DNA of 64,000 bases from Paenarthrobacter sp. GOM3 (GTDB taxonomy: Bacteria; Actinomycetota; Actinomycetes; Actinomycetales; Micrococcaceae): NCBI RefSeq assembly GCF_018215265.2, contig NZ_CP136562.1:1178001-1242000 (forward strand). The letters are read 5' to 3'. Numbering within the stretch: position 1 is the first letter of the stretch; each line of letters starts with the position of its first letter. Of the stretch, positions 1-64,000 are shown one piece after another. The notes below the pieces were generated by a model. It was given only the letters and a program-made list of their open reading frames with translations, ran no database searches and was not told the DNA's origin. Made by a program: the position numbers and the translations under genes.

Positions 1-1063
1 TCGCCGCTACCTCGGGTTTCGCAGCCTCAGTCTTGTCGAGCAGGCGTTTACGGATGACTTCTTCAACGTCCTGGCTGGTGAGTTTGAGCCTGTTCTTGAA
101 GCGGGCCTCCGTCTTGGAGAAGTCGTTGGCCTGCGACTTCGTGCGGTCACCGCCGACCTTCTCCATGTCTTCCTGTGCGGTGACGAAGATCCATGCCCTG
201 CCCTTACACTTGGTGGCCAGGGATTCGGCGATGGTCTGGAGGTTCAGCATCAGCTGGGTGTTCGTGCCGATGAATTGACCCACCTCGTCGACGAAGAAGT
301 TCAGGCGAAACCCCTCGGGTTGCTGGTTTAGCCAAGCTTCGACTTCGTCGGCGAAGTCCTCGATCGAGACTGAATAGCTGGTGCTGTATTGGCGGATGAT
401 GCCGGGACTTGCGGATCCATTGACCTCGGCGAAGGCCTGGTCGATGTGCCCGGCTTCGAGTGCAGCTTGTTCTCGTCCCTGCTTCCATGCGATACCGGCG
501 ATGCGTTCGAATGCGGTTTTGAAATCGTTGTATTGCCCACGGCTGTCGAGGTCGCGTTCGAAGCGGGCAATGTGGCCCTGGTTGCCGTAGTACCCGCGGG
601 ATTCGTCGAAGACCTTCACGAACACCTTGAGGAGGGCGTCGTTTTGATCCTTTGAGATCAGCGTGGCCTTCTGGTCGATGTTGAACAGCAGGCTCTTCGC
701 GGCGATGCGGTCAGCCTTTTCGATCAGCGCGGGAAGGAACGCGTCGTCGGCCCTGCCACGGAAGTGCTCAGAGACCTTGGCACGCGGGTAGTCGTGGCCG
801 TCGATGTCCCCGAGCAGGTGCGCGAGCATCTTCAGCAGGTGTGACTTACCGGAGCCGAAGAAGCCAGAAATCCAGACGCCGTTGGCGTTCGTGTAGTTCG
901 TGTAGGCCTCCAACACGTGTTCGAGGCCCTTGGCAGCCTCGTTCGTGAGGACGTATTCCTCGACCTCAGTGGCGAGGTGTGAGGTGTCATCGGCCTTGAT
1001 GACTCCCTCGATGGCACGGCCGATCGGCCTGGCGAAGATTTCGTTGATCGTGGTCACGCTCAT
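1..1063 (-). CDS. brxC: BREX P-loop protein BrxC, N-terminal part (cut by window edge)
   Basis: Large ATPase of the BREX phage-exclusion system. The protein starts MSVTTINEIFARPIGR and has a Walker A motif GFFGSGKS at about residues 67-74 (Lys73), followed by HLLKML. Further on, a segment with FFVDEVGQFIG looks like the Walker B strand. This arrangement is typical of BrxC/PglY proteins, which exceed 1,000 residues, so only the first third or so is present. The ATG at 1063 overlaps the stop of brxB by ATGA, so the two are translationally coupled. The methyltransferase (pglX), phosphatase (pglZ) and BrxL would be expected beyond the left edge. Family assignment rests on the motif and on the diagnostic neighbours BrxB and BrxA. 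Confidence 0.88.
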   Translation of the reverse strand, partial: MSVTTINEIFARPIGRAIEGVIKADDTSHLATEVEEYVLTNEAAKGLEHVLEAYTNYTNANGVWISGFFGSGKSHLLKMLAHLLGDIDGHDYPRAKVSEHFRGRADDAFLPALIEKADRIAAKSLLFNIDQKATLISKDQNDALLKVFVKVFDESRGYYGNQGHIARFERDLDSRGQYNDFKTAFERIAGIAWKQGREQAALEAGHIDQAFAEVNGSASPGIIRQYSTSYSVSIEDFADEVEAWLNQQPEGFRLNFFVDEVGQFIGTNTQLMLNLQTIAESLATKCKGRAWIFVTAQEDMEKVGGDRTKSQANDFSKTEARFKNRLKLTSQDVEEVIRKRLLDKTEAAKPEVAA

Positions 1064-1668
1064 GCTTCCTGTTCCAGAATGTCCTTGGCCCGGTAGTAGC
1101 TGTCACTGGCGCTGAGGTTCAGCGCCCGTAGCTGGTGACCACTGGCCTGAGTGAACTCGTACGTCCCCGGGAACCATGCCAGCATCGGACGACCCGTCAC
1201 GACGCTCTGCAGGTTCTCCAACACCGTGTGGGTGCGAATGAAGGGGAACACCTCGCCGAGGCCAACGAGGAAGACCATGTCGCTCGGCTCTGCGTCCAGA
1301 CGGGTCCGGATCGCGGGAGCGAGGTGATCGTGCGGGTCAAGCATGCCCTGCACCATCTCGCGGAACTCGGCCTTGTCAAGGTCCGGTTCCAATGCCAAGA
1401 CCCGATCCCATACCCCCCGTTCTCTGAGCAGCTGCACGGCAAGGTCGTAGAGGTTGATCTCCACGACGTTCAATCCGTCGTCGCTACGGAGTTTCGTGAT
1501 GACGCGGTCGCGGAGGTCGTCGACGTCACGGGCCCACGCGGGCGGGTAGTGATAGATGAAGAACGGCACCTCCTTGGAGAGGCCCTCCATCTTCAAGAAC
1601 CGCGTACTGCGCAGCACCTCGTAGACATGCTTTTCATCGCTCGTGAGGCTTCGCTTGGTCGTGCTCAT
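1060..1668 (-). CDS. brxB: BREX protein BrxB (DUF1788 family)
   Basis: 202-residue protein of the DUF1788/BrxB family, a core BREX component of unknown biochemical role. Recognisable features are the N-terminal PFFIYHYPP segment, the central FLVGLGEVFPFIRTH motif and the C-terminal GRPMLAWFPGTYEF stretch. Length matches the family, about 190-200 residues. It lies between brxA and brxC with ATGA overlaps on both sides, the standard brxA-brxB-brxC order of type 1 BREX. No signal peptide or membrane segment is visible. Confidence 0.9.
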   Translation of the reverse strand: MSTTKRSLTSDEKHVYEVLRSTRFLKMEGLSKEVPFFIYHYPPAWARDVDDLRDRVITKLRSDDGLNVVEINLYDLAVQLLRERGVWDRVLALEPDLDKAEFREMVQGMLDPHDHLAPAIRTRLDAEPSDMVFLVGLGEVFPFIRTHTVLENLQSVVTGRPMLAWFPGTYEFTQASGHQLRALNLSASDSYYRAKDILEQEA

Positions 1669-2288
1669 CGCGTCGCCTCCATAGGCAGAGTGGTTGGGAA
1701 GAATCGAATGTCGCTTGGGGCTCGTGTAGCAAGAGCGTCGTAGACTCGCTCTGAGAGCACCGCCGGAACGATCGCACCTTCTTCGCTGCGAAGCCCCGCC
1801 TCGTTTAGCATGCGAAACAGTGTTCTACGCAGTTCTCGGCCCGTGGACGGTTTTAATTCGTCAAGCTCGGGGTGCCACAGTCTCTTGGCGGAGATGAAAC
1901 GTTCGTAGTCGTCGACACTGATCGTGGGCGTGAGGACTAGGAACCGCTCACGGAGTACTTCTTCGGCAAACTCACCTATCAGGTCGTATCGGCGGCAGGC
2001 GGCGGCCCACAGCAGGTGGCGTTGTTCCGTAGGGCTGGCTGTTGTTAGAAATACGACTTCGGAGTCACTAAGTACACTAAGCCGCTGAATGGTCTCGCGG
2101 GTGAGACGAGCGCTCGAAGTTCTGGTTTTTGATTGAAGAAGATTCTTATCCACAATCAAGGCACGAGTCGCTGGCCAATCGAAGCAACTCAGGTAGATTG
2201 AGGCTACGACTTGGGTTTCTCGAACCAATAGGCCACCGCTGGTGAACGACAACGCATACCGTTCCTGCTGGCCGCTTGTCGCCGACAA
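1665..2288 (-). CDS. brxA: BREX protein BrxA (DUF1819 family)
   Basis: 207-residue protein resembling DUF1819/BrxA, the first gene of type 1 BREX operons; characterised BrxA proteins bind DNA. Typical segments are SFTSGGLL near the N terminus, LLWAAACRRY in the middle and the FISAKRLWHPELDEL stretch. The chosen start is a TTG at 2288, preceded by GGAGG about six bases upstream; no in-frame ATG gives a comparable site. Its stop overlaps the brxB start. Base composition is visibly more AT-rich than the chromosomal backbone further right, which fits acquired DNA. No brxR-type WYL regulator lies upstream. Confidence 0.87.
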   Translation of the reverse strand: MSATSGQQERYALSFTSGGLLVRETQVVASIYLSCFDWPATRALIVDKNLLQSKTRTSSARLTRETIQRLSVLSDSEVVFLTTASPTEQRHLLWAAACRRYDLIGEFAEEVLRERFLVLTPTISVDDYERFISAKRLWHPELDELKPSTGRELRRTLFRMLNEAGLRSEEGAIVPAVLSERVYDALATRAPSDIRFFPTTLPMEATR

Positions 2289-2779
2289 AAAATCCTCCGT
2301 TTAGGTTTCTGAGCATTAGACCTGCATACATCGAGCCACCGACGGGCAGTGGTGGCGAGACGCGTGGTGTCGATTCTTGCACCGTCGGAACAGGCGCTTA
2401 GACGGAAGTCCATCTAACCTGAACTTGCCCTTAGTTCGGCGAACCTGCTACGACTCCCGATGATACCGGACAGCGTCGATAAGAGCGGCCGGCTGGTCGC
2501 CATAGACGAGTGCCTCACGTGAAGGCGCCGAAGAATCCCGGCAGAAGTCCTCGGAAGAGTGCGTCCCGGAGCGTGGGACTGCAAGCTCCTAGTGTCGTCT
2601 GCTGATTCGCGCGTTGGTGGTGCTAGATATGTAGTTGGTTGTGGAAGCCGTTTGGTGACGGTTCATCTCGGTTCGTGACCATGGTGCATTTTGGTTGCGC
2701 CGCTGCACAGAAATTGGAGCTCATGGATGTCATGCACAGATGACCCAAAATTTATCGCTCTGCGCGTGAGGGAAGAGGC
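2289..2779. promoter_or_regulatory. Divergent intergenic region between BREX and McrBC
   Basis: About 490 bases between the divergent brxA and mcrB starts, without a convincing gene; the short frames here are low quality. It must carry both promoters. ATTTTGG near 2690 and CCAAAAT near 2744 form a 7-bp inverted repeat upstream of mcrB, a possible operator. Inferred only from position. Confidence 0.4.
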
Positions 2780-5710
2780 ATGAGCGATCCGCGATGGCAT
2801 CAGTTCATGGAGTTTGCTGCTCTGTTCGCCAAGACCGTGAATCTCGACGCAGACGAATACAATTTCAAGCTTGGCATTGCAGAACGGATGGGATCGTCTC
2901 GCAAGCTGTTCGTAGCACAGGATCCCTCTTGGTTCGAATCTCTGCGGAAGGACTTGGTGGCCTCAGGGCTGCTCAATCCTTACTTCATGATGAAGTTTGT
3001 GGACGCAGGGCGGCAGCACCCCGAAGAGCTCTGGTCGGTGCTTGAACCTGTTTGGGGCGAGGCCCCCGACACCCGTGTGTTGGATGCATTCTTGCAGCAG
3101 CTGCATCCAATGAATCACAAGCAATTTACTGTCGGAAGTGTGACTTCACTGGGCTCTGTACTGTTCATGGCCTCTGATCCATACGGTCACCCGCCGTATC
3201 GGGCACAAGCCGTCAAGAACTTCCTTAAGCTCGTTGGCTGGGATGATCGTGGGGCTCACGATGGATCGACTCGGCGTTACGAACTCTTCCTTGAGTCGCT
3301 TGATGAGATCCTGCGGCTGGCCCCAAAATACGGAATTAAGGTCCGCGATAGGTTAGACGCCCAAGGATTGATGTGGACTGTGATGAACCTCAACCCGACG
3401 GATGAGTGGAGCCCTGCCAACAGTCAGGCATTCCGCGTATGGAGGGGTGACAAAATGGCGGCTGATGTCAGCTCTCCCAACAGCGTGACACCGGAACAAA
3501 CGCCAGCGAGGCTACTCATCACCGGGGGGCTTCGGGGGCAGGCTTCGCCTCTCGACGGCGTCACTCACACGTGGACAGCTGAAGCAGCTGCTGATCTCGT
3601 CGCTAGGCAGAACACTACGAAGGTTGATCCAGGGTCTTTCATGTCCAAGTTGGAGCGTCAGCTGGCTGGTGCCTCCCGGGAAACCATTCTCTTGACAGCT
3701 GAACTGCTTTACCTCCAAGTCCTTCCACTGAGTAACGTTTCGGCGGCAACTAAGATTGCCCGGATTGAGAAGGTCCTATCCTGGGCACCGGGGACAAAGG
3801 CCGAGCTGCCGGAGGAACTGCGCCATGGACTTCAAAGCGAGGGTGCCTTCAACGGCGGAGTGGGGTTCAACATTCAGGTTGCAGACCATGTGGCCTGGCT
3901 TAGCCGATTTGTGGAATACGCGGCGAGCCAGCCCCAGAGTCTGATCAACTCGGCCCTGGCGGATCCGTGGGAATTCGTTGGGCTTACACAATCTGTTCCC
4001 CATGACTGGCCCACTATCCGCTACAGCATCGATTTTCTTGCGTGGCCGGATCATCTTCAGCCTGTGGTGAGCAAGGATCACAGGATTAAGATCCGAAACG
4101 CTTTCGCAGGAATTATCGGGGGGCCAACCGGTAATTCCGAGATTGACATTGCCAAGGACCTGTTCGCCATCCGGAAAGCACAGCAGGGCGACTCGGATGA
4201 GTTCATCGAATGGTATGACGAACCGTACCTTGGCGAGTGGCAGCCGTCGGATAATTCGGGGCGACGGGCCTGGCTGGTTCGCCAGAATCAGGGCGGCGTT
4301 GGGATGATCGATTCCTGGCTCGGAAAGGACTTCGTCTCCCTCAGGGCACAGCACCTAGGCTCACCTTCTCCTCGAAGCAATTTTGATGAGGTACAGGCCG
4401 CGGTAAATGCTGGATATCAGCACATCGACTATGCGGAACGTAAAGTCCGGGCCCAAGAGTTCTACCGATTCCTCAGCCAGATGAAGGTGGACGATTTAGT
4501 CCTGACAGCCTTCGAAAGCAACCTCTACCTGGGCGTAATCACCGGCGAAGCGGAGTACGTGGACGACGAGACATCCCGTTTGCGTAGGCAAGTCACGTGG
4601 CGCCGCGAACCCATAGCCAATGATGATCTCCCGGCGCCGATGCCGCGGTTGTTGGAGGAACAGGGATCCGTCGTCGACCTCACGGATGCGCTCTCCATCG
4701 TCAGCGCGTGGTCCGCGGCCGAACCGGTGGTGGACGGCATCACACCGGAGACGACCGCACTGCCGCAGCCCGTCGTCGTACCCCAACTGCGCGAAGCGAC
4801 CGTTGATCTCGCAACCAAGCTGCACGTCCAGCGGGACGACATTCAGGAAGTCATTCGTCTGCTGCAGACGCGTCAGCAGATCGTTTTCTACGGTCCTCCC
4901 GGGACCGGCAAAACGTACCTGGCAGGCAAGATCGCACGCTTCCTGGCAGGGGAGGAACACGGGGACCACGTCAAGACGGTACAGTTCCATCCTTCGTACG
5001 CGTACGAGGACTTCTTTGAGGGCTACCGTCCCGCGAAGTCCGACGGCGGGGATGTTGGCTTTAGCCTCGAACCCGGACCTCTGCGGCGAATCGCCGCAGA
5101 GGCTTCGCTGGACGGGAACGGTGACAAGCCATATTTCCTGATCATCGATGAGATGAACCGCGGGAATCTTGCAAAGATCTTCGGTGAGCTGTATTTCCTG
5201 TTGGAGTACCGCGACCAAGGAATCAACCTGCAGTACAACCCGCAGCAGACATTCGTGCTGCCACCGAATCTGTTCATCATTGGCACGATGAATACCGCCG
5301 ACCGCTCAATTGCCATGGTGGACGCCGCGATCCGACGCCGGTTCGCGTTTGTGGAGCTTCATCCGCAGGAAGGCATGATCTCTGGCATGCTCGAGCGCTT
5401 CCTGGAGACGACCGGTCAGCCGGCCCTGCGCGCCGACCTGCTAAATGCACTGAACAGCGAGCTTGGTGATACGAAGCGCGACTTGATGATAGGGCCTTCA
5501 TATTTCATGAAGGAGCATGCGGAAACTGACCAGGGTCTGGCCGAGATCTGGAAGTACGAGTTGTTGCCGTTGCTCGAGGAACACTATTTCGGACAAATGA
5601 GTCGGGAAAAGATCCGTGAGAAGTTCGGCCTCGCCGCCATTCGGCGCAAAGCGAGCGGTGACGTCGGCCCGAATGGCGATGTTTCGGACCTTGGCGACGC
5701 CCGAGCCTAA
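2780..5710 (+). CDS. mcrB: McrB-like AAA+ GTPase subunit of a modification-dependent restriction system
   Basis: 976-residue NTPase driving McrC cleavage of modified DNA. The AAA+ domain occupies about residues 680-940: Walker A GPPGTGKT at 705-712, Walker B LIIDEMNRG with Asp790-Glu791, and the McrB signature MNTADRS at 837-843, which in McrB marks GTP use. At about residues 495-615 lies a PUA/EVE-like segment (AWLVRQNQGG early, then DDLVLTAF and LYLGVITGEAEYV), a fold that often reads modified bases. The first 480 residues are helical and not recognised. It starts at ATG 2780 behind GGAAGAGG. The stop shares one base with the mcrC start (TAATG). About twice the length of E. coli McrB because of the long N-terminal part. 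Confidence 0.88.
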   Translation: MSDPRWHQFMEFAALFAKTVNLDADEYNFKLGIAERMGSSRKLFVAQDPSWFESLRKDLVASGLLNPYFMMKFVDAGRQHPEELWSVLEPVWGEAPDTRVLDAFLQQLHPMNHKQFTVGSVTSLGSVLFMASDPYGHPPYRAQAVKNFLKLVGWDDRGAHDGSTRRYELFLESLDEILRLAPKYGIKVRDRLDAQGLMWTVMNLNPTDEWSPANSQAFRVWRGDKMAADVSSPNSVTPEQTPARLLITGGLRGQASPLDGVTHTWTAEAAADLVARQNTTKVDPGSFMSKLERQLAGASRETILLTAELLYLQVLPLSNVSAATKIARIEKVLSWAPGTKAELPEELRHGLQSEGAFNGGVGFNIQVADHVAWLSRFVEYAASQPQSLINSALADPWEFVGLTQSVPHDWPTIRYSIDFLAWPDHLQPVVSKDHRIKIRNAFAGIIGGPTGNSEIDIAKDLFAIRKAQQGDSDEFIEWYDEPYLGEWQPSDNSGRRAWLVRQNQGGVGMIDSWLGKDFVSLRAQHLGSPSPRSNFDEVQAAVNAGYQHIDYAERKVRAQEFYRFLSQMKVDDLVLTAFESNLYLGVITGEAEYVDDETSRLRRQVTWRREPIANDDLPAPMPRLLEEQGSVVDLTDALSIVSAWSAAEPVVDGITPETTALPQPVVVPQLREATVDLATKLHVQRDDIQEVIRLLQTRQQIVFYGPPGTGKTYLAGKIARFLAGEEHGDHVKTVQFHPSYAYEDFFEGYRPAKSDGGDVGFSLEPGPLRRIAAEASLDGNGDKPYFLIIDEMNRGNLAKIFGELYFLLEYRDQGINLQYNPQQTFVLPPNLFIIGTMNTADRSIAMVDAAIRRRFAFVELHPQEGMISGMLERFLETTGQPALRADLLNALNSELGDTKRDLMIGPSYFMKEHAETDQGLAEIWKYELLPLLEEHYFGQMSREKIREKFGLAAIRRKASGDVGPNGDVSDLGDARA

Positions 5711-6936
5711 TGCCGACGCAGATCATCCTCGACGAGCTTCAGGGCCACCCGGAGCCCGTCGTGCTGGAACGCGAAGTGGCGGCCACCCTGCGGGATACCG
5801 GTTTGGTTTCCGTTGTCCCGGCGCATAACGGTGCTTGGACAATTCTGCCTTCTGGCAAGGTTGGCTCCGTCCAGATTGATGACCTTCTCGTCAGGGTGAA
5901 CCCTAAGGAAAGGGTGCGTCTCAGCAGATTGCTCTTTTTGCTGGGCTACGCCGCCGACCCTGGGTTTAGGCCGGACAATGTGGCTGCGGAAGAGGACGAG
6001 GATCTCTTTGCTGTGTTGGGTGAATCGCTTGCAAGGCACGGTGAACGGGCACTCGAACGCGGCCCTCTGAACGGCTACGTGCACGTGGAAGAATCACTGC
6101 GGACAGTCAGGGGGCGAATCCGCGTCGGCGATCAGATGACCCGCCGGCCTGGGATGCTCCTGCCACTAGAAGTGTCGTATGACGACTACACCTCGGACGT
6201 AGCGGAAAACCAGATTCTTCGGGCGGCCATTCGGATGATGCTCCATGTTCCGCGGTTGACTGACTCCCTTGTTGTGCGACTTGCGCACTTGGACTCCAAG
6301 CTCGACGGTGTTTCGGCCTTAAAGCATGGAGCTCCGCTGCCGTCTTGGAGCGAATCTCGTATAAACGGGCATTACGTGCCAGCGTTGCGGTTGTCCGAGA
6401 TCATCCTTCAGACCATGTCCGCCGAAGCTGGAATGGGCCACCGTGCAGTTGCGTCTTTTGTGGTGAATATGGCCACCGTGTTTGAGGACTTTGTTGCGAC
6501 CGCGCTTAAGGAGGCGCTGGAGCCATACCCAGGGCTGACAGAGTGGCAATACGAAACGTTTATGGACGAAGCAGAGCCCGGGTACCCCGGCAGTGACAGA
6601 GTACGGATGTACGTGGACGTGGTGCACTCCGTCCGGGGACGCCCAGCGATGATCTTTGATGCCAAGTACAAGGCGGCGTCTGCAAGCGGAGCCTATCCGA
6701 ATGCTGACCACTACCAGATGCTGGCCTACTGCACCGCGCTTGGGGTGCCTCGTGCCTGGCTCGTTTACGCAGGTGGGGGACAGCCTCGTTCCCGCCGAGT
6801 ACTGAATACGGGAGTGTCCGTGGTGGAGTTTCCGCTGGATCTTTCGCGGGAGCCAGAGGCCCTCCTAGCGCGGGTGCGGGAATTAGCAAGTCGTGCCCAT
6901 AGCGAATTCGGCGTCCATGCGGTGGCGGGCTCCTAG
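5710..6936 (+). CDS. mcrC: McrC-like PD-(D/E)XK nuclease subunit
   Basis: 408-residue partner of the preceding McrB. The C-terminal nuclease shows Asp303 in YVDVV, then Asp317-Ala-Lys319 in IFDAKYK, then Gln336 in DHYQMLAYC: a complete PD-(D/E)XK set including the downstream Gln helix. The central helix with MATVFEDFV is typical of McrC. The N-terminal half is the usual beta-rich McrC region. Start and upstream stop overlap by one base, so expression is coupled. Together the two genes should cut incoming DNA carrying modified bases; which modification is recognised cannot be read from the sequence. Confidence 0.88.
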   Translation: MPTQIILDELQGHPEPVVLEREVAATLRDTGLVSVVPAHNGAWTILPSGKVGSVQIDDLLVRVNPKERVRLSRLLFLLGYAADPGFRPDNVAAEEDEDLFAVLGESLARHGERALERGPLNGYVHVEESLRTVRGRIRVGDQMTRRPGMLLPLEVSYDDYTSDVAENQILRAAIRMMLHVPRLTDSLVVRLAHLDSKLDGVSALKHGAPLPSWSESRINGHYVPALRLSEIILQTMSAEAGMGHRAVASFVVNMATVFEDFVATALKEALEPYPGLTEWQYETFMDEAEPGYPGSDRVRMYVDVVHSVRGRPAMIFDAKYKAASASGAYPNADHYQMLAYCTALGVPRAWLVYAGGGQPRSRRVLNTGVSVVEFPLDLSREPEALLARVRELASRAHSEFGVHAVAGS

Positions 6937-7181
6937 AACTTATTGGCTGAGCAACAATCAAGCTTTGTCCGAGTTCGCTTATATAACCCGGGTCCGGTTC
7001 GTCGGTGGAATGGGGGAGCCTCAGGTTCACTGCCTCTATGTAAAACTGCTTTCACTTGATGTCCATGAGAGGCTTGAAGATCTCGCTTCTTCGAGATGGC
7101 ACCATTTTCATGACTATGCTTACCCAAAAGGCCTGGTCTAGCCGTTCAGGATTTCCAGGGGTGGACGCGAAAGGACTTTTC

Positions 7182-9035
7182 TTGTCGAACGAATCAATCC
7201 TGCTGTTCTTGCATGGTGTGGGAAGTGGCGATCAGGAGGACCGCTGGATGGTCGGGCTGACGCAATCTTTGGAGCGGCTCGGCTACCCTAATTTGGAGTC
7301 GCTGCGCGTCATAGCCCCTAAATATGCACATGCCTTAAAAGGCTCAGACGAACCGTGCCAGTTGCCGGGGTTGACTATCAAGCAGCCTCTTCGGGAGGCG
7401 GCTAAAAAGAACCGCCGCGAATTCGAACGTCGCATCGGAGCCCTGGAGTCCAGACTCGGTCGTCACGATAGGGGCCGCGGCTATATTGGCGGTGACGTCG
7501 CGGTCAATGCCTCAGTCGAGTTGCCACCTTTTCGGCAAGCGCACAACTACCTGAATAATCCGAAAATTCGAGCTCAGGTTCTGGACCGCATTCTACGTAA
7601 ACTTCCAGAGTCAGGGAGGCTTGTGATCGTGGGGCACAGCCTCGGTTCGGTCATCGCAGCCGACATCATCCGGCGTTTGCCTGTGGGCCTTGAGGTCGCT
7701 GGCATGGTCACGATCGGGAGCCCCCTGGCGAACGGTGGCTTCGACATGGATAAACTTCGCGACACCATGAGTGAGCCGCCGACGAATTTGGCATGGTGGG
7801 TGAACTTCTGGAATGTAGCTGACCCTGTGGCAGCCCACCGTGGCGTGTCGTCCGCTTTTCCATGGATGATTGATTTTCGGATTAACACCAAGGCGCTGCC
7901 ATTTACCGCTCATGCGGCAGCCGAGTACCTCGTGAATGACGCCGTGGCTGCCGCCATCGGCTTTGCCCTTTACGGGTCCAAAACTACAGAAGTTGCGCAG
8001 GCAGGAAGAGGGCTGGACATTCCATTGGACGCCACAGAGCACTTCGCACTCCTGGCCCTGAGGTACGCCTACCTGATGATGGCACGCCTTGAAGGCGAAC
8101 GAAAAGATCGCTTTGCGGGGGCCCTTCGGCAAGTGCAGGCGGCCGCCGTCGAAGACATCAGGAGACGAAACCTCCGCGACGGCAGGCCGATGCCATCAGA
8201 AGTTGCCAGACTCGAATTCGACCTGTCCGATCCAGAGACTCCAGTACCCGAGCCGCTTCCGAGCAGTCACATCACGAAAGAGGAAGCCGTTGTCCTTCTG
8301 ACTGTGCTTGCGGCGGAAAATGTCATACGCCCCTTCGAGATCTCGATCCCCAGAAAGCTATGGCAGGAAGCCATGGAGGACCTCGCCGCGGAGATGGGGC
8401 TGGGAAGCCTGTACGGCGCAGACGTGTTCGTAGCGGCAAAGCTTTCGCAAGACGCACTCAGCGGCAGTCGTGGGGTCAATTGGATAAAGTGGGGCGCCCT
8501 CGGTGCGGGCGCGGCAGCCATAGTCGTGGCGACGGGTGGCTTAGCGCTCGCTGCAGGGCCAGGCCTTGCAGGAGCGGCAGTGATCACGAGCGCGTTAGCC
8601 AGTTTCGGTCCCGGCGGAATGATTGGTGGCCTCCTAACTGCGGGCACACTGGTTACGGCCGGTGGCGGCGGCATTGCATACGGATTAGCCAGTCCTGGAA
8701 CCACGGCGGAAACTCTTGTTGGCGTTATTGAGCGCCGGCTCGCAGCAGCAATTCTGCGCCAGCGGCAGCATCTCGATCCTGACGAAGGCCTCTGGTCGGT
8801 CCTCGTAGAAACTGAAATAGAGGTGCGGCGTGAACACGAGCGGCTTGATGAGTTTTCTGATGCGTCGGCACCTGCGCTCAAGGAGCTGAAACGGAAGATT
8901 GAAGCCATCGAGCGGGCGCTGAAATACCTTACTGACCACGGCTTGGAGCCTCGCGTCGATTCTCCTCAGGAGGACGAGTACCCAACAGCAACTTTCTCCG
9001 AGAGGGAACCTTGGTTTTCTAAACAAGGAGGGTGA
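7182..9035 (+). CDS. Alpha/beta hydrolase fused to a glycine-rich hydrophobic C-terminal region; possible defence effector
   Basis: 617-residue protein I cannot name. The N-terminal half is an alpha/beta hydrolase: ILLFLHGVGSGD near residue 6 (oxyanion region) and the nucleophile elbow GHSLGS at about 151-156 with Ser153. Residues about 433-506 form a long Gly/Ala-rich hydrophobic stretch (GALGAGAAAIVV through GGGGIAYGL) able to form paired membrane helices, followed by a charged coiled-coil-like tail. I chose TTG 7182 because AAAGGA stands six bases upstream; ATG 7065 and GTG 7161 have poor sites. It follows mcrC on the same strand after about 245 bases. A lipase or membrane-damaging effector is a guess from the architecture. 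Confidence 0.62.
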   Translation: MSNESILLFLHGVGSGDQEDRWMVGLTQSLERLGYPNLESLRVIAPKYAHALKGSDEPCQLPGLTIKQPLREAAKKNRREFERRIGALESRLGRHDRGRGYIGGDVAVNASVELPPFRQAHNYLNNPKIRAQVLDRILRKLPESGRLVIVGHSLGSVIAADIIRRLPVGLEVAGMVTIGSPLANGGFDMDKLRDTMSEPPTNLAWWVNFWNVADPVAAHRGVSSAFPWMIDFRINTKALPFTAHAAAEYLVNDAVAAAIGFALYGSKTTEVAQAGRGLDIPLDATEHFALLALRYAYLMMARLEGERKDRFAGALRQVQAAAVEDIRRRNLRDGRPMPSEVARLEFDLSDPETPVPEPLPSSHITKEEAVVLLTVLAAENVIRPFEISIPRKLWQEAMEDLAAEMGLGSLYGADVFVAAKLSQDALSGSRGVNWIKWGALGAGAAAIVVATGGLALAAGPGLAGAAVITSALASFGPGGMIGGLLTAGTLVTAGGGGIAYGLASPGTTAETLVGVIERRLAAAILRQRQHLDPDEGLWSVLVETEIEVRREHERLDEFSDASAPALKELKRKIEAIERALKYLTDHGLEPRVDSPQEDEYPTATFSEREPWFSKQGG

Positions 9036-9139
9036 CCGGCCTCAAACGCGGCACAGACCGTCACTACCCATCCGAAGTCTTTGATGGGCGTGAGCCGTTA
9101 GGCTTCTTGGACGACATCGTAAGGGGAACGATTCTGAAG

Positions 9140-9340
9140 ATGACTTCCGCACGTAAGCTCCGCGTTTTGAACATTTCCGCCACAGTCCTGCTGGTGACCG
9201 TTGTGACTCTGCAATCCACCCAAGGGATTAGCATGTTCTGGGGCATGGCGCTCCTGGTACTCATCGGGGTCCCGACGACGGTCCTTTGGGTGATCCTTGA
9301 GCGGCGCCAGGGCGCCGAGAAGATGAGGGACGGGGCGTAG
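9140..9340 (+). CDS. Small two-helix membrane protein (paralogue of the one at 14247)
   Basis: 66-residue protein with two hydrophobic helices (about residues 12-27 and 33-55) and a basic tail ending VILERRQGAEKMRDGA. A paralogue of exactly 66 residues at 14247-14447 has the same layout and a matching tail, VIKERLQGASKGDEAQ. That match favours ATG 9140. An alternative GTG at 9032 overlaps the hydrolase stop but has AAGGAGG almost touching the start, which is too close. Function unknown. Both copies sit beside a flavin monooxygenase gene or its remnant. Confidence 0.5.
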   Translation: MTSARKLRVLNISATVLLVTVVTLQSTQGISMFWGMALLVLIGVPTTVLWVILERRQGAEKMRDGA

Positions 9341-9374
9341 CGCGTCGCCGTCGTCGTCGTAGCTAGTCAGACTG

Positions 9375-9950
9375 TCACGCCGCGGCAACCCGCCCTGCCA
9401 AGTACTCCGCATCCAGTCCCACCCCTCCGACAATGGACGAGCAGTGCCGGGTCAGCCATGGCAGCCCCGCCACGAACAATCCGGGAATCTCCGTGACTCC
9501 GAGGGAGTGCTTCGCGTAACCCCACTCGTCCACCAAGGGCAGATCCACAAACTGAAAATTGAGCTTGCAACCGGTCGCCTTCAGCACCGACGTGATGTCC
9601 GAGTCGGGCAGGTTAGCCTGAGCAGGCTCAGTTGAGGGCCGGTCATCTGCCTCTAAGGGCACCTGCTCCGGAGCGTCGTTCCCCGCTGCGGCAGTATACG
9701 CAGCAATCGCCTTGCCTGGGCGCTGTGCGAACGCGGGCTCAACTGAAGCCAGGCGTTCGGGGAGGCCGTCGCTGAAGGTGATGTCGCCGGCGTCGACCGC
9801 TTCAAGGTGGCCGTGCAGGTGCATGCCGGGGCGGCTGAGTTCGCGGAGGCGGATGGCGTGTCTGCCGTCGGTGCCGGAGAGCAGGGGGCTGAGGCGAAGC
9901 GGGAGGGCGAACCGGTGGCGCCGCAGTCGCCAGAGCCGAGCGTCACATAT
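9375..9950 (-). pseudogene. Decayed 3-prime fragment of a flavin monooxygenase (paralogue of 12902-14146)
   Basis: The encoded 190 residues or so match only the C-terminal portion of the intact monooxygenase at 12902-14146: LLSG.DG, RELSRPGMHLHGH, ITFSDGLPERLA, WGYAKHS and GLPWLTRH are recognisable in order. The FAD and NADPH Rossmann motifs are absent, no start is available, and the conserved LWATGY of the intact copy has become LKATGC. Homology fades near 9950 at a short palindromic sequence. Best read as the remnant of a partial duplication. Confidence 0.75.
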
Positions 9951-10143
9951 TGACTGTGACGCGCCTCACCGTCACACTAAATGAACGGTATTCATTTCAC
10001 GTTCCCAAGACCAGAGGCGTCCACCACGCACCAACCCCAGCACTTCAGGATCTCGGCAACCCCCGTCGATCCCGTTGCCGCTACGAAGTTCTGCAGCGTC
10101 GCAGCTTCCAAGCACACACCCGCATGATCACCAAGGATTCCCA

Positions 10144-11535
10144 ATGAACCCCACGTTTGAAACTGATACACCGGCAGACGAGAAGCCTGTGGGGCCCGCG
10201 TCCACGGAGTCAGCGAACCAAGGTTGGCGCCGTGTCCTCGGTGTTCCATCTCTGGTCCTGCTGGGCTTGGTCTACATGGTGCCCCTGACTATCTTCAGCA
10301 CCTACGGCATCGTCGTGGAACTGACCGGCGGGCGGCTCTCGGCTGCCTATGCCGTGACCCTGGTGGTCATGCTGTTCACGGCCCGCTCGTATGGCCGGAT
10401 GTCGCAGGCTTTCCCATTCGGTGGATCCGCGTACACCTATGCGACCCGTTCCTTCGGGCCAGGCCTTGGCTTCATGGCCGGATGGTCGCTCCTGCTGGAC
10501 TATCTGTTGCTGCCGATGATCAACTACCTGCTGATTGGCATCTACATGGAAGCCGCATTCCCGGCTATCCCGGCCTGGGTGTTCATGATCGTCTCGATTG
10601 TGGCAGTGACCGTGCTAAACATCCTTGGCATTACTGCGATTGCGAAGGCCAACTTTGTGGTTGTGGGTCTACAAGCGCTCTTCATCGTGTTGTTCGTCGC
10701 CCTGGGGCTTTCCTCCATTACGGGAACCGGCAGCGTTGATCTGCTTGCGCCTTTCACCGGGGCCGAAGGTGCCGAGGGACTTTCGCCCATCTTCGCCGGC
10801 TCGGCCATCCTCTGTCTCTCCTACTTGGGGTTCGACGCCGTCTCAACCTTCGCGGAGGAAACAAAGGACCCGAAGCGGAACCTGCCCCGCGCCATCATGA
10901 TCACCACCATCCTGGCCGGCATGATCTTCCTGGGACTCGCGTACATCAGCCACCTGGTTCTCCCCGTCAGCACCTTCAACGACGTGGACTCGGCCGCCAT
11001 CGAGGTCATAGGCGCTGCCGGCGGCAATCTGTTGGTCGCCTTCTTCACAGCCGCTTACATCGCCGGCAGCCTCGGGTCGGCCCTAACGTCCCAGGCTTCG
11101 GTCTCGCGGATCATTCATTCCATGGGTCGCAGCGGAGTTTTCCCGGCGGCGTTGGGTAGGCTGCACCCCCGCTTCAGCACCCCCGTGTTGCCCATCCTGC
11201 TGACCTCCGCGGTGTCGCTACTGGCGTTCGTGTTGGACTTGCTGACGATTTCCTCGCTGATCAGCTTCGGTGCCCTGGTCGCGTTCTCCGTGGTCAACCT
11301 GGCCGTGATCAAGCACTACTACTTCGACCAAAAGGCCCGAGGATCCCGCGGCGTGATCCACAACCTTGTACTTCCGGGCACTGGTTTCGTGCTCACGATC
11401 TGGCTGTGGACGAGCCTGAGTGGCTTGTCGTTCACCTTCGGGTTGATTTGGGCCGGCGTGGGATTGGCCTACTTGGCATTCCTGACGCGAGGGTTCCGGA
11501 AACCGGCGCCGCAGCTGGACCTGAAGGAGGCATAG
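10144..11535 (+). CDS. APC superfamily amino acid/amine permease
   Basis: 463-residue integral membrane protein with about 12 hydrophobic helices, importing an amino acid or amine. The N-terminal GVPSLVLLGLVYMVPLTIF helix and the FAEETKDPKRNLPRAI motif after helix 6 are hallmarks of the APC family. I chose ATG 10144 because AAGGA lies about seven bases before it. The gene ends in a strong hairpin shared with the convergent SDR gene. It is monocistronic and the neighbours give no clue to the substrate. Confidence 0.85.
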   Translation: MNPTFETDTPADEKPVGPASTESANQGWRRVLGVPSLVLLGLVYMVPLTIFSTYGIVVELTGGRLSAAYAVTLVVMLFTARSYGRMSQAFPFGGSAYTYATRSFGPGLGFMAGWSLLLDYLLLPMINYLLIGIYMEAAFPAIPAWVFMIVSIVAVTVLNILGITAIAKANFVVVGLQALFIVLFVALGLSSITGTGSVDLLAPFTGAEGAEGLSPIFAGSAILCLSYLGFDAVSTFAEETKDPKRNLPRAIMITTILAGMIFLGLAYISHLVLPVSTFNDVDSAAIEVIGAAGGNLLVAFFTAAYIAGSLGSALTSQASVSRIIHSMGRSGVFPAALGRLHPRFSTPVLPILLTSAVSLLAFVLDLLTISSLISFGALVAFSVVNLAVIKHYYFDQKARGSRGVIHNLVLPGTGFVLTIWLWTSLSGLSFTFGLIWAGVGLAYLAFLTRGFRKPAPQLDLKEA

Positions 11536-11537
11536 GA

Positions 11538-11559
11538 CCTCTGAGCGGAAGCTCAGAGG
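11538..11559. terminator. Bidirectional terminator between convergent permease and SDR genes
   Basis: Perfect 9-bp stem CCTCTGAGC / GCTCAGAGG with a GGAA tetraloop. It begins three bases after the permease stop and contains the SDR stop codon. Confidence 0.7.
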
Positions 11560-12425
11560 ATCTTCGCCAGCGCGGTGCATTCCTCCCACAGCCTCTTCCG
11601 CGCCGCCGGGTCCGACCCCATGCCCGGCGTCGGCAGTTCCTTGCGCTTGGCCCAGAGCTTGCCGGACACCGCAGCAGTCTCCGGTGAGGTCGCCAGCCAA
11701 ACGGGCGTATCAGCTGCTTCCTCGGCGGGCTTGCCCACCGCGTTTGTCAGCCAACGGAATGGTCCGCCAACGTCCTGCAGCAGCCCCGTGTTCTTAACCA
11801 GGCCCGGGTGCACGGCATTCACCACGACGTTCGAGCCGCGAAGACGCTCCGCGAACTCCTGCGTCAACAGAACCCGGCCGAGCATCGTTGGTGGGGTAGC
11901 GCGCATGTAGCTGTATTTGCGCTTCGCGGTCTGAAGGTCGTCGAAATCGATCTTAGTAACCGACGGCCCACCCGAGTACTTCGACGCGATATTGACCACC
12001 CGCGACGTCCAGGCATCGTCTGCACTTGCCCCGCGTTTCAGCGAATCCACGAGCAGATTGGTGAGCAGGAAATAGCCCATCACGTTGGTGGCGAACGTGA
12101 CTTCGAGGCCGTCGGCGGTCACTTGTCGTTCCTTGCGGAACACGCCAGCGGCGTTGACGAGCACGTTGAGTTTTTGGTGGCGGGTATGGAACTCGTCAAC
12201 TGCCGACAGGATCGAGGCCTGACTCGAGAGGTCGCACGCAAGCGGCTCCAGCGCCCCGTTCGGGACCGCAGCCTGGATGTCGCGAATCGCGTCTTCTGCC
12301 CGCGCTTCTGAACGGCCAAGCACGACGACGGTCCCTCCTTCGCGGGCCAACGCAGTAGCGATGGCCTTGCCGAGGCCACCCGTAGCGCCCGACACAAGGG
12401 ACACTCGCCCAGTCATTGATGCCAT
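11553..12425 (-). CDS. SDR-family oxidoreductase with altered YxxxK motif
   Basis: 290-residue short-chain dehydrogenase of the retinol-dehydrogenase-like group. The nucleotide-binding motif is GATGGLG at about residues 13-19, and VLVNAAG and VVNAVHPGLVKNT are in place. Where the catalytic YxxxK is expected, the sequence reads KYSYMRATPPTML just before LLTQEF. The tyrosines are therefore followed by Arg or Thr rather than Lys, and the usual SKLAN is missing. It may be a divergent or weak enzyme. It starts at ATG 12425 (ATG 12416 also possible). Confidence 0.75.
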   Translation of the reverse strand: MASMTGRVSLVSGATGGLGKAIATALAREGGTVVVLGRSEARAEDAIRDIQAAVPNGALEPLACDLSSQASILSAVDEFHTRHQKLNVLVNAAGVFRKERQVTADGLEVTFATNVMGYFLLTNLLVDSLKRGASADDAWTSRVVNIASKYSGGPSVTKIDFDDLQTAKRKYSYMRATPPTMLGRVLLTQEFAERLRGSNVVVNAVHPGLVKNTGLLQDVGGPFRWLTNAVGKPAEEAADTPVWLATSPETAAVSGKLWAKRKELPTPGMGSDPAARKRLWEECTALAKIL

Positions 12426-12482
12426 AGCAGGATCACAGCACTTCCGGACACGTTTGGCGAGGGCTTTTGGGTGCAGGATTGC

Positions 12483-12857
12483 CTATTTCTTGGGCAGCTT
12501 TGCCTTGGGTGCTTTCGGCGCTTTGGGCGGTAACGCCGCTACGTTCTCGAAGGCTTTGGCCACCCATTTGGCCGTTTGTTCGGCGTCGTCCTGCCACGAC
12601 TCGGGAAGGCCGATGTATCCACCCATAGGGCGTTCTGCGGGACCGAAGGGTTGGGTCTGGTGGTTGGACTCCAGTTCTTGCAGGTCGGCTTCGGAGAGCT
12701 TCACGCCGATGGTGGGACCAAACAAGCCGGCAAACATGTTGCCATGAACGAAAGCGCCGAGGTTCCCGAACATCGGCTTCACCTCCGCCTCCGGATTTTC
12801 CGGAACGGCGGAGCGGAAGCGTTCTTTGTCCGCCTCTGATGGCTTGGGCATTTGCAT
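12483..12857 (-). CDS. TfoX N-terminal domain protein
   Basis: 124-residue protein with a TfoX/Sxy N-terminal-like domain: VKPMFGNLGAFVHGNMFAGLFG followed by IGVKLSEAD. It ends in a Lys/Pro/Ala-rich tail with KAPKAPKAKLPKK. In Proteobacteria the domain belongs to competence regulators; in actinobacteria such stand-alone proteins have no established role. ATG 12857 is preferred because AGGAGG precedes it by eight bases. An upstream ATG at 12905 overlaps the monooxygenase stop by ATGA, so co-expression with that gene is likely either way. Confidence 0.75.
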   Translation of the reverse strand: MQMPKPSEADKERFRSAVPENPEAEVKPMFGNLGAFVHGNMFAGLFGPTIGVKLSEADLQELESNHQTQPFGPAERPMGGYIGLPESWQDDAEQTAKWVAKAFENVAALPPKAPKAPKAKLPKK

Positions 12858-12901
12858 GGAATCGTCCTCCTGGGAGCGTTTTGACTGAGTGGGAACAGTG
12901 T

Positions 12902-14146
12902 TCATAGGCCGGAGATTTGCTCAGCGATAAATCTGGCGTCTAAACCCACACCACCGACTATCGCTGAATAGTGCCGCGTGAGCCAGGGCAGCCCGACGAC
13001 GAACAGTCCAGCTGCCTCCATCACCCCACCCTCATGCTTCGGGTAGCCCCACTCATCAACCACCGGCATGTCAACGAAGCTGAAGTCGAGTTTGTACCCG
13101 GTTGCCCACAAGACGGACGTGATGTCGGCGTCGGCCAGGTTCAGCTGCGCTGGCTCATCCGGCAGCCAATCATCCGCGGCTAAAGGTGGCTGCTCCGGAG
13201 CATCGATCCCTGCTGCCGCGATGTACGCATTTATTGCGTTTCCTGAGCGCTGCGCGAAGACCGCCTCAACTGTTGCCAGGCGTTCGGGGAGGTCGTCGCT
13301 GAAGGTGATGTCGCCGTCGTCGATTGATTCAACATGGCCGTGCAGGTGCATGCCGCGGCGGCCGAGTTCGCGGAGGTGGATGCTGTGGCCGCCGTCGATG
13401 CCGGAGAGCAGAGGGTTGGGTGCGAATCGCAGGGAGGGGGAGGGGAGTGCCTTGGTGGTAAGGGCGTTGATTCCGTAGTCGGGGCCGTGCTTGCCGGTTT
13501 CGAGCATCCAATAGATGAGGTCTTGGCCTCGGTATCGGCGGGGCGCTTCAGGGACGACTGAAACTGCGAGGTGGACTTCGCGTCCGGCGGCGTGGAGTTC
13601 CTCGGCGATTTGCCCACCTGACTGTCCGGTGCCGACGACCAGCACGGCGCCTTCGGGCAGCTGCTCCGGATTGCGGTAGTCGTGAGTGTGCAGCTGGGTT
13701 ACACCGGCTGGGAGCTTCGCTGCGAGAGCCGGGATCTTGGGAACTTGGTAGGCGCCCGTTGCAAGAACAACGTTGCGCGCCTGCAAGCTGCCAAGAGACG
13801 TCTCAATCTGGAAGCCTCCGTTCGAGGTCGGGGACAACTTGGTCGCGTCGACGCCGGTGTGAACTGGCGCTGCGATCAGCTCCGCATACCGCCTGAAGAG
13901 GCTCACCGCGGCGTCGCGGGCGATGAACGCGTTCCGGTCGTCGCCGTCGTACGGCATCCCAGGGAGGTCCAGCGAAAGGTTGGGAGTGTTCATGTAGAAG
14001 CCGTCCCAACGATCCTGGAAGGCACCGCCCAGTGAATCCCGTCGCTCAAGGATTTGATGCTCGACGCCGAATTGCGTGAGCCAGTAGCTCGTCGCGAGGC
14101 CGGCTTGGCCTGCGCCGATGATGACCGTGTCAGGGGTCGGCCCCAT
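12902..14146 (-). CDS. FAD/NADPH-dependent flavin monooxygenase-like oxidoreductase
   Basis: 414-residue flavoprotein of the FMO / putative flavoprotein-transporter-like group. The FAD-binding motif IIGAGQAGLATSYWL is at about residues 9-23, the NADPH motif VVGTGQSGGQIAEEL lies mid-protein, and LWATGY is near the C terminus. It probably oxygenates or reduces a small molecule; the substrate is not readable. I chose ATG 14146, directly before GPTPDTVIIGAGQ, since the longer upstream frame would run into a divergent gene. It has no clear Shine-Dalgarno, so the message may be near-leaderless. A decayed partial copy lies at 9375-9950. Confidence 0.82.
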   Translation of the reverse strand: MGPTPDTVIIGAGQAGLATSYWLTQFGVEHQILERRDSLGGAFQDRWDGFYMNTPNLSLDLPGMPYDGDDRNAFIARDAAVSLFRRYAELIAAPVHTGVDATKLSPTSNGGFQIETSLGSLQARNVVLATGAYQVPKIPALAAKLPAGVTQLHTHDYRNPEQLPEGAVLVVGTGQSGGQIAEELHAAGREVHLAVSVVPEAPRRYRGQDLIYWMLETGKHGPDYGINALTTKALPSPSLRFAPNPLLSGIDGGHSIHLRELGRRGMHLHGHVESIDDGDITFSDDLPERLATVEAVFAQRSGNAINAYIAAAGIDAPEQPPLAADDWLPDEPAQLNLADADITSVLWATGYKLDFSFVDMPVVDEWGYPKHEGGVMEAAGLFVVGLPWLTRHYSAIVGGVGLDARFIAEQISGL

Positions 14147-14246
14147 GAGGTGAACGTTACGCTTGCGGGCGGCGTTTGGGGATGGGCGAAGAAGGTTTGA
14201 AAAGACGTAGGCTTTCCGGAAGACAATCTGGGGGGATGATTTGCAC

Positions 14247-14447
14247 ATGTCGACCACAAGCTTGATTCGGGCTCTCGATATCGCAACGTGGGTGGCGGCG
14301 GCCCTTAGCCTGGTTCTGCTCTTCAGCGGACTATTGGACAACCTCTGGGCGACGGCGTGCCTGATAGCGACTGCCGCTCCGGCAATTTCCAGCTGGGTGA
14401 TCAAGGAAAGGCTCCAGGGTGCAAGCAAGGGCGACGAGGCGCAGTAA
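14247..14447 (+). CDS. Small two-helix membrane protein (paralogue of 9140-9340)
   Basis: 66-residue protein with two hydrophobic helices (about residues 12-28 and 34-54) and a charged tail VIKERLQGASKGDEAQ. Divergent from the flavin monooxygenase with about 100 bases between starts. Same length and topology as the 9140-9340 protein. Function unknown; no match to a named family recognised. Confidence 0.55.
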   Translation: MSTTSLIRALDIATWVAAALSLVLLFSGLLDNLWATACLIATAAPAISSWVIKERLQGASKGDEAQ

Positions 14448-14529
14448 CGCCCAACTGGGGCTGCCAGGAGTGTCTCCGGAACACATCTGATGGATAAATA
14501 TTTCCCAGCACTAGCCATCTGCTCAAAAC

Positions 14530-14687
14530 TCTGTAGACTTGACGGTGTTGTTGTGTTTGGCATTTGGTAGTTCAGGCAGTCCCCACGATCCTCTCGGATC
14601 GTGACTTTCTGAAGTAACTGTGGAGAACACCCCACACCGGAGACCCGAAAGTCGGGAGCATCTCCACCTTCAGTAAGGACTGAAAAA
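14530..14687 (+). promoter_or_regulatory. Structured cspA 5-prime leader
   Basis: Long leader before cspA. A TAGACT -10-like box lies at 14534. Three hairpins follow: CACGATCC/GGATCGTG (14584-14603), CCCGA/TCGGG (14644-14656), and TTCAGT/ACTGAA (14669-14684), whose four-base loop is AAGG, the Shine-Dalgarno core. Long structured leaders are typical of temperature-controlled csp genes. That this one acts so is inference. Confidence 0.6.
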
Positions 14688-14891
14688 ATGGCTACAGGTA
14701 CCGTGAAATGGTTCAACTCCGAAAAGGGCTTCGGCTTCATCTCTCCTGAAGATGGCAGCCAGGACGTTTTCGCTCACTACTCTGCGATCAACTCCTCGGG
14801 CTACCGCTCCCTCGAAGAGAACCAGAAGGTTTCCTTCGACGTCGAGCAGGGCCCCAAGGGTCCCCAGGCAGTAAACATCCAGGCTATCTAG
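14688..14891 (+). CDS. cspA: Cold shock protein, CspA family
   Basis: 67-residue single-stranded nucleic acid binding beta-barrel acting as an RNA chaperone. It starts [21 protein letters not shown]1 (KGFGFI) and RNP2 (VFAHY, where VFVHF is usual) are present, and the length is standard. It has a structured leader of about 150 bases and its own strong terminator. A deleted, partial copy of its 3-prime half and terminator is found 2.9 kb downstream at 17636-17755. Confidence 0.97.
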
Positions 14892-14905
14892 TCTTCGGAT
14901 AACTC

Positions 14906-14943
14906 AAAAAGCAGGGCCGGTCAGTGACCGGCCCTGCTTTTTT
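14906..14943 (+). terminator. cspA terminator
   Basis: Stem GCAGGGCCGGTCA / TGACCGGCCCTGC, flanked by an A-run before and a T-run after, so it can also serve the convergent ABC operon. The same terminator recurs at about 17710. Confidence 0.9.
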
Positions 14944-14961
14944 GTCTGCCCAAGTGGGTCG

Positions 14962-15903
14962 TCATACAAATTTCGTCATCCGTGACCAGATAACGACGGA
15001 CACCGAGACAACAAAGACCAAGCCCCCGACCATGGTTGCCAGGCCGAGTTCGACTTGCACTGGAAATGGCGGGCGTGGACTGAACCCACCCCAGTAGTTG
15101 AAGACGCCCTCTCCGGCGGCGGTAAGAACGTTTCGTGGATCGTAGGGCCCAGCGAAGGGTGCGACCATAAGCAGTCCGCCGACGGCCAAGCTCGGTATCA
15201 GCATGCTCCTGGCTACGAGTCCCACAAACAGACCCAATAGCCCGAACATCATTGCCGTACACGCGCTGAATGCGATTTGGACTGCGGGGCTTCCAACAGC
15301 CACTGTCGCCACAGGGTAAGGAAAGCTGCGATCGACAGAGGGTAGAAAGGCGGCTCTGACGATAGGCGCCGCAGCAAGGCTCAACGTCGCCGTGATCATG
15401 ATCGCAGCCAAAGAAACGGCCACGACAGTGGCCGCCTTGGCAGCGACGTATGACCTCGCGCCTTGCATGAGCACTCGATCCTTCAAGATACGCCGGCGAG
15501 CGTCGCCGGCCGCCACTCCGCACCCGTACACGAAAAAGAGCAGTGGGATGACCAAGAAGGTGATCATTTCAAGTCCGGTTCCGACTCCGTTCGTTCCTGC
15601 GAGGGCTTGGTAAGCAAGGTAGGCCCTTTCATAGTCATAGCGAAATGGATTGTCCACCAGCTTCTGACCGTCCTGAACCACCAAGTTCATGGGCTGTTCC
15701 ATGGCCTGAGCCAGGGACAGTCCGTTGGCTGCTGCTTGTGCCTCCGTTGTCTCAAGACGAGTCATGCTGGCACCGACGTTGCTGACACTCCCGGTGAATG
15801 CGAATACGAGAGCCAAAGCGAGACCACTGAAGGGAAGCAAGAGCATTCTGCTCCAGTGCTGGTATCTCAGTTCGGTTCTTATGGAACGAAGTAGGCTATT
15901 CAT
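14962..15903 (-). CDS. ABC transporter membrane subunit
   Basis: 313-residue membrane protein, last gene of a three-gene operon. One helix near the N terminus (LLLPFSGLALALVFAF) is followed by an exposed segment of about 100 residues, then five more hydrophobic helices, as in ABC-2-like permeases. ATG 15903 overlaps the end of the ATPase gene by eight bases; ATG 15912 is possible. It probably exports or confers immunity to the secreted product encoded at the head of the operon. No recognised family beyond ABC permease. Confidence 0.68.
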   Translation of the reverse strand: MNSLLRSIRTELRYQHWSRMLLLPFSGLALALVFAFTGSVSNVGASMTRLETTEAQAAANGLSLAQAMEQPMNLVVQDGQKLVDNPFRYDYERAYLAYQALAGTNGVGTGLEMITFLVIPLLFFVYGCGVAAGDARRRILKDRVLMQGARSYVAAKAATVVAVSLAAIMITATLSLAAAPIVRAAFLPSVDRSFPYPVATVAVGSPAVQIAFSACTAMMFGLLGLFVGLVARSMLIPSLAVGGLLMVAPFAGPYDPRNVLTAAGEGVFNYWGGFSPRPPFPVQVELGLATMVGGLVFVVSVSVVIWSRMTKFV

Positions 15904-16534
15904 CAAAATCATCGATCTTGAAAGGCTGGTTGCCTGGATCCCGATGGATCTTGCCCTGTCGAATGGTGAACTCAGATGAGGCAACGCTGCGGTAGAACGC
16001 GGGTTCGTGATCTGAGATCAGTACACAGTTGGTCTCAGCGCTGGATTCCAGCAATTGCAGCAGGCCCTTGCGACCTGTGATGTCTAGGCCAGACAGCGGC
16101 TCATCTAACAAGATGCATGGTTTCCGAGCTGCGAAAGCAGCTGCTATCTTGATCTTTTTTCTTTGTCCGAGAGAGTATGTTCCAGACCTTTTCATAAGAA
16201 GATCATGATTGAAGAAAATCCGAACTGCGGGTGTCCCTTCAATGACTTTTGAAGATGCGTCCAGTAAGGCTCGAAGATTCTGCAAACCTGTGAGTCGCCC
16301 ATGCACGGTTGAATCATCAAAGGCTGCAGCAATGTTATTCAACAGTGAATCATTGTGCCAGAGAATGCTTCCTTGGTATCGTTCAAGCCCAGCCAAACAC
16401 TTCAGGAGCGTGGTCTTGCCGGTCCCGTTTTCACCTCGAAGTATGTAGATGCCAGTTGAGGGGATAGTCAATGATGCGTTGTGCAATACGTTCATCCGGC
16501 CGTACCGTTTAGAAAGATCCGTTATGCGTAACAT
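15896..16534 (-). CDS. ABC transporter ATP-binding subunit
   Basis: 212-residue ATPase with Walker A GENGTGKTT at about residues 34-42, ABC signature YSLGQRKK (variant of LSGGQ) and Walker B CILLDEPLSGLD. The SLGQRKK variant is common in bacteriocin-type export and immunity transporters. It starts at ATG 16534 behind GAGGA. This gene and its operon neighbours are clearly richer in A/T than the surrounding chromosome, pointing to horizontal acquisition. Confidence 0.85.
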   Translation of the reverse strand: MLRITDLSKRYGRMNVLHNASLTIPSTGIYILRGENGTGKTTLLKCLAGLERYQGSILWHNDSLLNNIAAAFDDSTVHGRLTGLQNLRALLDASSKVIEGTPAVRIFFNHDLLMKRSGTYSLGQRKKIKIAAAFAARKPCILLDEPLSGLDITGRKGLLQLLESSAETNCVLISDHEPAFYRSVASSEFTIRQGKIHRDPGNQPFKIDDFDE

Positions 16535-16596
16535 GAGTCCTCGTCAATGGAGGGGCCGGCCGCTCAGGACCGGCCCCAAGGGCTATGGTCCGTTGA

Positions 16597-17112
16597 CTAG
16601 CCCTGCCACGCATACCAGGCACCGTCGCCGTATACGTTTGCGCTCTGGATGACAGTTGAGTGATAGACGTTGACATTTCCCCAAGGGGTCGGGGTGCCTA
16701 CGCCTGCGTCGGTTAGTGCTCTGAAGGAGTGCTGCCAGTTGCTCACGTAACTTCGATTTATGCCGAGTGCCTGAACCGTGTTGAACCCGAAAGCGCCAAC
16801 CCGTTGATAGCCGTAACTACTCGTCACCCGGCTCCAGTCGTAGTAGAAATCCACATTCTCCTCTGTAAAGAGCATCCAGTTTCCGGAGTAGAGACTGGCC
16901 CGACGGGATCCGATAGCTGTTGTTGAGTATGTCGGTTCGCCCTTCTTGAGACTCAAGTGATTTGCGGTTCCGTCGCTTGATGTAGATCTAGGTGCGGTGA
17001 CGTCCTTGAGTGTCTGAGTGCTGTCCGGCTCATCAGCTGCATGGGCCGGAGTTGCCAGGGCTGCGATGAATACTGACAAACATATTGCTGTGATGCTAGT
17101 GCGAAGTTTCAT
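16597..17112 (-). CDS. Secreted protein of unknown family, substrate candidate of the ABC pair
   Basis: 171-residue precursor with a classical signal peptide: MKLRT, a hydrophobic core ICLSVFIAALA and cleavage near AHA-ADEPD at about residue 25. The mature part of about 146 residues has no cysteine and is rich in Trp, Tyr, Ser and Asn, with FYYDWSRV in the middle and a C terminus GDGAWYAWQG. Tyr/Trp-rich secreted bacteriocins such as lactococcin 972 are superficially similar but much shorter, and I do not claim membership. ATG 17112 follows GGGGGA. It leads an operon with an ABC ATPase and permease. Confidence 0.6.
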   Translation of the reverse strand: MKLRTSITAICLSVFIAALATPAHAADEPDSTQTLKDVTAPRSTSSDGTANHLSLKKGEPTYSTTAIGSRRASLYSGNWMLFTEENVDFYYDWSRVTSSYGYQRVGAFGFNTVQALGINRSYVSNWQHSFRALTDAGVGTPTPWGNVNVYHSTVIQSANVYGDGAWYAWQG

Positions 17113-17394
17113 GATCTTGTGTCCCCCAATGGACATGATCTCAAGAGCCACACAGGCCTACTTGATCGAGCTTTTCCCAACACCTTCTCGGGCATTGAGC
17201 TTGGTTTGAGTGCATTAACAAGTTGATGCAAGTGAAATCACTCTCACTTTTTCGGTTGCTGTTCCGCTATTCGTTCAAGTGATTGAGCAATACTCTCGAC
17301 CCCAGATCTGCATTTGTCAAACGTGCAAATAGGGAGCAGCGCAAACAATCCAAGGGTTGTTTCAGTGCGATCACTGAGTTAGCAACGCGTTCAC

Positions 17395-17486
17395 CACCTA
17401 GGTGAGACGCGCCACCGCCTACTTTTGGCTAAATCACCACCTAGAGCGCCCGAAAACGGGCTGTGCAAGGACGTATTACCACCTAG
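17395..17486 (+). promoter_or_regulatory. CACCTAG array, copy 1
   Basis: CACCTAG at 17395, a degenerate CGCCTAC at 17416, CACCTAG at 17438 and CACCTAG at 17480: spacings 21, 22 and 42 bases, identical to copy 2. The surrounding sequence also matches copy 2 (AAATCACCACCTAGA, then a conserved GCTGTGCA-type segment). The gene it once controlled appears lost. Confidence 0.6.
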
Positions 17487-17635
17487 TTCAATTTTCTCGC
17501 TCTATCCGTCGAAGAAGGCTGCATATGTAGTTTCATAAAAGGAGGTGAGGGCGAAATGTGATTCTCGAGCTTCGATGACCTGGCGACTACGCAGTGGTGA
17601 GCGGGTGCATCCCGTCTGCGTGCCGGGCGGTGGTA

Positions 17636-17755
17636 GCTCACTACTCTCCGATCAACTCCTCGGCGTACCGTTCCGTCGAAGAAGACCAGAAGGGTTCCTT
17701 CGACCGAGAAGCAGGGCCGGTCACGGACCGGCCCTGCTTTTTGTCTGCCTAAGTG
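17636..17755 (+). pseudogene. cspA remnant with its terminator
   Basis: From GCTCACTACTCT onward the sequence follows cspA codons of the central region (14772-14850), with frame-breaking changes. It then jumps into the cspA terminator at a shared GCAGGGCC and continues through the T-run and the TTGTCTGCC flank. The start and N-terminal third are missing, so it is not translated as a cold shock protein. Confidence 0.8.
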
Positions 17756-17852
17756 GATATATGTACTACTAGGTCAGTAGCTGTTAGAACACATATCCAC
17801 ATAGCGAATTACACCCATGTAATTCGCCGCCAGCCGTCCGTAGCGTAGTACT
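17753..17852. repeat. Cluster of three short palindromes
   Basis: GTGGATATATGT (17753) pairs imperfectly with ACACATATCCAC (ending 17800). GCGAATTAC (17804-17812) and GTAATTCGC (17819-17827) form a perfect 9-bp inverted repeat. GCGTAGT and ACTACGC follow near 17840. Role unknown. Confidence 0.5.
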
Positions 17853-17927
17853 CAATCACCCACTACGCGAGGGAACCAGATGAACACCCCGAGCACGCGC
17901 TCAAGCACTAAAGCAACGGCCTCCCAC

Positions 17928-18019
17928 CACCTAGACGAGTCGGTCCAGCACCTAGTTTTGCCCAAATCACCACCTAGAAGCCCCCAAAATGGCCTGTGCA
18001 CGGCCGTTTTGCCACCTAG
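17928..18019 (+). promoter_or_regulatory. CACCTAG array, copy 2, upstream of the LuxR regulator
   Basis: Four exact CACCTAG heptamers in the same orientation at 17928, 17949, 17971 and 18013. Spacings of 21, 22 and 42 bases put all four on one face of the helix. The last ends 27 bases before the GTG start of the regulator. Probable operator, possibly autoregulatory. Confidence 0.65.
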
Positions 18020-18046
18020 TCCCGTTTCCTCGATCTAGCCTGCGAA

Positions 18047-20647
18047 GTGAGCCGCATGTCGGGCGTCCACAGAAACAGAAGGTCAGGTCGAGTGTTCGAT
18101 TCAGAGGTTCAACGAATCCTCGATTTCGTTGCACGCGGCATAGGAGTGCGCGTTGTCGGTGCCCCTGGAAGCGGGAAGACCGCCGTCGTCAAAACCGTGA
18201 TAGCGAACTTGGAGAAGACGGGCGTCTCTGTCCACTTCATCAGCGGCATGCGCACGCACCGCGGTATTCCGTACTCGGCCATCAAGGGGCTCGGCCTGGA
18301 CCTGCGCCCGGGCCGAAATGGTGTCTTCGATATCGCGGACGTGTTCGCGAGCCAGCTGGCCAAGCCGGGAAAGCACTTGATGGTTGCTGACGATATCCAC
18401 TTGGTAGACAACGAGTCCCTGGCCGTCCTTGAAGCCGTCCGCCGGCGTTCAGACTGCCCATTGGTTGCCACTGCCCCGGAAACGTGGGCGTTCTCCAAAG
18501 GACAACTCGCTGTCCTCAACCAAGGCCGCGAGGCTCACCTGCAGCTGGACCCCCTCCACTACGAGCAGGTTCACATGCTGATCGCCCAAGTGCTAGGTGC
18601 ACTTGCGGACGCCGAGGCAACGGCGCGAATCCTCACCAAGTCCGCGGGAAATCCCCGACTCATTGTCCGGATAGCCGAAACCGCATCGCTGAGTGACCTC
18701 CTTGTTCTGCGGGATAAACAATGGCGCATGACCGGCCACTCGCTCTGGAACGAGCACCTCCGTGGGACCCTTGAAGCGCTGCTGGCCGAGCTCAGCACCG
18801 AGGAATTCACCGCCCTCCACATCATGGCAATACTGGGCACGGCACGCATCGACATCCTGCAAAAAGTCATCAGTCCCGAAATCCTGGAGAACCTTGAGCG
18901 GCGCGGATTCTTGTCCGTCATGAACGACCACCACAGCGGGGCGACCGCCGCCATTAGTCCACCAGTGATCGCCGACTATTTCCGCGGACAGAAGATGCTC
19001 CGCGACCGGCACCTGCTGCGCAGCAAGATCGCCGGCATACTCGAGACGGCTCCCCAAGTGGCCGGAGAAAACTCATCGACGACCGATTGCCTCACCCAGC
19101 TTCTCGCCGGGCTCCGCCTTGAGAAGGGCGACGACGACGCCGTGACCGCTCGCCACATCCACGACCACAACGCAGCACGTGAACGCATCCGGTTCGAACG
19201 CTGGGAAGGAAACAAGACAACCGCAAACGCCGTCTCGCTCCTCCGTACATATTGGGGCGCTCCCGTCAACGTTCAACGCGCCGGTCGCGTCTGTGCGGAA
19301 ACAACAACAGCCGACGCCGATGCGTCAGACCGGCTGTTCCTCATCATCACCAAGGCGATGCTCGCTATCCATACGGGCCACGGCCCAGGTGCCGCCGTCG
19401 AAATTCTCCAATCGTGGGGAGCGACTAACCCGGGATACGAATCGGACGTCGCAAATGCCGTTGTCTTTCTCAGCGCATCCCATGGTCGCGTTCAGCCCAC
19501 CGATGGGCACCATCCAGACGGTTCAGATCCGCAGCCCGGCATGCGGAACCTGGTGAACGGGCTACTGGAGCTATACCGCCTGCGGCCCGAAGCTGCCCTC
19601 AAAGCAGTCGAGGGTGACGGGGATGAGGACGCCTTCCCGCACCTCCGCCCCTTCATCCGGGGTTTCGCACTGTTCGCCGCCGGCAGGGTTGATGAGTCCC
19701 TTGTCTTCGCCTTGGATTGGCGTGCCGAGGCCCGCAACAACCTGGACCAGTTCGGCGTTGTCACCAGCAGCTACATTGCTGCCCACGGGCTGCTGTACCG
19801 AGGCAACTTCGAAGAAGCCGAATATCTCATGAGCAGCGTCTTCGCCATGGGTCGGCCCGGGTTCGTAGTGGACTCCTTGTACGATGCCATGCTGCGGCTT
19901 GCCGGGCTAAGGCACGCAAGCAACGTCGTCTCACCGGCTTTCTCCATAGCCGCCCAAGCACGGGAAGACGTGCACGACATCGGCCCGCTTCCCGGTATAG
20001 GAAAAGGCGCCTACGAACTCATCGCCCACAGCAGCGCCCAACCCGCAACGTTCGATCGCAAAGCAACCAAGCTCATCAAACGCCAACTGAAGAGCGGGTA
20101 CGTCCTCGAAGCGATGATGACGGCGTTGCTGTGCACGTGCCTGTGTCCAGGGCGGCCTGTGCTGGAGCTGCTGCAGAAGATTCTCAGGGAGAGCGGCATA
20201 TCCGTCCACGACAAACTCCTGGCCATCGCCGCCGCAGTTGTAGAGGGAGACCACCAGCTGCTGGGCCTGCTCCTCAAGCACTACGAACCCGATCCCGACA
20301 CCTACCAAATAGGGATGCTGCTCCGCGGCGCCCTCAAACGCCACGTCGTCGAAGGTGACAGTGTCGCAGCCGACGCCCTTGCCCAGGCCTCGTCGATGTT
20401 CGCGGTTCGGTTCCCCTCGGCCAATGAACAACTGTCCTTCAACACCTTCAGGACTACGCCGCTTACTGAAAGGGAGATCGAGGTGGCCGTGCTGGCGGGC
20501 CACCGCTCAAATGTCGAGATTGGCGAGCACTTGGGTATCAGCGCTAGGACCGTGGAAAACCACATTTCCAACGCGCTCAGGAAAACCGGTGCAACGTCGC
20601 GCAACAGTCTCTTCATGCTCGTAGGGAATTCACTTCCGCCTCGCTGA
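18047..20647 (+). CDS. Large ATPase-LuxR transcriptional regulator
   Basis: 866-residue regulator. The N-terminal STAND/AAA-type ATPase has Walker A GAPGSGKT at residues 38-45 (Lys44) and a Walker B-like LMVADDIHLVD near residue 115. A long helical, TPR-like middle follows. The C-terminal LuxR helix-turn-helix starts LTEREIEVAVLAG at residue 806, with ARTVENHISNALRKTG as the recognition region. Architecture resembles LAL regulators. It is preceded by a phased array of CACCTAG sites and followed by a transporter gene 66 bases downstream, its likely target. GTG 18047 is used; ATG 18056 is possible. The inducer is unknown. Confidence 0.85.
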   Translation: MSRMSGVHRNRRSGRVFDSEVQRILDFVARGIGVRVVGAPGSGKTAVVKTVIANLEKTGVSVHFISGMRTHRGIPYSAIKGLGLDLRPGRNGVFDIADVFASQLAKPGKHLMVADDIHLVDNESLAVLEAVRRRSDCPLVATAPETWAFSKGQLAVLNQGREAHLQLDPLHYEQVHMLIAQVLGALADAEATARILTKSAGNPRLIVRIAETASLSDLLVLRDKQWRMTGHSLWNEHLRGTLEALLAELSTEEFTALHIMAILGTARIDILQKVISPEILENLERRGFLSVMNDHHSGATAAISPPVIADYFRGQKMLRDRHLLRSKIAGILETAPQVAGENSSTTDCLTQLLAGLRLEKGDDDAVTARHIHDHNAARERIRFERWEGNKTTANAVSLLRTYWGAPVNVQRAGRVCAETTTADADASDRLFLIITKAMLAIHTGHGPGAAVEILQSWGATNPGYESDVANAVVFLSASHGRVQPTDGHHPDGSDPQPGMRNLVNGLLELYRLRPEAALKAVEGDGDEDAFPHLRPFIRGFALFAAGRVDESLVFALDWRAEARNNLDQFGVVTSSYIAAHGLLYRGNFEEAEYLMSSVFAMGRPGFVVDSLYDAMLRLAGLRHASNVVSPAFSIAAQAREDVHDIGPLPGIGKGAYELIAHSSAQPATFDRKATKLIKRQLKSGYVLEAMMTALLCTCLCPGRPVLELLQKILRESGISVHDKLLAIAAAVVEGDHQLLGLLLKHYEPDPDTYQIGMLLRGALKRHVVEGDSVAADALAQASSMFAVRFPSANEQLSFNTFRTTPLTEREIEVAVLAGHRSNVEIGEHLGISARTVENHISNALRKTGATSRNSLFMLVGNSLPPR

Positions 20648-20713
20648 CCCGGGATACGCTCGGAGTATCGCCCCTTGCGGCGTTACCAGACTCCCAACGC
20701 GTGAAGGGTTTCA

Positions 20714-21985
20714 GTGAGCAATTCCCCGGCCTTGGCCCGCAGACTCGGCACCTTCGATGCCTCACTCATCGGCCTCGGCTCCATGATTGGCGCCGGTGTG
20801 TTCGCTGCGTTCACCCCCGCTGCGGCAGCCGCGGGTTCGGGGCTGCTGGTGGGCCTGGTCGTGGCAGCGTTCGTAGCGTTCTGTAACGCCACGTCGTCCG
20901 CTCAACTCGCGGCCGCCTACCCGACGTCCGGCGGCACCTACGTGTACGGCCGTGAACGGCTTGGACCGTGGTTCGGGTTCCTGGCCGGCTGGGGTTTCGT
21001 CATCGGCAAAACAGCCAGCGCCGCCGCAATGGCAATGACGTTCGCTGCCTATGCCGCACCCCAAGGCTGGGAACGCCCGGTGGCGATTGCCGCCGTCGTA
21101 CTTTTGACTGCTGTGAACTATCACGGCGTAACCCGAACAGCGGGCCTGACTCGGGTTCTGGTGGTTGCCGTGCTGATTGCACTGGCTATCGCTGTAGCTG
21201 CGGTGTGGGGAGGATCCGGGCCGGACTTCGGAAACCTGGTGGGCGACGGGCTGCTGGCACACGGCTGGTACGGGATTCTGCAGTCGGCAGGGTTGCTGTT
21301 CTTTGCTTTCGCCGGCTACGCGCGGATTGCGACCATGGGCGAGGAAGTGCGGGAACCACGCCGCACCATCCCGCGGGCCATCAGCATCGCGCTTGGCATC
21401 ACGATCCTTATTTACGCGGTCATCGCTGTCACCCTGCTCGCCGCGATTGGTCCCGACGGTATCGCGGAAAATACGACGCCGTTGGCCGCCGCCGTCGAAC
21501 AGGGAACCTTTGCGTGGGCTGCTCCCGTGGTTCGCGTCGGTGCCGCGGTGGCTTCGCTGGGCGCCCTGCTGGCTCTGATAGCCGGACTCGGTAGGACAAG
21601 CCTGGCCATGGCCCGTGAGCACGACCTGCTGCATGCGCTCGCCGCCGTCCACCCGAAATATAAAGTGCCGCACCGAGCGGAGATGACGCTGGCGGTGGTC
21701 ATTTGCGTGATCGTTGCGGTGGCTGATCTGCGGGGTGCCATCGGCTTCTCATCTTTCGGGGTGCTGCTCTATTACTTGGTGGCCAACATCGCGGCGTTTA
21801 CGCAACCTGCCGAGGATCGTCGCTATCCGAAGGCACTGCAGGTTGCAGGAGCGGTGGCGTGCGTGGTGCTTGTGGCGACGCTGCCGCCACTGTCCGTGGG
21901 GCTTGGAGTCCTTATGTTCGTGGTGGGAATCGTGTATCGGCTGCTGCGGCTTCGCCGGGCTGGGCACGGCTCCACCTGGGGGTAA
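20714..21985 (+). CDS. APC superfamily permease
   Basis: 423-residue membrane protein with about 12 helices. The N-terminal LGTFDASLIGLGSMIGAGVF and the loop MGEEVREPRRTIPRAI are APC hallmarks. GTG 20714 lies seven bases after GAAGGG. It follows the LuxR-type regulator on the same strand and is probably controlled by it. The substrate is an amino acid or amine not defined by sequence. The stop codon sits in the loop of a 14-bp hairpin. Confidence 0.85.
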   Translation: MSNSPALARRLGTFDASLIGLGSMIGAGVFAAFTPAAAAAGSGLLVGLVVAAFVAFCNATSSAQLAAAYPTSGGTYVYGRERLGPWFGFLAGWGFVIGKTASAAAMAMTFAAYAAPQGWERPVAIAAVVLLTAVNYHGVTRTAGLTRVLVVAVLIALAIAVAAVWGGSGPDFGNLVGDGLLAHGWYGILQSAGLLFFAFAGYARIATMGEEVREPRRTIPRAISIALGITILIYAVIAVTLLAAIGPDGIAENTTPLAAAVEQGTFAWAAPVVRVGAAVASLGALLALIAGLGRTSLAMAREHDLLHALAAVHPKYKVPHRAEMTLAVVICVIVAVADLRGAIGFSSFGVLLYYLVANIAAFTQPAEDRRYPKALQVAGAVACVVLVATLPPLSVGLGVLMFVVGIVYRLLRLRRAGHGSTWG

Positions 21986-22002
21986 TCGGGTGGAGCCGTG
22001 CC
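21963..22002 (+). terminator. Hairpin at the permease 3-prime end
   Basis: Perfect 14-bp stem GGCACGGCTCCACC / GGTGGAGCCGTGCC; the TAA stop of the permease lies in its loop. No T-run follows, so termination may be partial. Confidence 0.6.
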
Positions 22003-22097
22003 GTCATGCCTCCGACGCCGGGGCGGGTGGGGTTTCCCGCCGGACAACGGGATCCCGCCCCAGAGGCACAAGAAGAGACTATGGCTGGATTTCGGGA

Positions 22098-22168
22098 CTA
22101 GGTGGTGGAAAGGGGCAACTAGGTGCTGACGTGGGGAAACTTAGGGGTTCTGCGGCGGGTTCTAGGCC
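22098..22168 (-). promoter_or_regulatory. CACCTAG array, copy 3, opposite orientation
   Basis: CTAGGTG (reverse complement of CACCTAG) at 22098 and 22119, then five-of-seven matches TTAGGGG at 22141 and CTAGGCC at 22162: spacings 21, 22 and 21. It lies 68 bases before the kinase start. The two degenerate sites were recognised because they fall on the expected phase. Confidence 0.5.
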
Positions 22169-22235
22169 AAATTTGTGTGGTGCGGTGAGCGGAGTAGGTG
22201 CGGGGAATGAGGTCATCCTGTGCCACGATGGTCCG

Positions 22236-22922
22236 ATGATTGGGGAGAACGACGCGATCGGTAAAACAGAACTAATGGAGTTGCTTGCAGCGGAACTGGT
22301 GGATCTCCCATCAGGCCGCCGCCTCATTGCCGTTGATGGCGCCGACGGAAGCGGCAAAACAACGTTGTCCAATGAACTTGCATCCGTGATTCAGGACCGG
22401 CCTGTTGTGACTATTCACCTGGATGACTTCCTCAACCTTCAGGAAGTCCGCCACCGGCGAGGACGCACATCGCCGGTAGGGTTCTGGCTGGACACCTACG
22501 ACTACGCAGCCTTTCAGGAAAACGTTCTGACTCCGCTGCGAGGAGGCGGGGACGGAATATATTGTCCCGGAGTCACGGATGCCCGGCAGAACCACCGAAT
22601 TGAGTTGCCTCGACGGGAAGCGCCGGAGGACGCGTTGGTGCTGGTCGAGGGGATGTTCCTCCACCGGGACGAGTTAATGGGCCAGTGGGACTACTCGATC
22701 TTCCTCGATGTCCCCTTCACTGAAACTGCACGCCGAATGTCCATACGGGACGGCGGCAACTCTGACCCCGAACATCCATCAATGCGCCGTTATGTCGGCG
22801 GCCAACGCCTCTACTTCGAGAACGCGGAGCCGTGGTCGCGCGCAACCAGAGTTATCGATAACACCCGTCCGGACGAGCCCAGGCTCATATGCGTCACCGA
22901 GGCATCCCAGAGCCGACGCTGA
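22236..22922 (+). CDS. Uridine kinase-like P-loop kinase
   Basis: 228-residue kinase resembling uridine/phosphoribulokinase-type enzymes. Walker A is VDGADGSGKTTLSNEL at about residues 33-48. DDFLNLQEVRHRRGR follows (substrate side), then LVLVEGMFLHRDEL, and SIFLDVPFTETARRMSIRD late in the protein. It would phosphorylate a nucleoside or small alcohol; the exact substrate is open. ATG 22236 is chosen because the longer frame would run back into the permease. The phased CTAGGTG sites just upstream suggest shared control with the LuxR locus. Confidence 0.75.
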   Translation: MIGENDAIGKTELMELLAAELVDLPSGRRLIAVDGADGSGKTTLSNELASVIQDRPVVTIHLDDFLNLQEVRHRRGRTSPVGFWLDTYDYAAFQENVLTPLRGGGDGIYCPGVTDARQNHRIELPRREAPEDALVLVEGMFLHRDELMGQWDYSIFLDVPFTETARRMSIRDGGNSDPEHPSMRRYVGGQRLYFENAEPWSRATRVIDNTRPDEPRLICVTEASQSRR

Positions 22923-22975
22923 CGGCGGTGTGGGGCGGCCACGGCTTTTGATGCCACACCCGCCCCACAGAAAAG

Positions 22976-23695
22976 CTACTTTTCGCAGCCGATCCCGTCG
23001 CCGTCCGAGTCGAGCTTGTAGATATCCGAGCCAATGACCGTCACGGGACCCCGAACATACGCGGGACCATTGCCCTTGCCGCCTGCGCAGTCGACATCCG
23101 AAGCTATGGGAACGCAGCCGCTGTAGTTCGGATCGCAGCCACTCTGGGCTTGTGGTGCCGGGGCCTGTGCTTTGGGAACTACTGCGGCTGCCGCCTTGTC
23201 AGCAGCCGCCTTAGCTGCCGCGGCTTGTGCAGCAGCGGCCTGATCCGCAGCTGCATTGTCTGCAGCGACTTTGTCGGCCGCGGCCTTATCAGCAGCTGCT
23301 TTATCGGCGGCGGCCTTGTCCGCTGCAGCCTTAGCTGCGGCCTCGGCGGCGCGCTGATCCGAAAGTTTCCGTGCGGTTGCTGAGTCCAACCACACCAATT
23401 TTCCGGATTGATCCATGCCACAAACATAGGTGTCACCGGCACCAACCTGCGTAGCCTTCTCTGTTGTGCAGGTTGTTCCGGCGACCTTGCTCGGAGTTGG
23501 TGTCGGTGTTGACGATGGCGAGGACTTGGAGGTGCTTACCGAGCTGGCGGAGGTTGCGGACCCTTGTCCGCAGGCCGTCAGCAGGACAACAACAGAGCCT
23601 AAGGCGATCAGTGCAAGCGATTTACTGCCTTGAGCCAAGGAAGACTTGCGCCGGAAATGCCTATTTTTGGACGTGCGAATAGCACCCTTTTTCAA
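22976..23695 (-). CDS. Excalibur-domain lipoprotein with an Ala-rich repeat
   Basis: 239-residue surface lipoprotein. After a basic N terminus come a hydrophobic signal LALIALGSVVVLL and the lipobox LTAC. A Ser/Thr/Pro linker and a Cys-containing small domain follow, then a long helical stretch made of repeated AADKA-type units (about 60 residues). The C-terminal Excalibur calcium-binding motif is DSDGDGIGCE. TTG 23695 is preferred because AAGGGGG precedes it; an in-frame ATG at 23746 has no such site. It probably anchors to the membrane and spans part of the cell wall. Confidence 0.82.
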   Translation of the reverse strand: MKKGAIRTSKNRHFRRKSSLAQGSKSLALIALGSVVVLLTACGQGSATSASSVSTSKSSPSSTPTPTPSKVAGTTCTTEKATQVGAGDTYVCGMDQSGKLVWLDSATARKLSDQRAAEAAAKAAADKAAADKAAADKAAADKVAADNAAADQAAAAQAAAAKAAADKAAAAVVPKAQAPAPQAQSGCDPNYSGCVPIASDVDCAGGKGNGPAYVRGPVTVIGSDIYKLDSDGDGIGCEK

Positions 23696-23837
23696 TGTAA
23701 TGCCCCCTTTTTGATGCGCCGATGCGGTGGCGCGTGCTGCGACCATAACACCCGGCTGATCAGCAAAGGGAGTGGAAGTTATCTATGACTTTGCATGGAG
23801 CGAAAGTTACGATGACTGCTTCCGCGCCATCCATGCA

Positions 23838-25217
23838 TCAAGCCCGTGCGTGCTTCCGCCGCGCAGGCAGGTTACCAGTGCCTTCCGCGGAGAGCGCGGC
23901 ACCCGTCCCCAGCCCGCGGAACGTCCACCCTGCGCTCCGCCAAGCCTCAGCGTCCAGTACGTTGCGAGCGTCCAGCACCATCCGGCGTCGTACGAGTGAT
24001 CCGGCTACCGAAGGCGACAGCGAGACGTATTCGTCCCATTCCGTGAGCAGCAGCACCAGCTCGGCACCTTCCAGGGCGCGTTTGGTGGATGCCTCGAAGC
24101 GGATTTGTGGGTAGCGGATCCAGGCATTGTTGATGGCTTTGGGGTCGGTGACGGTGACGTGCGCGCCGGCGGACGCGAGTTGTTGCGCCACGTCCAGGGC
24201 GGGGGAGTCGCGGATGTCGTCGGTGTCGGGCTTGAACGCGGCGCCGAGGATGGTCACGGTGCGGCCGGAAAGGAAGCCGCGGCACATCTCGCGGGCGACC
24301 TCTACGGCGCGGGAACGTTGATCCAGGTTCACCGAATCAACCAAGGCCATCCACTCATCCACCGACGGCACCGAAAGATCACGAGCCTGCGCCCGGAAGG
24401 ACCTGATGTCCTTGGGCAGGCAGCCGCCGCCAAAGCCCAACCCGGCGTGCAGGTAGCGATTGCCGATGCGCGGGTCCAGCCCCATCGCCTCACTGAGCTC
24501 GCTTACGTCCGCGCCCGACGCGTCGCAGAGCTCGGCCATCGCGTTAATGAAGCTGACCTTCGTAGCCAGGAACGCGTTCGACGCGGACTTGATCAGCTCC
24601 GCGGTCGCGAAATTGCAGACCCGGCGCGGGATCCCCGCGCTGATCAAGGGTTCGTACACGGCATCCAGCACGGCGGTGACCGGGAGCCCGGCAGCGGCAT
24701 CCTTGCCACCCGGGACGCCGTAAACCAGTCGGTCCGGAACCAACGAATCCTTGACGGCAGTCCCTTGGCGCAGGAACTCGGGGTTCCAGCCGAGCAGCAC
24801 GTCGGAGCGTCGTGCCAGCAGCTCGCGCAGCTTCTCCACCGTGCCTACCGGCACCGTCGATTTACCGACGACGGCGGCCCCCTTGGCCAGGTGCGGCAGG
24901 AGGCTCTTCGTGGCGCCCATCAGGTAGGAGAGGTCCGCGGTGTCAGAGGTCTTGGACTGGGGGGTGCCTACGCAAAGGAAGTGAACTTGGGCGTCCGCTG
25001 CGAGGGAGAAGTCCGTGGTGAACTCGAGCCGGCCCGTGGTGCGGCCGTCGCGGAGGAGCTCGTCCAGGCCGGGTTCGTGGAAGGGGGCCAGTGCCTTGTT
25101 GAGCTGTTCAACTTTGGAGGAGTCGACGTCGATACCCACTACGGTGTGGCCCATCGAAGCGAGCGTCGCTGCGTGGACTGCGCCGAGGTAGCCGCAGCCG
25201 ATCACGGAAATCTTCAT
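23838..25217 (-). CDS. UDP-glucose 6-dehydrogenase
   Basis: 459-residue NAD-dependent enzyme oxidising UDP-glucose to UDP-glucuronate for envelope polysaccharide. The N-terminal Rossmann motif is VIGCGYLGAVHA at about residues 5-16. HFLCVGTP, GKSTVPVGT, NPEFLRQGTAV and the catalytic-cysteine segment GFGGGCLPKDIRSF are all present, as is the C-terminal LGAAFKPDTDDIRDSPA. Length is typical. The ATG at 25217 overlaps the stop of the upstream glycosyltransferase by ATGA, so the pair is an operon. Confidence 0.95.
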   Translation of the reverse strand: MKISVIGCGYLGAVHAATLASMGHTVVGIDVDSSKVEQLNKALAPFHEPGLDELLRDGRTTGRLEFTTDFSLAADAQVHFLCVGTPQSKTSDTADLSYLMGATKSLLPHLAKGAAVVGKSTVPVGTVEKLRELLARRSDVLLGWNPEFLRQGTAVKDSLVPDRLVYGVPGGKDAAAGLPVTAVLDAVYEPLISAGIPRRVCNFATAELIKSASNAFLATKVSFINAMAELCDASGADVSELSEAMGLDPRIGNRYLHAGLGFGGGCLPKDIRSFRAQARDLSVPSVDEWMALVDSVNLDQRSRAVEVAREMCRGFLSGRTVTILGAAFKPDTDDIRDSPALDVAQQLASAGAHVTVTDPKAINNAWIRYPQIRFEASTKRALEGAELVLLLTEWDEYVSLSPSVAGSLVRRRMVLDARNVLDAEAWRSAGWTFRGLGTGAALSAEGTGNLPARRKHARA

Positions 25218-26389
25218 GAGGTGGGTCCTTTGCTGGAGGTCAATTCGGTGGGGCCGTTTTCCCGGGAGAAGGAGGCGATGACTTCGTTGTAATGGCGGAC
25301 CAGGTCGGCGCTGAGCACCGGCCACGTCCGTCCCTGGACCGACGCGGTTGCTGCCGTTGCGAAGGCACGGCGCTTGGCGTCGTCGCCCATCAGGTCCTGC
25401 ACGTAATCGCGCAGCTGGGTGAGGTTCCCTGGCTCGTACAGCCAGCCGGTGCGCGAGTTTTCCACGAGGTCCAAGGGGCCGCCGCGTCCGGTAGCAACCA
25501 CGGGAACGCCCGAAGCCATGGCTTCCTGAATGGTCTGGCAGAAGGTTTCGAACTCGCCGGGATGGACAAAAAGGTCGAAGGAAGCAACAGCTTCGGCCAA
25601 CGCGTCACCACCGAGGAATCCCGTAAATACAGCGTCCGGCAGCGCAGCTTCAAGGGAGGCGCGCTGCGGGCCATCGCCCACAATCACCAGCTTCGTGTTC
25701 GGCAGGCCGGCCAGAACGGAGAGGTCCTCGACCTGTTTCTCCACGGCGAGCCGGCCGACGTAGCCGATGATGCGGTGACCCTCGGGCGCTACTGAGCTGC
25801 GCCACGCCGTCGAACGTTTAGTGGGGTTGAAGCGCGCGGTGTCCACGCCGCGCCGCCACATGTCCACGCGCAGGATGCCGCGTCCGCGCAACTGGTTCAG
25901 CGCGAACGTGGACGGCACCAGGCTTCGGGTGGCCAGGAGGTGGATGTTGTCCACGCGGTTCCAGGCCCAGTTCTCCAGGAACGGCACGCCATAGCGCGCG
26001 GCGTAGCTGGGAACTTCGGTTTGATAGATCGCCACAGTCGGGATGCCGAGCTGGTGGGCGGCCTGCACGGCGCGCCAGCCGAGAACGAACGGGGAAGCGA
26101 GGTGCACCACCTCGGGCGAGAAATCGGCAAGGATTCGCTTGACCCGATTCACACCACCCAACGCAACCCGCACATTCGTGTAACCGGCCAGCGGCACCGA
26201 GGGAAGCCGGTGCACATACGCACCCTTCTCGACGCTCGAAACATCAGTGTCCGACGTCGACGGCGCGATCACCATCACCTCATCCCCGCGCTCTTGCAGA
26301 TGCTCCAGCACCCGCAGTATCGAGTGGGTTACCCCATTCATCAGTGGCAGGAATGATTCGGCGACGATTGCGATCCTCACGCCTTCCAC
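25214..26389 (-). CDS. GT-B family glycosyltransferase
   Basis: 391-residue family 4-like glycosyltransferase. The N-terminal acceptor half begins RIAIVAESFLPLMNGVTHSI with a Gly-Val loop typical of mannosyl- and glucosyltransferases such as MgtA and PimB. The C-terminal donor half contains YVGRLAVEKQVEDL and the EX7E motif in HPGEFETFCQTIQEAMASG. Co-transcribed with UDP-glucose dehydrogenase, which suggests a glucuronate-containing glycolipid or polymer; the sugar specificity is inference. It starts at GTG 26389 (GTG 26380 possible). Confidence 0.88.
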   Translation of the reverse strand: MEGVRIAIVAESFLPLMNGVTHSILRVLEHLQERGDEVMVIAPSTSDTDVSSVEKGAYVHRLPSVPLAGYTNVRVALGGVNRVKRILADFSPEVVHLASPFVLGWRAVQAAHQLGIPTVAIYQTEVPSYAARYGVPFLENWAWNRVDNIHLLATRSLVPSTFALNQLRGRGILRVDMWRRGVDTARFNPTKRSTAWRSSVAPEGHRIIGYVGRLAVEKQVEDLSVLAGLPNTKLVIVGDGPQRASLEAALPDAVFTGFLGGDALAEAVASFDLFVHPGEFETFCQTIQEAMASGVPVVATGRGGPLDLVENSRTGWLYEPGNLTQLRDYVQDLMGDDAKRRAFATAATASVQGRTWPVLSADLVRHYNEVIASFSRENGPTELTSSKGPTS

Positions 26390-26537
26390 GGTGGTCGGGG
26401 CGGTTGGCGGTGCGGGTTCGATCGGGTGGCCTGTGGAGGAAGAGTGGGTTAACAGGTGGTTCTCTGTTTTGTCCGTGTGCGGTTGTAGGCTGGCGTTCTA
26501 CGACGTACTGGGGCGTCGATGATCTGGGGGTTCTGCC

Positions 26538-28439
26538 ATGTTTGCTGCTGGGGATGTTTCGCGCGCGCCTTTTGAGGTTTCGCGACTTGGCTTACGACGG
26601 CGGATTGGCGTACGACGGCGGCGCCGGGCAGCGGCGGGAACTGTCGCCGTCGGACTGGCGCTGGGGTTGCTAATGGGAACCTCGGGTTCCCCGGCTGTGG
26701 CTGACGACCTCACCCGCGTTGTCCCCGTGGGCGATCGTCCCACGAGCGTCGCCGTGAATCCGGCCACCAACAAGGCGTATGTTGCCACGTTTGACGGTGT
26801 TGAGGTGGTTGACGGGGAGCTCTCCGGTGGCCTCCTGTATACGGGGGACATGCCGGTGGACGTCGCGGTGAACCCTGTGACGAACAAGGTTTTCGTCAGC
26901 GAAACCGGCGGCGCGGTGGCCGTAGTTGACGGTGCTACCCGCGCGGTGACGTCCGTTCCCGTGGGCGCAAACCCCGGCGTTCTTGCCGTGAACCCGGTGA
27001 CGAACAAGACCTACGTCGGGTGGCAGAACGGTGTCACGGTGATCGACGGTGCCACCCTGACTACCACTGCTTTGCCCGTGACCGGGGCCCAGGAGATCGC
27101 GGTGAACTCGACCACCGGTAAGGTCTACGTTTTGGGAGGGGGAGTCATCAAGGTGATTGGCGCCGGTGGTGTGGTGACGTCCACCATCAGCATCGGCGCT
27201 GGCGGCATCTTGGACCTGGCCATCAACGAAACCACGAACAAGATCTACTTCACCACCCTGGGCAAGTATGGTGCGGGGGTCCGCGTGATTGATGGCATCA
27301 CGGACACCGTCACCGACACGATTCCTACGGCGAACAACGTGGGCAAACTGGCCGTGAACCCGGTGACCAATACGGTTTACGTCGCTGGGGACAGTGAAGG
27401 CATTGACGGGTTCGTGCAGGTCATCGACCCTGCCACTAAAACCCAGGTCGCTCAGCTGCGGACCCCGACGCGCATCCGCGACATCCTGGTCAACTCTGTG
27501 AGCAACAAGGCCTACGCGCTCCTGAGTGGGAGGGGAGTCACCGTGGTGGATGGCGACAACCGCTTCTCTGCCGTCTTCTCCGGGCAGGATCCCCTGGACG
27601 CCGCGGTCAACCGAAACACCGGCAAGGTCTACGTTTCCAACAACGGAAGTGCCTCAGTGTCCGTGATTGACGGCTCTGTTGCGACGCCGCTCAGGAACGA
27701 CTTCAACGGCGACTCCTTTGCTGACGTGCTGGCGCGCGACGTGTCGGGGGCTTTGTGGCTCTACCCAGGCAACGGATCCGGCGGCTGGCTTCAGCGCGTC
27801 CAAGTGGGGCAGGGCTGGAATGTCATGACTGCCCTGGTTGCGCCGGGCGACTTCAACGGTGACGGTAACGCCGACGTGTTGGCGCGAGACGGTTCGGGAC
27901 TGCTGTGGCTCTACCCGGGCAACGGTGCCGGCGGGCTTGGAACCCGGGTACTGGTTGGCAGCGGCTGGGAAAACATGAGCGCCATAGAGCCCATCAACTT
28001 CTTCGGCGCAGGCTTTGGGGACGTCGTGGCCCGCGACCGGGGCGGCGCCTTGTGGCTGTACCGCGGCGACGGAAAGGGTGGCTGGTTGCCCAGGATGTGG
28101 GCCGATTCGGGCTGGTCGGCGTTGTCTGAAATTACTGGTGCCGACGACTTCAACGGCGACGGCGTGACCGACCTCGTGGCCCGCGACAGCGCTGGGACCT
28201 TGTGGTTGTACCCGCCCAAGGGAACCGGCGGATGGCTGCCCCGCCAAGTGACAGGCCAAGGCTGGAACACGATGAACTCACTGGTTGGCCCCGGTGATTT
28301 CGACGGCGACGGGCGGGCTGATCTGTTGGCCCGGGACTCCGGCGGTGGGCTGTGGCTGTACTCCGCCCAAGGGGGATCGGCATGGCCCACGGCGAAGCAA
28401 GTTGGGGCCGGGTGGAGTGTGATGACGGCGATTCTGTAA
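26538..28439 (+). CDS. Secreted beta-propeller (YVTN-like) plus FG-GAP repeat protein
   Basis: 633-residue exported protein. A very basic N terminus precedes a signal core VAVGLALGLLMGT and cleavage around AVA-DD. About seven YVTN-like repeats of roughly 45 residues follow (for example VAVNPVTNKVFVSE and LAVNPVTNTVYVAG). Then come five FG-GAP/VCBS-like repeats of the type DFNGDGNADVLARD...LWLYPGNG, whose DxNxDG loops resemble calcium-binding sites. Probable cell-surface adhesion or carbohydrate-binding role. The internal DNA repeats make it prone to length change. Confidence 0.85.
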   Translation: MFAAGDVSRAPFEVSRLGLRRRIGVRRRRRAAAGTVAVGLALGLLMGTSGSPAVADDLTRVVPVGDRPTSVAVNPATNKAYVATFDGVEVVDGELSGGLLYTGDMPVDVAVNPVTNKVFVSETGGAVAVVDGATRAVTSVPVGANPGVLAVNPVTNKTYVGWQNGVTVIDGATLTTTALPVTGAQEIAVNSTTGKVYVLGGGVIKVIGAGGVVTSTISIGAGGILDLAINETTNKIYFTTLGKYGAGVRVIDGITDTVTDTIPTANNVGKLAVNPVTNTVYVAGDSEGIDGFVQVIDPATKTQVAQLRTPTRIRDILVNSVSNKAYALLSGRGVTVVDGDNRFSAVFSGQDPLDAAVNRNTGKVYVSNNGSASVSVIDGSVATPLRNDFNGDSFADVLARDVSGALWLYPGNGSGGWLQRVQVGQGWNVMTALVAPGDFNGDGNADVLARDGSGLLWLYPGNGAGGLGTRVLVGSGWENMSAIEPINFFGAGFGDVVARDRGGALWLYRGDGKGGWLPRMWADSGWSALSEITGADDFNGDGVTDLVARDSAGTLWLYPPKGTGGWLPRQVTGQGWNTMNSLVGPGDFDGDGRADLLARDSGGGLWLYSAQGGSAWPTAKQVGAGWSVMTAIL

Positions 28440-28456
28440 TGCTCGCTGTATGACAA

Positions 28457-28499
28457 ATGGCGGTCAACCCTCATCACCTTAACTAGGGCTGACCGCCAT
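28457..28499. terminator. Bidirectional terminator
   Basis: 15-bp arms ATGGCGGTCAACCCT / AGGGCTGACCGCCAT with one mismatch, located between two convergent genes. Confidence 0.75.
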
Positions 28500-28521
28500 C
28501 CCCGTCGTGCGGTTAGATAAC

Positions 28522-28854
28522 TCAGTCGTTTAGCAAGGCGAGACCTGCCGGGTCTATCTCGACCATGAGGTGCATTGTCGCTTCCAGGCGGCGGTCATTA
28601 GGCGCAGTTTCAAAGTACTGCTCAAACTGGGTTCGAATCTCGTCAGCCGTCCCAGTCCAAGGTACAAAACCCGGGCCGTTCTCATAAATGCCAGGTGTGC
28701 CGAGCCCATTCTCGTACAAGGAGACTAGCTCCGTTATGGAGTCTGTCATCGGATCTCGCGATCCCAGCCTCTCTTCGATGCCGATCATGGCTGCGAATGG
28801 TACCCAGTCGTCTGTACCCAGTTTTACGAACTCAACTTGTGCTGGCGTTAACAT
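28522..28854 (-). CDS. Small acidic cytosolic protein, partner of the secreted protein upstream
   Basis: 110-residue acidic protein without signal or membrane segment: MLTPAQVEFVKLG, a middle rich in Glu and Asp, and a C terminus EIDPAGLALLND. Family not recognised. It directly follows a secreted-protein gene on the same strand (22 bases). The order of an exported small protein followed by an acidic cytosolic protein recalls toxin-immunity pairs, but nothing in the sequence proves it. ATG 28854 has AGG ten bases upstream; GTG 28869 would also be in frame. Confidence 0.5.
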   Translation of the reverse strand: MLTPAQVEFVKLGTDDWVPFAAMIGIEERLGSRDPMTDSITELVSLYENGLGTPGIYENGPGFVPWTGTADEIRTQFEQYFETAPNDRRLEATMHLMVEIDPAGLALLND

Positions 28855-28875
28855 TCTTGGACCTATCACTTGGTG

Positions 28876-29337
28876 TTATCGAGCAACGTGCACCTTATAC
28901 GTGTAGCCGTTGTTCGGATTAATGTCGATCGTGTAGCCACCCGAGAGGCTGCTGAGGCGGAAGCCCACGTAGGTTCCATCGCTTAGCCGCACGTCTCGCG
29001 GGTAGACCTGGTCGTCAACTGTGTATGCCTTTCCATCAGTGGCGATGCAGTACATTTCCCACACGTCATCGTCGGTAGGGGCCTGCCAGACGCGGCTGCT
29101 GTTTGCGGGACCGTAGCGCTGGTCCAGCGCTGACTTCATGTCCGCGAAGTTGGACCATGCAAAGTACCCGGATGCGCAAAATCTTCCGCTGGTTTTCGGG
29201 GTGGGAGCGGGTACGCCGGATTGCACAGTTCCGGAGGGTACGAGTGAGTGCTGACTTGCATGAGCCGCCGGGAGGGATGCGCTGAGCGCCAATGCGCAAA
29301 CGGACAGGGTCAGGAGTGCTTTTCGAATCAGTTGCAT
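28876..29337 (-). CDS. Small secreted protein of unknown family
   Basis: 153-residue precursor with a clear signal peptide (MQLIRKALLTLSVCALALSA, cleavage near AHA-SQHS). The mature part has two cysteines (FCASGYFAW and EMYCIATDG) that could form one disulfide, and a C-terminal beta-rich stretch with YTIDINPNNGYTYKVHVAR. GGAAGGAA precedes the ATG at 29337. Not assigned to a family. Confidence 0.65.
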   Translation of the reverse strand: MQLIRKALLTLSVCALALSASLPAAHASQHSLVPSGTVQSGVPAPTPKTSGRFCASGYFAWSNFADMKSALDQRYGPANSSRVWQAPTDDDVWEMYCIATDGKAYTVDDQVYPRDVRLSDGTYVGFRLSSLSGGYTIDINPNNGYTYKVHVAR

Positions 29338-29711
29338 TTGCTATTCCTTCCGTGCTGGCAACACGTGTCGTCGGGATTTTCGAGAATTGATTGTTGCTGG
29401 ATGGATGAGCCACCCTTCGACGCTAGACAGAGTCGCAAACGGATAGATAGTCGACTGCCGTTTTTGTTACAGGACTGTCATGCTAGTTGACAGACGACGT
29501 TGTCGTCCGCGGTGGGACATCTGATGGCAACGGCCAGATGAGTGGTTGCCTCCTCCCGGGAGGCTGCGACTTAGCCAGAACGGGCGGGGCATGGGTCCCG
29601 CCGACCGTGGCCACTCTCTTCGTAGAGTGGCCACGTTTTACTTTGTGGATGTTCCGGAGAGTCGCGCGTCCGAGCCCCGTTCGGGCTGCCGGCGCCTGAA
29701 TGCCAACTAGT
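29338..29711. other. Intergenic region with a strong hairpin
   Basis: No gene seen. It holds the promoter side of the secreted-protein gene. The hairpin GTGGCCACTCT / AGAGTGGCCAC at 29608-29636 is followed by GTTTTACTTT and looks like a terminator. Confidence 0.5.
29608..29636 (+). terminator. Rho-independent terminator-like hairpin
   Basis: 11-bp perfect stem with a 7-base loop and a T-rich 3-prime flank. No plus-strand gene lies just before it; it may be a relic or end a small RNA. Confidence 0.55.
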
Positions 29712-30146
29712 TCAGCCGCTAGTCACGTTCCCGCCCCGCGCCCGCTTCAAATCCTTCCGCAGCCCTTTGTTGTCCGCCCGCAACTCCCGGTTGTCCTGCG
29801 TGAGGCCATGGTTGTCCTCCGTCAGCCCTCGGTTCGCCGCTTCCAACTCCAGCACGAGCTTCACTCCAGCCAGGTTCAGCCCTTCATCCAGGAGCGCCCC
29901 GATCCGACGCAACGTGGTGAGGTCGTCCTCGCTGTATCGACGTGTGCCGCCGTCCGTGCGGCCTGGGGTGAGCAGGCCCTTGCGTTCATATTGGCGGATG
30001 TTCTGCTGGCCCGTGCCAACGAGCTCCGCCGCGACGGAGATCGCGTAGACCCCGCGGGCGTCCCGGCCACCATCAGAGCCGACGGCCGAAGCGGGGGTGC
30101 CCAATCCGCCGTCGTGCCCTCCAGCGGAACTGTCCAAAGCAGCCAT
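29712..30146 (-). CDS. MerR-family, HspR-like heat shock repressor
   Basis: 144-residue DNA-binding repressor. The HspR-like core is VYAISVAAELVGTGQQNIRQYERKGLLTPGRTDGGTRRYSEDD, a winged helix at about residues 33-75, followed by LNLAGVKLVLELE and then a coiled coil with heptad-like repeats (TEDNHGLTQDNRELRADNKGL). Divergent from the Hsp20 gene with 142 bases between, so it probably represses it. ATG 30146 sits behind GGAGAGG. No canonical HspR inverted repeat (CTTGAGT-N7-ACTCAAG) was found. Confidence 0.8.
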   Translation of the reverse strand: MAALDSSAGGHDGGLGTPASAVGSDGGRDARGVYAISVAAELVGTGQQNIRQYERKGLLTPGRTDGGTRRYSEDDLTTLRRIGALLDEGLNLAGVKLVLELEAANRGLTEDNHGLTQDNRELRADNKGLRKDLKRARGGNVTSG

Positions 30147-30288
30147 CCGAAACCTCTCCAAAAATCTTTCAAAACCTACTTGCACCACTCTCTCACCGGT
30201 GCTATAAAAAATCTATACCAGCCACCACAGATCAGGAAGGCTGGCGCAACAGAAGAGTCAGCATCAAGATCTAAGGAGTGAGAACAAA
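30147..30288. promoter_or_regulatory. Divergent promoter of regulator and hsp20
   Basis: Contains a TATAAA box near 30201 and two inverted repeats, GCACC-N11-GGTGC around 30183-30203 and CCAGCC/GGCTGG around 30219-30245. Either is a candidate operator of the divergent MerR-type regulator. Confidence 0.4.
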
Positions 30289-30711
30289 ATGCTGATGCGC
30301 ACAGACCCGTTCCGCGAATTCGATAGGCTCGCCCAACAGGTTTTTGGCACAACAGCACGCCCCGCCGGCATGCCGATGGACGCCTGGCAGGACGGCGAAG
30401 AGTTTGTGGTCGCTTTCGACCTGCCCGGTGTGAGCCCTGATTCGGTGGACCTCGACGTCGAGCGCAACGTCCTGACCGTCAAGGCAGAACGGAAGTCGCC
30501 AGCGGGCGAGAACACCGAACTGATCGCGGCCGAACGCCCCCAGGGTGTCTTCAGCCGCCAGCTGATCCTGGGCGACACCTTGGACACCGACGGCGTCAAG
30601 GCCAGCTACGACGCAGGTGTGCTGACACTCCGCATCCCCGTCGCCGAGAAGGCCAAGCCCCGGCGAATCGAAATCACGTCCAACGAGCAACGACAGGAAA
30701 TCAACGCATAA
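30289..30711 (+). CDS. hsp20: Small heat shock protein, Hsp20/alpha-crystallin family
   Basis: 140-residue ATP-independent holdase chaperone. It opens [20 protein letters not shown], the usual actinobacterial Hsp18/20 start. The alpha-crystallin domain spans about residues 32-125 with [22 protein letters not shown], and [12 protein letters not shown] ends the domain (the GVLT variant). AAGGAG precedes the start. It heads a stress cluster with a J-domain protein and is divergent from an HspR-like gene. Confidence 0.93.
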
Positions 30712-30719
30712 TCCGCCCT

Positions 30720-30758
30720 CTCCGCTGAGGGTTCGCCCGGGGGTGGCTCTCAGCGGAG
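30720..30758 (+). terminator. Terminator-like hairpin after hsp20
   Basis: 10-bp stem CTCCGCTGAG / CTCAGCGGAG with a GC-rich loop and no T-run. Confidence 0.55.
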
Positions 30759-30937
30759 TGCAGGACGGGAGCTTCGGATCGGCCGCAGCATCGGAAAATG
30801 GGCGCAGGCTTCGTGCCACGCCACAGCGCTTGTCGCGCAGAGGAAAACGCGGCCCCTGACGTCGCCTCCCGATCGGATGGCCCTCGGCTTCGGCCGGGGG
30901 CCATCTCCCATCCACCGCATCCCACCCGGAACCAGCA

Positions 30938-31339
30938 GTGAACACCCAGCCAGACCACTACGCCACCCTGCACGTGACGCCCGATGCCACCCAGCGCGAG
31001 ATCGCACGCGCCTACCGCTCGCTGCTGCGCACCCTTCACCCGGACACGCGCCAAGCAGCCGACGACGGCGGCACCCCCTCAGCGGGCGACGTCCAGGAAC
31101 TGCACGCCATCATGCAGGCGTACGTCGTTTTGTCGGACCCAGGAAAGCGGGCGGCTTACGACCGTGAGCGCCGGTCCAGTGCTCCATCCGGTGATCGTGG
31201 GACGCCTGTGAAGGTCCGTGTCCATCGATCGCCGGAAGGTACCCCCGGTCCTACCTCGGAGCAGGGGCCGCTGTCGTTTGGCCCGGCCCGATGGGAGCCC
31301 CTGCCCCGAAGTACCCGACTTCCAAGGAGACATTCATGA
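30938..31339 (+). CDS. J-domain (DnaJ N-terminal) protein
   Basis: 133-residue protein with an N-terminal J domain (about residues 6-70): DHYATLHVTPDATQREIARAYRSLL, the HPD motif in LHPDTR, then a longer than usual insertion before AYVVLSDPGKRAAYDRER. It lacks the Gly/Phe, zinc and C-terminal DnaJ regions, so it is a type III J protein that would stimulate DnaK. The tail is Pro/Arg-rich and disordered. GTG 30938 is used. Its stop overlaps the next gene by ATGA. Confidence 0.85.
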   Translation: MNTQPDHYATLHVTPDATQREIARAYRSLLRTLHPDTRQAADDGGTPSAGDVQELHAIMQAYVVLSDPGKRAAYDRERRSSAPSGDRGTPVKVRVHRSPEGTPGPTSEQGPLSFGPARWEPLPRSTRLPRRHS

Positions 31340-31713
31340 GCGCATGGCGTCCCTACGACGGCCACATCATTCCAGCGTTCTACGAACGGTTCGAGAAGCG
31401 CTGGGGAAGGGGGACTGCGCCGTTCCTAGACCCTGAAGTGCTGGAGCAACCGATGCCTCGCGCCCAGTGGATCAACCCGGATACGGGCGCCGCGGTGGCC
31501 GTGGTGCCCATCTGGACCGACGACCCGGAACACCGTTCCTTCGGCGTCTTCTATCTGCCGCCGGCCGGGGACATCTGGATGCTCCGCCCAGGGCCCACCA
31601 CCTTCATTGAGCCAAGTGCCGGCGGATCGCAGGAGCAGGTATCACTCCGGAACGACGCCTTCAAGAAGGCCGTGAACCACGCCAAGGAGTTCATCTACGG
31701 GCCGCAGTTGTGA
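31336..31713 (+). CDS. Conserved hypothetical protein downstream of the J-domain gene
   Basis: 125-residue soluble protein. It starts MSAWRPYDGHIIPAFYERFEKRWG at ATG 31336 with AAGGAG seven bases upstream. No catalytic motif seen; Trp and Pro rich (PIWTDDPEH, GVFYLPPAGDIWML). Overlap with the J-domain gene suggests a linked stress role. Family not recognised. Confidence 0.65.
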   Translation: MSAWRPYDGHIIPAFYERFEKRWGRGTAPFLDPEVLEQPMPRAQWINPDTGAAVAVVPIWTDDPEHRSFGVFYLPPAGDIWMLRPGPTTFIEPSAGGSQEQVSLRNDAFKKAVNHAKEFIYGPQL

Positions 31714-31733
31714 AGGCGTGCCTCGCGAGGCGG

Positions 31734-31976
31734 CTACCCCTTACCCTGGAGGACGTCCGGCAGCTCGTCGACGTACACGGATTGCGGAGGCTCGAAGTAG
31801 ATCACCAGTACCTTCTCCCCGACGGGGAAAACGCTCGTCTTATCAAACGGGTAGGCGAAGAACGCACTGGTGCCGCCGTGGAAAGGAAGCATGACTTCAC
31901 CGATGGTCCCGGGCGCGACCGTGCCCGTGACCCGGCCGATCTTTCCGGTGAGGCTACGATCCACCTCTCTATGCAT
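31734..31976 (-). CDS. NfeD-like OB-fold partner of flotillin
   Basis: 80-residue protein with an OB-fold-like pattern as in NfeD C-terminal domains: LTGKIGRVTGTVAPGTIGEVML, then PVGEKVLVIYFEPPQSVYVDEL. NfeD-type proteins pair with stomatin/flotillin proteins. Here its ATG overlaps the reconstructed flotillin stop (ATGCATAG), supporting both the pairing and the frameshift call. Lacks the membrane helices of full NfeD. Confidence 0.65.
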   Translation of the reverse strand: MHREVDRSLTGKIGRVTGTVAPGTIGEVMLPFHGGTSAFFAYPFDKTSVFPVGEKVLVIYFEPPQSVYVDELPDVLQGKG

Positions 31977-33445
31977 CTGGGTCCTTGGCGGAGGGAGCTG
32001 GCGCCGGCGGAGCTTTCACGGGAGCTGGACGGGGAGCAGCAGCGGGCGTCTTTGCCCCGCAACGCCGAGGCCAGCGACGGCAGGAAGTTCCCCACCTGGG
32101 ACAGGATGCCACCCACCATGCTGTTCAGCCCCTCGCCACCATTGAGTACAGTCAGCTGCCCAATTCGTGAGAACGGCTCCGCGGCTGCCGACACAATAGC
32201 CGGCATGTTCTCAGCGATCTGCTGAGAAATGACGGCGTCCTGGTTGGTCTCCAGCGCTTCACCGCGGGCCTTGATGCCCTCAGCTTCAGCCAACGCCTTG
32301 GCTTTCACGGCGGAGGCAGCCGCATTGCCGCGTGCCGTCGTCGCCGCTGCTTCGGCTTCACCCGTGACCCGTGTTGCGCCGGCCATGGCTGCCGCCGCTC
32401 CCGCGTTGGCCTGCGCTTCGAGCTCCACTCGGCGGGCATTGGCTTGGGCCTCGAGCTCAGTGCGCTTAGCCAATGCTTCCGCGGCGCTGATGTCAGCCGC
32501 CTTCTTGGCCTCTGCGTCGGTGCGTTGGGCGTAGGCCCGGGCGTCGGCGGGCTTACGGATGGTGGTCTGAAGTTTTTGCTCTTCGCGGTCGGCCTCAAGC
32601 TTGGCGACTTCGGTCTCCTGGACCACCACTTGCTGCCGGGCGGTAGCGTCGGCCAGCGGCCCTGCTTGCGCGGCCTGGGCACGGGCTTGCTCCGCGTTCG
32701 CCTGGGCTGCGGATTGCTTGATGGCGGAAAGGCTCTGCGCATCAGCGATCAGGGCCGCCGCTTCTGCTTCCTTCTCTGCCGCTTCCCGGTTGCTGGTGGC
32801 CTCGGCAATACGGGCCTCCATCTTGACCTGCGCAATGTGCGGCTTGGCCAGGTTCTGGATGTAGCCGGTGGGATCCTGCAAGTCCTTGATCTGCAGTGAA
32901 TCGACCACCAGGCCCAGCTTCTCCATCTCGACCCCGCTGGCACTGCGGACCAAAGAGGCGAGCTTGTCGCGCTCGCGGATGATTTCCTCCACGGTCATGC
33001 TGCCGATGATTGAGCGCAGGTGCCCCTCGAACACGTTGTAGACCTGGCTCTCCATCTTGGGCTGCTGGCCCAGGAACCGCCGGGCCGCGTTGGCGATGAA
33101 GGGGGGAGCGTCGCCGATCTTGTAGATCACCACTCCGTCCACGATCACTTGGATCCCCTGCGAAGTCACGCAGGAGACCTTGAGCTCAGTTTCGTTCAGG
33201 GTCAGAGCTAAGCTGCGAACCGTCTGCAGTCCCGGGACCACCAATGCGCCCTTGCCAGTGACGATCTTGAAGTCCATGCCGTCGGTATTTTCGAGGGTTC
33301 CGCGCGTCAGCCCCGAGATAATGAGGGCCTCGTTCGGTTCCGCCACCTTCCACATCGCCTTGGTGGCCAGCCAAATGAAGCCGATCACGAGCACCACGCC
33401 CAGAATGATGGCGATCAGGGGAAAGAAAGCTGCGAGGTCGTCCAT
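31969..33445 (-). CDS. Flotillin-like SPFH-domain membrane scaffold protein, frameshifted at the 3-prime end
   Basis: Scaffold of functional membrane microdomains. One N-terminal helix (LIAIILGVVLVIGFIWLA), an SPFH domain to about residue 190 (ALIISGLTRGT, RRFLGQQ), then a long Glu/Ala-rich coiled coil (EAEAAALIADAQSL and many similar) and the C-terminal QIAENMPAIVSAAAEP region. ATG 33445. After SALRG near 32055 the open frame turns Cys/Ser/Arg-rich and runs to 31802, through most of the next gene. Removing one G from a GGGG run instead gives a Pro/Ala-rich tail ending in TAG at 31969-31971. The coordinates given use that corrected stop. Confidence 0.85.
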
Positions 33446-33956
33446 TGACCTTGTCCCTTCAGACGGTGTGAGCGACACACTTTGGTTGACCCCCAATAGG
33501 CCAAATGGTTGCTCGTGTACACAGTCTCGTTGCGCTGGAGCAGGGAAGTCCAGCACATTTGTGCGTCATTTGTGTGGCTACTTGGTGAGCCCAAAGGGGC
33601 GACGCGTCGCCCCGCGGCGAAGCGGCGAGACGCCGCCCCTCAACGAAGCGGCGGGGGCCAGGAAGGGAGGGGCAGGGAAAAAGAAGGCTGGTGCAGCCTG
33701 GGAAAAGAATCCGAAGGTGGCTGCACCAGCTGCTAGTACGACTTTCCGTTTAGAAGTTGTGACACCTATCCATTGGCCGCTCCTAGTTCCCGGCTTCGAT
33801 TGTTTCCGGGTCTTTCAACATCAGTTGGGGGCGGTCATCTGCCCCGGGAGAACACCTCCCATCTTACGGCGGCCCACGGGAAAAAGCGCAGGAATTCGCG
33901 GTATTTCGGGGGAGTCTGACGGGCGAGTGCTGCCCACCATGGCACGATAGATCACG
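33446..33956. other. Intergenic region with a 12-bp inverted repeat
   Basis: About 510 bases without a convincing gene. GCTGGTGCAGCC at 33688-33699 and GGCTGCACCAGC at 33720-33731 are perfect inverted repeats. Upstream of them is a CG-rich stretch (about 33600-33660) with several short GGCGA/TCGCC pairings. It should carry the flotillin promoter on one side and that of the PerM-like gene on the other. Confidence 0.45.
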
Positions 33957-35288
33957 ATGAAACTGCGCGCTGATCAGACCGGAAACCGTGGCCTCCCAAT
34001 GCCCCTTTGGCTGCAGGGCGGTTTGGAAGCGGCTCAGTCGGCGTTCATTTCGGCCATTGTTGTGGTGTTGCCGCTGGTGGGGGTGTGGGCGACTGACGGT
34101 TTTCAGGACCGGAACGTCGACTCCCTGGCCCGTCTGGCCGGCCAAGCCTGGCTGCTGATCCACGGTGTGCCCCTGGAACTCGCGCATGTGGGCATGGGAA
34201 CGGCGGCGCAACCGGGATCGGGCCTGTTGTCCCTGCACCCGCTGGGTCTGACGCTCATCCCGTTCCTGCTGGCCTGGCGTGCGGGCCGTCGGCTTGCCCG
34301 TGCCTCGTACACGGACCAGCTGTGGCAGGCGTTCATGGGCGCGTTCGTGGTGTACGCCGCGTTCGGGACGGCCACCGGGTTCGTGTGCCGTACACCGGAA
34401 GTGGTTATCAACCTCTGGTACGCCATGATGATCCCGCTGATTTCCTTTGCTCTGGGCATGATCGTCGGTGCCCGCCGCGAGGCCGGTTCCTGGAGCCGGC
34501 TCATTGGCGTCGACGCCGTCGCGTGGCTCTCGAAGACCAGCCAGCATTCACGGTGGGCAGGCTCCTATGTGGGCTCCGCGTTGAAGGCCGGCTTTGTGGC
34601 GATCATGGCCGCCGTGGGCCTGTCGGCGGTGCTGCTCGCCGTCACCATCGTGTGGCATTGGACGGACATTATTGCCGTCTACGAGGGCATCCAGGCCGGT
34701 GCACTGGGCGGTGCCGTACTGACGATCGCGCAGCTCGGCTTCCTGCCAAACCTCGTCATCTTTACGCTGTCCTGGTCCTCCGGCGCGGGCTTCTCCCTGG
34801 GGGTCGGCTCCACGGCAGGTCCACTGGGCACCGTGGTTGGACCGCTCCCCGCCGTCCCCATTTTGGGAGGGCTCCCGGCCGGACAGCTCGACTTCGGTTC
34901 AACCGCCCTGGCGCTGCCGGTGGTCGCCGGAATATTGGCAGGCTGGTGGTTCCTGCGCGAAGGCGAAAACCACTTCGACGAATGGCTCTCCATTAAGATC
35001 AAAACCCGTTGGTTCACTGCGGCGGCATCAACGCTGTTCCTCGGCGCGTTCATCGGCGCTGTTGCAGGGCTGCTGGGCGGGGCCATGGCCTGGATCGCCC
35101 GCGGTTCCGCGGGCATCGGCCGGCTCACGGAAATCGGACCCCACCCGCTGTGGACGGCAGTCTGGCTGGCCGCCGAAGTGGGGATCGGCGTCGTGATTGG
35201 TTACGCAGTGGGGCCCTGGCTGGAACGCCGCCAGAAGCTGCGCGAGGCGAACCTCGACGAAGCAGCGTACGACGACGAACACGCCTGA
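33957..35288 (+). CDS. perM: DUF6350 / PerM-like integral membrane protein
   Basis: 443-residue membrane protein with about 10-11 hydrophobic helices and a charged C-terminal tail (EANLDEAAYDDEHA). It has the size and topology of actinobacterial DUF6350 proteins such as mycobacterial PerM, a cell-division-associated protein encoded just upstream of purN and purH. The same position here, with purN downstream, is the main argument. Starts at ATG 33957; a function in division is by family analogy. Confidence 0.72.
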   Translation: MKLRADQTGNRGLPMPLWLQGGLEAAQSAFISAIVVVLPLVGVWATDGFQDRNVDSLARLAGQAWLLIHGVPLELAHVGMGTAAQPGSGLLSLHPLGLTLIPFLLAWRAGRRLARASYTDQLWQAFMGAFVVYAAFGTATGFVCRTPEVVINLWYAMMIPLISFALGMIVGARREAGSWSRLIGVDAVAWLSKTSQHSRWAGSYVGSALKAGFVAIMAAVGLSAVLLAVTIVWHWTDIIAVYEGIQAGALGGAVLTIAQLGFLPNLVIFTLSWSSGAGFSLGVGSTAGPLGTVVGPLPAVPILGGLPAGQLDFGSTALALPVVAGILAGWWFLREGENHFDEWLSIKIKTRWFTAAASTLFLGAFIGAVAGLLGGAMAWIARGSAGIGRLTEIGPHPLWTAVWLAAEVGIGVVIGYAVGPWLERRQKLREANLDEAAYDDEHA

Positions 35289-35319
35289 GCGGGTCAGCGG
35301 CCGCTTAAGCGGACGCCGG

Positions 35320-35742
35320 TCAGCGCATCGGCCCCGGCATGGACTTTTCCAACTGGGTCAGGCACTGCGTCTTCGCGGATTCCGTGAGGGCACTACGAGA
35401 ACAATCCTGGTACGTGCTGACCTGGTTGAAGAAGAGCACCGACGTCAGGATGAGCAGGCACATCACGGCGGTGACGATCAGGCCTGAGATGGTCCCGAAC
35501 AGGATGAGGCGGGGCTGCTTGAACTTCACTGTCCGCACCAGCACCACCACGCCCAACACCCCGGCGGCGAGGGTGAGGATGGCGCTCAGCCAGACGTAAT
35601 CCACGTTCAGGGAGAACACGAAGAACGCGCCAAGGGCCGTCAAAAGGAACGCGCGGAACAGGATCTGGGTCACGCCGAGCGCGGACTTTTCGGCCTCGGA
35701 GCGGGATTGCTGGCTCGGCTTGGGACCGACGTCGGGATTCAT
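35320..35742 (-). CDS. Small membrane protein with three helices
   Basis: 140-residue protein: a polar N terminus rich in Gln, Ser and Lys, then hydrophobic helices at about 38-58, 62-80 and 88-112, and a cysteine-containing extracytoplasmic tail (DCSRSALTESAKTQCLTQLEKS) whose two Cys could pair. Conserved in position beside purN in Arthrobacter-type genomes as far as I recall; no function known. ATG 35742 preferred over the longer 35769 start. Confidence 0.65.
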   Translation of the reverse strand: MNPDVGPKPSQQSRSEAEKSALGVTQILFRAFLLTALGAFFVFSLNVDYVWLSAILTLAAGVLGVVVLVRTVKFKQPRLILFGTISGLIVTAVMCLLILTSVLFFNQVSTYQDCSRSALTESAKTQCLTQLEKSMPGPMR

Positions 35743-35780
35743 GTTTTCCAGCCTACGCGAGCCGCCCATAAGCTAGTGCA

Positions 35781-36368
35781 ATGCGCATTGTTGTCCTCGT
35801 CTCCGGTACCGGTTCCAATCTTCAGGCTGTCATCGACGCCGTGAAGTCGGGTGAACTGGACGTCGAGATCGCCGCTGTGGGCGCGGACCGGCCCGACACG
35901 TACGGCGTGGAGCGTTCCGACGAAGCGGGCATCGAGACGTTCGTGGTGAACTTCAACTCCTTCGAAACCCGCGCGGAGTGGGACGCTGCCCTGCGCGACA
36001 AGGTGCTTTCCTACAGCCCGGACGTGGTGGTTTCCTCCGGATTCATGAGGATCGTCAGCGCCGACTTCATCGATGCCTTCGGTGGCAAGTACGTCAACAC
36101 CCACCCTGCCTTGCTCCCGTCCTTCCCTGGCGCCCACGGTGTCCGCGACGCGATGGCCTACGGTGTGAAAGTCACCGGCTGCACCGTCCACTGGGCCGAC
36201 GCCGGCGTGGACACGGGCCCCATCATCGCCCAGGAAGCCGTCTCTGTGCTTCCGGATGACACCGAAGAAACCCTGCACGAGCGCATCAAGATCGTGGAGC
36301 GCCGCCTGCTGGTCCAAACCCTCGCAGACCTCGCCGCCGCCCCCTCACCCGCGCCCGCACCCAACTAG
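35781..36368 (+). CDS. purN: Phosphoribosylglycinamide formyltransferase
   Basis: 195-residue enzyme of purine synthesis transferring formyl from 10-formyl-THF to GAR. VLVSGTGSNLQAVIDAV at the N terminus binds the phosphate. The catalytic signature VNTHPALLPSFPGAHG carries the Asn-His pair, and VDTGPIIAQEAV supplies the Asp. Length is standard. Its TAG stop lies inside the palindromic repeat at 36361, so the last residues (APAPN) come partly from the repeat. purH, usually adjacent in actinobacteria, is 6 kb downstream. Confidence 0.96.
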   Translation: MRIVVLVSGTGSNLQAVIDAVKSGELDVEIAAVGADRPDTYGVERSDEAGIETFVVNFNSFETRAEWDAALRDKVLSYSPDVVVSSGFMRIVSADFIDAFGGKYVNTHPALLPSFPGAHGVRDAMAYGVKVTGCTVHWADAGVDTGPIIAQEAVSVLPDDTEETLHERIKIVERRLLVQTLADLAAAPSPAPAPN

Positions 36369-36424
36369 GGGACAGATAACGCCCGTCTGAGCCCCCAATG
36401 GAGCCGGAGCTGTCCCCCAGTTTC
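36361..36424. repeat. Palindromic repeat family A, element 1
   Basis: Left arm CCAACTAGGGGACAG at 36361-36375, right arm CTGTCCCCCAGTTT at 36410-36423, about 63 bases in all. It provides the purN stop codon and stands before the nuclease-like gene at 36489. Confidence 0.75.
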
Positions 36425-36488
36425 CCGTTGTGGCCCTGGGCCTGTGGATAACGCCCCACGCACTCGGCACTTTTGCCAGCATGGGCTC

Positions 36489-37424
36489 ATGAAGATCCCC
36501 AAGCCGCTGCCGCTGAACTTGGCTTCCGCGCCGTTCACCAGTCAGGAAGCGCTCGACGCCGGTGTATCAGTTGGGCGCCTGAAGTACAGAGACTTGGAAA
36601 TACCGAGCCGGCAGATCCGCGTTCCCCACACAGGCGGAGAAACGTCGCTCGCTGATCGTGCCCGGCCCCTGACTTTGGTGACCCGGTTCTCCGCGGCTTC
36701 GCATGCCACGGCCTTCCTGCTCTGGAAATTCCCCGGATTCCTTCCCAAGAGCCATGAACCAGGCATTCACATTTCAAGGCCCGACACACTGGGGCGAGTA
36801 CGCCGCAGGGGTGTCATTGCGCACAAGGGACAATTCTTCGAGGACGAAATCACCACGCTCAACGGACTTTTCGTTACCAGTCGAGCCCGGACATGGCTGG
36901 ACTGCTCCCGGAAGATGGACATCGACGAAATCACTGTAGTGGCCGATCATTTGCTCCGTATTCCGAGACCGGAATTCGAAGACCGATCGGAGCCATACTG
37001 CACCACGGATAGCCTTGAAGAGATGCTGGACCGACACTGGGGGACACCGGGAATCCGCAAGGCCCGCCTCGCCTTGGAGCAGGCGGTAGTGGGTGCCGAT
37101 TCCGCTCCTGAGACGCGACTGAGGCTAGCACTGGAGCGGGCTGGGCTGCCCACGGCGCAAGTCAACGTTCGTACGGAACTGGGTCCCGGCGTCGTACGTC
37201 AACCTGATCTCGGCTATCGCGAGTGGCGGGTCGGCGTCGAATACGAGGGGGAGGGGCATTCGGACCCGGAGCAAATCATCAGGGACATTGCCCGCGAAGA
37301 GGATTACAGCCGCGCGGGGTGGATCCTGGTTCGGATCTCGAAGCGGCATATGTCCACGGGCGCAGTCACCGCGGTGCGCAAGGTGCGGCGGGCGCTGGAA
37401 CAACAAGGGTGGCCATCCAACTAG
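36489..37424 (+). CDS. DUF559-like / Vsr-fold nuclease-like protein (AbiEi-like N terminus)
   Basis: 311-residue protein. The N-terminal half resembles AbiEi-type domains (SQEALDAGVSVGRLKYRDLEIPSRQIRV). The C-terminal 100 residues look like a DUF559/Vsr endonuclease fold: VVRQPDLGYREWRVGVEYEGEGH with Asp and Glu in the usual metal-site pattern, then RDIAREEDYSRAGWILVRIS. Paralogue of 41107-42036. Its TAG stop lies in the second family A repeat, and an element also stands before it. ATG 36489 is preferred over 36444. Activity is unproven. Confidence 0.72.
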   Translation: MKIPKPLPLNLASAPFTSQEALDAGVSVGRLKYRDLEIPSRQIRVPHTGGETSLADRARPLTLVTRFSAASHATAFLLWKFPGFLPKSHEPGIHISRPDTLGRVRRRGVIAHKGQFFEDEITTLNGLFVTSRARTWLDCSRKMDIDEITVVADHLLRIPRPEFEDRSEPYCTTDSLEEMLDRHWGTPGIRKARLALEQAVVGADSAPETRLRLALERAGLPTAQVNVRTELGPGVVRQPDLGYREWRVGVEYEGEGHSDPEQIIRDIAREEDYSRAGWILVRISKRHMSTGAVTAVRKVRRALEQQGWPSN

Positions 37425-37481
37425 GGGACAGCAAACGTCCTTTTGGGCACTCAGTAGAGCAATAGCTGTCCCCTAGTTGGG
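37417..37481. repeat. Palindromic repeat family A, element 2
   Basis: Perfect 15-bp arms CCAACTAGGGGACAG (37417-37431) and CTGTCCCCTAGTTGG (37466-37480), total 65 bases. It supplies the stop of the nuclease-like gene and lies just before the convergent MFS gene. Confidence 0.8.
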
Positions 37482-37495
37482 TAAGCCGGGGCAGG

Positions 37496-38848
37496 CTAAT
37501 CGAGGGTGCGCTGCTTGGTTTCCGGCGCGAAGAACGCCATCCACAGCACGGAGACAAGCACCAAGCCGCCGGCAAGGGCAAACGACGTCGCCAACCCAAA
37601 CTCCGGCCAGAAGAACGACGCAAACACCAGGGGCCCAAAACCCGCGCCGATGCGGGAGAACGTCGAAGCCCAACCGAAACCGGAGCCGCGAAGCTCGGTC
37701 GGATACAGCTCGGACACGTAGGCGTACAGCACCGGTATGGCCACCTGGACCACGAAACCGAACACCAGCAGCCAGAACACCGCAGCCGAGGGAACGTCCA
37801 CCACAAGCGCCACGATCACCAGTGTCACCGCGGACAAGGGACCGGTGATGGCCAGGATCCACTTGCGGCCCACCCGCTCCACCAGCAGCGCAGCAACCAC
37901 CACGCCCAAAAGCCCGACGGCGGCCATACCCGCCGTCGTGACGAACGCCTTGTATTCCTCGAACCCGGCGCCGATGAGTATCCGAGGCATCCAGGTCAGC
38001 GACAGGTAGTAGACAAGAAGTACGGAGAAGAACAAGGCCCAGGCGGTGGTGGTGATCTTCCAGTTGAACTGCCAGATCTTTTGAAGTTGCGTCCACGCGC
38101 TGCCGGCCGAGAGCCGTGGTGCGGCCTGCGGCTCCGGCAAACTGTAGGCCCGCGGCTCGGCACCCGTGGCGTCGACCAAGCCGTCGATGACAGCCGCAGC
38201 TTCAGCACGCCGGCCCTTGCGGATCAGGAACAACGGCGACTCGGGGACTGATCGGCGCACCCAGAAGACCAGCAACGCGGGCAGCACCATGATCAGCATG
38301 GTGAGCCGCCAGTCGCCGAAAGCTGCCACGAGCCACGCAGACAGGAAACCACACAGCGCCGCGCCAACGGGCCACCAGCCATCCATGGCCGTGAGGACTT
38401 TGCCTCTTTGCTTGCGTGGCGTGAACTCACCCACCAGGGCGTAGTCAACGGGGATGCAGCCACCCAGGCCGAATCCAGCCATGAAACGGAAAATGCAGAA
38501 CCATACGATGTCCGGTGAAAACGCGCCAAGAACCGTGAAGATGCTGAAGATCAGGAGGGTGGCCGTGAAAGCCTTCCGGCGCCCGATGGTGTCGGCAATC
38601 GTGCCCCACGCGAACGCACCCACAGCCATGCCGATCAGGTTGGCCGTCCCAATCCAGGCAGCGTCAGCGGGTTGCAGGGACCAGTGCTTGGACAGCAACG
38701 GGATCAGGATGCCGTTAAGCGTCACGTCCCAGGCGTCGAACATGAATCCAAGGCCGCCGATGACGAAGATCTTGCCTTGGACCTTCCACCGCCACGGCAG
38801 TTCCTGCACCACTTGTTCGCCGCTGGGCACGGTTGTGTACGTATTCAT
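37496..38848 (-). CDS. MFS transporter, probably for amino sugars
   Basis: 450-residue 12-helix major facilitator. The motif A loop is GTIADTIGRRKAFTATLL. RFMAGFGLGGCIPVDYALVGEFTPRKQRG and ELYPTELRGSGFGWA are typical of the metabolite:H+ symporter/SV2-like group. ATG 38848 has AGGAGG five bases upstream. It is the last gene of a minus-strand operon with a BadF-type kinase and the MurNAc-6-phosphate etherase, so import of MurNAc or a related cell wall sugar is the likely job (inference from context). Confidence 0.82.
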   Translation of the reverse strand: MNTYTTVPSGEQVVQELPWRWKVQGKIFVIGGLGFMFDAWDVTLNGILIPLLSKHWSLQPADAAWIGTANLIGMAVGAFAWGTIADTIGRRKAFTATLLIFSIFTVLGAFSPDIVWFCIFRFMAGFGLGGCIPVDYALVGEFTPRKQRGKVLTAMDGWWPVGAALCGFLSAWLVAAFGDWRLTMLIMVLPALLVFWVRRSVPESPLFLIRKGRRAEAAAVIDGLVDATGAEPRAYSLPEPQAAPRLSAGSAWTQLQKIWQFNWKITTTAWALFFSVLLVYYLSLTWMPRILIGAGFEEYKAFVTTAGMAAVGLLGVVVAALLVERVGRKWILAITGPLSAVTLVIVALVVDVPSAAVFWLLVFGFVVQVAIPVLYAYVSELYPTELRGSGFGWASTFSRIGAGFGPLVFASFFWPEFGLATSFALAGGLVLVSVLWMAFFAPETKQRTLD

Positions 38849-38910
38849 AGGGCCTCCTGCATGCAACTTTAGGCCCTGCCGGCCAACACCTTAGGCCGTG
38901 CCGGCCAACG

Positions 38911-39861
38911 TTACTTCTGGTTCTCGATTGCCCTGCGCAGGAAACCGCCCGCTTCCTCAAGCGCGCCCTTCGCCGCGGAGGCTTCGATGCCCGTGAGGAG
39001 CACCAGAATTGCTGCCTTAACGGAGCCGCCAACGGAGTCCAACGCCGCAGCCGCTTCCTGCGCCGAAACGCCGGTGGCGTGCTGCACGGTCCGCTGCGAC
39101 CGTGCAAGCAGCTTCTCGTTCGTGGCACGCAGATCAACCATGAGGTTCCCGTACGTCTTGCCGAGCTTCACCATCACCAACGTGCTGATCATGTTGAGGA
39201 CAAGTTTCTGGGCAGTGCCCGAGTTCAGCCTGGTTGAGCCAGCGATGAACTCCGGACCCACGACAACCTCGATCGCAGCATCGGCCACATGGCTCACTGC
39301 CGAACCCTTGTTGCACGCCAGCGACGCCGTAAACGCACCGCGCTTCCGTGCCTCCTCAAGCGCGCCGATCACGTACGGCGTCCTCCCGGAGGCAGTAATA
39401 CCGACGACGGCGTCCGCTTCGGTCACGCTGATATCGTGCAGGTCGCGCGCGCCGGCAGTTGCGTTGTCCTCGGCGTACTCCACCGGGTGTTGGATCGCTT
39501 TGGTGCCCCCGGCGATCAGTCCGACCACCAGACCCGGCGGCGTGCCGAACGTTGGCGGGCACTCGCTCGCGTCGAGCACACCCAGCCGACCGGCCGTTCC
39601 GGCGCCCACATACAAAAGGCGGCCACCGCGCTGGAGTCGCTCCGCAACGGCGTCGACCGTTTGGACAATCGCGGGACTGGCCGCTTCAACGGCAGCGTGC
39701 ACCCCTGCAGTGTGCGCAAGCATAGCGGCCACGAGTTCCTCGGTGCCCAGGATGTCCAGGTTCTCCAGGCCCTCGGCGGTCGCTTCGGTCTGTAATCCGG
39801 CAAGTTCCGTGCGCAGGCCCGCAAGTTTGTCGGCGTCAGTCGGGCCAGTTTGTTCCGTCAC
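38911..39861 (-). CDS. murQ: N-acetylmuramic acid 6-phosphate etherase
   Basis: 316-residue SIS-domain lyase that removes lactate from MurNAc-6-phosphate to give GlcNAc-6-phosphate in cell wall recycling. LLYVGAGTAGRLGVLDASECPPTFG is the family signature; VGITASGRTPYVIGALEEA and GPEFIAGSTRLNSGTAQKLVLNM are equally diagnostic. The GTG start at 39861 lies inside the end of the upstream kinase gene (26-base overlap). Confidence 0.96.
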   Translation of the reverse strand: MTEQTGPTDADKLAGLRTELAGLQTEATAEGLENLDILGTEELVAAMLAHTAGVHAAVEAASPAIVQTVDAVAERLQRGGRLLYVGAGTAGRLGVLDASECPPTFGTPPGLVVGLIAGGTKAIQHPVEYAEDNATAGARDLHDISVTEADAVVGITASGRTPYVIGALEEARKRGAFTASLACNKGSAVSHVADAAIEVVVGPEFIAGSTRLNSGTAQKLVLNMISTLVMVKLGKTYGNLMVDLRATNEKLLARSQRTVQHATGVSAQEAAAALDSVGGSVKAAILVLLTGIEASAAKGALEEAGGFLRRAIENQK

Positions 39862-40786
39862 GGTGGATGTACCTTTCCTGGATGAGCCCGCGGCGCGTCG
39901 CAGCGAGGGCAGCACCGTCCAAGCCATCGCCCAGCGGGACCACCACCTCAATCCCAGCCGAAGCGAGGGACTTGCGCAAGAGCGCCGCGAAGAAGTCCGA
40001 TCCCACCACTCCGCCCAGCAGCGCCACGCGCTGTTTGCTGCCCGCATCGTCGCCGGCGGCTCGTTGCACCGTCGCCGTCAGGATGCGGCACGCCTCACCA
40101 ACGATGTTAAGTGCGACGGCGTCACCCGCCTCCGCTGCCTGCAGAACCAGCGGTGCGAAACGGGCCATCGCCCGGTACGGGTTCTCCTGTTCGGCAAGCC
40201 AGCCCGGGAGCATTTCCGGGGACTCGACCAGAGCGCCAGCCGCGGCCGACAACGATGTGGCCGGGCCGCCGTCGTGCGCTTCGAGAACTGCCTGAAGACC
40301 CTGCTGGCCTATCCAGCGGCCGCTGCCGCGATCGCCGAGATAGGGGCCCCAGCCGTCGGCCCGGTGGAGGACCCCCAACTCGTCGAAGCGGAAAGCGACG
40401 GCACCGGTGCCCACGATCAACGCGGTGCCAGGGGCGCCCTGGAGCGCGCCGAGTTGGGCGGCGGTGGCATCGGAGAGGACCGCTGCCGGGACGCCGAAAC
40501 GTTGGGACAACATGGTGGCGAGCTCCTGCGATTTCTTTGCAGAGGCCTCGACGCCAGCCACGGCAGCACCGATGCCCGTGACCGTTGTGATGGGGAGGCC
40601 CGGCGGAAGCAGTGCAACGGTCTCTAGCAGGAGATCGAACGCGAGGGTAGGGCCGTTGTCTACATGCACTCCCGGGAACCCCTGCCGGTCCGCGGCACCC
40701 AGCAACTCCGAACCACGGCGCAACTCCACGCGGCACCGGCTCTTCCCTATATCGGCAACAAGAACGACATCCTGGGGGTCTTCCAT
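39836..40786 (-). CDS. BadF/BadG-type N-acetyl amino sugar kinase (MurK/NagK-like)
   Basis: 316-residue sugar kinase of the BcrAD/BadFG ATPase fold. The phosphate-1 motif is VVLVADIGKSRCRVELRRG, the phosphate-2 segment is GTALIVGTGAVAFRF with GPYLGDRGSGRWIG following, and VALLGGVVGSDFF is the adenosine region. With murQ directly downstream it most likely phosphorylates MurNAc and/or GlcNAc, as MurK does. First gene of the operon; ATG 40786. Confidence 0.88.
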   Translation of the reverse strand: MEDPQDVVLVADIGKSRCRVELRRGSELLGAADRQGFPGVHVDNGPTLAFDLLLETVALLPPGLPITTVTGIGAAVAGVEASAKKSQELATMLSQRFGVPAAVLSDATAAQLGALQGAPGTALIVGTGAVAFRFDELGVLHRADGWGPYLGDRGSGRWIGQQGLQAVLEAHDGGPATSLSAAAGALVESPEMLPGWLAEQENPYRAMARFAPLVLQAAEAGDAVALNIVGEACRILTATVQRAAGDDAGSKQRVALLGGVVGSDFFAALLRKSLASAGIEVVVPLGDGLDGAALAATRRGLIQERYIHRDGTNWPD

Positions 40787-40798
40787 GGCACAACCCTA

Positions 40799-41011
40799 TG
40801 TTGCGGGGCCTGATCTGCAGGGTTTGGGTCGCGCTGAGCGTGCAGAGTGGGCCTCGCAGTGCGTGGGCTCTCCGTTGTGAGGCCTGCTTTGCGGGGTATG
40901 GGTCGCGCTTGGCGTGCAGAGTGGGCCTCGCAGTGCGTGGGCTCTCCGTTGCTGGGCCTGATTTGCAGGGTTTGGGGCGCGCTGAGCGTGCAGAGTGGGC
41001 CTCGCAACGCG
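40799..41011. repeat. Palindromic repeat family B, locus 1 (three tandem units of 74 bp)
   Basis: Three units start near 40800, 40874 and 40948. Each opens GTTGCGGGGCCTG or a variant, has TTTGCAGGGT inside, and closes GTGCAGAGTGGGCCTCGCA plus ACGC or GTGC. Ends are inverted (GCGTTGCGGGGCC against GGCCTCGCAACGC). Lies between the kinase and the nuclease-like gene at 41107. Confidence 0.75.
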
Positions 41012-41106
41012 GGCGCGACTTCTGTGGAGGAACAGTCACAGTGCCCCTCAGGGCCAAATCTGTGGATAACAGAACGCCGCTGACCGATTCCGGCAAGCAT
41101 GGTCCA

Positions 41107-42036
41107 ATGCGGAAACCCATGCCTCTGCCGTCGGAGATCGACCCGGCCGGCTTCCTTGTCAGAGATGCGTACGCGGCTGGCATGCCACGCGGGAGGCTGC
41201 AGTCGGCAGGCCTGGTCACACCCAGCCGGGGTATCAGGCTTAACCGAAGCGATAGTCCCAATGTGGCGCTACTTGCACGTCTGCACACGGCCGTCACGCC
41301 CAGATGCGCGGTCAGCCATGTGACCTCTGCGCTCCTCTGGTCGATCCCGCTTCCGATATATCTGGAGGAAGAGGGCAACAACGGCGTTATTCATGTGACG
41401 CGACGACACGAGATTGGCAGGGTAAAGCGACGCGGTGTGGTGGGTCATCGGGCTCCGCTCTTGGCCAAGGATGTTCGTGTGCTGAACGGGGTCCAGCTGA
41501 CGTCGCCCGAGTGGACCTGGTTGGATTTGGCCCGGCATATGGGGCGGTCTTCGCTGGTGGCTGCCGGCGACTTTTTGTTGGCTCGGGAGAATCCGTTGTC
41601 CTCGATCGAGGCGATCCAGGAAGTCATCGACCGGCGACCGAAGGTCAAGGGAATCAGGATGGCCCGGGAGATACTGCCGTTGCTCCGCGTTGGGGTCGAC
41701 TCCCCGCAGGAATCCCGGCTGCGGTTGAAAATCGTCGACGCCGGTCTGCCGGAGCCAGCAGTCACCCAACCCATCTTCGATGAACGCGGGCGGTATGTAT
41801 CCACGCCGGACCTCCAGTACAAGGAGTACAAAATCGCCATGGAGTATGAGGGGGACCATCATCGCTCCGACCCCGTGCAGTGGGGAAAAGACATCGAACG
41901 TGACGACCGGCTTCGAGCTATGGGCTGGATCGTGCTCAGGTTCTCCGATGTCCAGATGAAAGGTGGATGGGCCAACGCCGAACGTAAGGTGCGCGATGCG
42001 TTGGTGTCGCGCGGGTGGCGAGGCCCGGTGTCGTAA
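41107..42036 (+). CDS. DUF559-like / Vsr-fold nuclease-like protein, paralogue of 36489-37424
   Basis: 309-residue protein with the same two-part layout as its paralogue. The N-terminal AbiEi-like part has AYAAGMPRGRLQSAGLVTPSRGIRL and GRVKRRGVVGHRAPL. The C-terminal nuclease-like part has TPDLQYKEYKIAMEYEGDHHRSD with Asp-Gln-Glu-type residues, then ERDDRLRAMGWIVLRFS. ATG 41107. Tandem family B repeats flank it on both sides. Possible structure-specific endonuclease or orphan AbiEi-type antitoxin; not distinguishable here. Confidence 0.72.
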   Translation: MRKPMPLPSEIDPAGFLVRDAYAAGMPRGRLQSAGLVTPSRGIRLNRSDSPNVALLARLHTAVTPRCAVSHVTSALLWSIPLPIYLEEEGNNGVIHVTRRHEIGRVKRRGVVGHRAPLLAKDVRVLNGVQLTSPEWTWLDLARHMGRSSLVAAGDFLLARENPLSSIEAIQEVIDRRPKVKGIRMAREILPLLRVGVDSPQESRLRLKIVDAGLPEPAVTQPIFDERGRYVSTPDLQYKEYKIAMEYEGDHHRSDPVQWGKDIERDDRLRAMGWIVLRFSDVQMKGGWANAERKVRDALVSRGWRGPVS

Positions 42037-42049
42037 TTCTCGCGCGAGG

Positions 42050-42232
42050 GTTGCCCTGCGGAGTGGGCCTCGCAACGCAGGGGCCCCGACTTGTGGGCCT
42101 GGTGTGCAGGGAATGGGCGGGGTAACCCTGTGGAGTGGGCCTCGCAACGCAAGGGCCCCGACTTGTGGGGCCTGGTGTGCACGGAATGGGGCGGGGTAAC
42201 CCTGCGGAGTGGGCCTCGCAACGCAAGAGCCC
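42050..42232. repeat. Palindromic repeat family B, locus 2 (about 2.6 tandem units of 73 bp)
   Basis: GAGTGGGCCTCGCAACGCA recurs at 42061, 42133 and 42207 (periods 72 and 74). Between copies stand CCCCGACTTGTGGG, GCCTGGTGTGCA and GGGGTAACCCTG. It fills most of the gap between the nuclease-like gene and purH. Confidence 0.75.
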
Positions 42233-42343
42233 CGAGGCCCCAAGGACGCAAAACCAGCCCAGCGGCGAAACGCGATAAACTCTCCGTATCCCACACCCGC
42301 GACACCACCCGCGACATCTACGCGAACTAAGACGGAGACTTTT

Positions 42344-44014
42344 GTGAGCTTGACGCAGCTTGACCGTGTTCCCATCCGCCGTGCACTGATCTCGGTTTAC
42401 GACAAGACGGGACTGGAGGAGCTCGCGAAGGGCCTGCACGCAGCCGGCGTCGCCATTGTTTCCACCGGCTCCACCGCCAAGAAGATCGCCGCCGCAGGCA
42501 TCCCGGTCAAGGAAGTCGAAGAAGTCACCGGCTCCCCGGAAATGCTGGACGGCCGCGTCAAGACCCTGCACCCGCGCGTGCACGGCGGCATCCTGGCCGA
42601 CCGTCGCGTCCCGGCGCACATGGAAACCCTCGCCGGCATGGAGATCGAAACTTTCGACCTCGTGGTAGTGAACCTGTACCCGTTCGTCGAGACCGTGAAG
42701 TCCGGCGCAGCACAGGACGACGTTGTTGAGCAGATCGACATCGGAGGCCCCGCGATGGTGCGCTCCGCTGCGAAGAACCACGCCGCCGTCGCGATCGTTA
42801 CGGACCCCAGCTTCTACGGCGCAGTAGTCGATGCCGCAGCTCACGGCGGCTTCGACCTGAACACCCGTCGCCGCCTGGCTGCCAAGGCCTTCGCGCACAC
42901 GGCCAGCTACGACAACGCTGTTGCTTCCTGGACTGCCAGCCAGTTCCTGGACGAAGACGGCGACGGCATCATCGACTGGCCCGCCTACGCCGGCCTCGCG
43001 CTGGAGCGTTCTGAGGTCCTCCGCTACGGCGAAAACCCGCACCAGCAGGCCGCGCTCTACGTGGACAAGGCTGCCCCCGCCGGCATCGCCCAGGCCGACC
43101 AGCTGCACGGCAAGGCCATGAGCTACAACAACTTCGTCGACGCCGATGCCGCCCTCCGCGCTGCCTTCGACTTCGCTGAGCCTGCCGTTGCGATCATCAA
43201 GCACGCCAACCCGTGTGGCGTAGCTGTTGGTTCCGCCGACGCTGCAGACCCCATCGCCGACGCCCACGCCAAGGCCCACGCCTGCGACCCCGTCTCCGCT
43301 TTCGGCGGCGTCATTGCAGCGAACCGCACGGTTACTGCCGGCATGGCCCGCACGGTCGCGGACATCTTCACTGAGGTTGTCATCGCCCCGGACTTCGAGC
43401 CCGAAGCCGTTGAGATCCTCTCCAAGAAGAAGAACATCCGCTTGCTCGCCCTGCCGGAGGGCTACGGCCGCTACCCGTCCGAGATGCGCCAGGTTTCCGG
43501 TGGCGTCCTGGTCCAGATGTCCGACAAGGTGGACGCCGACGGCGACAACCCCGCCAACTGGACCCTCGCCGCTGGCGAAGCTGCTGACGAGGCAACCCTC
43601 GCGGACCTCGCCTTCGCCTGGACCGCCTGCCGCGCGGCTAAGTCCAACGCCATCCTCCTGGCCAACCACGGCGCCGCTGTGGGCATTGGCATGGGCCAGG
43701 TCAACCGCCTGGATTCGTGCCGCCTTGCCGTCGAGCGCGCCAACACGCTGGGCGTTTCGGTGGAGTCCGACGTCGAAGGTGCTGGCGGCGCGTCGAACGC
43801 CAGCGGTGCCGACGCACCTGAGCGCGCACGCGGTGCCGTTGCAGCGTCGGATGCGTTCTTCCCGTTCGCCGACGGCCTGGAGATCCTGATCAACGCCGGT
43901 GTCCGCGCAGTCGTCCAGCCGGGCGGTTCCGTCCGTGATGAGGAAGTCATCGCCGCAGCCAACGCTGCCGGGATCACGATGTACTTCACCGGCGCACGCC
44001 ACTTCTTCCACTAG
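42344..44014 (+). CDS. purH: Bifunctional AICAR transformylase / IMP cyclohydrolase
   Basis: 556-residue enzyme for the last two steps of IMP synthesis. The N-terminal cyclohydrolase has [30 protein letters not shown] and [14 protein letters not shown]. The C-terminal transformylase has [14 protein letters not shown], the catalytic KH in [10 protein letters not shown] and [18 protein letters not shown] 42344 has GGAG eight bases upstream. It is expected next to purN; the 6 kb between them looks inserted. Confidence 0.97.
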
Positions 44015-44057
44015 GAGACCAGGCGCCTGGCGCGCCTGAAAAGCAGCACAACGCAAC

Positions 44058-44087
44058 GGCGGCCGCCCCCGGAAGGGGCCGGCCGCC
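44058..44087. terminator. Bidirectional terminator after purH
   Basis: GGCGGCCGCCCCCGG paired with a GGGGCCGGCCGCC arm between convergent purH and the protease gene. Confidence 0.7.
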
Positions 44088-44117
44088 GTCGTACTTAACA
44101 GGGACTTGCTAATTCGG

Positions 44118-45119
44118 TTACGAAGCCGCCGCGGTGTTGTAGGTGGACTGGATCACAGTGCCCCAGTAGGGTCCGTACATGGTGGTGGAGTTGCTGCCGT
44201 AGCCGTAGCTGTTGATGGAGTTCTGGTAGCCGGTGGAGCTGTTGCCGATGAACCACGGACCGCCCGAGGAGCCGCCGGTCATGTTGCAGGGGATTCCCTG
44301 GGTTGCGAACTGCGGGTTGTAGGGGTCGTTGGTGGCGGTTCCGGAGCAGCTCTTGAGCGATTCGCCGTTGAACGGGGAGGCGGCCGGGTAGCCGAAGGAC
44401 TTGTAGCTCAGGCCACGTGCGGCGTTGAACTGGACGCCGGAGGAGCCTACAACGTCGGCGAGCTTCTGGCCGTTGAGGGTGTTCATGACGGCGAACGCGG
44501 TGTCGTACTGCATGTTGCCGTTGGAGGCCCACTGGGTGGGGGAGTACAGCGCCTTTGCCGTCCACTTCCCGTAAGGTGCCGCGCCGTTGAGGTATGCCGG
44601 TACGAACACGAAGTTGGTGGCGTAAGCGCCGGGTCCTTCGTTGACGCAGTGGCCGGCGGTGGAGACGGTGCTCTTGTTGGCCGCGGTCACGGAGTTGCCG
44701 GAGCAGACGTAGTTGGCGCCGCCCAGGGTGAAGAAGATCTTGCCGATGTGCTTGACCGGTGTTTCGCTCTGGTTGACCTTCAGGTTGATGGCCTTGGAGT
44801 CGGTGGCGGCCTGTTGGCCTTCGATGCTGCTGATGGCGCCCGGGGCTTCGGTGACCGGGGCTTTGCCGAGGTTGAGGAGCTTGCCGCGTTCCAGTGCTTT
44901 GGCCGCGAGGATGTCGCCGGACTTGGCGTTCTTCATGCGTTCCGGCGTCCAGTAGTCTGCAGCGCCGGCGTCGGACGCTGCATGGCTGCTGACCGCAGCG
45001 CCGCTGGTGTCTGTGGTGTTGACCGGTGCCGCGTTTGCACTGGTGGTTCCAACCAGCGCCAGGATCGCGGCAGCAGACAGACTCAGCAGGCTTGTGGCCA
45101 GGGTCTTGGTTTTCGTCAC
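44118..45119 (-). CDS. Secreted trypsin-like (V8/Glu-specific type) serine endopeptidase
   Basis: 333-residue exported protease. The signal peptide runs MTKTKTLATSLLSLSAAAILALVG with cleavage at ANA-APVN near residue 30. A propeptide follows, then a chymotrypsin-fold domain with a complete triad: His157 in STAGHC, Asp206 in MQYDTAFA and Ser285 in TGGSSGGPW. Four cysteines (YVCSG with AGHC; LKSCSG with IPCNM) suggest two disulfides. GTG 45119 with AGG upstream is preferred over the longer frame. Likely extracellular protein degradation. Confidence 0.9.
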   Translation of the reverse strand: MTKTKTLATSLLSLSAAAILALVGTTSANAAPVNTTDTSGAAVSSHAASDAGAADYWTPERMKNAKSGDILAAKALERGKLLNLGKAPVTEAPGAISSIEGQQAATDSKAINLKVNQSETPVKHIGKIFFTLGGANYVCSGNSVTAANKSTVSTAGHCVNEGPGAYATNFVFVPAYLNGAAPYGKWTAKALYSPTQWASNGNMQYDTAFAVMNTLNGQKLADVVGSSGVQFNAARGLSYKSFGYPAASPFNGESLKSCSGTATNDPYNPQFATQGIPCNMTGGSSGGPWFIGNSSTGYQNSINSYGYGSNSTTMYGPYWGTVIQSTYNTAAAS

Positions 45120-45439
45120 GTTGTTCCTACCTATCGAGGGAGTGAGGCGGCCAGTGATGGCGACCGCCGACTGACGGAATCGAAGGTATCGCGCGTATGA
45201 CAAGTTTGTAAAGAGATGTTTCAGAGTTTGTGATATTTTGCTGTCACTTCTTGTCGTGCTACTGGAGGGGGCGTACGACGTCGGTCGGCAACGGCGGCGG
45301 ACAGGTCGCCGTCGGGCGTAAATCGCTTTCCCGGACGGTAACGCGCAGAGTGATCCCGGACACGAAGAGCCGCCAAAACGGTCTGCTCGGGTAAGTTAGA
45401 GATGTTGAAATCTGCAGACTTTCAGGGAGAACCCCGCCA
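45120..45439. promoter_or_regulatory. Divergent intergenic region between protease and icd
   Basis: About 320 bases with no gene. An A/T-rich block at 45195-45245 probably holds the protease promoter; the icd promoter should lie near 45380-45420. Confidence 0.35.
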
Positions 45440-47659
<2,220 letters not shown>

Positions 47660-47668
47660 GCCACGCAA

Positions 47669-47706
47669 AAAGACCCCGCAAGCATCATCATGCTTGCGGG
47701 GTCTTT
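47669..47706 (+). terminator. icd terminator
   Basis: Perfect 17-bp stem AAAGACCCCGCAAGCAT / ATGCTTGCGGGGTCTTT with loop CATC. A-run and T-run on either side make it bidirectional. Confidence 0.92.
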
Positions 47707-47728
47707 CGCGTCCGCCCCGGGTTTACTC

Positions 47729-48838
47729 CTAGCGGTCGGCGAGGAACCGCGCGGGTGCCGTGCCGCCGTCGACGATGTCCTTCAGCACCCGGCCAATAGC
47801 CGGCGTGAACTTGAAGCCGTGGCCCGAGAAACCGGCGCCCACCACCAGCGGACCGAAGCGGTCCAGCACGAAGTCTTCGGTGGGGGTGGTGGTGTACGTG
47901 CAGCTGATGGGAACCGCGGTGGAAGGGTCGACGCCGGGAAGCCACTCTTCCGCGTAGCGCACCAAGGCTTCGAGCTGCTGGGGGATGGGCTCGAACGTGC
48001 GCTCATCGGGGTCCATGACGGGGCCGACCCCATGCCAGCCCGCCTTGACGCCTTCGCCGGGGGTGAGCATGCCGTACACCGGGCTGAACCAGTATTCGTA
48101 GAGCTCGTTGTTGGGATCGGGGTCCGGGTTGTGGTTGAAGCTGGGCCAGACCAGGGTGTTGTCCGTCGGGGTGAAGTGGGCGGGTTGCTCCTGGGTGACC
48201 ACCAAGGCAGGGAGTTTGGCGTGGTCCTTGATGACTTTGGGGGTCCATGCCCCGGCCGTGACCACCACCCGGTTGGCCCTGTATTCGGTTTCTTCGGTCA
48301 CCACAACCACCGATTCGGCGCCGTCCACGCGGATGTCCCGGACCGGCGTCGAGTATTTGAACACGGCGCCGTGTGCCTCGGCGGATTGCCGCAGAGCCAC
48401 CAAGGCGTCGGCAGAGCGTATCCGCCCCGACCCGGGCACGAAGAGGACGTCGGTGGCGAAGTTCATGCCTTGCCAGCGATTGGCGGCGTCGTCCGCGGAA
48501 ATGAAATAGCTCTCGATGCCGCGTTCCTGGTGGGCTTCGCGGATCACCTCCAGCTTGGGGATGTTGCCGTGGTTCGCAAGCCCCACCAGGTCCAGCAGCG
48601 GGGCGCCGTACTCCGCTGCAAGTTCGTCCCAGAGGGTCTTGGACTCAGCCAGGAGGTCCAGGTAATCGGCCTCGGCGTAGGCGGTGTTGAAGTTGCGGGT
48701 TGCGCCGTGGGAGGCACCGATGTGGTGGCCGGCCTCGAACCGTTCCAGGAGGACCACTGAGTGTCCGGACCGGGACAGTTGCCACGCGGCAGCCGATCCC
48801 ATGGCTCCTCCACCAACAACTACAACGTCTACCTGCAT
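47729..48838 (-). CDS. Sarcosine oxidase / N-methyl-L-tryptophan oxidase-like flavoenzyme
   Basis: 369-residue monomeric amine oxidase. The FAD-binding motif is DVVVVGGGAMGSAAAWQL at residues 4-21, and GASHGATRNF matches the MSOX/SolA family. The cysteine in PISCTYTTTPTEDFVLD is at the position that carries covalent FAD in monomeric sarcosine oxidase. VGAGFSGHGFKFTPAIG is the C-terminal hallmark. It demethylates an N-methyl amino acid, producing formaldehyde and peroxide. ATG 48838 with GGAG upstream is preferred over GTG 48856. Confidence 0.9.
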   Translation of the reverse strand: MQVDVVVVGGGAMGSAAAWQLSRSGHSVVLLERFEAGHHIGASHGATRNFNTAYAEADYLDLLAESKTLWDELAAEYGAPLLDLVGLANHGNIPKLEVIREAHQERGIESYFISADDAANRWQGMNFATDVLFVPGSGRIRSADALVALRQSAEAHGAVFKYSTPVRDIRVDGAESVVVVTEETEYRANRVVVTAGAWTPKVIKDHAKLPALVVTQEQPAHFTPTDNTLVWPSFNHNPDPDPNNELYEYWFSPVYGMLTPGEGVKAGWHGVGPVMDPDERTFEPIPQQLEALVRYAEEWLPGVDPSTAVPISCTYTTTPTEDFVLDRFGPLVVGAGFSGHGFKFTPAIGRVLKDIVDGGTAPARFLADR

Positions 48839-48909
48839 TCCCGCTCCGTCCGTCACTCACCACAAAACCATGCCCAAGCGTGGGCCTCGTTCCATTCTGC
48901 CCCTACTCA

Positions 48910-48976
48910 CCCAACTGGGTAGCAGCAGAGCGCGTTTTGAGAGCTGAAAAACGCGCTCTGCTGCTACTCAGTTGGG
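48910..48976. repeat. Long palindrome related to repeat family A
   Basis: 29-bp arms with a single mismatch: left 48910-48938 (begins CCCAACTGGGTAGCAGC, ends GCGCGTTTT), right 48948-48976, loop of nine bases. Terminal CCAACT and CAG match 11 of 15 positions of the family A arm. It lies between divergent genes, so it is not a gene terminator. Confidence 0.75.
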
Positions 48977-49029
48977 GGGCGGGGTTTGCTTGGTTGGCGC
49001 CTTGGCCGAGGACATGGAAGATTGGGAGC

Positions 49030-49467
49030 GTGAAATTCCTTCACCCCTCTCCCCAGTCATCCTCCCGCGGCGTCACCATCCTGCGCGTGGTGTTTGGTGC
49101 GCTCATGGTGGTCCACGGCCTCCAGAAGCTCATGGCCGGACACGCAGCTTTCGCCGCGTCGGTGGCCGCCATGGGTGTCCAGAAGCCCGAACTCATCGCC
49201 TGGTTGGTCATCGCCGGAGAACTCGGCCTTGGCACGTTGCTGGTCCTGGGTGCGCTGACCCGGGTGGCCGGGTTCCTCGCTGCGATCCTGTTCGCGTCGA
49301 TCTGGTTCGTGACGGAGGCGGGCAAACCGCTGCTGACCGACGCGTCCGGCGTGACGGCCGAACTCCTGATCATCTATTTCGCGATCTCAGTGGCATTCGT
49401 GTTCCTGGGTCCCGGCGCGCTCTCCCTGGACCGTAAATTAGCGCGTCAGCCGGCGCGGAGTCGTTAA
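49030..49467 (+). CDS. DoxX-family membrane protein
   Basis: 145-residue protein with four helices. RVVFGALMVVHGLQKLMAGH, VIAGELGLGTLLVLGALTRVAGFLAAI and the Ala/Val-rich last helix follow the DoxX pattern. DoxX-type proteins take part in thiol redox and quinone-linked oxidation; no specific role is visible. GTG 49030 has GGGAG upstream. Confidence 0.85.
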   Translation: MKFLHPSPQSSSRGVTILRVVFGALMVVHGLQKLMAGHAAFAASVAAMGVQKPELIAWLVIAGELGLGTLLVLGALTRVAGFLAAILFASIWFVTEAGKPLLTDASGVTAELLIIYFAISVAFVFLGPGALSLDRKLARQPARSR

Positions 49468-49513
49468 TGCACCTGGGTTAAATCACGACGGCGGCAGTCA
49501 CCCGCGCGGGCAG

Positions 49514-50593
49514 TCACCGTGCGTCGTTCGGGTAGCGGATGCCCAGTTGTGAGCGCACCCCGTCGAAAAGGCGCATGACGTTGATCGAGTCTTCCAGCGG
49601 CATGACAGGGCTTTCGGTCAGGCCCTGCTGCACGCAGCGCGTTACTTCGCGGAGCTCGTACGTGTAGCCGATACCCACCACATCAAAGTGCTCGTGCCGC
49701 GGCTCGTCCCAACCGACCTTGACGAGCAGTTCACGCGGGTTATTCACCGAACCGACGGTCTGCAGGAAGCCCAATCCGCCGGCAACAGTGGCGGTGCGGG
49801 GCCCGTGGGCCATCAGGGACGACGTCAGCTGCGCCTGCGCACCGTCGGCGTAGCCCAGAGTCAGTGCGTTTTGGGTGTCCACGCCATCCTCGTTCAGCGA
49901 CCCGACGGCGGTGACCGACTGCGGGAAGCCCAGTGTGCCAAGTGCCCAGAGCAGGGGATAGACGGTGATGTCCAGGAGCGCCCCGCCGCCATCGTTGAGG
50001 GCCCAGATGCGGGCGGTCGGGTCGTAGGGTGCTGGGAACCCCAGATCTGCGCTGACCCACTGGATTTCCCCAAGCTCGCCGGAGGCGGCGATCTCGAAGG
50101 CGCGTTGGATGCTCGGGAGGAAGCGGCTCCAGACTGCCTCCATGAAGAACACGTTGTTTTCGCGGCCGAGCTTCACCAGTTCGGAAGCTTCGCGGGCGTT
50201 GATGGTTAGGGCCTTCTCGCAGAGGACGTGCTTGCCGGCCCGGAGCGCGGCCGAGGCGATCTGGAAGTGCTGGGCATGCGGAGTGGCGATGTAGACCACG
50301 TCCACTGCGGGGTCGGCGAACAAGCGCTGGTAGCCGGTAACACCGCCGTCGTCACCGTAACCCTTGGCGAAGCCGAGCGCACCGGCGAACGTATCCGCCG
50401 CCGCTTGGGTCCGTGAACTTACTCCGTACAGCTCAGCGTCTTCCAGCAGCGCCAGGTCCTGGGACACGCTGTTGGCGATGTTGCCCGTGGACACCACACC
50501 CCACCGCAATGGACGGCCTGTAGCTGCCTGTGGATCCTGGTTGGTTTGCTCGAACAGCCACGGCCTGGCGATGGGGAGAGTCATGCGATTCAT
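49514..50593 (-). CDS. Gfo/Idh/MocA-family oxidoreductase
   Basis: 359-residue NAD(P)-dependent dehydrogenase. The Rossmann start is RWGVVSTGNIANSVSQDL near residue 30, followed by VYIATPHAQHF and the family CEKAL motif (EKP in most members), and a C-terminal domain with VWSRFLPSIQRA and GGGALLDITVYPL. Likely acts on a sugar or inositol derivative. ATG 50593 is used; ATG 50584 is possible. Confidence 0.9.
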   Translation of the reverse strand: MNRMTLPIARPWLFEQTNQDPQAATGRPLRWGVVSTGNIANSVSQDLALLEDAELYGVSSRTQAAADTFAGALGFAKGYGDDGGVTGYQRLFADPAVDVVYIATPHAQHFQIASAALRAGKHVLCEKALTINAREASELVKLGRENNVFFMEAVWSRFLPSIQRAFEIAASGELGEIQWVSADLGFPAPYDPTARIWALNDGGGALLDITVYPLLWALGTLGFPQSVTAVGSLNEDGVDTQNALTLGYADGAQAQLTSSLMAHGPRTATVAGGLGFLQTVGSVNNPRELLVKVGWDEPRHEHFDVVGIGYTYELREVTRCVQQGLTESPVMPLEDSINVMRLFDGVRSQLGIRYPNDAR

Positions 50594-51095
50594 CCTCTCA
50601 TTCAGGGCGAGGGTTGGCGGCTAAGCCCATGAGGTGCCGCACCCTTTCGCGCCCCTCGCCCCCGTAACCTCTGGTGCGCCCGGCGGGAACGGGTGCGCCC
50701 GCGGGGAACATGGGGGGGCAACGGGCGGGAACGGGTGCGCTCGCACGATGCAGGGGAGGGCTCGGCCTTGGAGGGTGCGGGGTTTGGAGTGTGCGGGGTT
50801 TCGTGTGTGGGGGTGCCGCACCGTTTCGCGCCGCTCGCTCCCGGGACCTCTGGTGCGCCCGGCGGGAACGGGTGCGCACGCGGGGAACGTGGGGTGCGCC
50901 CGGCGGGAACGGGTGCGCCCGGCGGGGAACGTGGGGTGCGCCCGGCGGGAACGGGTGCACCAGTCCGGGACATTTGCGACACGGTAAGCCTTCTGTCAAG
51001 TCACACGAATGCCCGGCGACGCGAATTTCCTCGCCTAGGCTTAGGCCATCATCCCTCGCAGAGGTTCTGTGGGGAGTTACCGAAATGGAGCAGGG
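50594..51095. repeat. GC-rich intergenic repeat patch
   Basis: No gene. Two 84-bp direct repeats start at 50633 and 50812 (GGTGCCGCACC, TTTCGCGCC, CTCGC, then GGTGCGCCCGGCGGGAACGG). GTGCGCCCGGCGGGAACG is found several more times up to 50955. The long frames across it are artefacts of composition. The final 100 bases should hold the promoter of the adaptor gene. Confidence 0.7.
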
Positions 51096-52178
51096 ATGGG
51101 TATTTTTCGGCGCGTCATTTTGCCGGTTGCCTGGTTGGCCGTATTCGCGATTATCGCGGTGGCCTTGGTCAAGATCGCATTTGTTGATGGCATGGAGTCT
51201 GCCGCATCCGAGCCGGCACCGCTGGCCCAAGTGGACATTCCGGTGGTCCCGGCCACGCGGGCCACGGTAACTAACACCGTACAGATCAAGGGCACAGTCC
51301 AGAGCGACGCAGCCGACACCGTCCGCAGCACCTCGGCCGGTAAAGTCATCAAGGTCTTCGTTGATCAGGGTGCCACCGTTGCCAAGGGCGACGCACTGTT
51401 TCAGGTCAAGGCCGAGCGGGCCGTCAACGCCGCCCCTTCCAAGGACGGCACCCCGCCGAAGCCGGTCTACGACTACTTCGACATCCTGGCTCCCAGCGCA
51501 GGAACCCTGCAGTCACTCTCCACGCTCATTGACCAGCAAGTGACCGTTGGTGAGTCCGTGGGCAAGATCGATCCCGGCACCTACACCGTGGCGGGTTCAG
51601 TTACCGCTGCCCAGCAGTACCGGCTCCTCGGCAAGCCCGGTCCGGCAGAAATCGCCTTGGTGGGCGGCCCGGCGCCGTTCCAGTGCACCGAAGTGACGCT
51701 CAAGAACAACGCGTCCGACGACGGCGGCACCGGCTCGGGCGGTTCCGTCGCCGGCGGTGGAGGTGCTGGAATGGGGGTGGGCATGGCTGTTGCCGGCCCG
51801 GGGGCGCCGAGCCAACCAGAGGAGGGCGGCACTCCGACGGGAACGCTGAGCTGTGCCGTCCCGTCCGGCCAACAGGTCTTCGCTGGCCTGGGAGCCACCA
51901 TGACAGTCAGCGCGGGCGTCGCGCCGGATGTGGTCACTGTCCCATTGACGTCGGTCAAGGGAAGCGTGAAGGACGGGATCGTCTGGATCGCAGGGCCGGG
52001 TGGGGCAGGGGCCGCACCCGAGCAGCGCACGGTCCAGTTGGGGCTGAATGACGGCTCGGTGGTGGAAGTGACCTCGGGTTTGGCCGAAGGCGAGCAGGTT
52101 CTTGAATTCGTACCCGGCGCGCCGGCTGTCCAAGGGCCTATGGGTCCGGGGCAGGTTGCCGTAGCCCCGGCGGGTTAG
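51096..52178 (+). CDS. Membrane fusion (HlyD/MacA-like) adaptor of an ABC efflux system
   Basis: 360-residue adaptor. One N-terminal anchor helix (VILPVAWLAVFAIIAVALV) precedes a biotinyl/lipoyl-like hairpin (VQSDAADTVRSTSAGKVIKVFVDQGATVAKGDALFQV with its partner AGTLQSLSTLIDQQVTVGESVGKI), a Gly-rich insertion of about 45 residues and a C-terminal beta-barrel (VVTVPLTSVKG). ATG 51096 is behind GGAG. It heads a three-gene operon with an ATPase and a MacB-type permease. The Gly-rich linker is unusual. Confidence 0.82.
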   Translation: MGIFRRVILPVAWLAVFAIIAVALVKIAFVDGMESAASEPAPLAQVDIPVVPATRATVTNTVQIKGTVQSDAADTVRSTSAGKVIKVFVDQGATVAKGDALFQVKAERAVNAAPSKDGTPPKPVYDYFDILAPSAGTLQSLSTLIDQQVTVGESVGKIDPGTYTVAGSVTAAQQYRLLGKPGPAEIALVGGPAPFQCTEVTLKNNASDDGGTGSGGSVAGGGGAGMGVGMAVAGPGAPSQPEEGGTPTGTLSCAVPSGQQVFAGLGATMTVSAGVAPDVVTVPLTSVKGSVKDGIVWIAGPGGAGAAPEQRTVQLGLNDGSVVEVTSGLAEGEQVLEFVPGAPAVQGPMGPGQVAVAPAG

Positions 52179-52183
52179 CAGCA

Positions 52184-52906
52184 ATGGATCAAGTCAAGGA
52201 AACACTCGTCAGCCTCCGGGCGGTCACCCGGTCCGTCACCTTGCCGGATGAACAACAACTTCACATCCTCAAGGGCATCGACTTGGAGGTCCACAGCGGA
52301 GATCACACAGCGATCGTGGGCCGTTCAGGGTGCGGCAAATCCACCTTGCTCAACCTTCTGGGCCTGTTGGACGTTCCGACGTCGGGGGAGTTGGAGTTTC
52401 TGGGCCAGCCCGCTGACCGTTTGGGCAACAACGCCCGCGCCCGCCTCCGGGGATCCACTGTAGGTTTTGTGTTCCAGCAGTTCAACCTGCTGCCGGGGCG
52501 TACCGCGTTGGACAACGTGATCACGCCGCTGTTTTACGCCAAAGGCCGCGAGTTCTGGCGTCGACGGGAACTGGCCATGGACATGTTGGACCGGGTGGGT
52601 CTCGCGGCACGTGCCAACACCATGCCCAACATGCTCTCCGGCGGTGAGCAGCAGCGCGTTGCCATTGCTCGGGCGTTGGTCCGCCGACCACGGCTCATCC
52701 TTGCCGACGAGCCGACGGGTGCCCTGGACGTTGAGACCGGCCAGTCCGTCATGGAGCTGCTGGACACCGTCGCCACGGAAACCGCCGCGGCCCTGGTCAC
52801 CATCACCCACGACACCAACGTGGCAGCGCTGGCCCGGGCTTGCTATCGCCTGGATGCAGGGGTTCTCAGCCCGCTCACGCTCGCTGAAGCGGGGGTGCCC
52901 GCATGA
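52184..52906 (+). CDS. MacB/LolD-type ABC ATPase
   Basis: 240-residue ATPase: Walker [14 protein letters not shown]-loop [17 protein letters not shown], signature [16 protein letters not shown], Walker [13 protein letters not shown] and switch His in THDTN. Five bases after the adaptor stop; its own stop overlaps the permease start (ATGA). It powers the mechanotransmission-type export expected for this set. Confidence 0.93.
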
Positions 52907-54084
52907 CGGGCGTCATCTCCACGTTGGTTGAAGCGTGGCAGGAACTCCGGATCAACAAGGTAAGAATCCTTCTGGCGCTCATGGGTGTTGCCCTGTCCGT
53001 GGCTGCCCTGACCTCCGTGGTTGGGGTGGGAAACCTGGCCCGCGAAGGCTACAAAGTGCAGTCGGAGCGCAACGGGGGACGCGTTGCCACGCTGGCCCTG
53101 AGCGTCAACGGCCCCACCCCGCCGGACCCCGCAAAGATCGAGAAGGTGTACCAGGGGATCCAGCAGCGCTACGGCATCACCACCTCCACCCACATGGGCC
53201 AGACCCAGGCCGGGTTCCAGTTTCCCCGCGGAGTGACACCGGTGAGCATGACCATCGTGGACATCGGCTATGGCACCATCCACCGCGTCCCGCTCCTGCA
53301 AGGAAGCTGGTTCGCTGCCGATGACGGCCAAAGGCTGGCCCCCGCCGTCGTGGTTTCCGAAGCGTTCTACAACCAAGCGGGCAGGCCCAACCTGACCACC
53401 CACCCCACAGTCACCATTCCAGGTGACCAGCCGGCAACGGCCGTGATCATCGGAGTGGTGCCCGACGTCTATCCGGACATGCCACCTGCGGCGTTCATCC
53501 TGACCGAGGGCGCGGCCATGACGGGCATGCAACCGCAAATGTCGGAGTTCAAACTATGGGTGGGCGAGGAACAAGCGGACACCCTCATGGCAGCAATCAC
53601 CGCCGACCTCCAAGGACAGTTCCCCGGCTACTACGCCCAAGCCAACCGGGTTGACTATGCGGCCTGGGGCGACCCGCTTGCTCCCGTGCAGTTGGTGGTG
53701 GGCGGAGTTGCCGGGCTGGTGCTGCTGCTTGGCGCGGTGGGCATGCTGAACATCTCCATGGTCACCGTTCGTTACCGGGTGCGGGAAATCGGCATCCGGC
53801 GCAGCTTCGGAGCGACATCGGGCCGCATCTTCGTTGGTGTCATGATGGAATCCGTGGTGGCCACCGCTGTTGCGGGGATCGCCGGAGTGATGCTCGCCGT
53901 CGCGGTGGTCAAACACCCCTGGATCGAATCGAAGGTGGCACCGGGACTCTCCGAATATCCGGCGTTTCCCATCGACGCAGCACTGTTGGGGTTCGGTGCC
54001 GCCGTCCTTGTGGGCGCACTCGCCGGAGCAATTCCTGCCCTGGTGGCGGTGCGCGTCAAGGTTATCGACGCAATCCGCTTCTAG
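52903..54084 (+). CDS. MacB/FtsX-type ABC permease
   Basis: 393-residue permease with the MacB plan. One N-terminal helix (ILLALMGVALSVAALTSVVGVG) is followed by a large periplasmic-side domain (about residues 45-255), then three C-terminal helices with MLNISMVTVRYRVREIGIRRSFGA, the FtsX-family signature. Its 3-prime end overlaps the oppositely oriented ATPase gene by 23 bases. Confidence 0.9.
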   Translation: MTGVISTLVEAWQELRINKVRILLALMGVALSVAALTSVVGVGNLAREGYKVQSERNGGRVATLALSVNGPTPPDPAKIEKVYQGIQQRYGITTSTHMGQTQAGFQFPRGVTPVSMTIVDIGYGTIHRVPLLQGSWFAADDGQRLAPAVVVSEAFYNQAGRPNLTTHPTVTIPGDQPATAVIIGVVPDVYPDMPPAAFILTEGAAMTGMQPQMSEFKLWVGEEQADTLMAAITADLQGQFPGYYAQANRVDYAAWGDPLAPVQLVVGGVAGLVLLLGAVGMLNISMVTVRYRVREIGIRRSFGATSGRIFVGVMMESVVATAVAGIAGVMLAVAVVKHPWIESKVAPGLSEYPAFPIDAALLGFGAAVLVGALAGAIPALVAVRVKVIDAIRF

Positions 54085-54754
54085 CCTCCTCCGTGAGCCG
54101 GCCCTGCTGAAGCCGGAAGCAGCGCTCGGTTTTCTGGGCCAGGCTGCGGTCGTGGGTGACCACCAGGATGGTGGTGTTGTGGTCGCGGCTCAGTGAGCTG
54201 AGGAGTTCGATGATGTGCTCGCCCGTTTGTTCGTCCAGGTTTCCGGTGGGCTCATCGGCGAGGATCAGCTTGGGTTCGTTGGCCAGCGCCCGCGCAATGG
54301 CCACGCGCTGCTGCTCGCCGCCGGAGAGCCTGTTGGTCCTGCGCGACTGCTTCTCCGGATCCAGTTGAACCTGCTCCAACAGCTCCTTGGCCCGCTGCAA
54401 ACGGGCCGACTTGCGGACACCTGCGAACTCCATGGGCAGCATGACGTTGTCCACGGCACTGAGGTTGGGGATCAGGTTGAACTGCTGGAACACAAAACCG
54501 ATATCCCGGCGACGGTACTCGGTCAGTTTGCCGTCCGGTAGGCCCGCCAGGCTGACGCCATCCACGACGACGTCTCCCGAAGTGGGCTTGTCCAACGCGC
54601 CGAGGAGGGACAACAGTGTGCTCTTGCCGCTCCCGCTCTTGCCGACGATGGATGCAAGCGAACCCTTTTCGAGTTCGAAGCTCACGCCGTTGACCGGCTT
54701 GATGGTCCGGTCGCCGGACTTGAACTGACGGACCAAGTCCTTGACTACAATCAC
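54062..54754 (-). CDS. MacB/LolD-type ABC ATPase of a second system
   Basis: 230-residue ATPase: Walker [14 protein letters not shown]-loop [18 protein letters not shown], signature [15 protein letters not shown], Walker [13 protein letters not shown], His in THDRS. GTG start at 54754, two bases after the permease stop. It is the mirror partner of 52184-52906 in a head-to-head end arrangement. Confidence 0.92.
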
Positions 54755-54756
54755 GG

Positions 54757-56217
54757 CTATTCTCCTCGGAGTACTTCGATGGGACGGATGCGGGCGGTCA
54801 GCAGGGCAGGGACCAAGGCGCCGATGATTGCAACGGCGAACACCGCTGCGATGCCGACAGCGAGGACGCCGGGGGAGACGCTTGCCGTAACGGAGGTCAG
54901 CAACTGGGATGCCCCGCCGAACGGCCCGCCCTGCCCGCCGCGCGGGAACCCGCCACCGGGCACTGCACCGTTCGGTACGGCTCCGGCGAGCCCGCCGCCG
55001 CGCTGGGTGGTGGTGGCCGCCGTCGTGGATGTGTTGGAACTGATCAGGGCGGACGCGATGCCGCCGCTGGCCAATGAAGCAATGACGGCACCCACCACGC
55101 TGCCAAGGGCGACAAGCACCAGGGACTCCAGGACGAACTGCAGGCCGATGGTCCGGTTCGGGGCGCCGATCGCCTTGAGGACGCCGATTTCGCGGCGGCG
55201 CTCGCGGACCAGCATCACCATGATGAGCAGGATGATGATTCCAGCAGTCGCCAAGGCGGCAATGAAGGCGATCAGTGAGATGTTCTTGACGCTGTCGAGG
55301 GAGCTGACGGCTGTTTCGAGGTTGCGTTGGCCCTGGGTAACGTCCGCTTTGTCCGTGCCCAGTGCGTTTTGGACGGCGGTCTTGGTGCTGTCCACGTTCT
55401 CCATGCTATTGACAGTGACGATCATGGTGGAGAGTTCATCCGGGGTTCCGGCCAGCGCCTGGGCTTCGGGCAGCGTTACGTAGACGGCGTTGTTGCCGAA
55501 CGTGGTACCTGCGTCGAAGATGCCAGCGACGGTGAACGTTTTGTCCTGGACAGTGAAGGTTGAGCCCACGGTGAGGTTGTTCTTCTGGGCCAGGGAGGTG
55601 CCCACCAATGCGTTGGCTGCTGCTGTGTTGTAGTCGCCCAGGCCTGTTCCGCTGGTCAGGTTCAGGGCCTTGCCGGTGGTGTCCACCTCGGTGCCGATAC
55701 CCGTTGCCGTGATGGGCAGGGTACGGGTGGGCTGGGTGGTGCTGCCGTTAGTGCCGGTGGAACTGTTGCGGTTGCCCAAAGTACCGGCGTCGACGGCGGC
55801 CGTCAGGTTGGTACTCACTGTTGCCTGCTGCCCGCCAGGACCAAACCCGCCACCCGGGCCGGCCTGCTGGGTGGTGCCGGTGGTCGCTCCGGTGCTTCCC
55901 GTCGCCGTGCTCGCCGTTTGGAGCCGCAGCGCCTTGGTGCCCACCACTGATGTCACGTTGGCGACCGATGCCGCGGTCTGGGCTTCCGCCGTCGTGAGTG
56001 GTTCGCCGCCGCCTTCGAAGCCCTGGCCGCCTGCCGGGTTGACCGTGAGGGTGGTGCCCACGGAGGCGTTGAGCTCCTGGACCTTGGCACCCACGGCCTG
56101 GTTGGCCACGAGCATGGCCAACGCCAAGCCGATGGCTACGGCCAGGACGGCAACAACCGCCGCCGTTCTGATCTTGTTGCGGAAGGCATTGCCTACGCTT
56201 CGGGCAAGGACGCTCAC
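54757..56217 (-). CDS. FtsX-like ABC permease with a Gly/Thr/Asn-rich extracytoplasmic domain
   Basis: 486-residue permease. An N-terminal helix (AAVVAVLAVAIGLALAMLVANQAV) is followed by a large external domain with low-complexity Thr/Gly/Ser stretches and a QQAGPGGGFGPGGQQ segment. Three C-terminal helices follow with MVMLVRERRREIGVLKAIGAPNRTIGLQFVLESL, the FtsX signature. A second Gly/Pro-rich loop lies between the last helices. GTG 56217 has AGGAG five bases upstream. It forms a transporter with the downstream ATPase. Confidence 0.88.
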   Translation of the reverse strand: MSVLARSVGNAFRNKIRTAAVVAVLAVAIGLALAMLVANQAVGAKVQELNASVGTTLTVNPAGGQGFEGGGEPLTTAEAQTAASVANVTSVVGTKALRLQTASTATGSTGATTGTTQQAGPGGGFGPGGQQATVSTNLTAAVDAGTLGNRNSSTGTNGSTTQPTRTLPITATGIGTEVDTTGKALNLTSGTGLGDYNTAAANALVGTSLAQKNNLTVGSTFTVQDKTFTVAGIFDAGTTFGNNAVYVTLPEAQALAGTPDELSTMIVTVNSMENVDSTKTAVQNALGTDKADVTQGQRNLETAVSSLDSVKNISLIAFIAALATAGIIILLIMVMLVRERRREIGVLKAIGAPNRTIGLQFVLESLVLVALGSVVGAVIASLASGGIASALISSNTSTTAATTTQRGGGLAGAVPNGAVPGGGFPRGGQGGPFGGASQLLTSVTASVSPGVLAVGIAAVFAVAIIGALVPALLTARIRPIEVLRGE

Positions 56218-56350
56218 GTTTCTCCTCTGGACCTGCAGATTGTCCGGCCCGCTCAAGCGCGGGCCGCAGGTCCAACATTGCTGAGCGCTGCTGTGCGGCG
56301 CACCAGCCGAAGCTATGCGTGGGCTGTGAAAGCGTGGGCTGCCAAAGCAA

Positions 56351-56383
56351 AAGCCCGGCCCGCCTGTGTGGCGGACCGGGCTT
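56351..56383 (-). terminator. Terminator of the sugar ABC operon
   Basis: Stem AAGCCCGGCCCGCC / GGCGGACCGGGCTT with a short loop, just after the binding-protein stop (56398) on the minus strand. Confidence 0.75.
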
Positions 56384-56397
56384 GCTGTGTTGCGGTG

Positions 56398-57495
56398 TTA
56401 CTTGGTGATCGGGCCCAATACCGGATCGTCAACGTAAGCGGTCTTGACGTTCTCCTTGGTCACGATCTGTGGCGGCAGGAGGAAGGCCGGGACGGTCTTG
56501 ACGCCGTTGTTGTAGGAGTCCTTGTCGTTGATCTCCAGCTGCTTACCTGCCTGGAGGTCCTTCACCATGGTGATGGCGTGCTCAACGAGCTTGCGGGTGT
56601 CCTTGTTGATGGTGGAGTACTGCTCGCCAGCCATGATCGACTTGACGGACTCAACCTCGGAGTCCTGGCCGGTGACAACCGGGAGCGGCTTGCCGGCGGC
56701 CTTGACGGACGTCAGCACTGCACGGGCCAGGGTGTCGTTCGGGGACAGGACGCCGTCCAGTGAAGCGGTGCCGTAGCTGCCGGTGAGCAGCGTGTCAGCG
56801 CGACGCTGGGCGTTTTCAGCCTTCCAACCCTGGGTAACAGCCTGCTCGAACGAGGTCTGGCCGGAAACTACCTTGAGGGTGCCGTCGTCGATCTTCGGCT
56901 TCAGGACGCTCATGGCGCCGTCGAAGAAGACCTTCGCGTTGGCATCGTCGGGGGAACCGGCGAAGAGCTCAATGTTGTACGGGCCGGAGGGCTTCTTGGC
57001 CTTCATGCCGTCCAGCAGGGCCTGGCCCTGGAGGACACCAACCTTGAAGTTGTCGTAGGCCACGTAGTAGTCCACGTTCTCGGTGTTCAGGAGCAGGCGG
57101 TCATAAGCGATGACCGTTGCGCCGGAATCCTTGGCCTGCTTGAGCTGCGTACCCAGCTGGGCGCCGTCGATGGCACCCACAATGATCACCTTGGCACCCT
57201 TGGTGACCATGGCACTGATCTGGTTCTGCTGCTCGGACACGCCGCCGTTGGCGAACTGGACGTCGGCCTTGAAGCCGGCGCCGGTGAGGCCGTCGTTGAA
57301 CAGCTTCTCCGCCAGGACCCAGTTCTCACTGGTCTTCTGCGGAAGTGCGACGCCGATCAGCGAGTCCTTGGGGAACGCTTCCCCGCCAGCTGTGCTGCTG
57401 CTTGAGCCGCTGTCAGTGCGGCCGCAGGCCGTCAGCGCCAGTGCCGCGATGGCAGCGACTGCTGCTGCCTTTCCTGCTTTACCAAACATTCGCAT
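56398..57495 (-). CDS. chvE: Multiple-monosaccharide ABC transporter substrate-binding lipoprotein (ChvE-like)
   Basis: 365-residue type I periplasmic-binding lipoprotein. The signal ends in lipobox LTACG near residue 24. DSLIGVALPQKTSENWVLAEKLF opens the sugar-binding fold, and YDRLLLNTENVDYYVAYDNFKVG and GVLSPNDTLARAVLTSVKAAGKPLPVVTGQDSE are characteristic of ChvE/xylose-type receptors. Last gene of the operon after ATPase and permease. ATG 57495 is chosen; ATG 57489 also possible. Confidence 0.9.
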   Translation of the reverse strand: MRMFGKAGKAAAVAAIAALALTACGRTDSGSSSSTAGGEAFPKDSLIGVALPQKTSENWVLAEKLFNDGLTGAGFKADVQFANGGVSEQQNQISAMVTKGAKVIIVGAIDGAQLGTQLKQAKDSGATVIAYDRLLLNTENVDYYVAYDNFKVGVLQGQALLDGMKAKKPSGPYNIELFAGSPDDANAKVFFDGAMSVLKPKIDDGTLKVVSGQTSFEQAVTQGWKAENAQRRADTLLTGSYGTASLDGVLSPNDTLARAVLTSVKAAGKPLPVVTGQDSEVESVKSIMAGEQYSTINKDTRKLVEHAITMVKDLQAGKQLEINDKDSYNNGVKTVPAFLLPPQIVTKENVKTAYVDDPVLGPITK

Positions 57496-57548
57496 ATCTT
57501 GGTTCACTTTCTGTGTGGGTGGGGTGGAGCGAGTCGGGCGGAAACCGG

Positions 57549-58817
57549 TCAGGCTTCCTTGGAAATGACCTCTTTGGTGGAGGTGGCTTCGTCGGGCTTG
57601 ATTTCGTTGTTGCGCTGGAAGTTCTTCATCAACATGCCGGTGATGGAACGCTTGCCCTGGGACTTGTTGTAGACATCGAAGGCGACGGCGGCAAGGAGCA
57701 CCAGGCCCTTGATGATCTGGGTGAGGTCGGCGCCAACGCCGAGGAGCTGGAGGCCGTTGTTCAGGACAGCCATCACCAGGCCACCGACGATCGAGCCGAT
57801 AACCGTACCAACACCGCCGGTAACGGCAGCACCACCGATGAAGACTGCGGCGATGGCATCCAGTTCCCAACCGACGCCGTCGAACGGACCCGATGCGGTG
57901 GAGCGGGCTACGAAGATCATGCCGGCCAGGCCAGCCAGGATGGACATGTTCATCATGACCATGAAATTGACCTTCTTGGACTGCACACCGGAAAGTTCCG
58001 CTGCGTGGCGGTTGCCACCCACCGCGTAGACGTGGCGGCCGAGGACCGTCTTGTCGGCGATGAAGCCGTAGATGAGGACCAGGACGGCCAGGATCAGGCC
58101 GGGGATGGGGAAGGAGGTGCCGGGACGGCCCGTGGCGAACAGGTACGTTGCGTAGAGGATCGCACCGCAGATCAGGACCAGCTTGGTGACCTCAACCCAG
58201 AGTTCCGGAACTTCGGCGCCAAGGGCCTTTGCGGCGGCACGGGCACGCAGGGACATGATGATCACGAAGGCGACGGCCACCAGGCCAATAAGCACTGTGA
58301 GGTTGTTGAAGCCGGTGTTCGGCCCAATCTCGGGAAGGTAACCGGAACCGATGAACTGGAATTCCTTGGGGACCGGAATGGTGTTGGACTTGCCCACGAA
58401 CTGGTTGAAGCCACGGAAAAGCAGCATGCCGGCCAGGGTCACGATAAAGGCAGGTATACCCACGTAGGCCACCCAGAACCCTTGCCAGGCACCGATCACC
58501 GCTCCCAGGAACAGGCCGAAGAGCACGCCGACCCACCAGGGGAAGCCCCAGTCCCGCATCGCGAGAGCCACGAAGACGCCCACGAAAGCGGCTACCGAGC
58601 CCACGGAAAGATCGATGTGGCCGGCGATGATGACCAGCACCATGCCGATGGCCAGGATCAGGATGTAGGAGTTGCCGTTGAACAGGTTGATCACGTTGCC
58701 GGGGGTCAGCGTGCGTCCCTCGGTGAAGATCTGGAAGAAGACGATAAGTGCCACCAGGGCGAAGATCATGCCGAACTGGCGGGTATTGCCACCAAATAGC
58801 TTCTTGAGCGCGTTCAT
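57549..58817 (-). CDS. mmsB: Multiple-monosaccharide ABC transporter permease (MmsB/GguB-like)
   Basis: 422-residue permease with about 10 helices. VIAGHIDLSVGSVAAFVGV and AEAHVDLSVG-type context, LAGMLLFRGFNQFVGKSNTIPVP, and GGNRHAAELSGVQSKKVNF (ribose/xylose permease hallmark) are present. ATG 58817 behind AAGGA. Charged C-terminal tail. Middle gene of the operon. Confidence 0.92.
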   Translation of the reverse strand: MNALKKLFGGNTRQFGMIFALVALIVFFQIFTEGRTLTPGNVINLFNGNSYILILAIGMVLVIIAGHIDLSVGSVAAFVGVFVALAMRDWGFPWWVGVLFGLFLGAVIGAWQGFWVAYVGIPAFIVTLAGMLLFRGFNQFVGKSNTIPVPKEFQFIGSGYLPEIGPNTGFNNLTVLIGLVAVAFVIIMSLRARAAAKALGAEVPELWVEVTKLVLICGAILYATYLFATGRPGTSFPIPGLILAVLVLIYGFIADKTVLGRHVYAVGGNRHAAELSGVQSKKVNFMVMMNMSILAGLAGMIFVARSTASGPFDGVGWELDAIAAVFIGGAAVTGGVGTVIGSIVGGLVMAVLNNGLQLLGVGADLTQIIKGLVLLAAVAFDVYNKSQGKRSITGMLMKNFQRNNEIKPDEATSTKEVISKEA

Positions 58818-58862
58818 TGTTTTGGTCCTTGTGTCAGGAAGGGGTAAGTCTGGGCCAACGGG

Positions 58863-60419
58863 TCAGGCGGTCTTGCGGGCGGAAGTCATGAGTTTCATGA
58901 GGCTTTCCTGGTCTGCTTCGTTCTTGTCCAGGACGCCTGTGATGGCGCCTTCGAAGATGGTGTAAATACGGTCGGACAGGCCCAGGAGCTCAGGAAGCTC
59001 CGAGGAAATGACAATCACTCCCTTGCCTTGGTTCGCGAGCCTCTGGATGATGCCGTAAATCTCGTACTTGGCGCCCACGTCGATTCCGCGGGTGGGTTCG
59101 TCCAGGATCAGGAGGTCCGGATCGGTGAACATCCACTTGGCCAGCACCACCTTTTGCTGGTTACCACCGGAAAGCTTGGCTACGCCTTCCTCAACCGAGG
59201 GGGTCTTGGTGCGCAGTGACTTGCGGTATTCCTCCGCGACGGAGAACTCCTTGCGGGTATCCACCACCGAGTAATTGCTGATCTTGTCCAGGGCCGCCGC
59301 CACAGTGGTGGTCTTGATGTCATCCAACAGGTTCAGGCCCAGGGACTTGCGGTCCTCGGTGACGTAACCGAGTCCGGCGTCGATCGCTGCCCGAACGCTG
59401 CGGAGGTTCACCGGCTTGCCATCCTTGTAGACCTGGCCCTTGATGAAGCGGCCGTAGGAGTGGCCGAACAAGGAACGGGCCAGCTCGGTCCGCCCGGCGC
59501 CCATCAGGCCGGCGAATCCAACGATTTCGCCTCGCCGTACGTAGAAGTTGGAGCCCTTGCAGATCAGGCGGTCCTGGATTTGGGGGTGTCCCACGGTCCA
59601 GTCCTTGACCTCGAAGAAGACCTCACCGATCTTGGGTTCGTGGTCCGGGAAGCGCGATTCGAGCGTCCTGCCCACCATGCCCTTGATGATGCGGTCTTCG
59701 TCCACTCCGTCGCGCTTGACGTTCAAGGTTTCGATCGACTTGCCGTCGCGGATGATGGTGATCTCATCGGCGATCTGTTCGATCTCGTTGAGCTTGTGGG
59801 AAATGATGATCGAGGTGATGCCTTTGCCCTTGAGGCCAAGGATCAGGTCCAGCAGGTGCTGGGAGTCGGACTCGTTCAGTGCCGCGGTGGGCTCATCGAG
59901 GATCAGCAGGCGTACGGACTTGTTGAGCGCCTTCGCGATTTCCACGAGCTGCTGCTTGCCGACGCCGATTTCCTTGATGGGGGTGTCGGGGTCGTCCCGC
60001 AGGCCTACGCGGGCCAGCAGTTCCAGGGAACGCTTGCGCGCTTCCGCCCAGTCAATGACGCCCCACTTGGTTGGTTCGTTGCCCAGGAAGATGTTCTCCA
60101 TGATGGACAGTTCGGGGATCAGCGCCAGTTCCTGGTGGATGATCACGATGCCCGCCGCCTCACTGGCGCGGATGTCCTTGAACTGCTGTGTCTGGGCCTG
60201 GTAAACGATGTCGCCCGTGTAGCTTCCGTACGGGTAAACGCCGGAGAGGACCTTCATGAGGGTGGATTTCCCTGCTCCGTTTTCACCGCAGATGGCGTGG
60301 ATTTCGCCGGCCATCACTCGGAGGCTCACATTCGACAAGGCCTTCACGCCCGGGAATTCCTTCGTGATCGATCGCATCTCCAAAAGGATGGGATCACCTT
60401 GCGTGTCGAGGGATGTCAT
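58863..60419 (-). CDS. mmsA: Multiple-monosaccharide ABC transporter ATPase (MmsA/GguA-like)
   Basis: 518-residue tandem ATPase of the RbsA/XylG type. In the first half: Walker [33 protein letters not shown] and Walker [14 protein letters not shown]. In the second: [19 protein letters not shown] (degenerate Walker A), signature [15 protein letters not shown] and [20 protein letters not shown]. First gene of the sugar operon; promoter with ROK operator at 60513. Confidence 0.95.
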
Positions 60420-60512
60420 CAGCCCTTACGCCTCCAATGCATGACTTCGTTGTCGGCCCCGCAAACGGCGGAGCTGTCTGATGAAAAAGTAAACTGGATC
60501 ACCCTGCTTGTC

Positions 60513-60526
60513 GTCAAGACTTGAAC
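60513..60526 (-). promoter_or_regulatory. Probable ROK operator overlapping the sugar operon promoter
   Basis: GTCAAGACTTGAAC; the same GTCAAGANNTGAAC is found at 61773 before the ROK gene. Read on the minus strand it contains a -35-like TTGACG, with TTTACT 18 bases on as a -10. Confidence 0.65.
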
Positions 60527-60549
60527 GCATCATCCAGCTAACGATTTCG

Positions 60550-61740
60550 TTACCTGCCGGTAATACCCGCGTGTTGGAACACCAAAGCGGCGGCTCCCAG
60601 GGCCTCTGCGCGTGCCCCCAGCGAGGACATGGCGAGGTGCGTTGTCTCGCCCACAACGGGCACGGCGTGCCTGACGAGGCCGCGCCGGATCGGGTCCAGC
60701 AGGAGGTCGCCCAGCCCGGCAAGCGGGCCACCAACCACGATCACCTCGGGGTTGATCAGGTTGGACACGTTGCCCAAAGCGCGGCCCACGGCCAGTCCCG
60801 CGTCGTCCACCACCCGCTGTGTCGCAGAGTCGCCGGCAAGGCAATTGCGGACGATGTCCTGGGGCGTCAAGAGCGTCTCTTGCCCGCGTCCCAGCAGCTC
60901 GATCATGGTGGTTGTGGAGGCGATCGTTTCGAGGCAACCCCTGTTCCCGCACCGGCACACCAGTCCGTGCTCGTGGATGGTTGCATGGCCGATTTCGCCG
61001 GTGATTCCCACATTGCCGTAATAGGGAAAACCGTTGAGAATCAGGCCCGCGCCGATGCCGGATCCGATCTTGAGGAACATCAGGTTGGAGACGCCACTGT
61101 GCGGTCCCCAGGTCACCTCGGACAACGCACCCAAGTTGGCGTCGTTATCAACAAACACGGGGCAATTCAGTGCTTCCTCCAGCCGGTGGAGGATGTCGAT
61201 GCCCACCCATTCAGGCAGGATGGCACCTTGGGCCACGGTGCCTGTGCGCCGGTCGATTGGTCCGGGAATGCCGGCGCCAGCTCCCACCACGGCGGTGCGG
61301 TCGATACCGTTTTCGCGGAGCAGTTTTTCCAGCAGCTGGACGGCCGCTTCGATGCCTTCTTCTGCCTGGTGACCCAGCGGCAATTCGATGTAATCCTCGG
61401 CAATGACGTGATAGCCCAGTGACGCCAGGACCACCCGGAGGTGACGGCGCCCAAAGTCGATTCCGACGGCGACCGCACCGTTGCTGTTCAGTCTCACGTT
61501 GGTTGCCCGGCGGCCCGAACTCGTGGTGGGCTCCGTGGAGACCAAGCCGGCGTCCTGCATGATTTTGACGATGTTGGACACCGTTGCTGTGGAGAGTCCG
61601 GTCTGGCGGGAAAGCTCCGCCTGCGTGGATGGCCCGCTCAGCAAGCACTCGATGATGCGCTGTTGATTAAGGTGGCGGAGCGCCGACTGCGAGCCGGGTT
61701 TTCGAGGGTGGCTCTTCGTTGAGCGCTGTGTAGCGGGCAT
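60550..61740 (-). CDS. ROK-family transcriptional repressor of the sugar operon
   Basis: 396-residue XylR/NagC-type regulator. The N-terminal winged helix is ALRHLNQQRIIECLLSGPSTQAELSRQTGLSTATVSNIV. The ROK sugar-binding domain has VGIDFGRRHLRVVL, VVGAGAGIPGPIDRRTG, GEIGHATIHEHG and the zinc motif CRCGNRGCLE. It precedes mmsAB-chvE and shares an operator with it, so it is its likely repressor. ATG 61740 follows a promoter so closely that the message may be leaderless. Confidence 0.92.
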   Translation of the reverse strand: MPATQRSTKSHPRKPGSQSALRHLNQQRIIECLLSGPSTQAELSRQTGLSTATVSNIVKIMQDAGLVSTEPTTSSGRRATNVRLNSNGAVAVGIDFGRRHLRVVLASLGYHVIAEDYIELPLGHQAEEGIEAAVQLLEKLLRENGIDRTAVVGAGAGIPGPIDRRTGTVAQGAILPEWVGIDILHRLEEALNCPVFVDNDANLGALSEVTWGPHSGVSNLMFLKIGSGIGAGLILNGFPYYGNVGITGEIGHATIHEHGLVCRCGNRGCLETIASTTTMIELLGRGQETLLTPQDIVRNCLAGDSATQRVVDDAGLAVGRALGNVSNLINPEVIVVGGPLAGLGDLLLDPIRRGLVRHAVPVVGETTHLAMSSLGARAEALGAAALVFQHAGITGR

Positions 61741-61772
61741 GACAAGAAGATTGCCCCACAAGCATCCTTGTA

Positions 61773-61786
61773 GTCAAGAAGTGAAC
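61773..61786 (-). promoter_or_regulatory. Probable ROK operator at its own promoter
   Basis: GTCAAGAAGTGAAC, matching the operon site at 60513. On the minus strand TTGACT is a -35 and CAATCT 18 bases on a -10, placing the start of transcription close to ATG 61740. Confidence 0.6.
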
Positions 61787-61858
61787 ACAGCGAGTCAACC
61801 TTCCCCGACATACTCCAACACAAGAACACCGGATATGTACCCCTAGTGAAGCGCTCTA

Positions 61859-61925
61859 TGCGTTGCGGGGCCTGGTTTGCAGGGTATGTTCGCCCCATAG
61901 CGTGCAGAGTGGGCCTCACAACGCG
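61859..61925. repeat. Palindromic repeat family B, solitary unit
   Basis: One 67-bp unit: GCGTTGCGGGGCCTG at the left end, TTTGCAGGGTATG inside, GTGCAGAGTGGGCCTCACAACGC at the right end. Ends are inverted with two mismatches. Same family as 40799 and 42050. The gap 61741-62072 otherwise holds the ROK promoter and the nitrilase leader. Confidence 0.75.
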
Positions 61926-62072
61926 AGGGGAGCGGGCAATGCGTCCCATTTTGGAAGTGCGCGGGTCCAATTGCCTCAGCCTGCGCACGGCCCACGAGCC
62001 TAAGCTTGAATCACGAAAAGCCCGGGGCTCTCGGATGAGCGTCGGGATGAGGCGAAAACCTAGGTGGTAAAG

Positions 62073-62915
62073 ATGCTGCTCTCAGTCCTGCAGGCAAACG
62101 CTTCCGTCATGGATGTCGAGGCGAACCTGCGCACCATTGACGACGCCGCGCAGCGAGCCGCCCACGCCGGGGCCGGACTGCTCCTCACACCCGAGCTGTT
62201 CCCCCTTGGATACGCGCCCCTGCGACTCCATGCTGAACTTGACCCGGCCACACTGCCTGGCATCCGGGAACGCCTGGCCGGGATCGCCCGGTCCCACGGC
62301 ATTGGCCTGGTCTACAGCCTTCCCGCCCTGGCGTCGGGGGAGGAAACGCACGACGGCGGAGAGTCGCCTGTCGCTCATAGCGCCTGGAACATCACGGCTA
62401 CTCTGCTGGACGCAACGGGAGCCGAGATCCTCAACTACGCCAAGGTCCACCTCTTCGGCCCGGAGGAACTCAAGGCGTTCGTCGGCGCCCAAGAACCTCC
62501 CGCCGTCGTGGATTTCAATGGAATCCGGACATCGATGCTGATTTGCTACGACGTCGAATTCCCGGAAGCAGTCAGGGCCGCCGCAACAAGGGGTGCCGAA
62601 CTCCTGCTCGTGCCAACGGCGCTGTCCGCCGGATTCGAGAACGTCCCGCAGGTCCTCATCCGGGCCCGCGCCTTGGAAAGCCAGCTCAACGTGGCCTATG
62701 CCAACCACTCCGGGCACGAGGACGTGTACAACTTCCTGGGCGGCAGCGTGGTGGCCGGACCGGACGGTTCATTGCTCGCCGCCGCGGGGGAGTCCGCCGC
62801 GCTGCTGTTCGCCGAGGTGGGCACAGAGACGGTCAAAGCTGCCCGGGACGATGTACCGTACCTTCGCGAACGCCGCCCTGACCTCTACAACCGGTGGGAG
62901 CAGCGCGGTTCCTAG
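62073..62915 (+). CDS. Carbon-nitrogen hydrolase (nitrilase superfamily amidase)
   Basis: 280-residue nitrilase-superfamily enzyme with all three catalytic residues: Glu41 in TPELFPLGY, Lys124 in YAKVHLFGPEE and Cys158 in MLICYDVEFPE. It hydrolyses an amide or nitrile of unknown identity; the omega-amidase/aliphatic amidase group is likely. ATG 62073 is preferred since AGGTGG stands five bases upstream; the longer GTG 62064 lacks such a site. Monocistronic. Confidence 0.88.
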   Translation: MLLSVLQANASVMDVEANLRTIDDAAQRAAHAGAGLLLTPELFPLGYAPLRLHAELDPATLPGIRERLAGIARSHGIGLVYSLPALASGEETHDGGESPVAHSAWNITATLLDATGAEILNYAKVHLFGPEELKAFVGAQEPPAVVDFNGIRTSMLICYDVEFPEAVRAAATRGAELLLVPTALSAGFENVPQVLIRARALESQLNVAYANHSGHEDVYNFLGGSVVAGPDGSLLAAAGESAALLFAEVGTETVKAARDDVPYLRERRPDLYNRWEQRGS

Positions 62916-63321
62916 ACGGAGTGCTGTGTTGCGTTCGGGAACCGCCCTAAGGGCGCGCTGTTGGAAGTCGCCCCATCAATATCCTGCGTGTTTGTATGGG
63001 GCAGGACTGCCGTCAACGTAGCTAAGGCCCAGGACCTGCCACTCAGTGAAGCTCTTGAGTCATACCGTGCGGCGGAATGGCTTACTTACACGAAGGCCCC
63101 TGCCAATTTAGAAAGTTGTGATCACCGTCGACGAGCCAAAGCAGAAAGCGTTCTACGAAGCGCTCGGCTACACCCAGGCCGAGGAATTCCAAGGAGGATC
63201 GGTCAGAGCCTTCATCAGATTCGACTGACGGCATCCGTCAGCTCATCCCAAAATAGGGATCGATGCTTACGGTCGCGGTGCGTGACTCCGTTTGAGCGGG
63301 TTGGCTTGCTTTACTGGGGGC
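62916..63321. other. Intergenic region with a gene remnant
   Basis: About 400 bases with no intact gene apart from the fragment at 63118. A 133-codon frame at 62961-63362 has unnatural composition (Arg/Ser runs, no start signal) and is not supported. Confidence 0.5.
63118..63228 (+). pseudogene. C-terminal fragment of an acetyltransferase- or glyoxalase-like protein
   Basis: 36 codons reading ITVDEPKQKAFYEALGYTQ, then EEFQGGSVRAFIRFD and a stop. The FYEALGY pattern is typical of the C-terminal strand region of GNAT and glyoxalase proteins. An in-frame TAG lies three codons upstream, so the rest of the gene is lost. Confidence 0.55.
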
Positions 63322-64000
63322 ATGGAAAAATCCGTTGGCGAAGACCGCACCCTGCACGCTGACGGGCTACTCAATGGCCGTGACCTAGGAGGGCTCAAGC
63401 GTGCCGACGGGACCCTGACGCCTCGTGGGATATTCTTCCGCAGTGAAAATGTCGACTTGCTCACCGTAAGCGGGTGGCAATCCATCTACGACGCCGGGAT
63501 CCGCACAGTGGTCGACCTGCGCCAACAACGGGAGCGGGAGATGGATATAAAGGAGCGACCCCCATGGCTCACAACCGTCCACGTTGATCTCGACGGCTTG
63601 GAGAACACGGATTTCTGGGCAAGCTACTGGGACAGCGGCTTGGTGGGCACGGCCCTCTATTTCCTGCCATATCTCACGGCAATGCCTGAACGTGCAGGCT
63701 CAGCTCTTTCTTCGATCCTGAATGCGCCATCAGGCGGCGTCCTTTTCCATTGCATGGGCGGCAGGGATAGAACCGGGATTATCTCCATGCTCCTGCTGTC
63801 GGCGGTGGGGGTCCAACACGAGGCTATTGTTCACGATTATCTGGAAACCGTGAGACTTGGGGATATACGTTCTGCCAGCAGCAATCGAAACAGTGCCGAA
63901 CCCGAGCTCAATGAACTCTGCGTGCGCCACGGAACGACCACAGAGGGAGCGTTTCGAGCCGCTCTGGCTGGCTTCGACTTGGACGTTTTTATTACGGCTG
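63322..64000 (+). CDS. Tyrosine-protein phosphatase, DSP/PTP-like (cut by window edge)
   Basis: Protein phosphatase of the bacterial tyrosine phosphatase 3 type. LLNGRDLGGLKRADG near the N terminus and VVDLRQQREREMD are characteristic. The P-loop HCMGGRDRTG provides Cys144 and Arg150 (CX5R). ATG 63322 follows GGGGG. At least 226 residues are in the window; the end is missing. Confidence 0.88.
   Translation, partial: MEKSVGEDRTLHADGLLNGRDLGGLKRADGTLTPRGIFFRSENVDLLTVSGWQSIYDAGIRTVVDLRQQREREMDIKERPPWLTTVHVDLDGLENTDFWASYWDSGLVGTALYFLPYLTAMPERAGSALSSILNAPSGGVLFHCMGGRDRTGIISMLLLSAVGVQHEAIVHDYLETVRLGDIRSASSNRNSAEPELNELCVRHGTTTEGAFRAALAGFDLDVFITA

Follow-up and report, generated by a model that had tools for sequence, protein, structure and literature searches.

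AbiEi-like/EDxHD nuclease genes bracketed by their own repeat families in the Arthrobacter group: a candidate REPIN/RAYT-like system

The 64-kb stretch of DNA analysed here (the window) carries two paralogous nuclease-like genes, each bracketed by its own family of palindromic repeats (Table 1). The initial annotation had placed family A palindromes on either side of the gene at 36489 and tandem family B palindromes on either side of its paralogue at 41107, and both arrangements were recovered, with three B units of ~59 bp upstream of the paralogue and ~2.5 downstream. Both A elements touch gene ends: the CTAG of the left one provides the stop codon of an upstream purN-like formyltransferase gene (35781-36368), and the stop codon of the clade-A gene falls within the right one. 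The A palindromes start with CCAACT and end with AGTTGG or AGTTTC, and the B units start with TTG. As also annotated initially, a B element and an A-like element stand alone without the gene; the latter is a near-perfect 67-nt hairpin whose arm type is also present in relatives. Hairpin strength is uneven among the window elements, with z scores ranging from -12.2 (the element at 48910) to -1.3 (solitary B), and the scores of the solitary B and of one downstream B unit (-1.5) mark both as weak hairpins. The A half-site AACTAGGGGACAG (<=2 mismatches) was found four times in the window, always within the two A elements flanking the clade-A gene (shuffled windows: mean, 1.1; four copies reached in 2 of 100 shuffles). 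The B half-site was found seven times, a number reached in 0 of 100 shuffles, and the seventh copy is the solitary B element. Both genes are preceded by a DnaA-box-like 9-mer, and 153 of 158 homologues have TGTGGA 45 to 50 nt ahead of their start. The five neighbouring window genes encode a formyltransferase, an MFS transporter, a SIS-domain protein, a BadF-type ATPase, and AICARFT/IMPCHase.

Table 1. Genes, palindromes, and upstream boxes in the 64-kb window
Feature	Position	Strand	Remarks
Left family A palindrome, 64 bp	36361-36424	.	Imperfect right arm; DNA-fold z -2.5
TGTGGATAA (reverse complement TTATCCACA), DnaA-box-like 9-mer	36443-36451	+	46 nt before start codon
Clade-A nuclease gene, 311 aa	36489-37424	+	AbiEi-like residues 2-200; EDxHD (Vsr-like) nuclease ~203-308
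Right family A palindrome, 64 bp	37417-37480	.	Both arms perfect over 16 bp; DNA-fold z -6.3
Family B palindrome unit 1, upstream of paralogue	40801-40859	.	z -3.9
Family B palindrome unit 2, upstream of paralogue	40875-40933	.	z -3.4
Family B palindrome unit 3, upstream of paralogue	40949-41007	.	Repeat match
TGTGGATAA box of paralogue	41061-41069	+	46 nt before start codon
Paralogous nuclease gene (family B), 309 aa	41107-42036	+	39% identity (E 4e-59) to clade-A gene product
Half unit of family B, downstream of paralogue	42050-42077	.	Repeat match
Family B palindrome unit, downstream of paralogue	42091-42149	.	z -1.5, weak
Family B palindrome unit, downstream of paralogue	42163-42223	.	Repeat match
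Solitary A-type palindrome, other arm type (GGGTAGCAG)	48910-48976	.	z -12.2
Solitary family B element	61863-61922	.	z -1.3, weak

The predicted protein is an AbiEi-like part fused to a nuclease of the Vsr/I-Bth0305I (EDxHD) type. When sequences of solved structures were searched with a profile, just three matches came up at E <=1, of which the best was 3hrl (E 0.04) and the others bore unrelated names; we therefore turned to fold comparison, which recovered both the EDxHD catalytic-domain fold and an AbiEi-type fold, the AbiEi match with an rmsd of 4.9. The active-site residues E208, D240, H257, and D266 are invariant in 35/35 sequences of A2 and 16/16 of A1, while residue 251 in the A2 sequences is E in 21, Q in 12, and D in 2. 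PADLOC returned AbiEi matches, with that of the B protein at only E 1.5e-4, and Pfam scores were mostly under the curated cut-offs. Fold and invariant residues together uphold the earlier proposal of a Vsr-like nuclease end in place of a transposase. RAYTs are REP-associated tyrosine transposases, that is, HUH Y1 enzymes of the IS200/IS605 type. No HUH transposase domain was found with Pfam in either window protein, and the folds are those of a nuclease and of AbiEi; membership among the HUH RAYTs was therefore rejected.

The AbiEi-like N-terminal half might place the gene in a type IV toxin-antitoxin or phage-defence module, with the palindromes as recombination scars. The protein differs from AbiEi antitoxins in its fused nuclease. 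No AbiEii-type (DUF1814) toxin gene lies among the five window neighbours, and of the 33 genomes in which the clade-A gene is intact, 27 carry it at one shared housekeeping site; such a module is highly improbable. Compared to EDxHD homing endonucleases (I-Bth0305I) and Vsr, the window gene is free-standing between housekeeping genes, its product has the AbiEi-like N-terminal half, and palindromes remain adjoining it. Classical homing genes sit inside the target that they split, whereas here the palindromes beside the gene are intact.

Across the Arthrobacter group of soil bacteria, such nuclease genes mostly stand between copies of a family-specific repeat, in many cases a palindrome of ~60 bases. 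We identified a repeat common to the upstream and downstream flanks in 68 of 84 genus homologues compared to 2 of 185 control genes, and in a second homologue set the figures were 62/75 and 0/63; the hosts belong to Arthrobacter, Paenarthrobacter, Pseudarthrobacter, and Sinomonas. Sixteen of the 84 homologues fell under the flank threshold, a strong ungapped hairpin stood on both sides in 37/84 only, and in many C-clade members the flanks consist of short units in tandem instead of hairpins. The gene's own downstream flank was the single best match of its upstream flank in only 2/13 (A), 11/29 (C), 14/28 (B/other), and 2/14 (D) cases. Together with dispersed gene-free copies of families A and D, these flanks largely bear out the initial annotation, which had proposed to test homologues for flanking short palindromes and had likened the layout to REP/RAYT.

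The genome containing the window has the A half-site at 13 places, of which 11 lack the gene, and 24 A half-sites (<=1 mismatch) were counted versus 7 for a reversed control pattern. Among palindromes selected genome-wide by arm pattern, family A was present at 1 to 78 places (median, 13) in 33 genomes whose clade-A gene is intact and at 0 to 7 places (median, 1) in 25 that lack such a gene; EDxHD homing endonucleases differ in having one allelic site. A second clade (D) has its own palindromes, and the A and D families dissociate between genomes. There are exceptions: G052 and G062 lack the clade-A gene and have seven A elements each, G060 and G055 have the gene with one and two A elements, respectively, and G007 has a clade-D gene with 0 D elements by the arm pattern used. 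For both families counted, A and D, the palindromes are scattered mainly in species with the matching gene. The predicted tie between palindrome counts and gene thus stood for A and D.

If the palindromes were transcription terminators or mRNA-stabilising hairpins, their link to the nuclease would be incidental. Both neighbours could be called for 54 elements; by these rough gene calls, 23 lie between convergent genes and 4 between divergent ones, and the former figure, like the contact of the two window A elements with gene ends, fits such a role. However, co-occurrence with the cognate gene and the dissociation of two families rule out plain terminators as a full account. Moreover, the listed palindromes are, with a few exceptions, of almost constant length (64 or 60 bp), no T run follows the A elements of the window, and one element lies directly behind a separate hairpin that does have a T run. 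We regard this explanation as very improbable, although the palindromes may act as terminators as a side effect.

Comparison of sites between species revealed both empty and occupied alleles, as well as inverted cassette alleles. The set of occupied sites varies between species, and one site holds different palindrome families in different species. The initial annotation had looked to such comparisons for clean insertion or loss; occupied and empty sites were found between species, but no clean insertion junction. At the purine-gene site (30 loci), no unambiguous junction of a clean insertion with target duplication was seen, nor was an insertion junction unambiguous at two solitary sites compared in seven and five relatives, at one of which G048 retains just a stub. 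The same held for G052 versus G069, which are ~94% identical at the purine-gene site: the position of the G069 cassette corresponds in G052 to 112 nt without a recognisable A palindrome. The A arms undergo concerted evolution. At position 10, all 26 arms of the 13 A elements in the window's genome carry G, whereas T stands there in 122 of the 124 arms from four relatives. The difference holds at orthologous sites too and speaks for conversion or replacement of copies at old sites no less than for insertion at new ones. The inner stem retains a weak trace of descent (permutation P of 0.046, 0.10, and 0.24 in three genome pairs).

An AbiEi-like regulator could also account for arms that track specificity: it would bind scattered palindromes as operators and control neighbours or the chromosome, with the arms kept in step by selection at each site and no cutting involved. 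According to PMC7319586, inverted repeats are bound by AbiEi antitoxins, and the AbiEi-like fold and AbiEi matches of the protein agree with this, as does a gene placed between two sites. Nonetheless, a pure binder has no need of four EDxHD residues invariant in 35/35 sequences, few elements (the 4/54 above) sit between divergent genes, where promoters lie, and species differ in occupied sites and in the family at one site. Parallel change at many sites through selection alone is also hard to picture. We consider this reading unlikely, if the least so of the alternatives.

As described in PMC2817692 and PMC8049555, REP/REPIN-RAYT systems comprise a gene between two palindromes, solitary copies genome-wide, long vertical residence, apparent gene-repeat coevolution, and a diverse centre between conserved arms; all of these features recur here. 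This match in layout and dispersal would suit a genuine REP/RAYT or IS-derived miniature element, whose palindromes are spread by an unseen transposase with the nuclease gene as passenger. On the other hand, bracketing by repeats goes with the nuclease gene rather than with control genes, the palindrome family follows the nuclease clade, and the window's A and B palindromes lack a GTAG end tag; an AbiEi-like/EDxHD fusion stands in place of the HUH Y1 enzyme, and several paralogous genes per genome each have their own repeats, with palindromes of 60 to 64 bp. We judge a passenger role improbable. PMC3733652 reports no obvious correlation of REP families with transposase genes, so REP elements are not defined by a gene-palindrome correlation such as the one found here.

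Dispersed hairpin-forming repeats are shared, too, with the hairpin elements of organelle genomes, for which we know of no dedicated bracketed nuclease gene. PMC2800124 and PMC2670323 portray those dispersed repeats as selfish-looking. As the initial annotation had supposed, no description of the nuclease-palindrome pairing appeared among the matches listed in searches of open-access PMC papers.

We favour, with a probability of about 0.6, a REPIN/RAYT-like system in which a homing-type nuclease binds the palindrome as a dimer. Each gene would encode a trans-acting endonuclease that recognises one dispersed repeat family, made up of 60- to 64-bp palindromes in those clades that are best studied. 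Arm binding is probably the task of the AbiEi-like N-terminal half, and cutting or nicking would fall to the EDxHD C-terminal domain; with two subunits, one per arm, the palindrome would be a dimer target. I-Bth0305I, a dimeric EDxHD enzyme, reportedly has a target of nearly 60 bp, and a palindrome of 60 to 64 bp would be compatible with a long target of this kind. Breaks at palindromes may be repaired from, or replaced by, other copies, whereby the family would spread, swap into existing palindrome sites, and homogenise within each genome. The gene itself would move as a palindrome-gene-palindrome cassette that is long resident at few sites. The outcome would resemble that of REPIN/RAYT, by unrelated chemistry. 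Points against this reading are the lack of clean insertion junctions, the exceptional genomes, the homologues with flanks under the threshold or without strong hairpins, the intact palindromes beside the gene, the trace of descent in the inner stem, and the rmsd of the AbiEi match. More tentatively, the system may act as a within-genome gene drive, in which cutting at ~60-bp dimer sites and ectopic conversion rewrite the whole palindrome population to the current nuclease, new arm specificities sweep old sites, and rival nuclease families displace one another's palindromes at a shared site. It would then represent an independent, non-transposase origin of the REPIN lifestyle from an AbiEi-homing-endonuclease fusion, possibly DnaA-timed via the conserved box.

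REP/RAYT is the model for palindromes in bacterial genomes with a dedicated trans-acting gene. An association of like outline in Actinobacteria, where genomes hold several gene-repeat pairs and the enzyme is unrelated and of homing-endonuclease type, offers a second, natural case in which to ask why repeat populations of this kind persist, and it allows specificity, gene, and repeat to be compared among paralogues. Concerted arm change at dispersed sites gives a sign of bacterial molecular drive that can be measured. Furthermore, AbiEi-EDxHD fusions may also supply nucleases with different long targets.

Genes A and B of the window, predicted AbiEi-like/EDxHD nuclease fusions, encode proteins with 39% identity across nearly their whole length. 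Two 64-bp family A palindromes stand one on each side of gene A, and arrays of family B units (about 59 bp per unit) lie on both sides of gene B; the CTAG of one palindrome each provides the stop codon of the purN-like formyltransferase gene and of gene A. A third paralogue in the same genome (G000:C1:3496449; 41% identity) is flanked, by eye, by short tandem units of ~32 bp whose orientation is reversed between the two sides. Named proteins homologous to that of gene A at 75 to 84% belong to Paenarthrobacter and Arthrobacter. Three remoter homologues in the own genome (loci L004 to L006), with 29 to 38% identity over part of the protein, have hairpins nearby. The window also holds two terminator-like, short-loop hairpins 2.8 kb apart with common arms AAGCAGGGCCGGTC.

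Coordinates of features in the window
Feature	Position	Length
Gene A	36489-37424	311 residues
Gene B	41107-42036	309 residues
DnaA-box-like motif ahead of gene A	36443-36451	
DnaA-box-like motif ahead of gene B	41061-41069	
Terminator-like hairpin, first	14906-14942	
Terminator-like hairpin, second	17709-17739	

The repeat-bracketed layout is general among homologues. A first draw of genomes from the genus included 24 besides the window's own, and each of these gave 2 to 8 matches, some of them pieces. Flanks were compared for 84 of 93 gene records, after setting aside five records from outside the genus and the fragments of two split genes, with 185 genes from the same loci as controls. A repeat common to the upstream and downstream flanks reached a local alignment score of ≥20 in 68/84 homologues versus 2/185 controls and of ≥25 in 61/84 versus 0/185, while ungapped hairpins (score ≥12) stood on both sides of 37/84 versus 3/185. 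In a second set, the best 80 of 294 titled loci (by title mostly Arthrobacter, Paenarthrobacter, Pseudarthrobacter, and Sinomonas) minus 5 duplicates, 62 of the 75 homologues had a flank repeat on both sides, versus 0/63 controls. Where the flanking repeats are palindromes, spacing is typically about 48 to 70 bp from the end of the left palindrome to the start codon and at most ~15 bp from the stop codon to the beginning of the right palindrome. Two records titled as the Firmicute Sporosarcina beigongshangi REN13 (L241 and L307) carry homologues at 57% and 36% identity; this assembly may be mislabelled or contaminated.

Palindrome families A and D dissociate, each tracking its own nuclease clade. 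Counting family A as exact matches to both arms, we found 3 to 78 places in the 13 first-draw genomes with an intact clade-A gene versus 0 to 3 in the 11 without it; the reversed control pattern gave no places, and the both-arm pattern had none in 14 genomes from other families. Repeating the count in another 36 genomes from this genus yielded 1 to 52 places in 20 with the gene and 0 to 7 in 14 without it. Pooled medians were 13 (33 genomes) and 1 (25 genomes), respectively (P = 3e-10, uncorrected for phylogeny). In three genomes where just a remnant of the gene survives, there were 8, 8, and 11 elements. The highest counts without the gene, 7 each, came from genomes G052 and G062; in G052, 5 of the 7 elements occupy sites common to G069, which has a clade-A gene, as expected after recent gene loss. 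Clade D, about 44% identical to A, is accompanied by 60-bp palindromes with different arms, at a median of 6 in 13 genomes with its gene (0 in G007) versus a median of 0 and a maximum of 2 in 12 without it. D-only genomes (n = 6) had 0 to 3 A elements, and A-only genomes (n = 7) had 0 to 2 D elements.

Arm position 10 is G in 26/26 arms of 13 own-genome A elements and T in 122/124 arms fetched from G023, G008, G054, and G072, the rest being one G and one C. The own-genome element at 48910, excluded from this count because of its length, retains the T form by eye. Orthologous sites were recognized by a two-sided flank match at five and by alignment at a sixth. Arms of own-genome A elements match one another at 17.1/18 positions, but at the five flank-matched sites they match their orthologues at 10.25/18 (G023, 4 pairs) or 12.5/18 (G008, 4 pairs), a sign of concerted evolution: the arms apparently changed jointly at sites that were already occupied. 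At the site of G000:1270320, a palindrome of a different family occupies the identical position in G048 and G053.

The clade-A gene shows long residence with some relocation. By coordinates, the intact gene lies behind the purN-like gene in 27/33 genomes; the other 6 carry it elsewhere. A second site is common to G012 and G022, with an 88% match in the DNA downstream, and G046 has an additional copy at a different place. Inspection of this purine-gene site in 30 loci gave a gene match in 15, one being a remnant (G047), with inverted orientation in G004 and G016. Where the gene is missing, G012, G057, G068, and G062 carry a lone A or A-like palindrome (with divergent arms in G062), and G056, G022, and G065 carry other repeats; no palindrome was seen in G048, G053, G005, G013, G064, or G042, and the neighbouring gene of G048 is 94% identical. 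By rough gene calls on 76 elements (75 solitary plus one arm of a cassette, some of them orthologues across species), 4 overlapped a coding-like frame, and the 54 with both neighbours called lay between 23 convergent, 27 tandem, and 4 divergent pairs.

Two A palindromes in G052 (L323 and L324; C1:121453 and 123109) bracket a ~1.6-kb membrane-protein gene with, by eye, a glycosyltransferase look, and the G069 counterpart (L318) apparently has one. In G066, a nearly identical pair of A elements is separated by 1,652 bp (3731910 and 3733562). Palindromes may mediate deletion or carriage of other genes. Behind the purN-like gene in G044 (L133) and G059 (L143), an A palindrome start, CCCAACTA, abuts foreign sequence that looks insertion-sequence-like by eye, so the palindromes may be insertion targets. 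This resembles ISPpu9, which is reported to insert at REPs (PMC8450116).

TGTGGA lies 45 to 50 nt ahead of the start codon in 153/158 homologues, and the exact 9-mer TGTGGATAA lies within 120 nt ahead of it in 140/158. Its complement, TTATCCACA, is identical to the E. coli DnaA box consensus. Across 59 loci of ~11 kb (644 kb), 48 of 51 occurrences of the 9-mer on either strand adjoin homologues. The own genome has 40 occurrences versus 4 of the reversed pattern; two, at 1463 and 1645, come right after the ORF beginning at base 1, presumably dnaA by resemblance. As a guess, expression of the nuclease genes might be linked to DnaA.

Altogether, the observations require that nuclease clade and palindrome family be linked and that some process rewrite or replace scattered palindromes. 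The link and the process would both be accounted for most simply by a putative dimeric, homing-type nuclease, whose AbiEi-like half would serve for binding and whose recognized target would be the palindrome; the main rival reading is coevolution of a regulator with its operator. The system looks unlike an ordinary homing gene, and it is not a RAYT, whose defining enzyme and tag are both missing from the window. No prior description of the pairing turned up in searches of open-access papers. We rate the nuclease and its palindromes as a new kind of system, REPIN/RAYT-like in its working.
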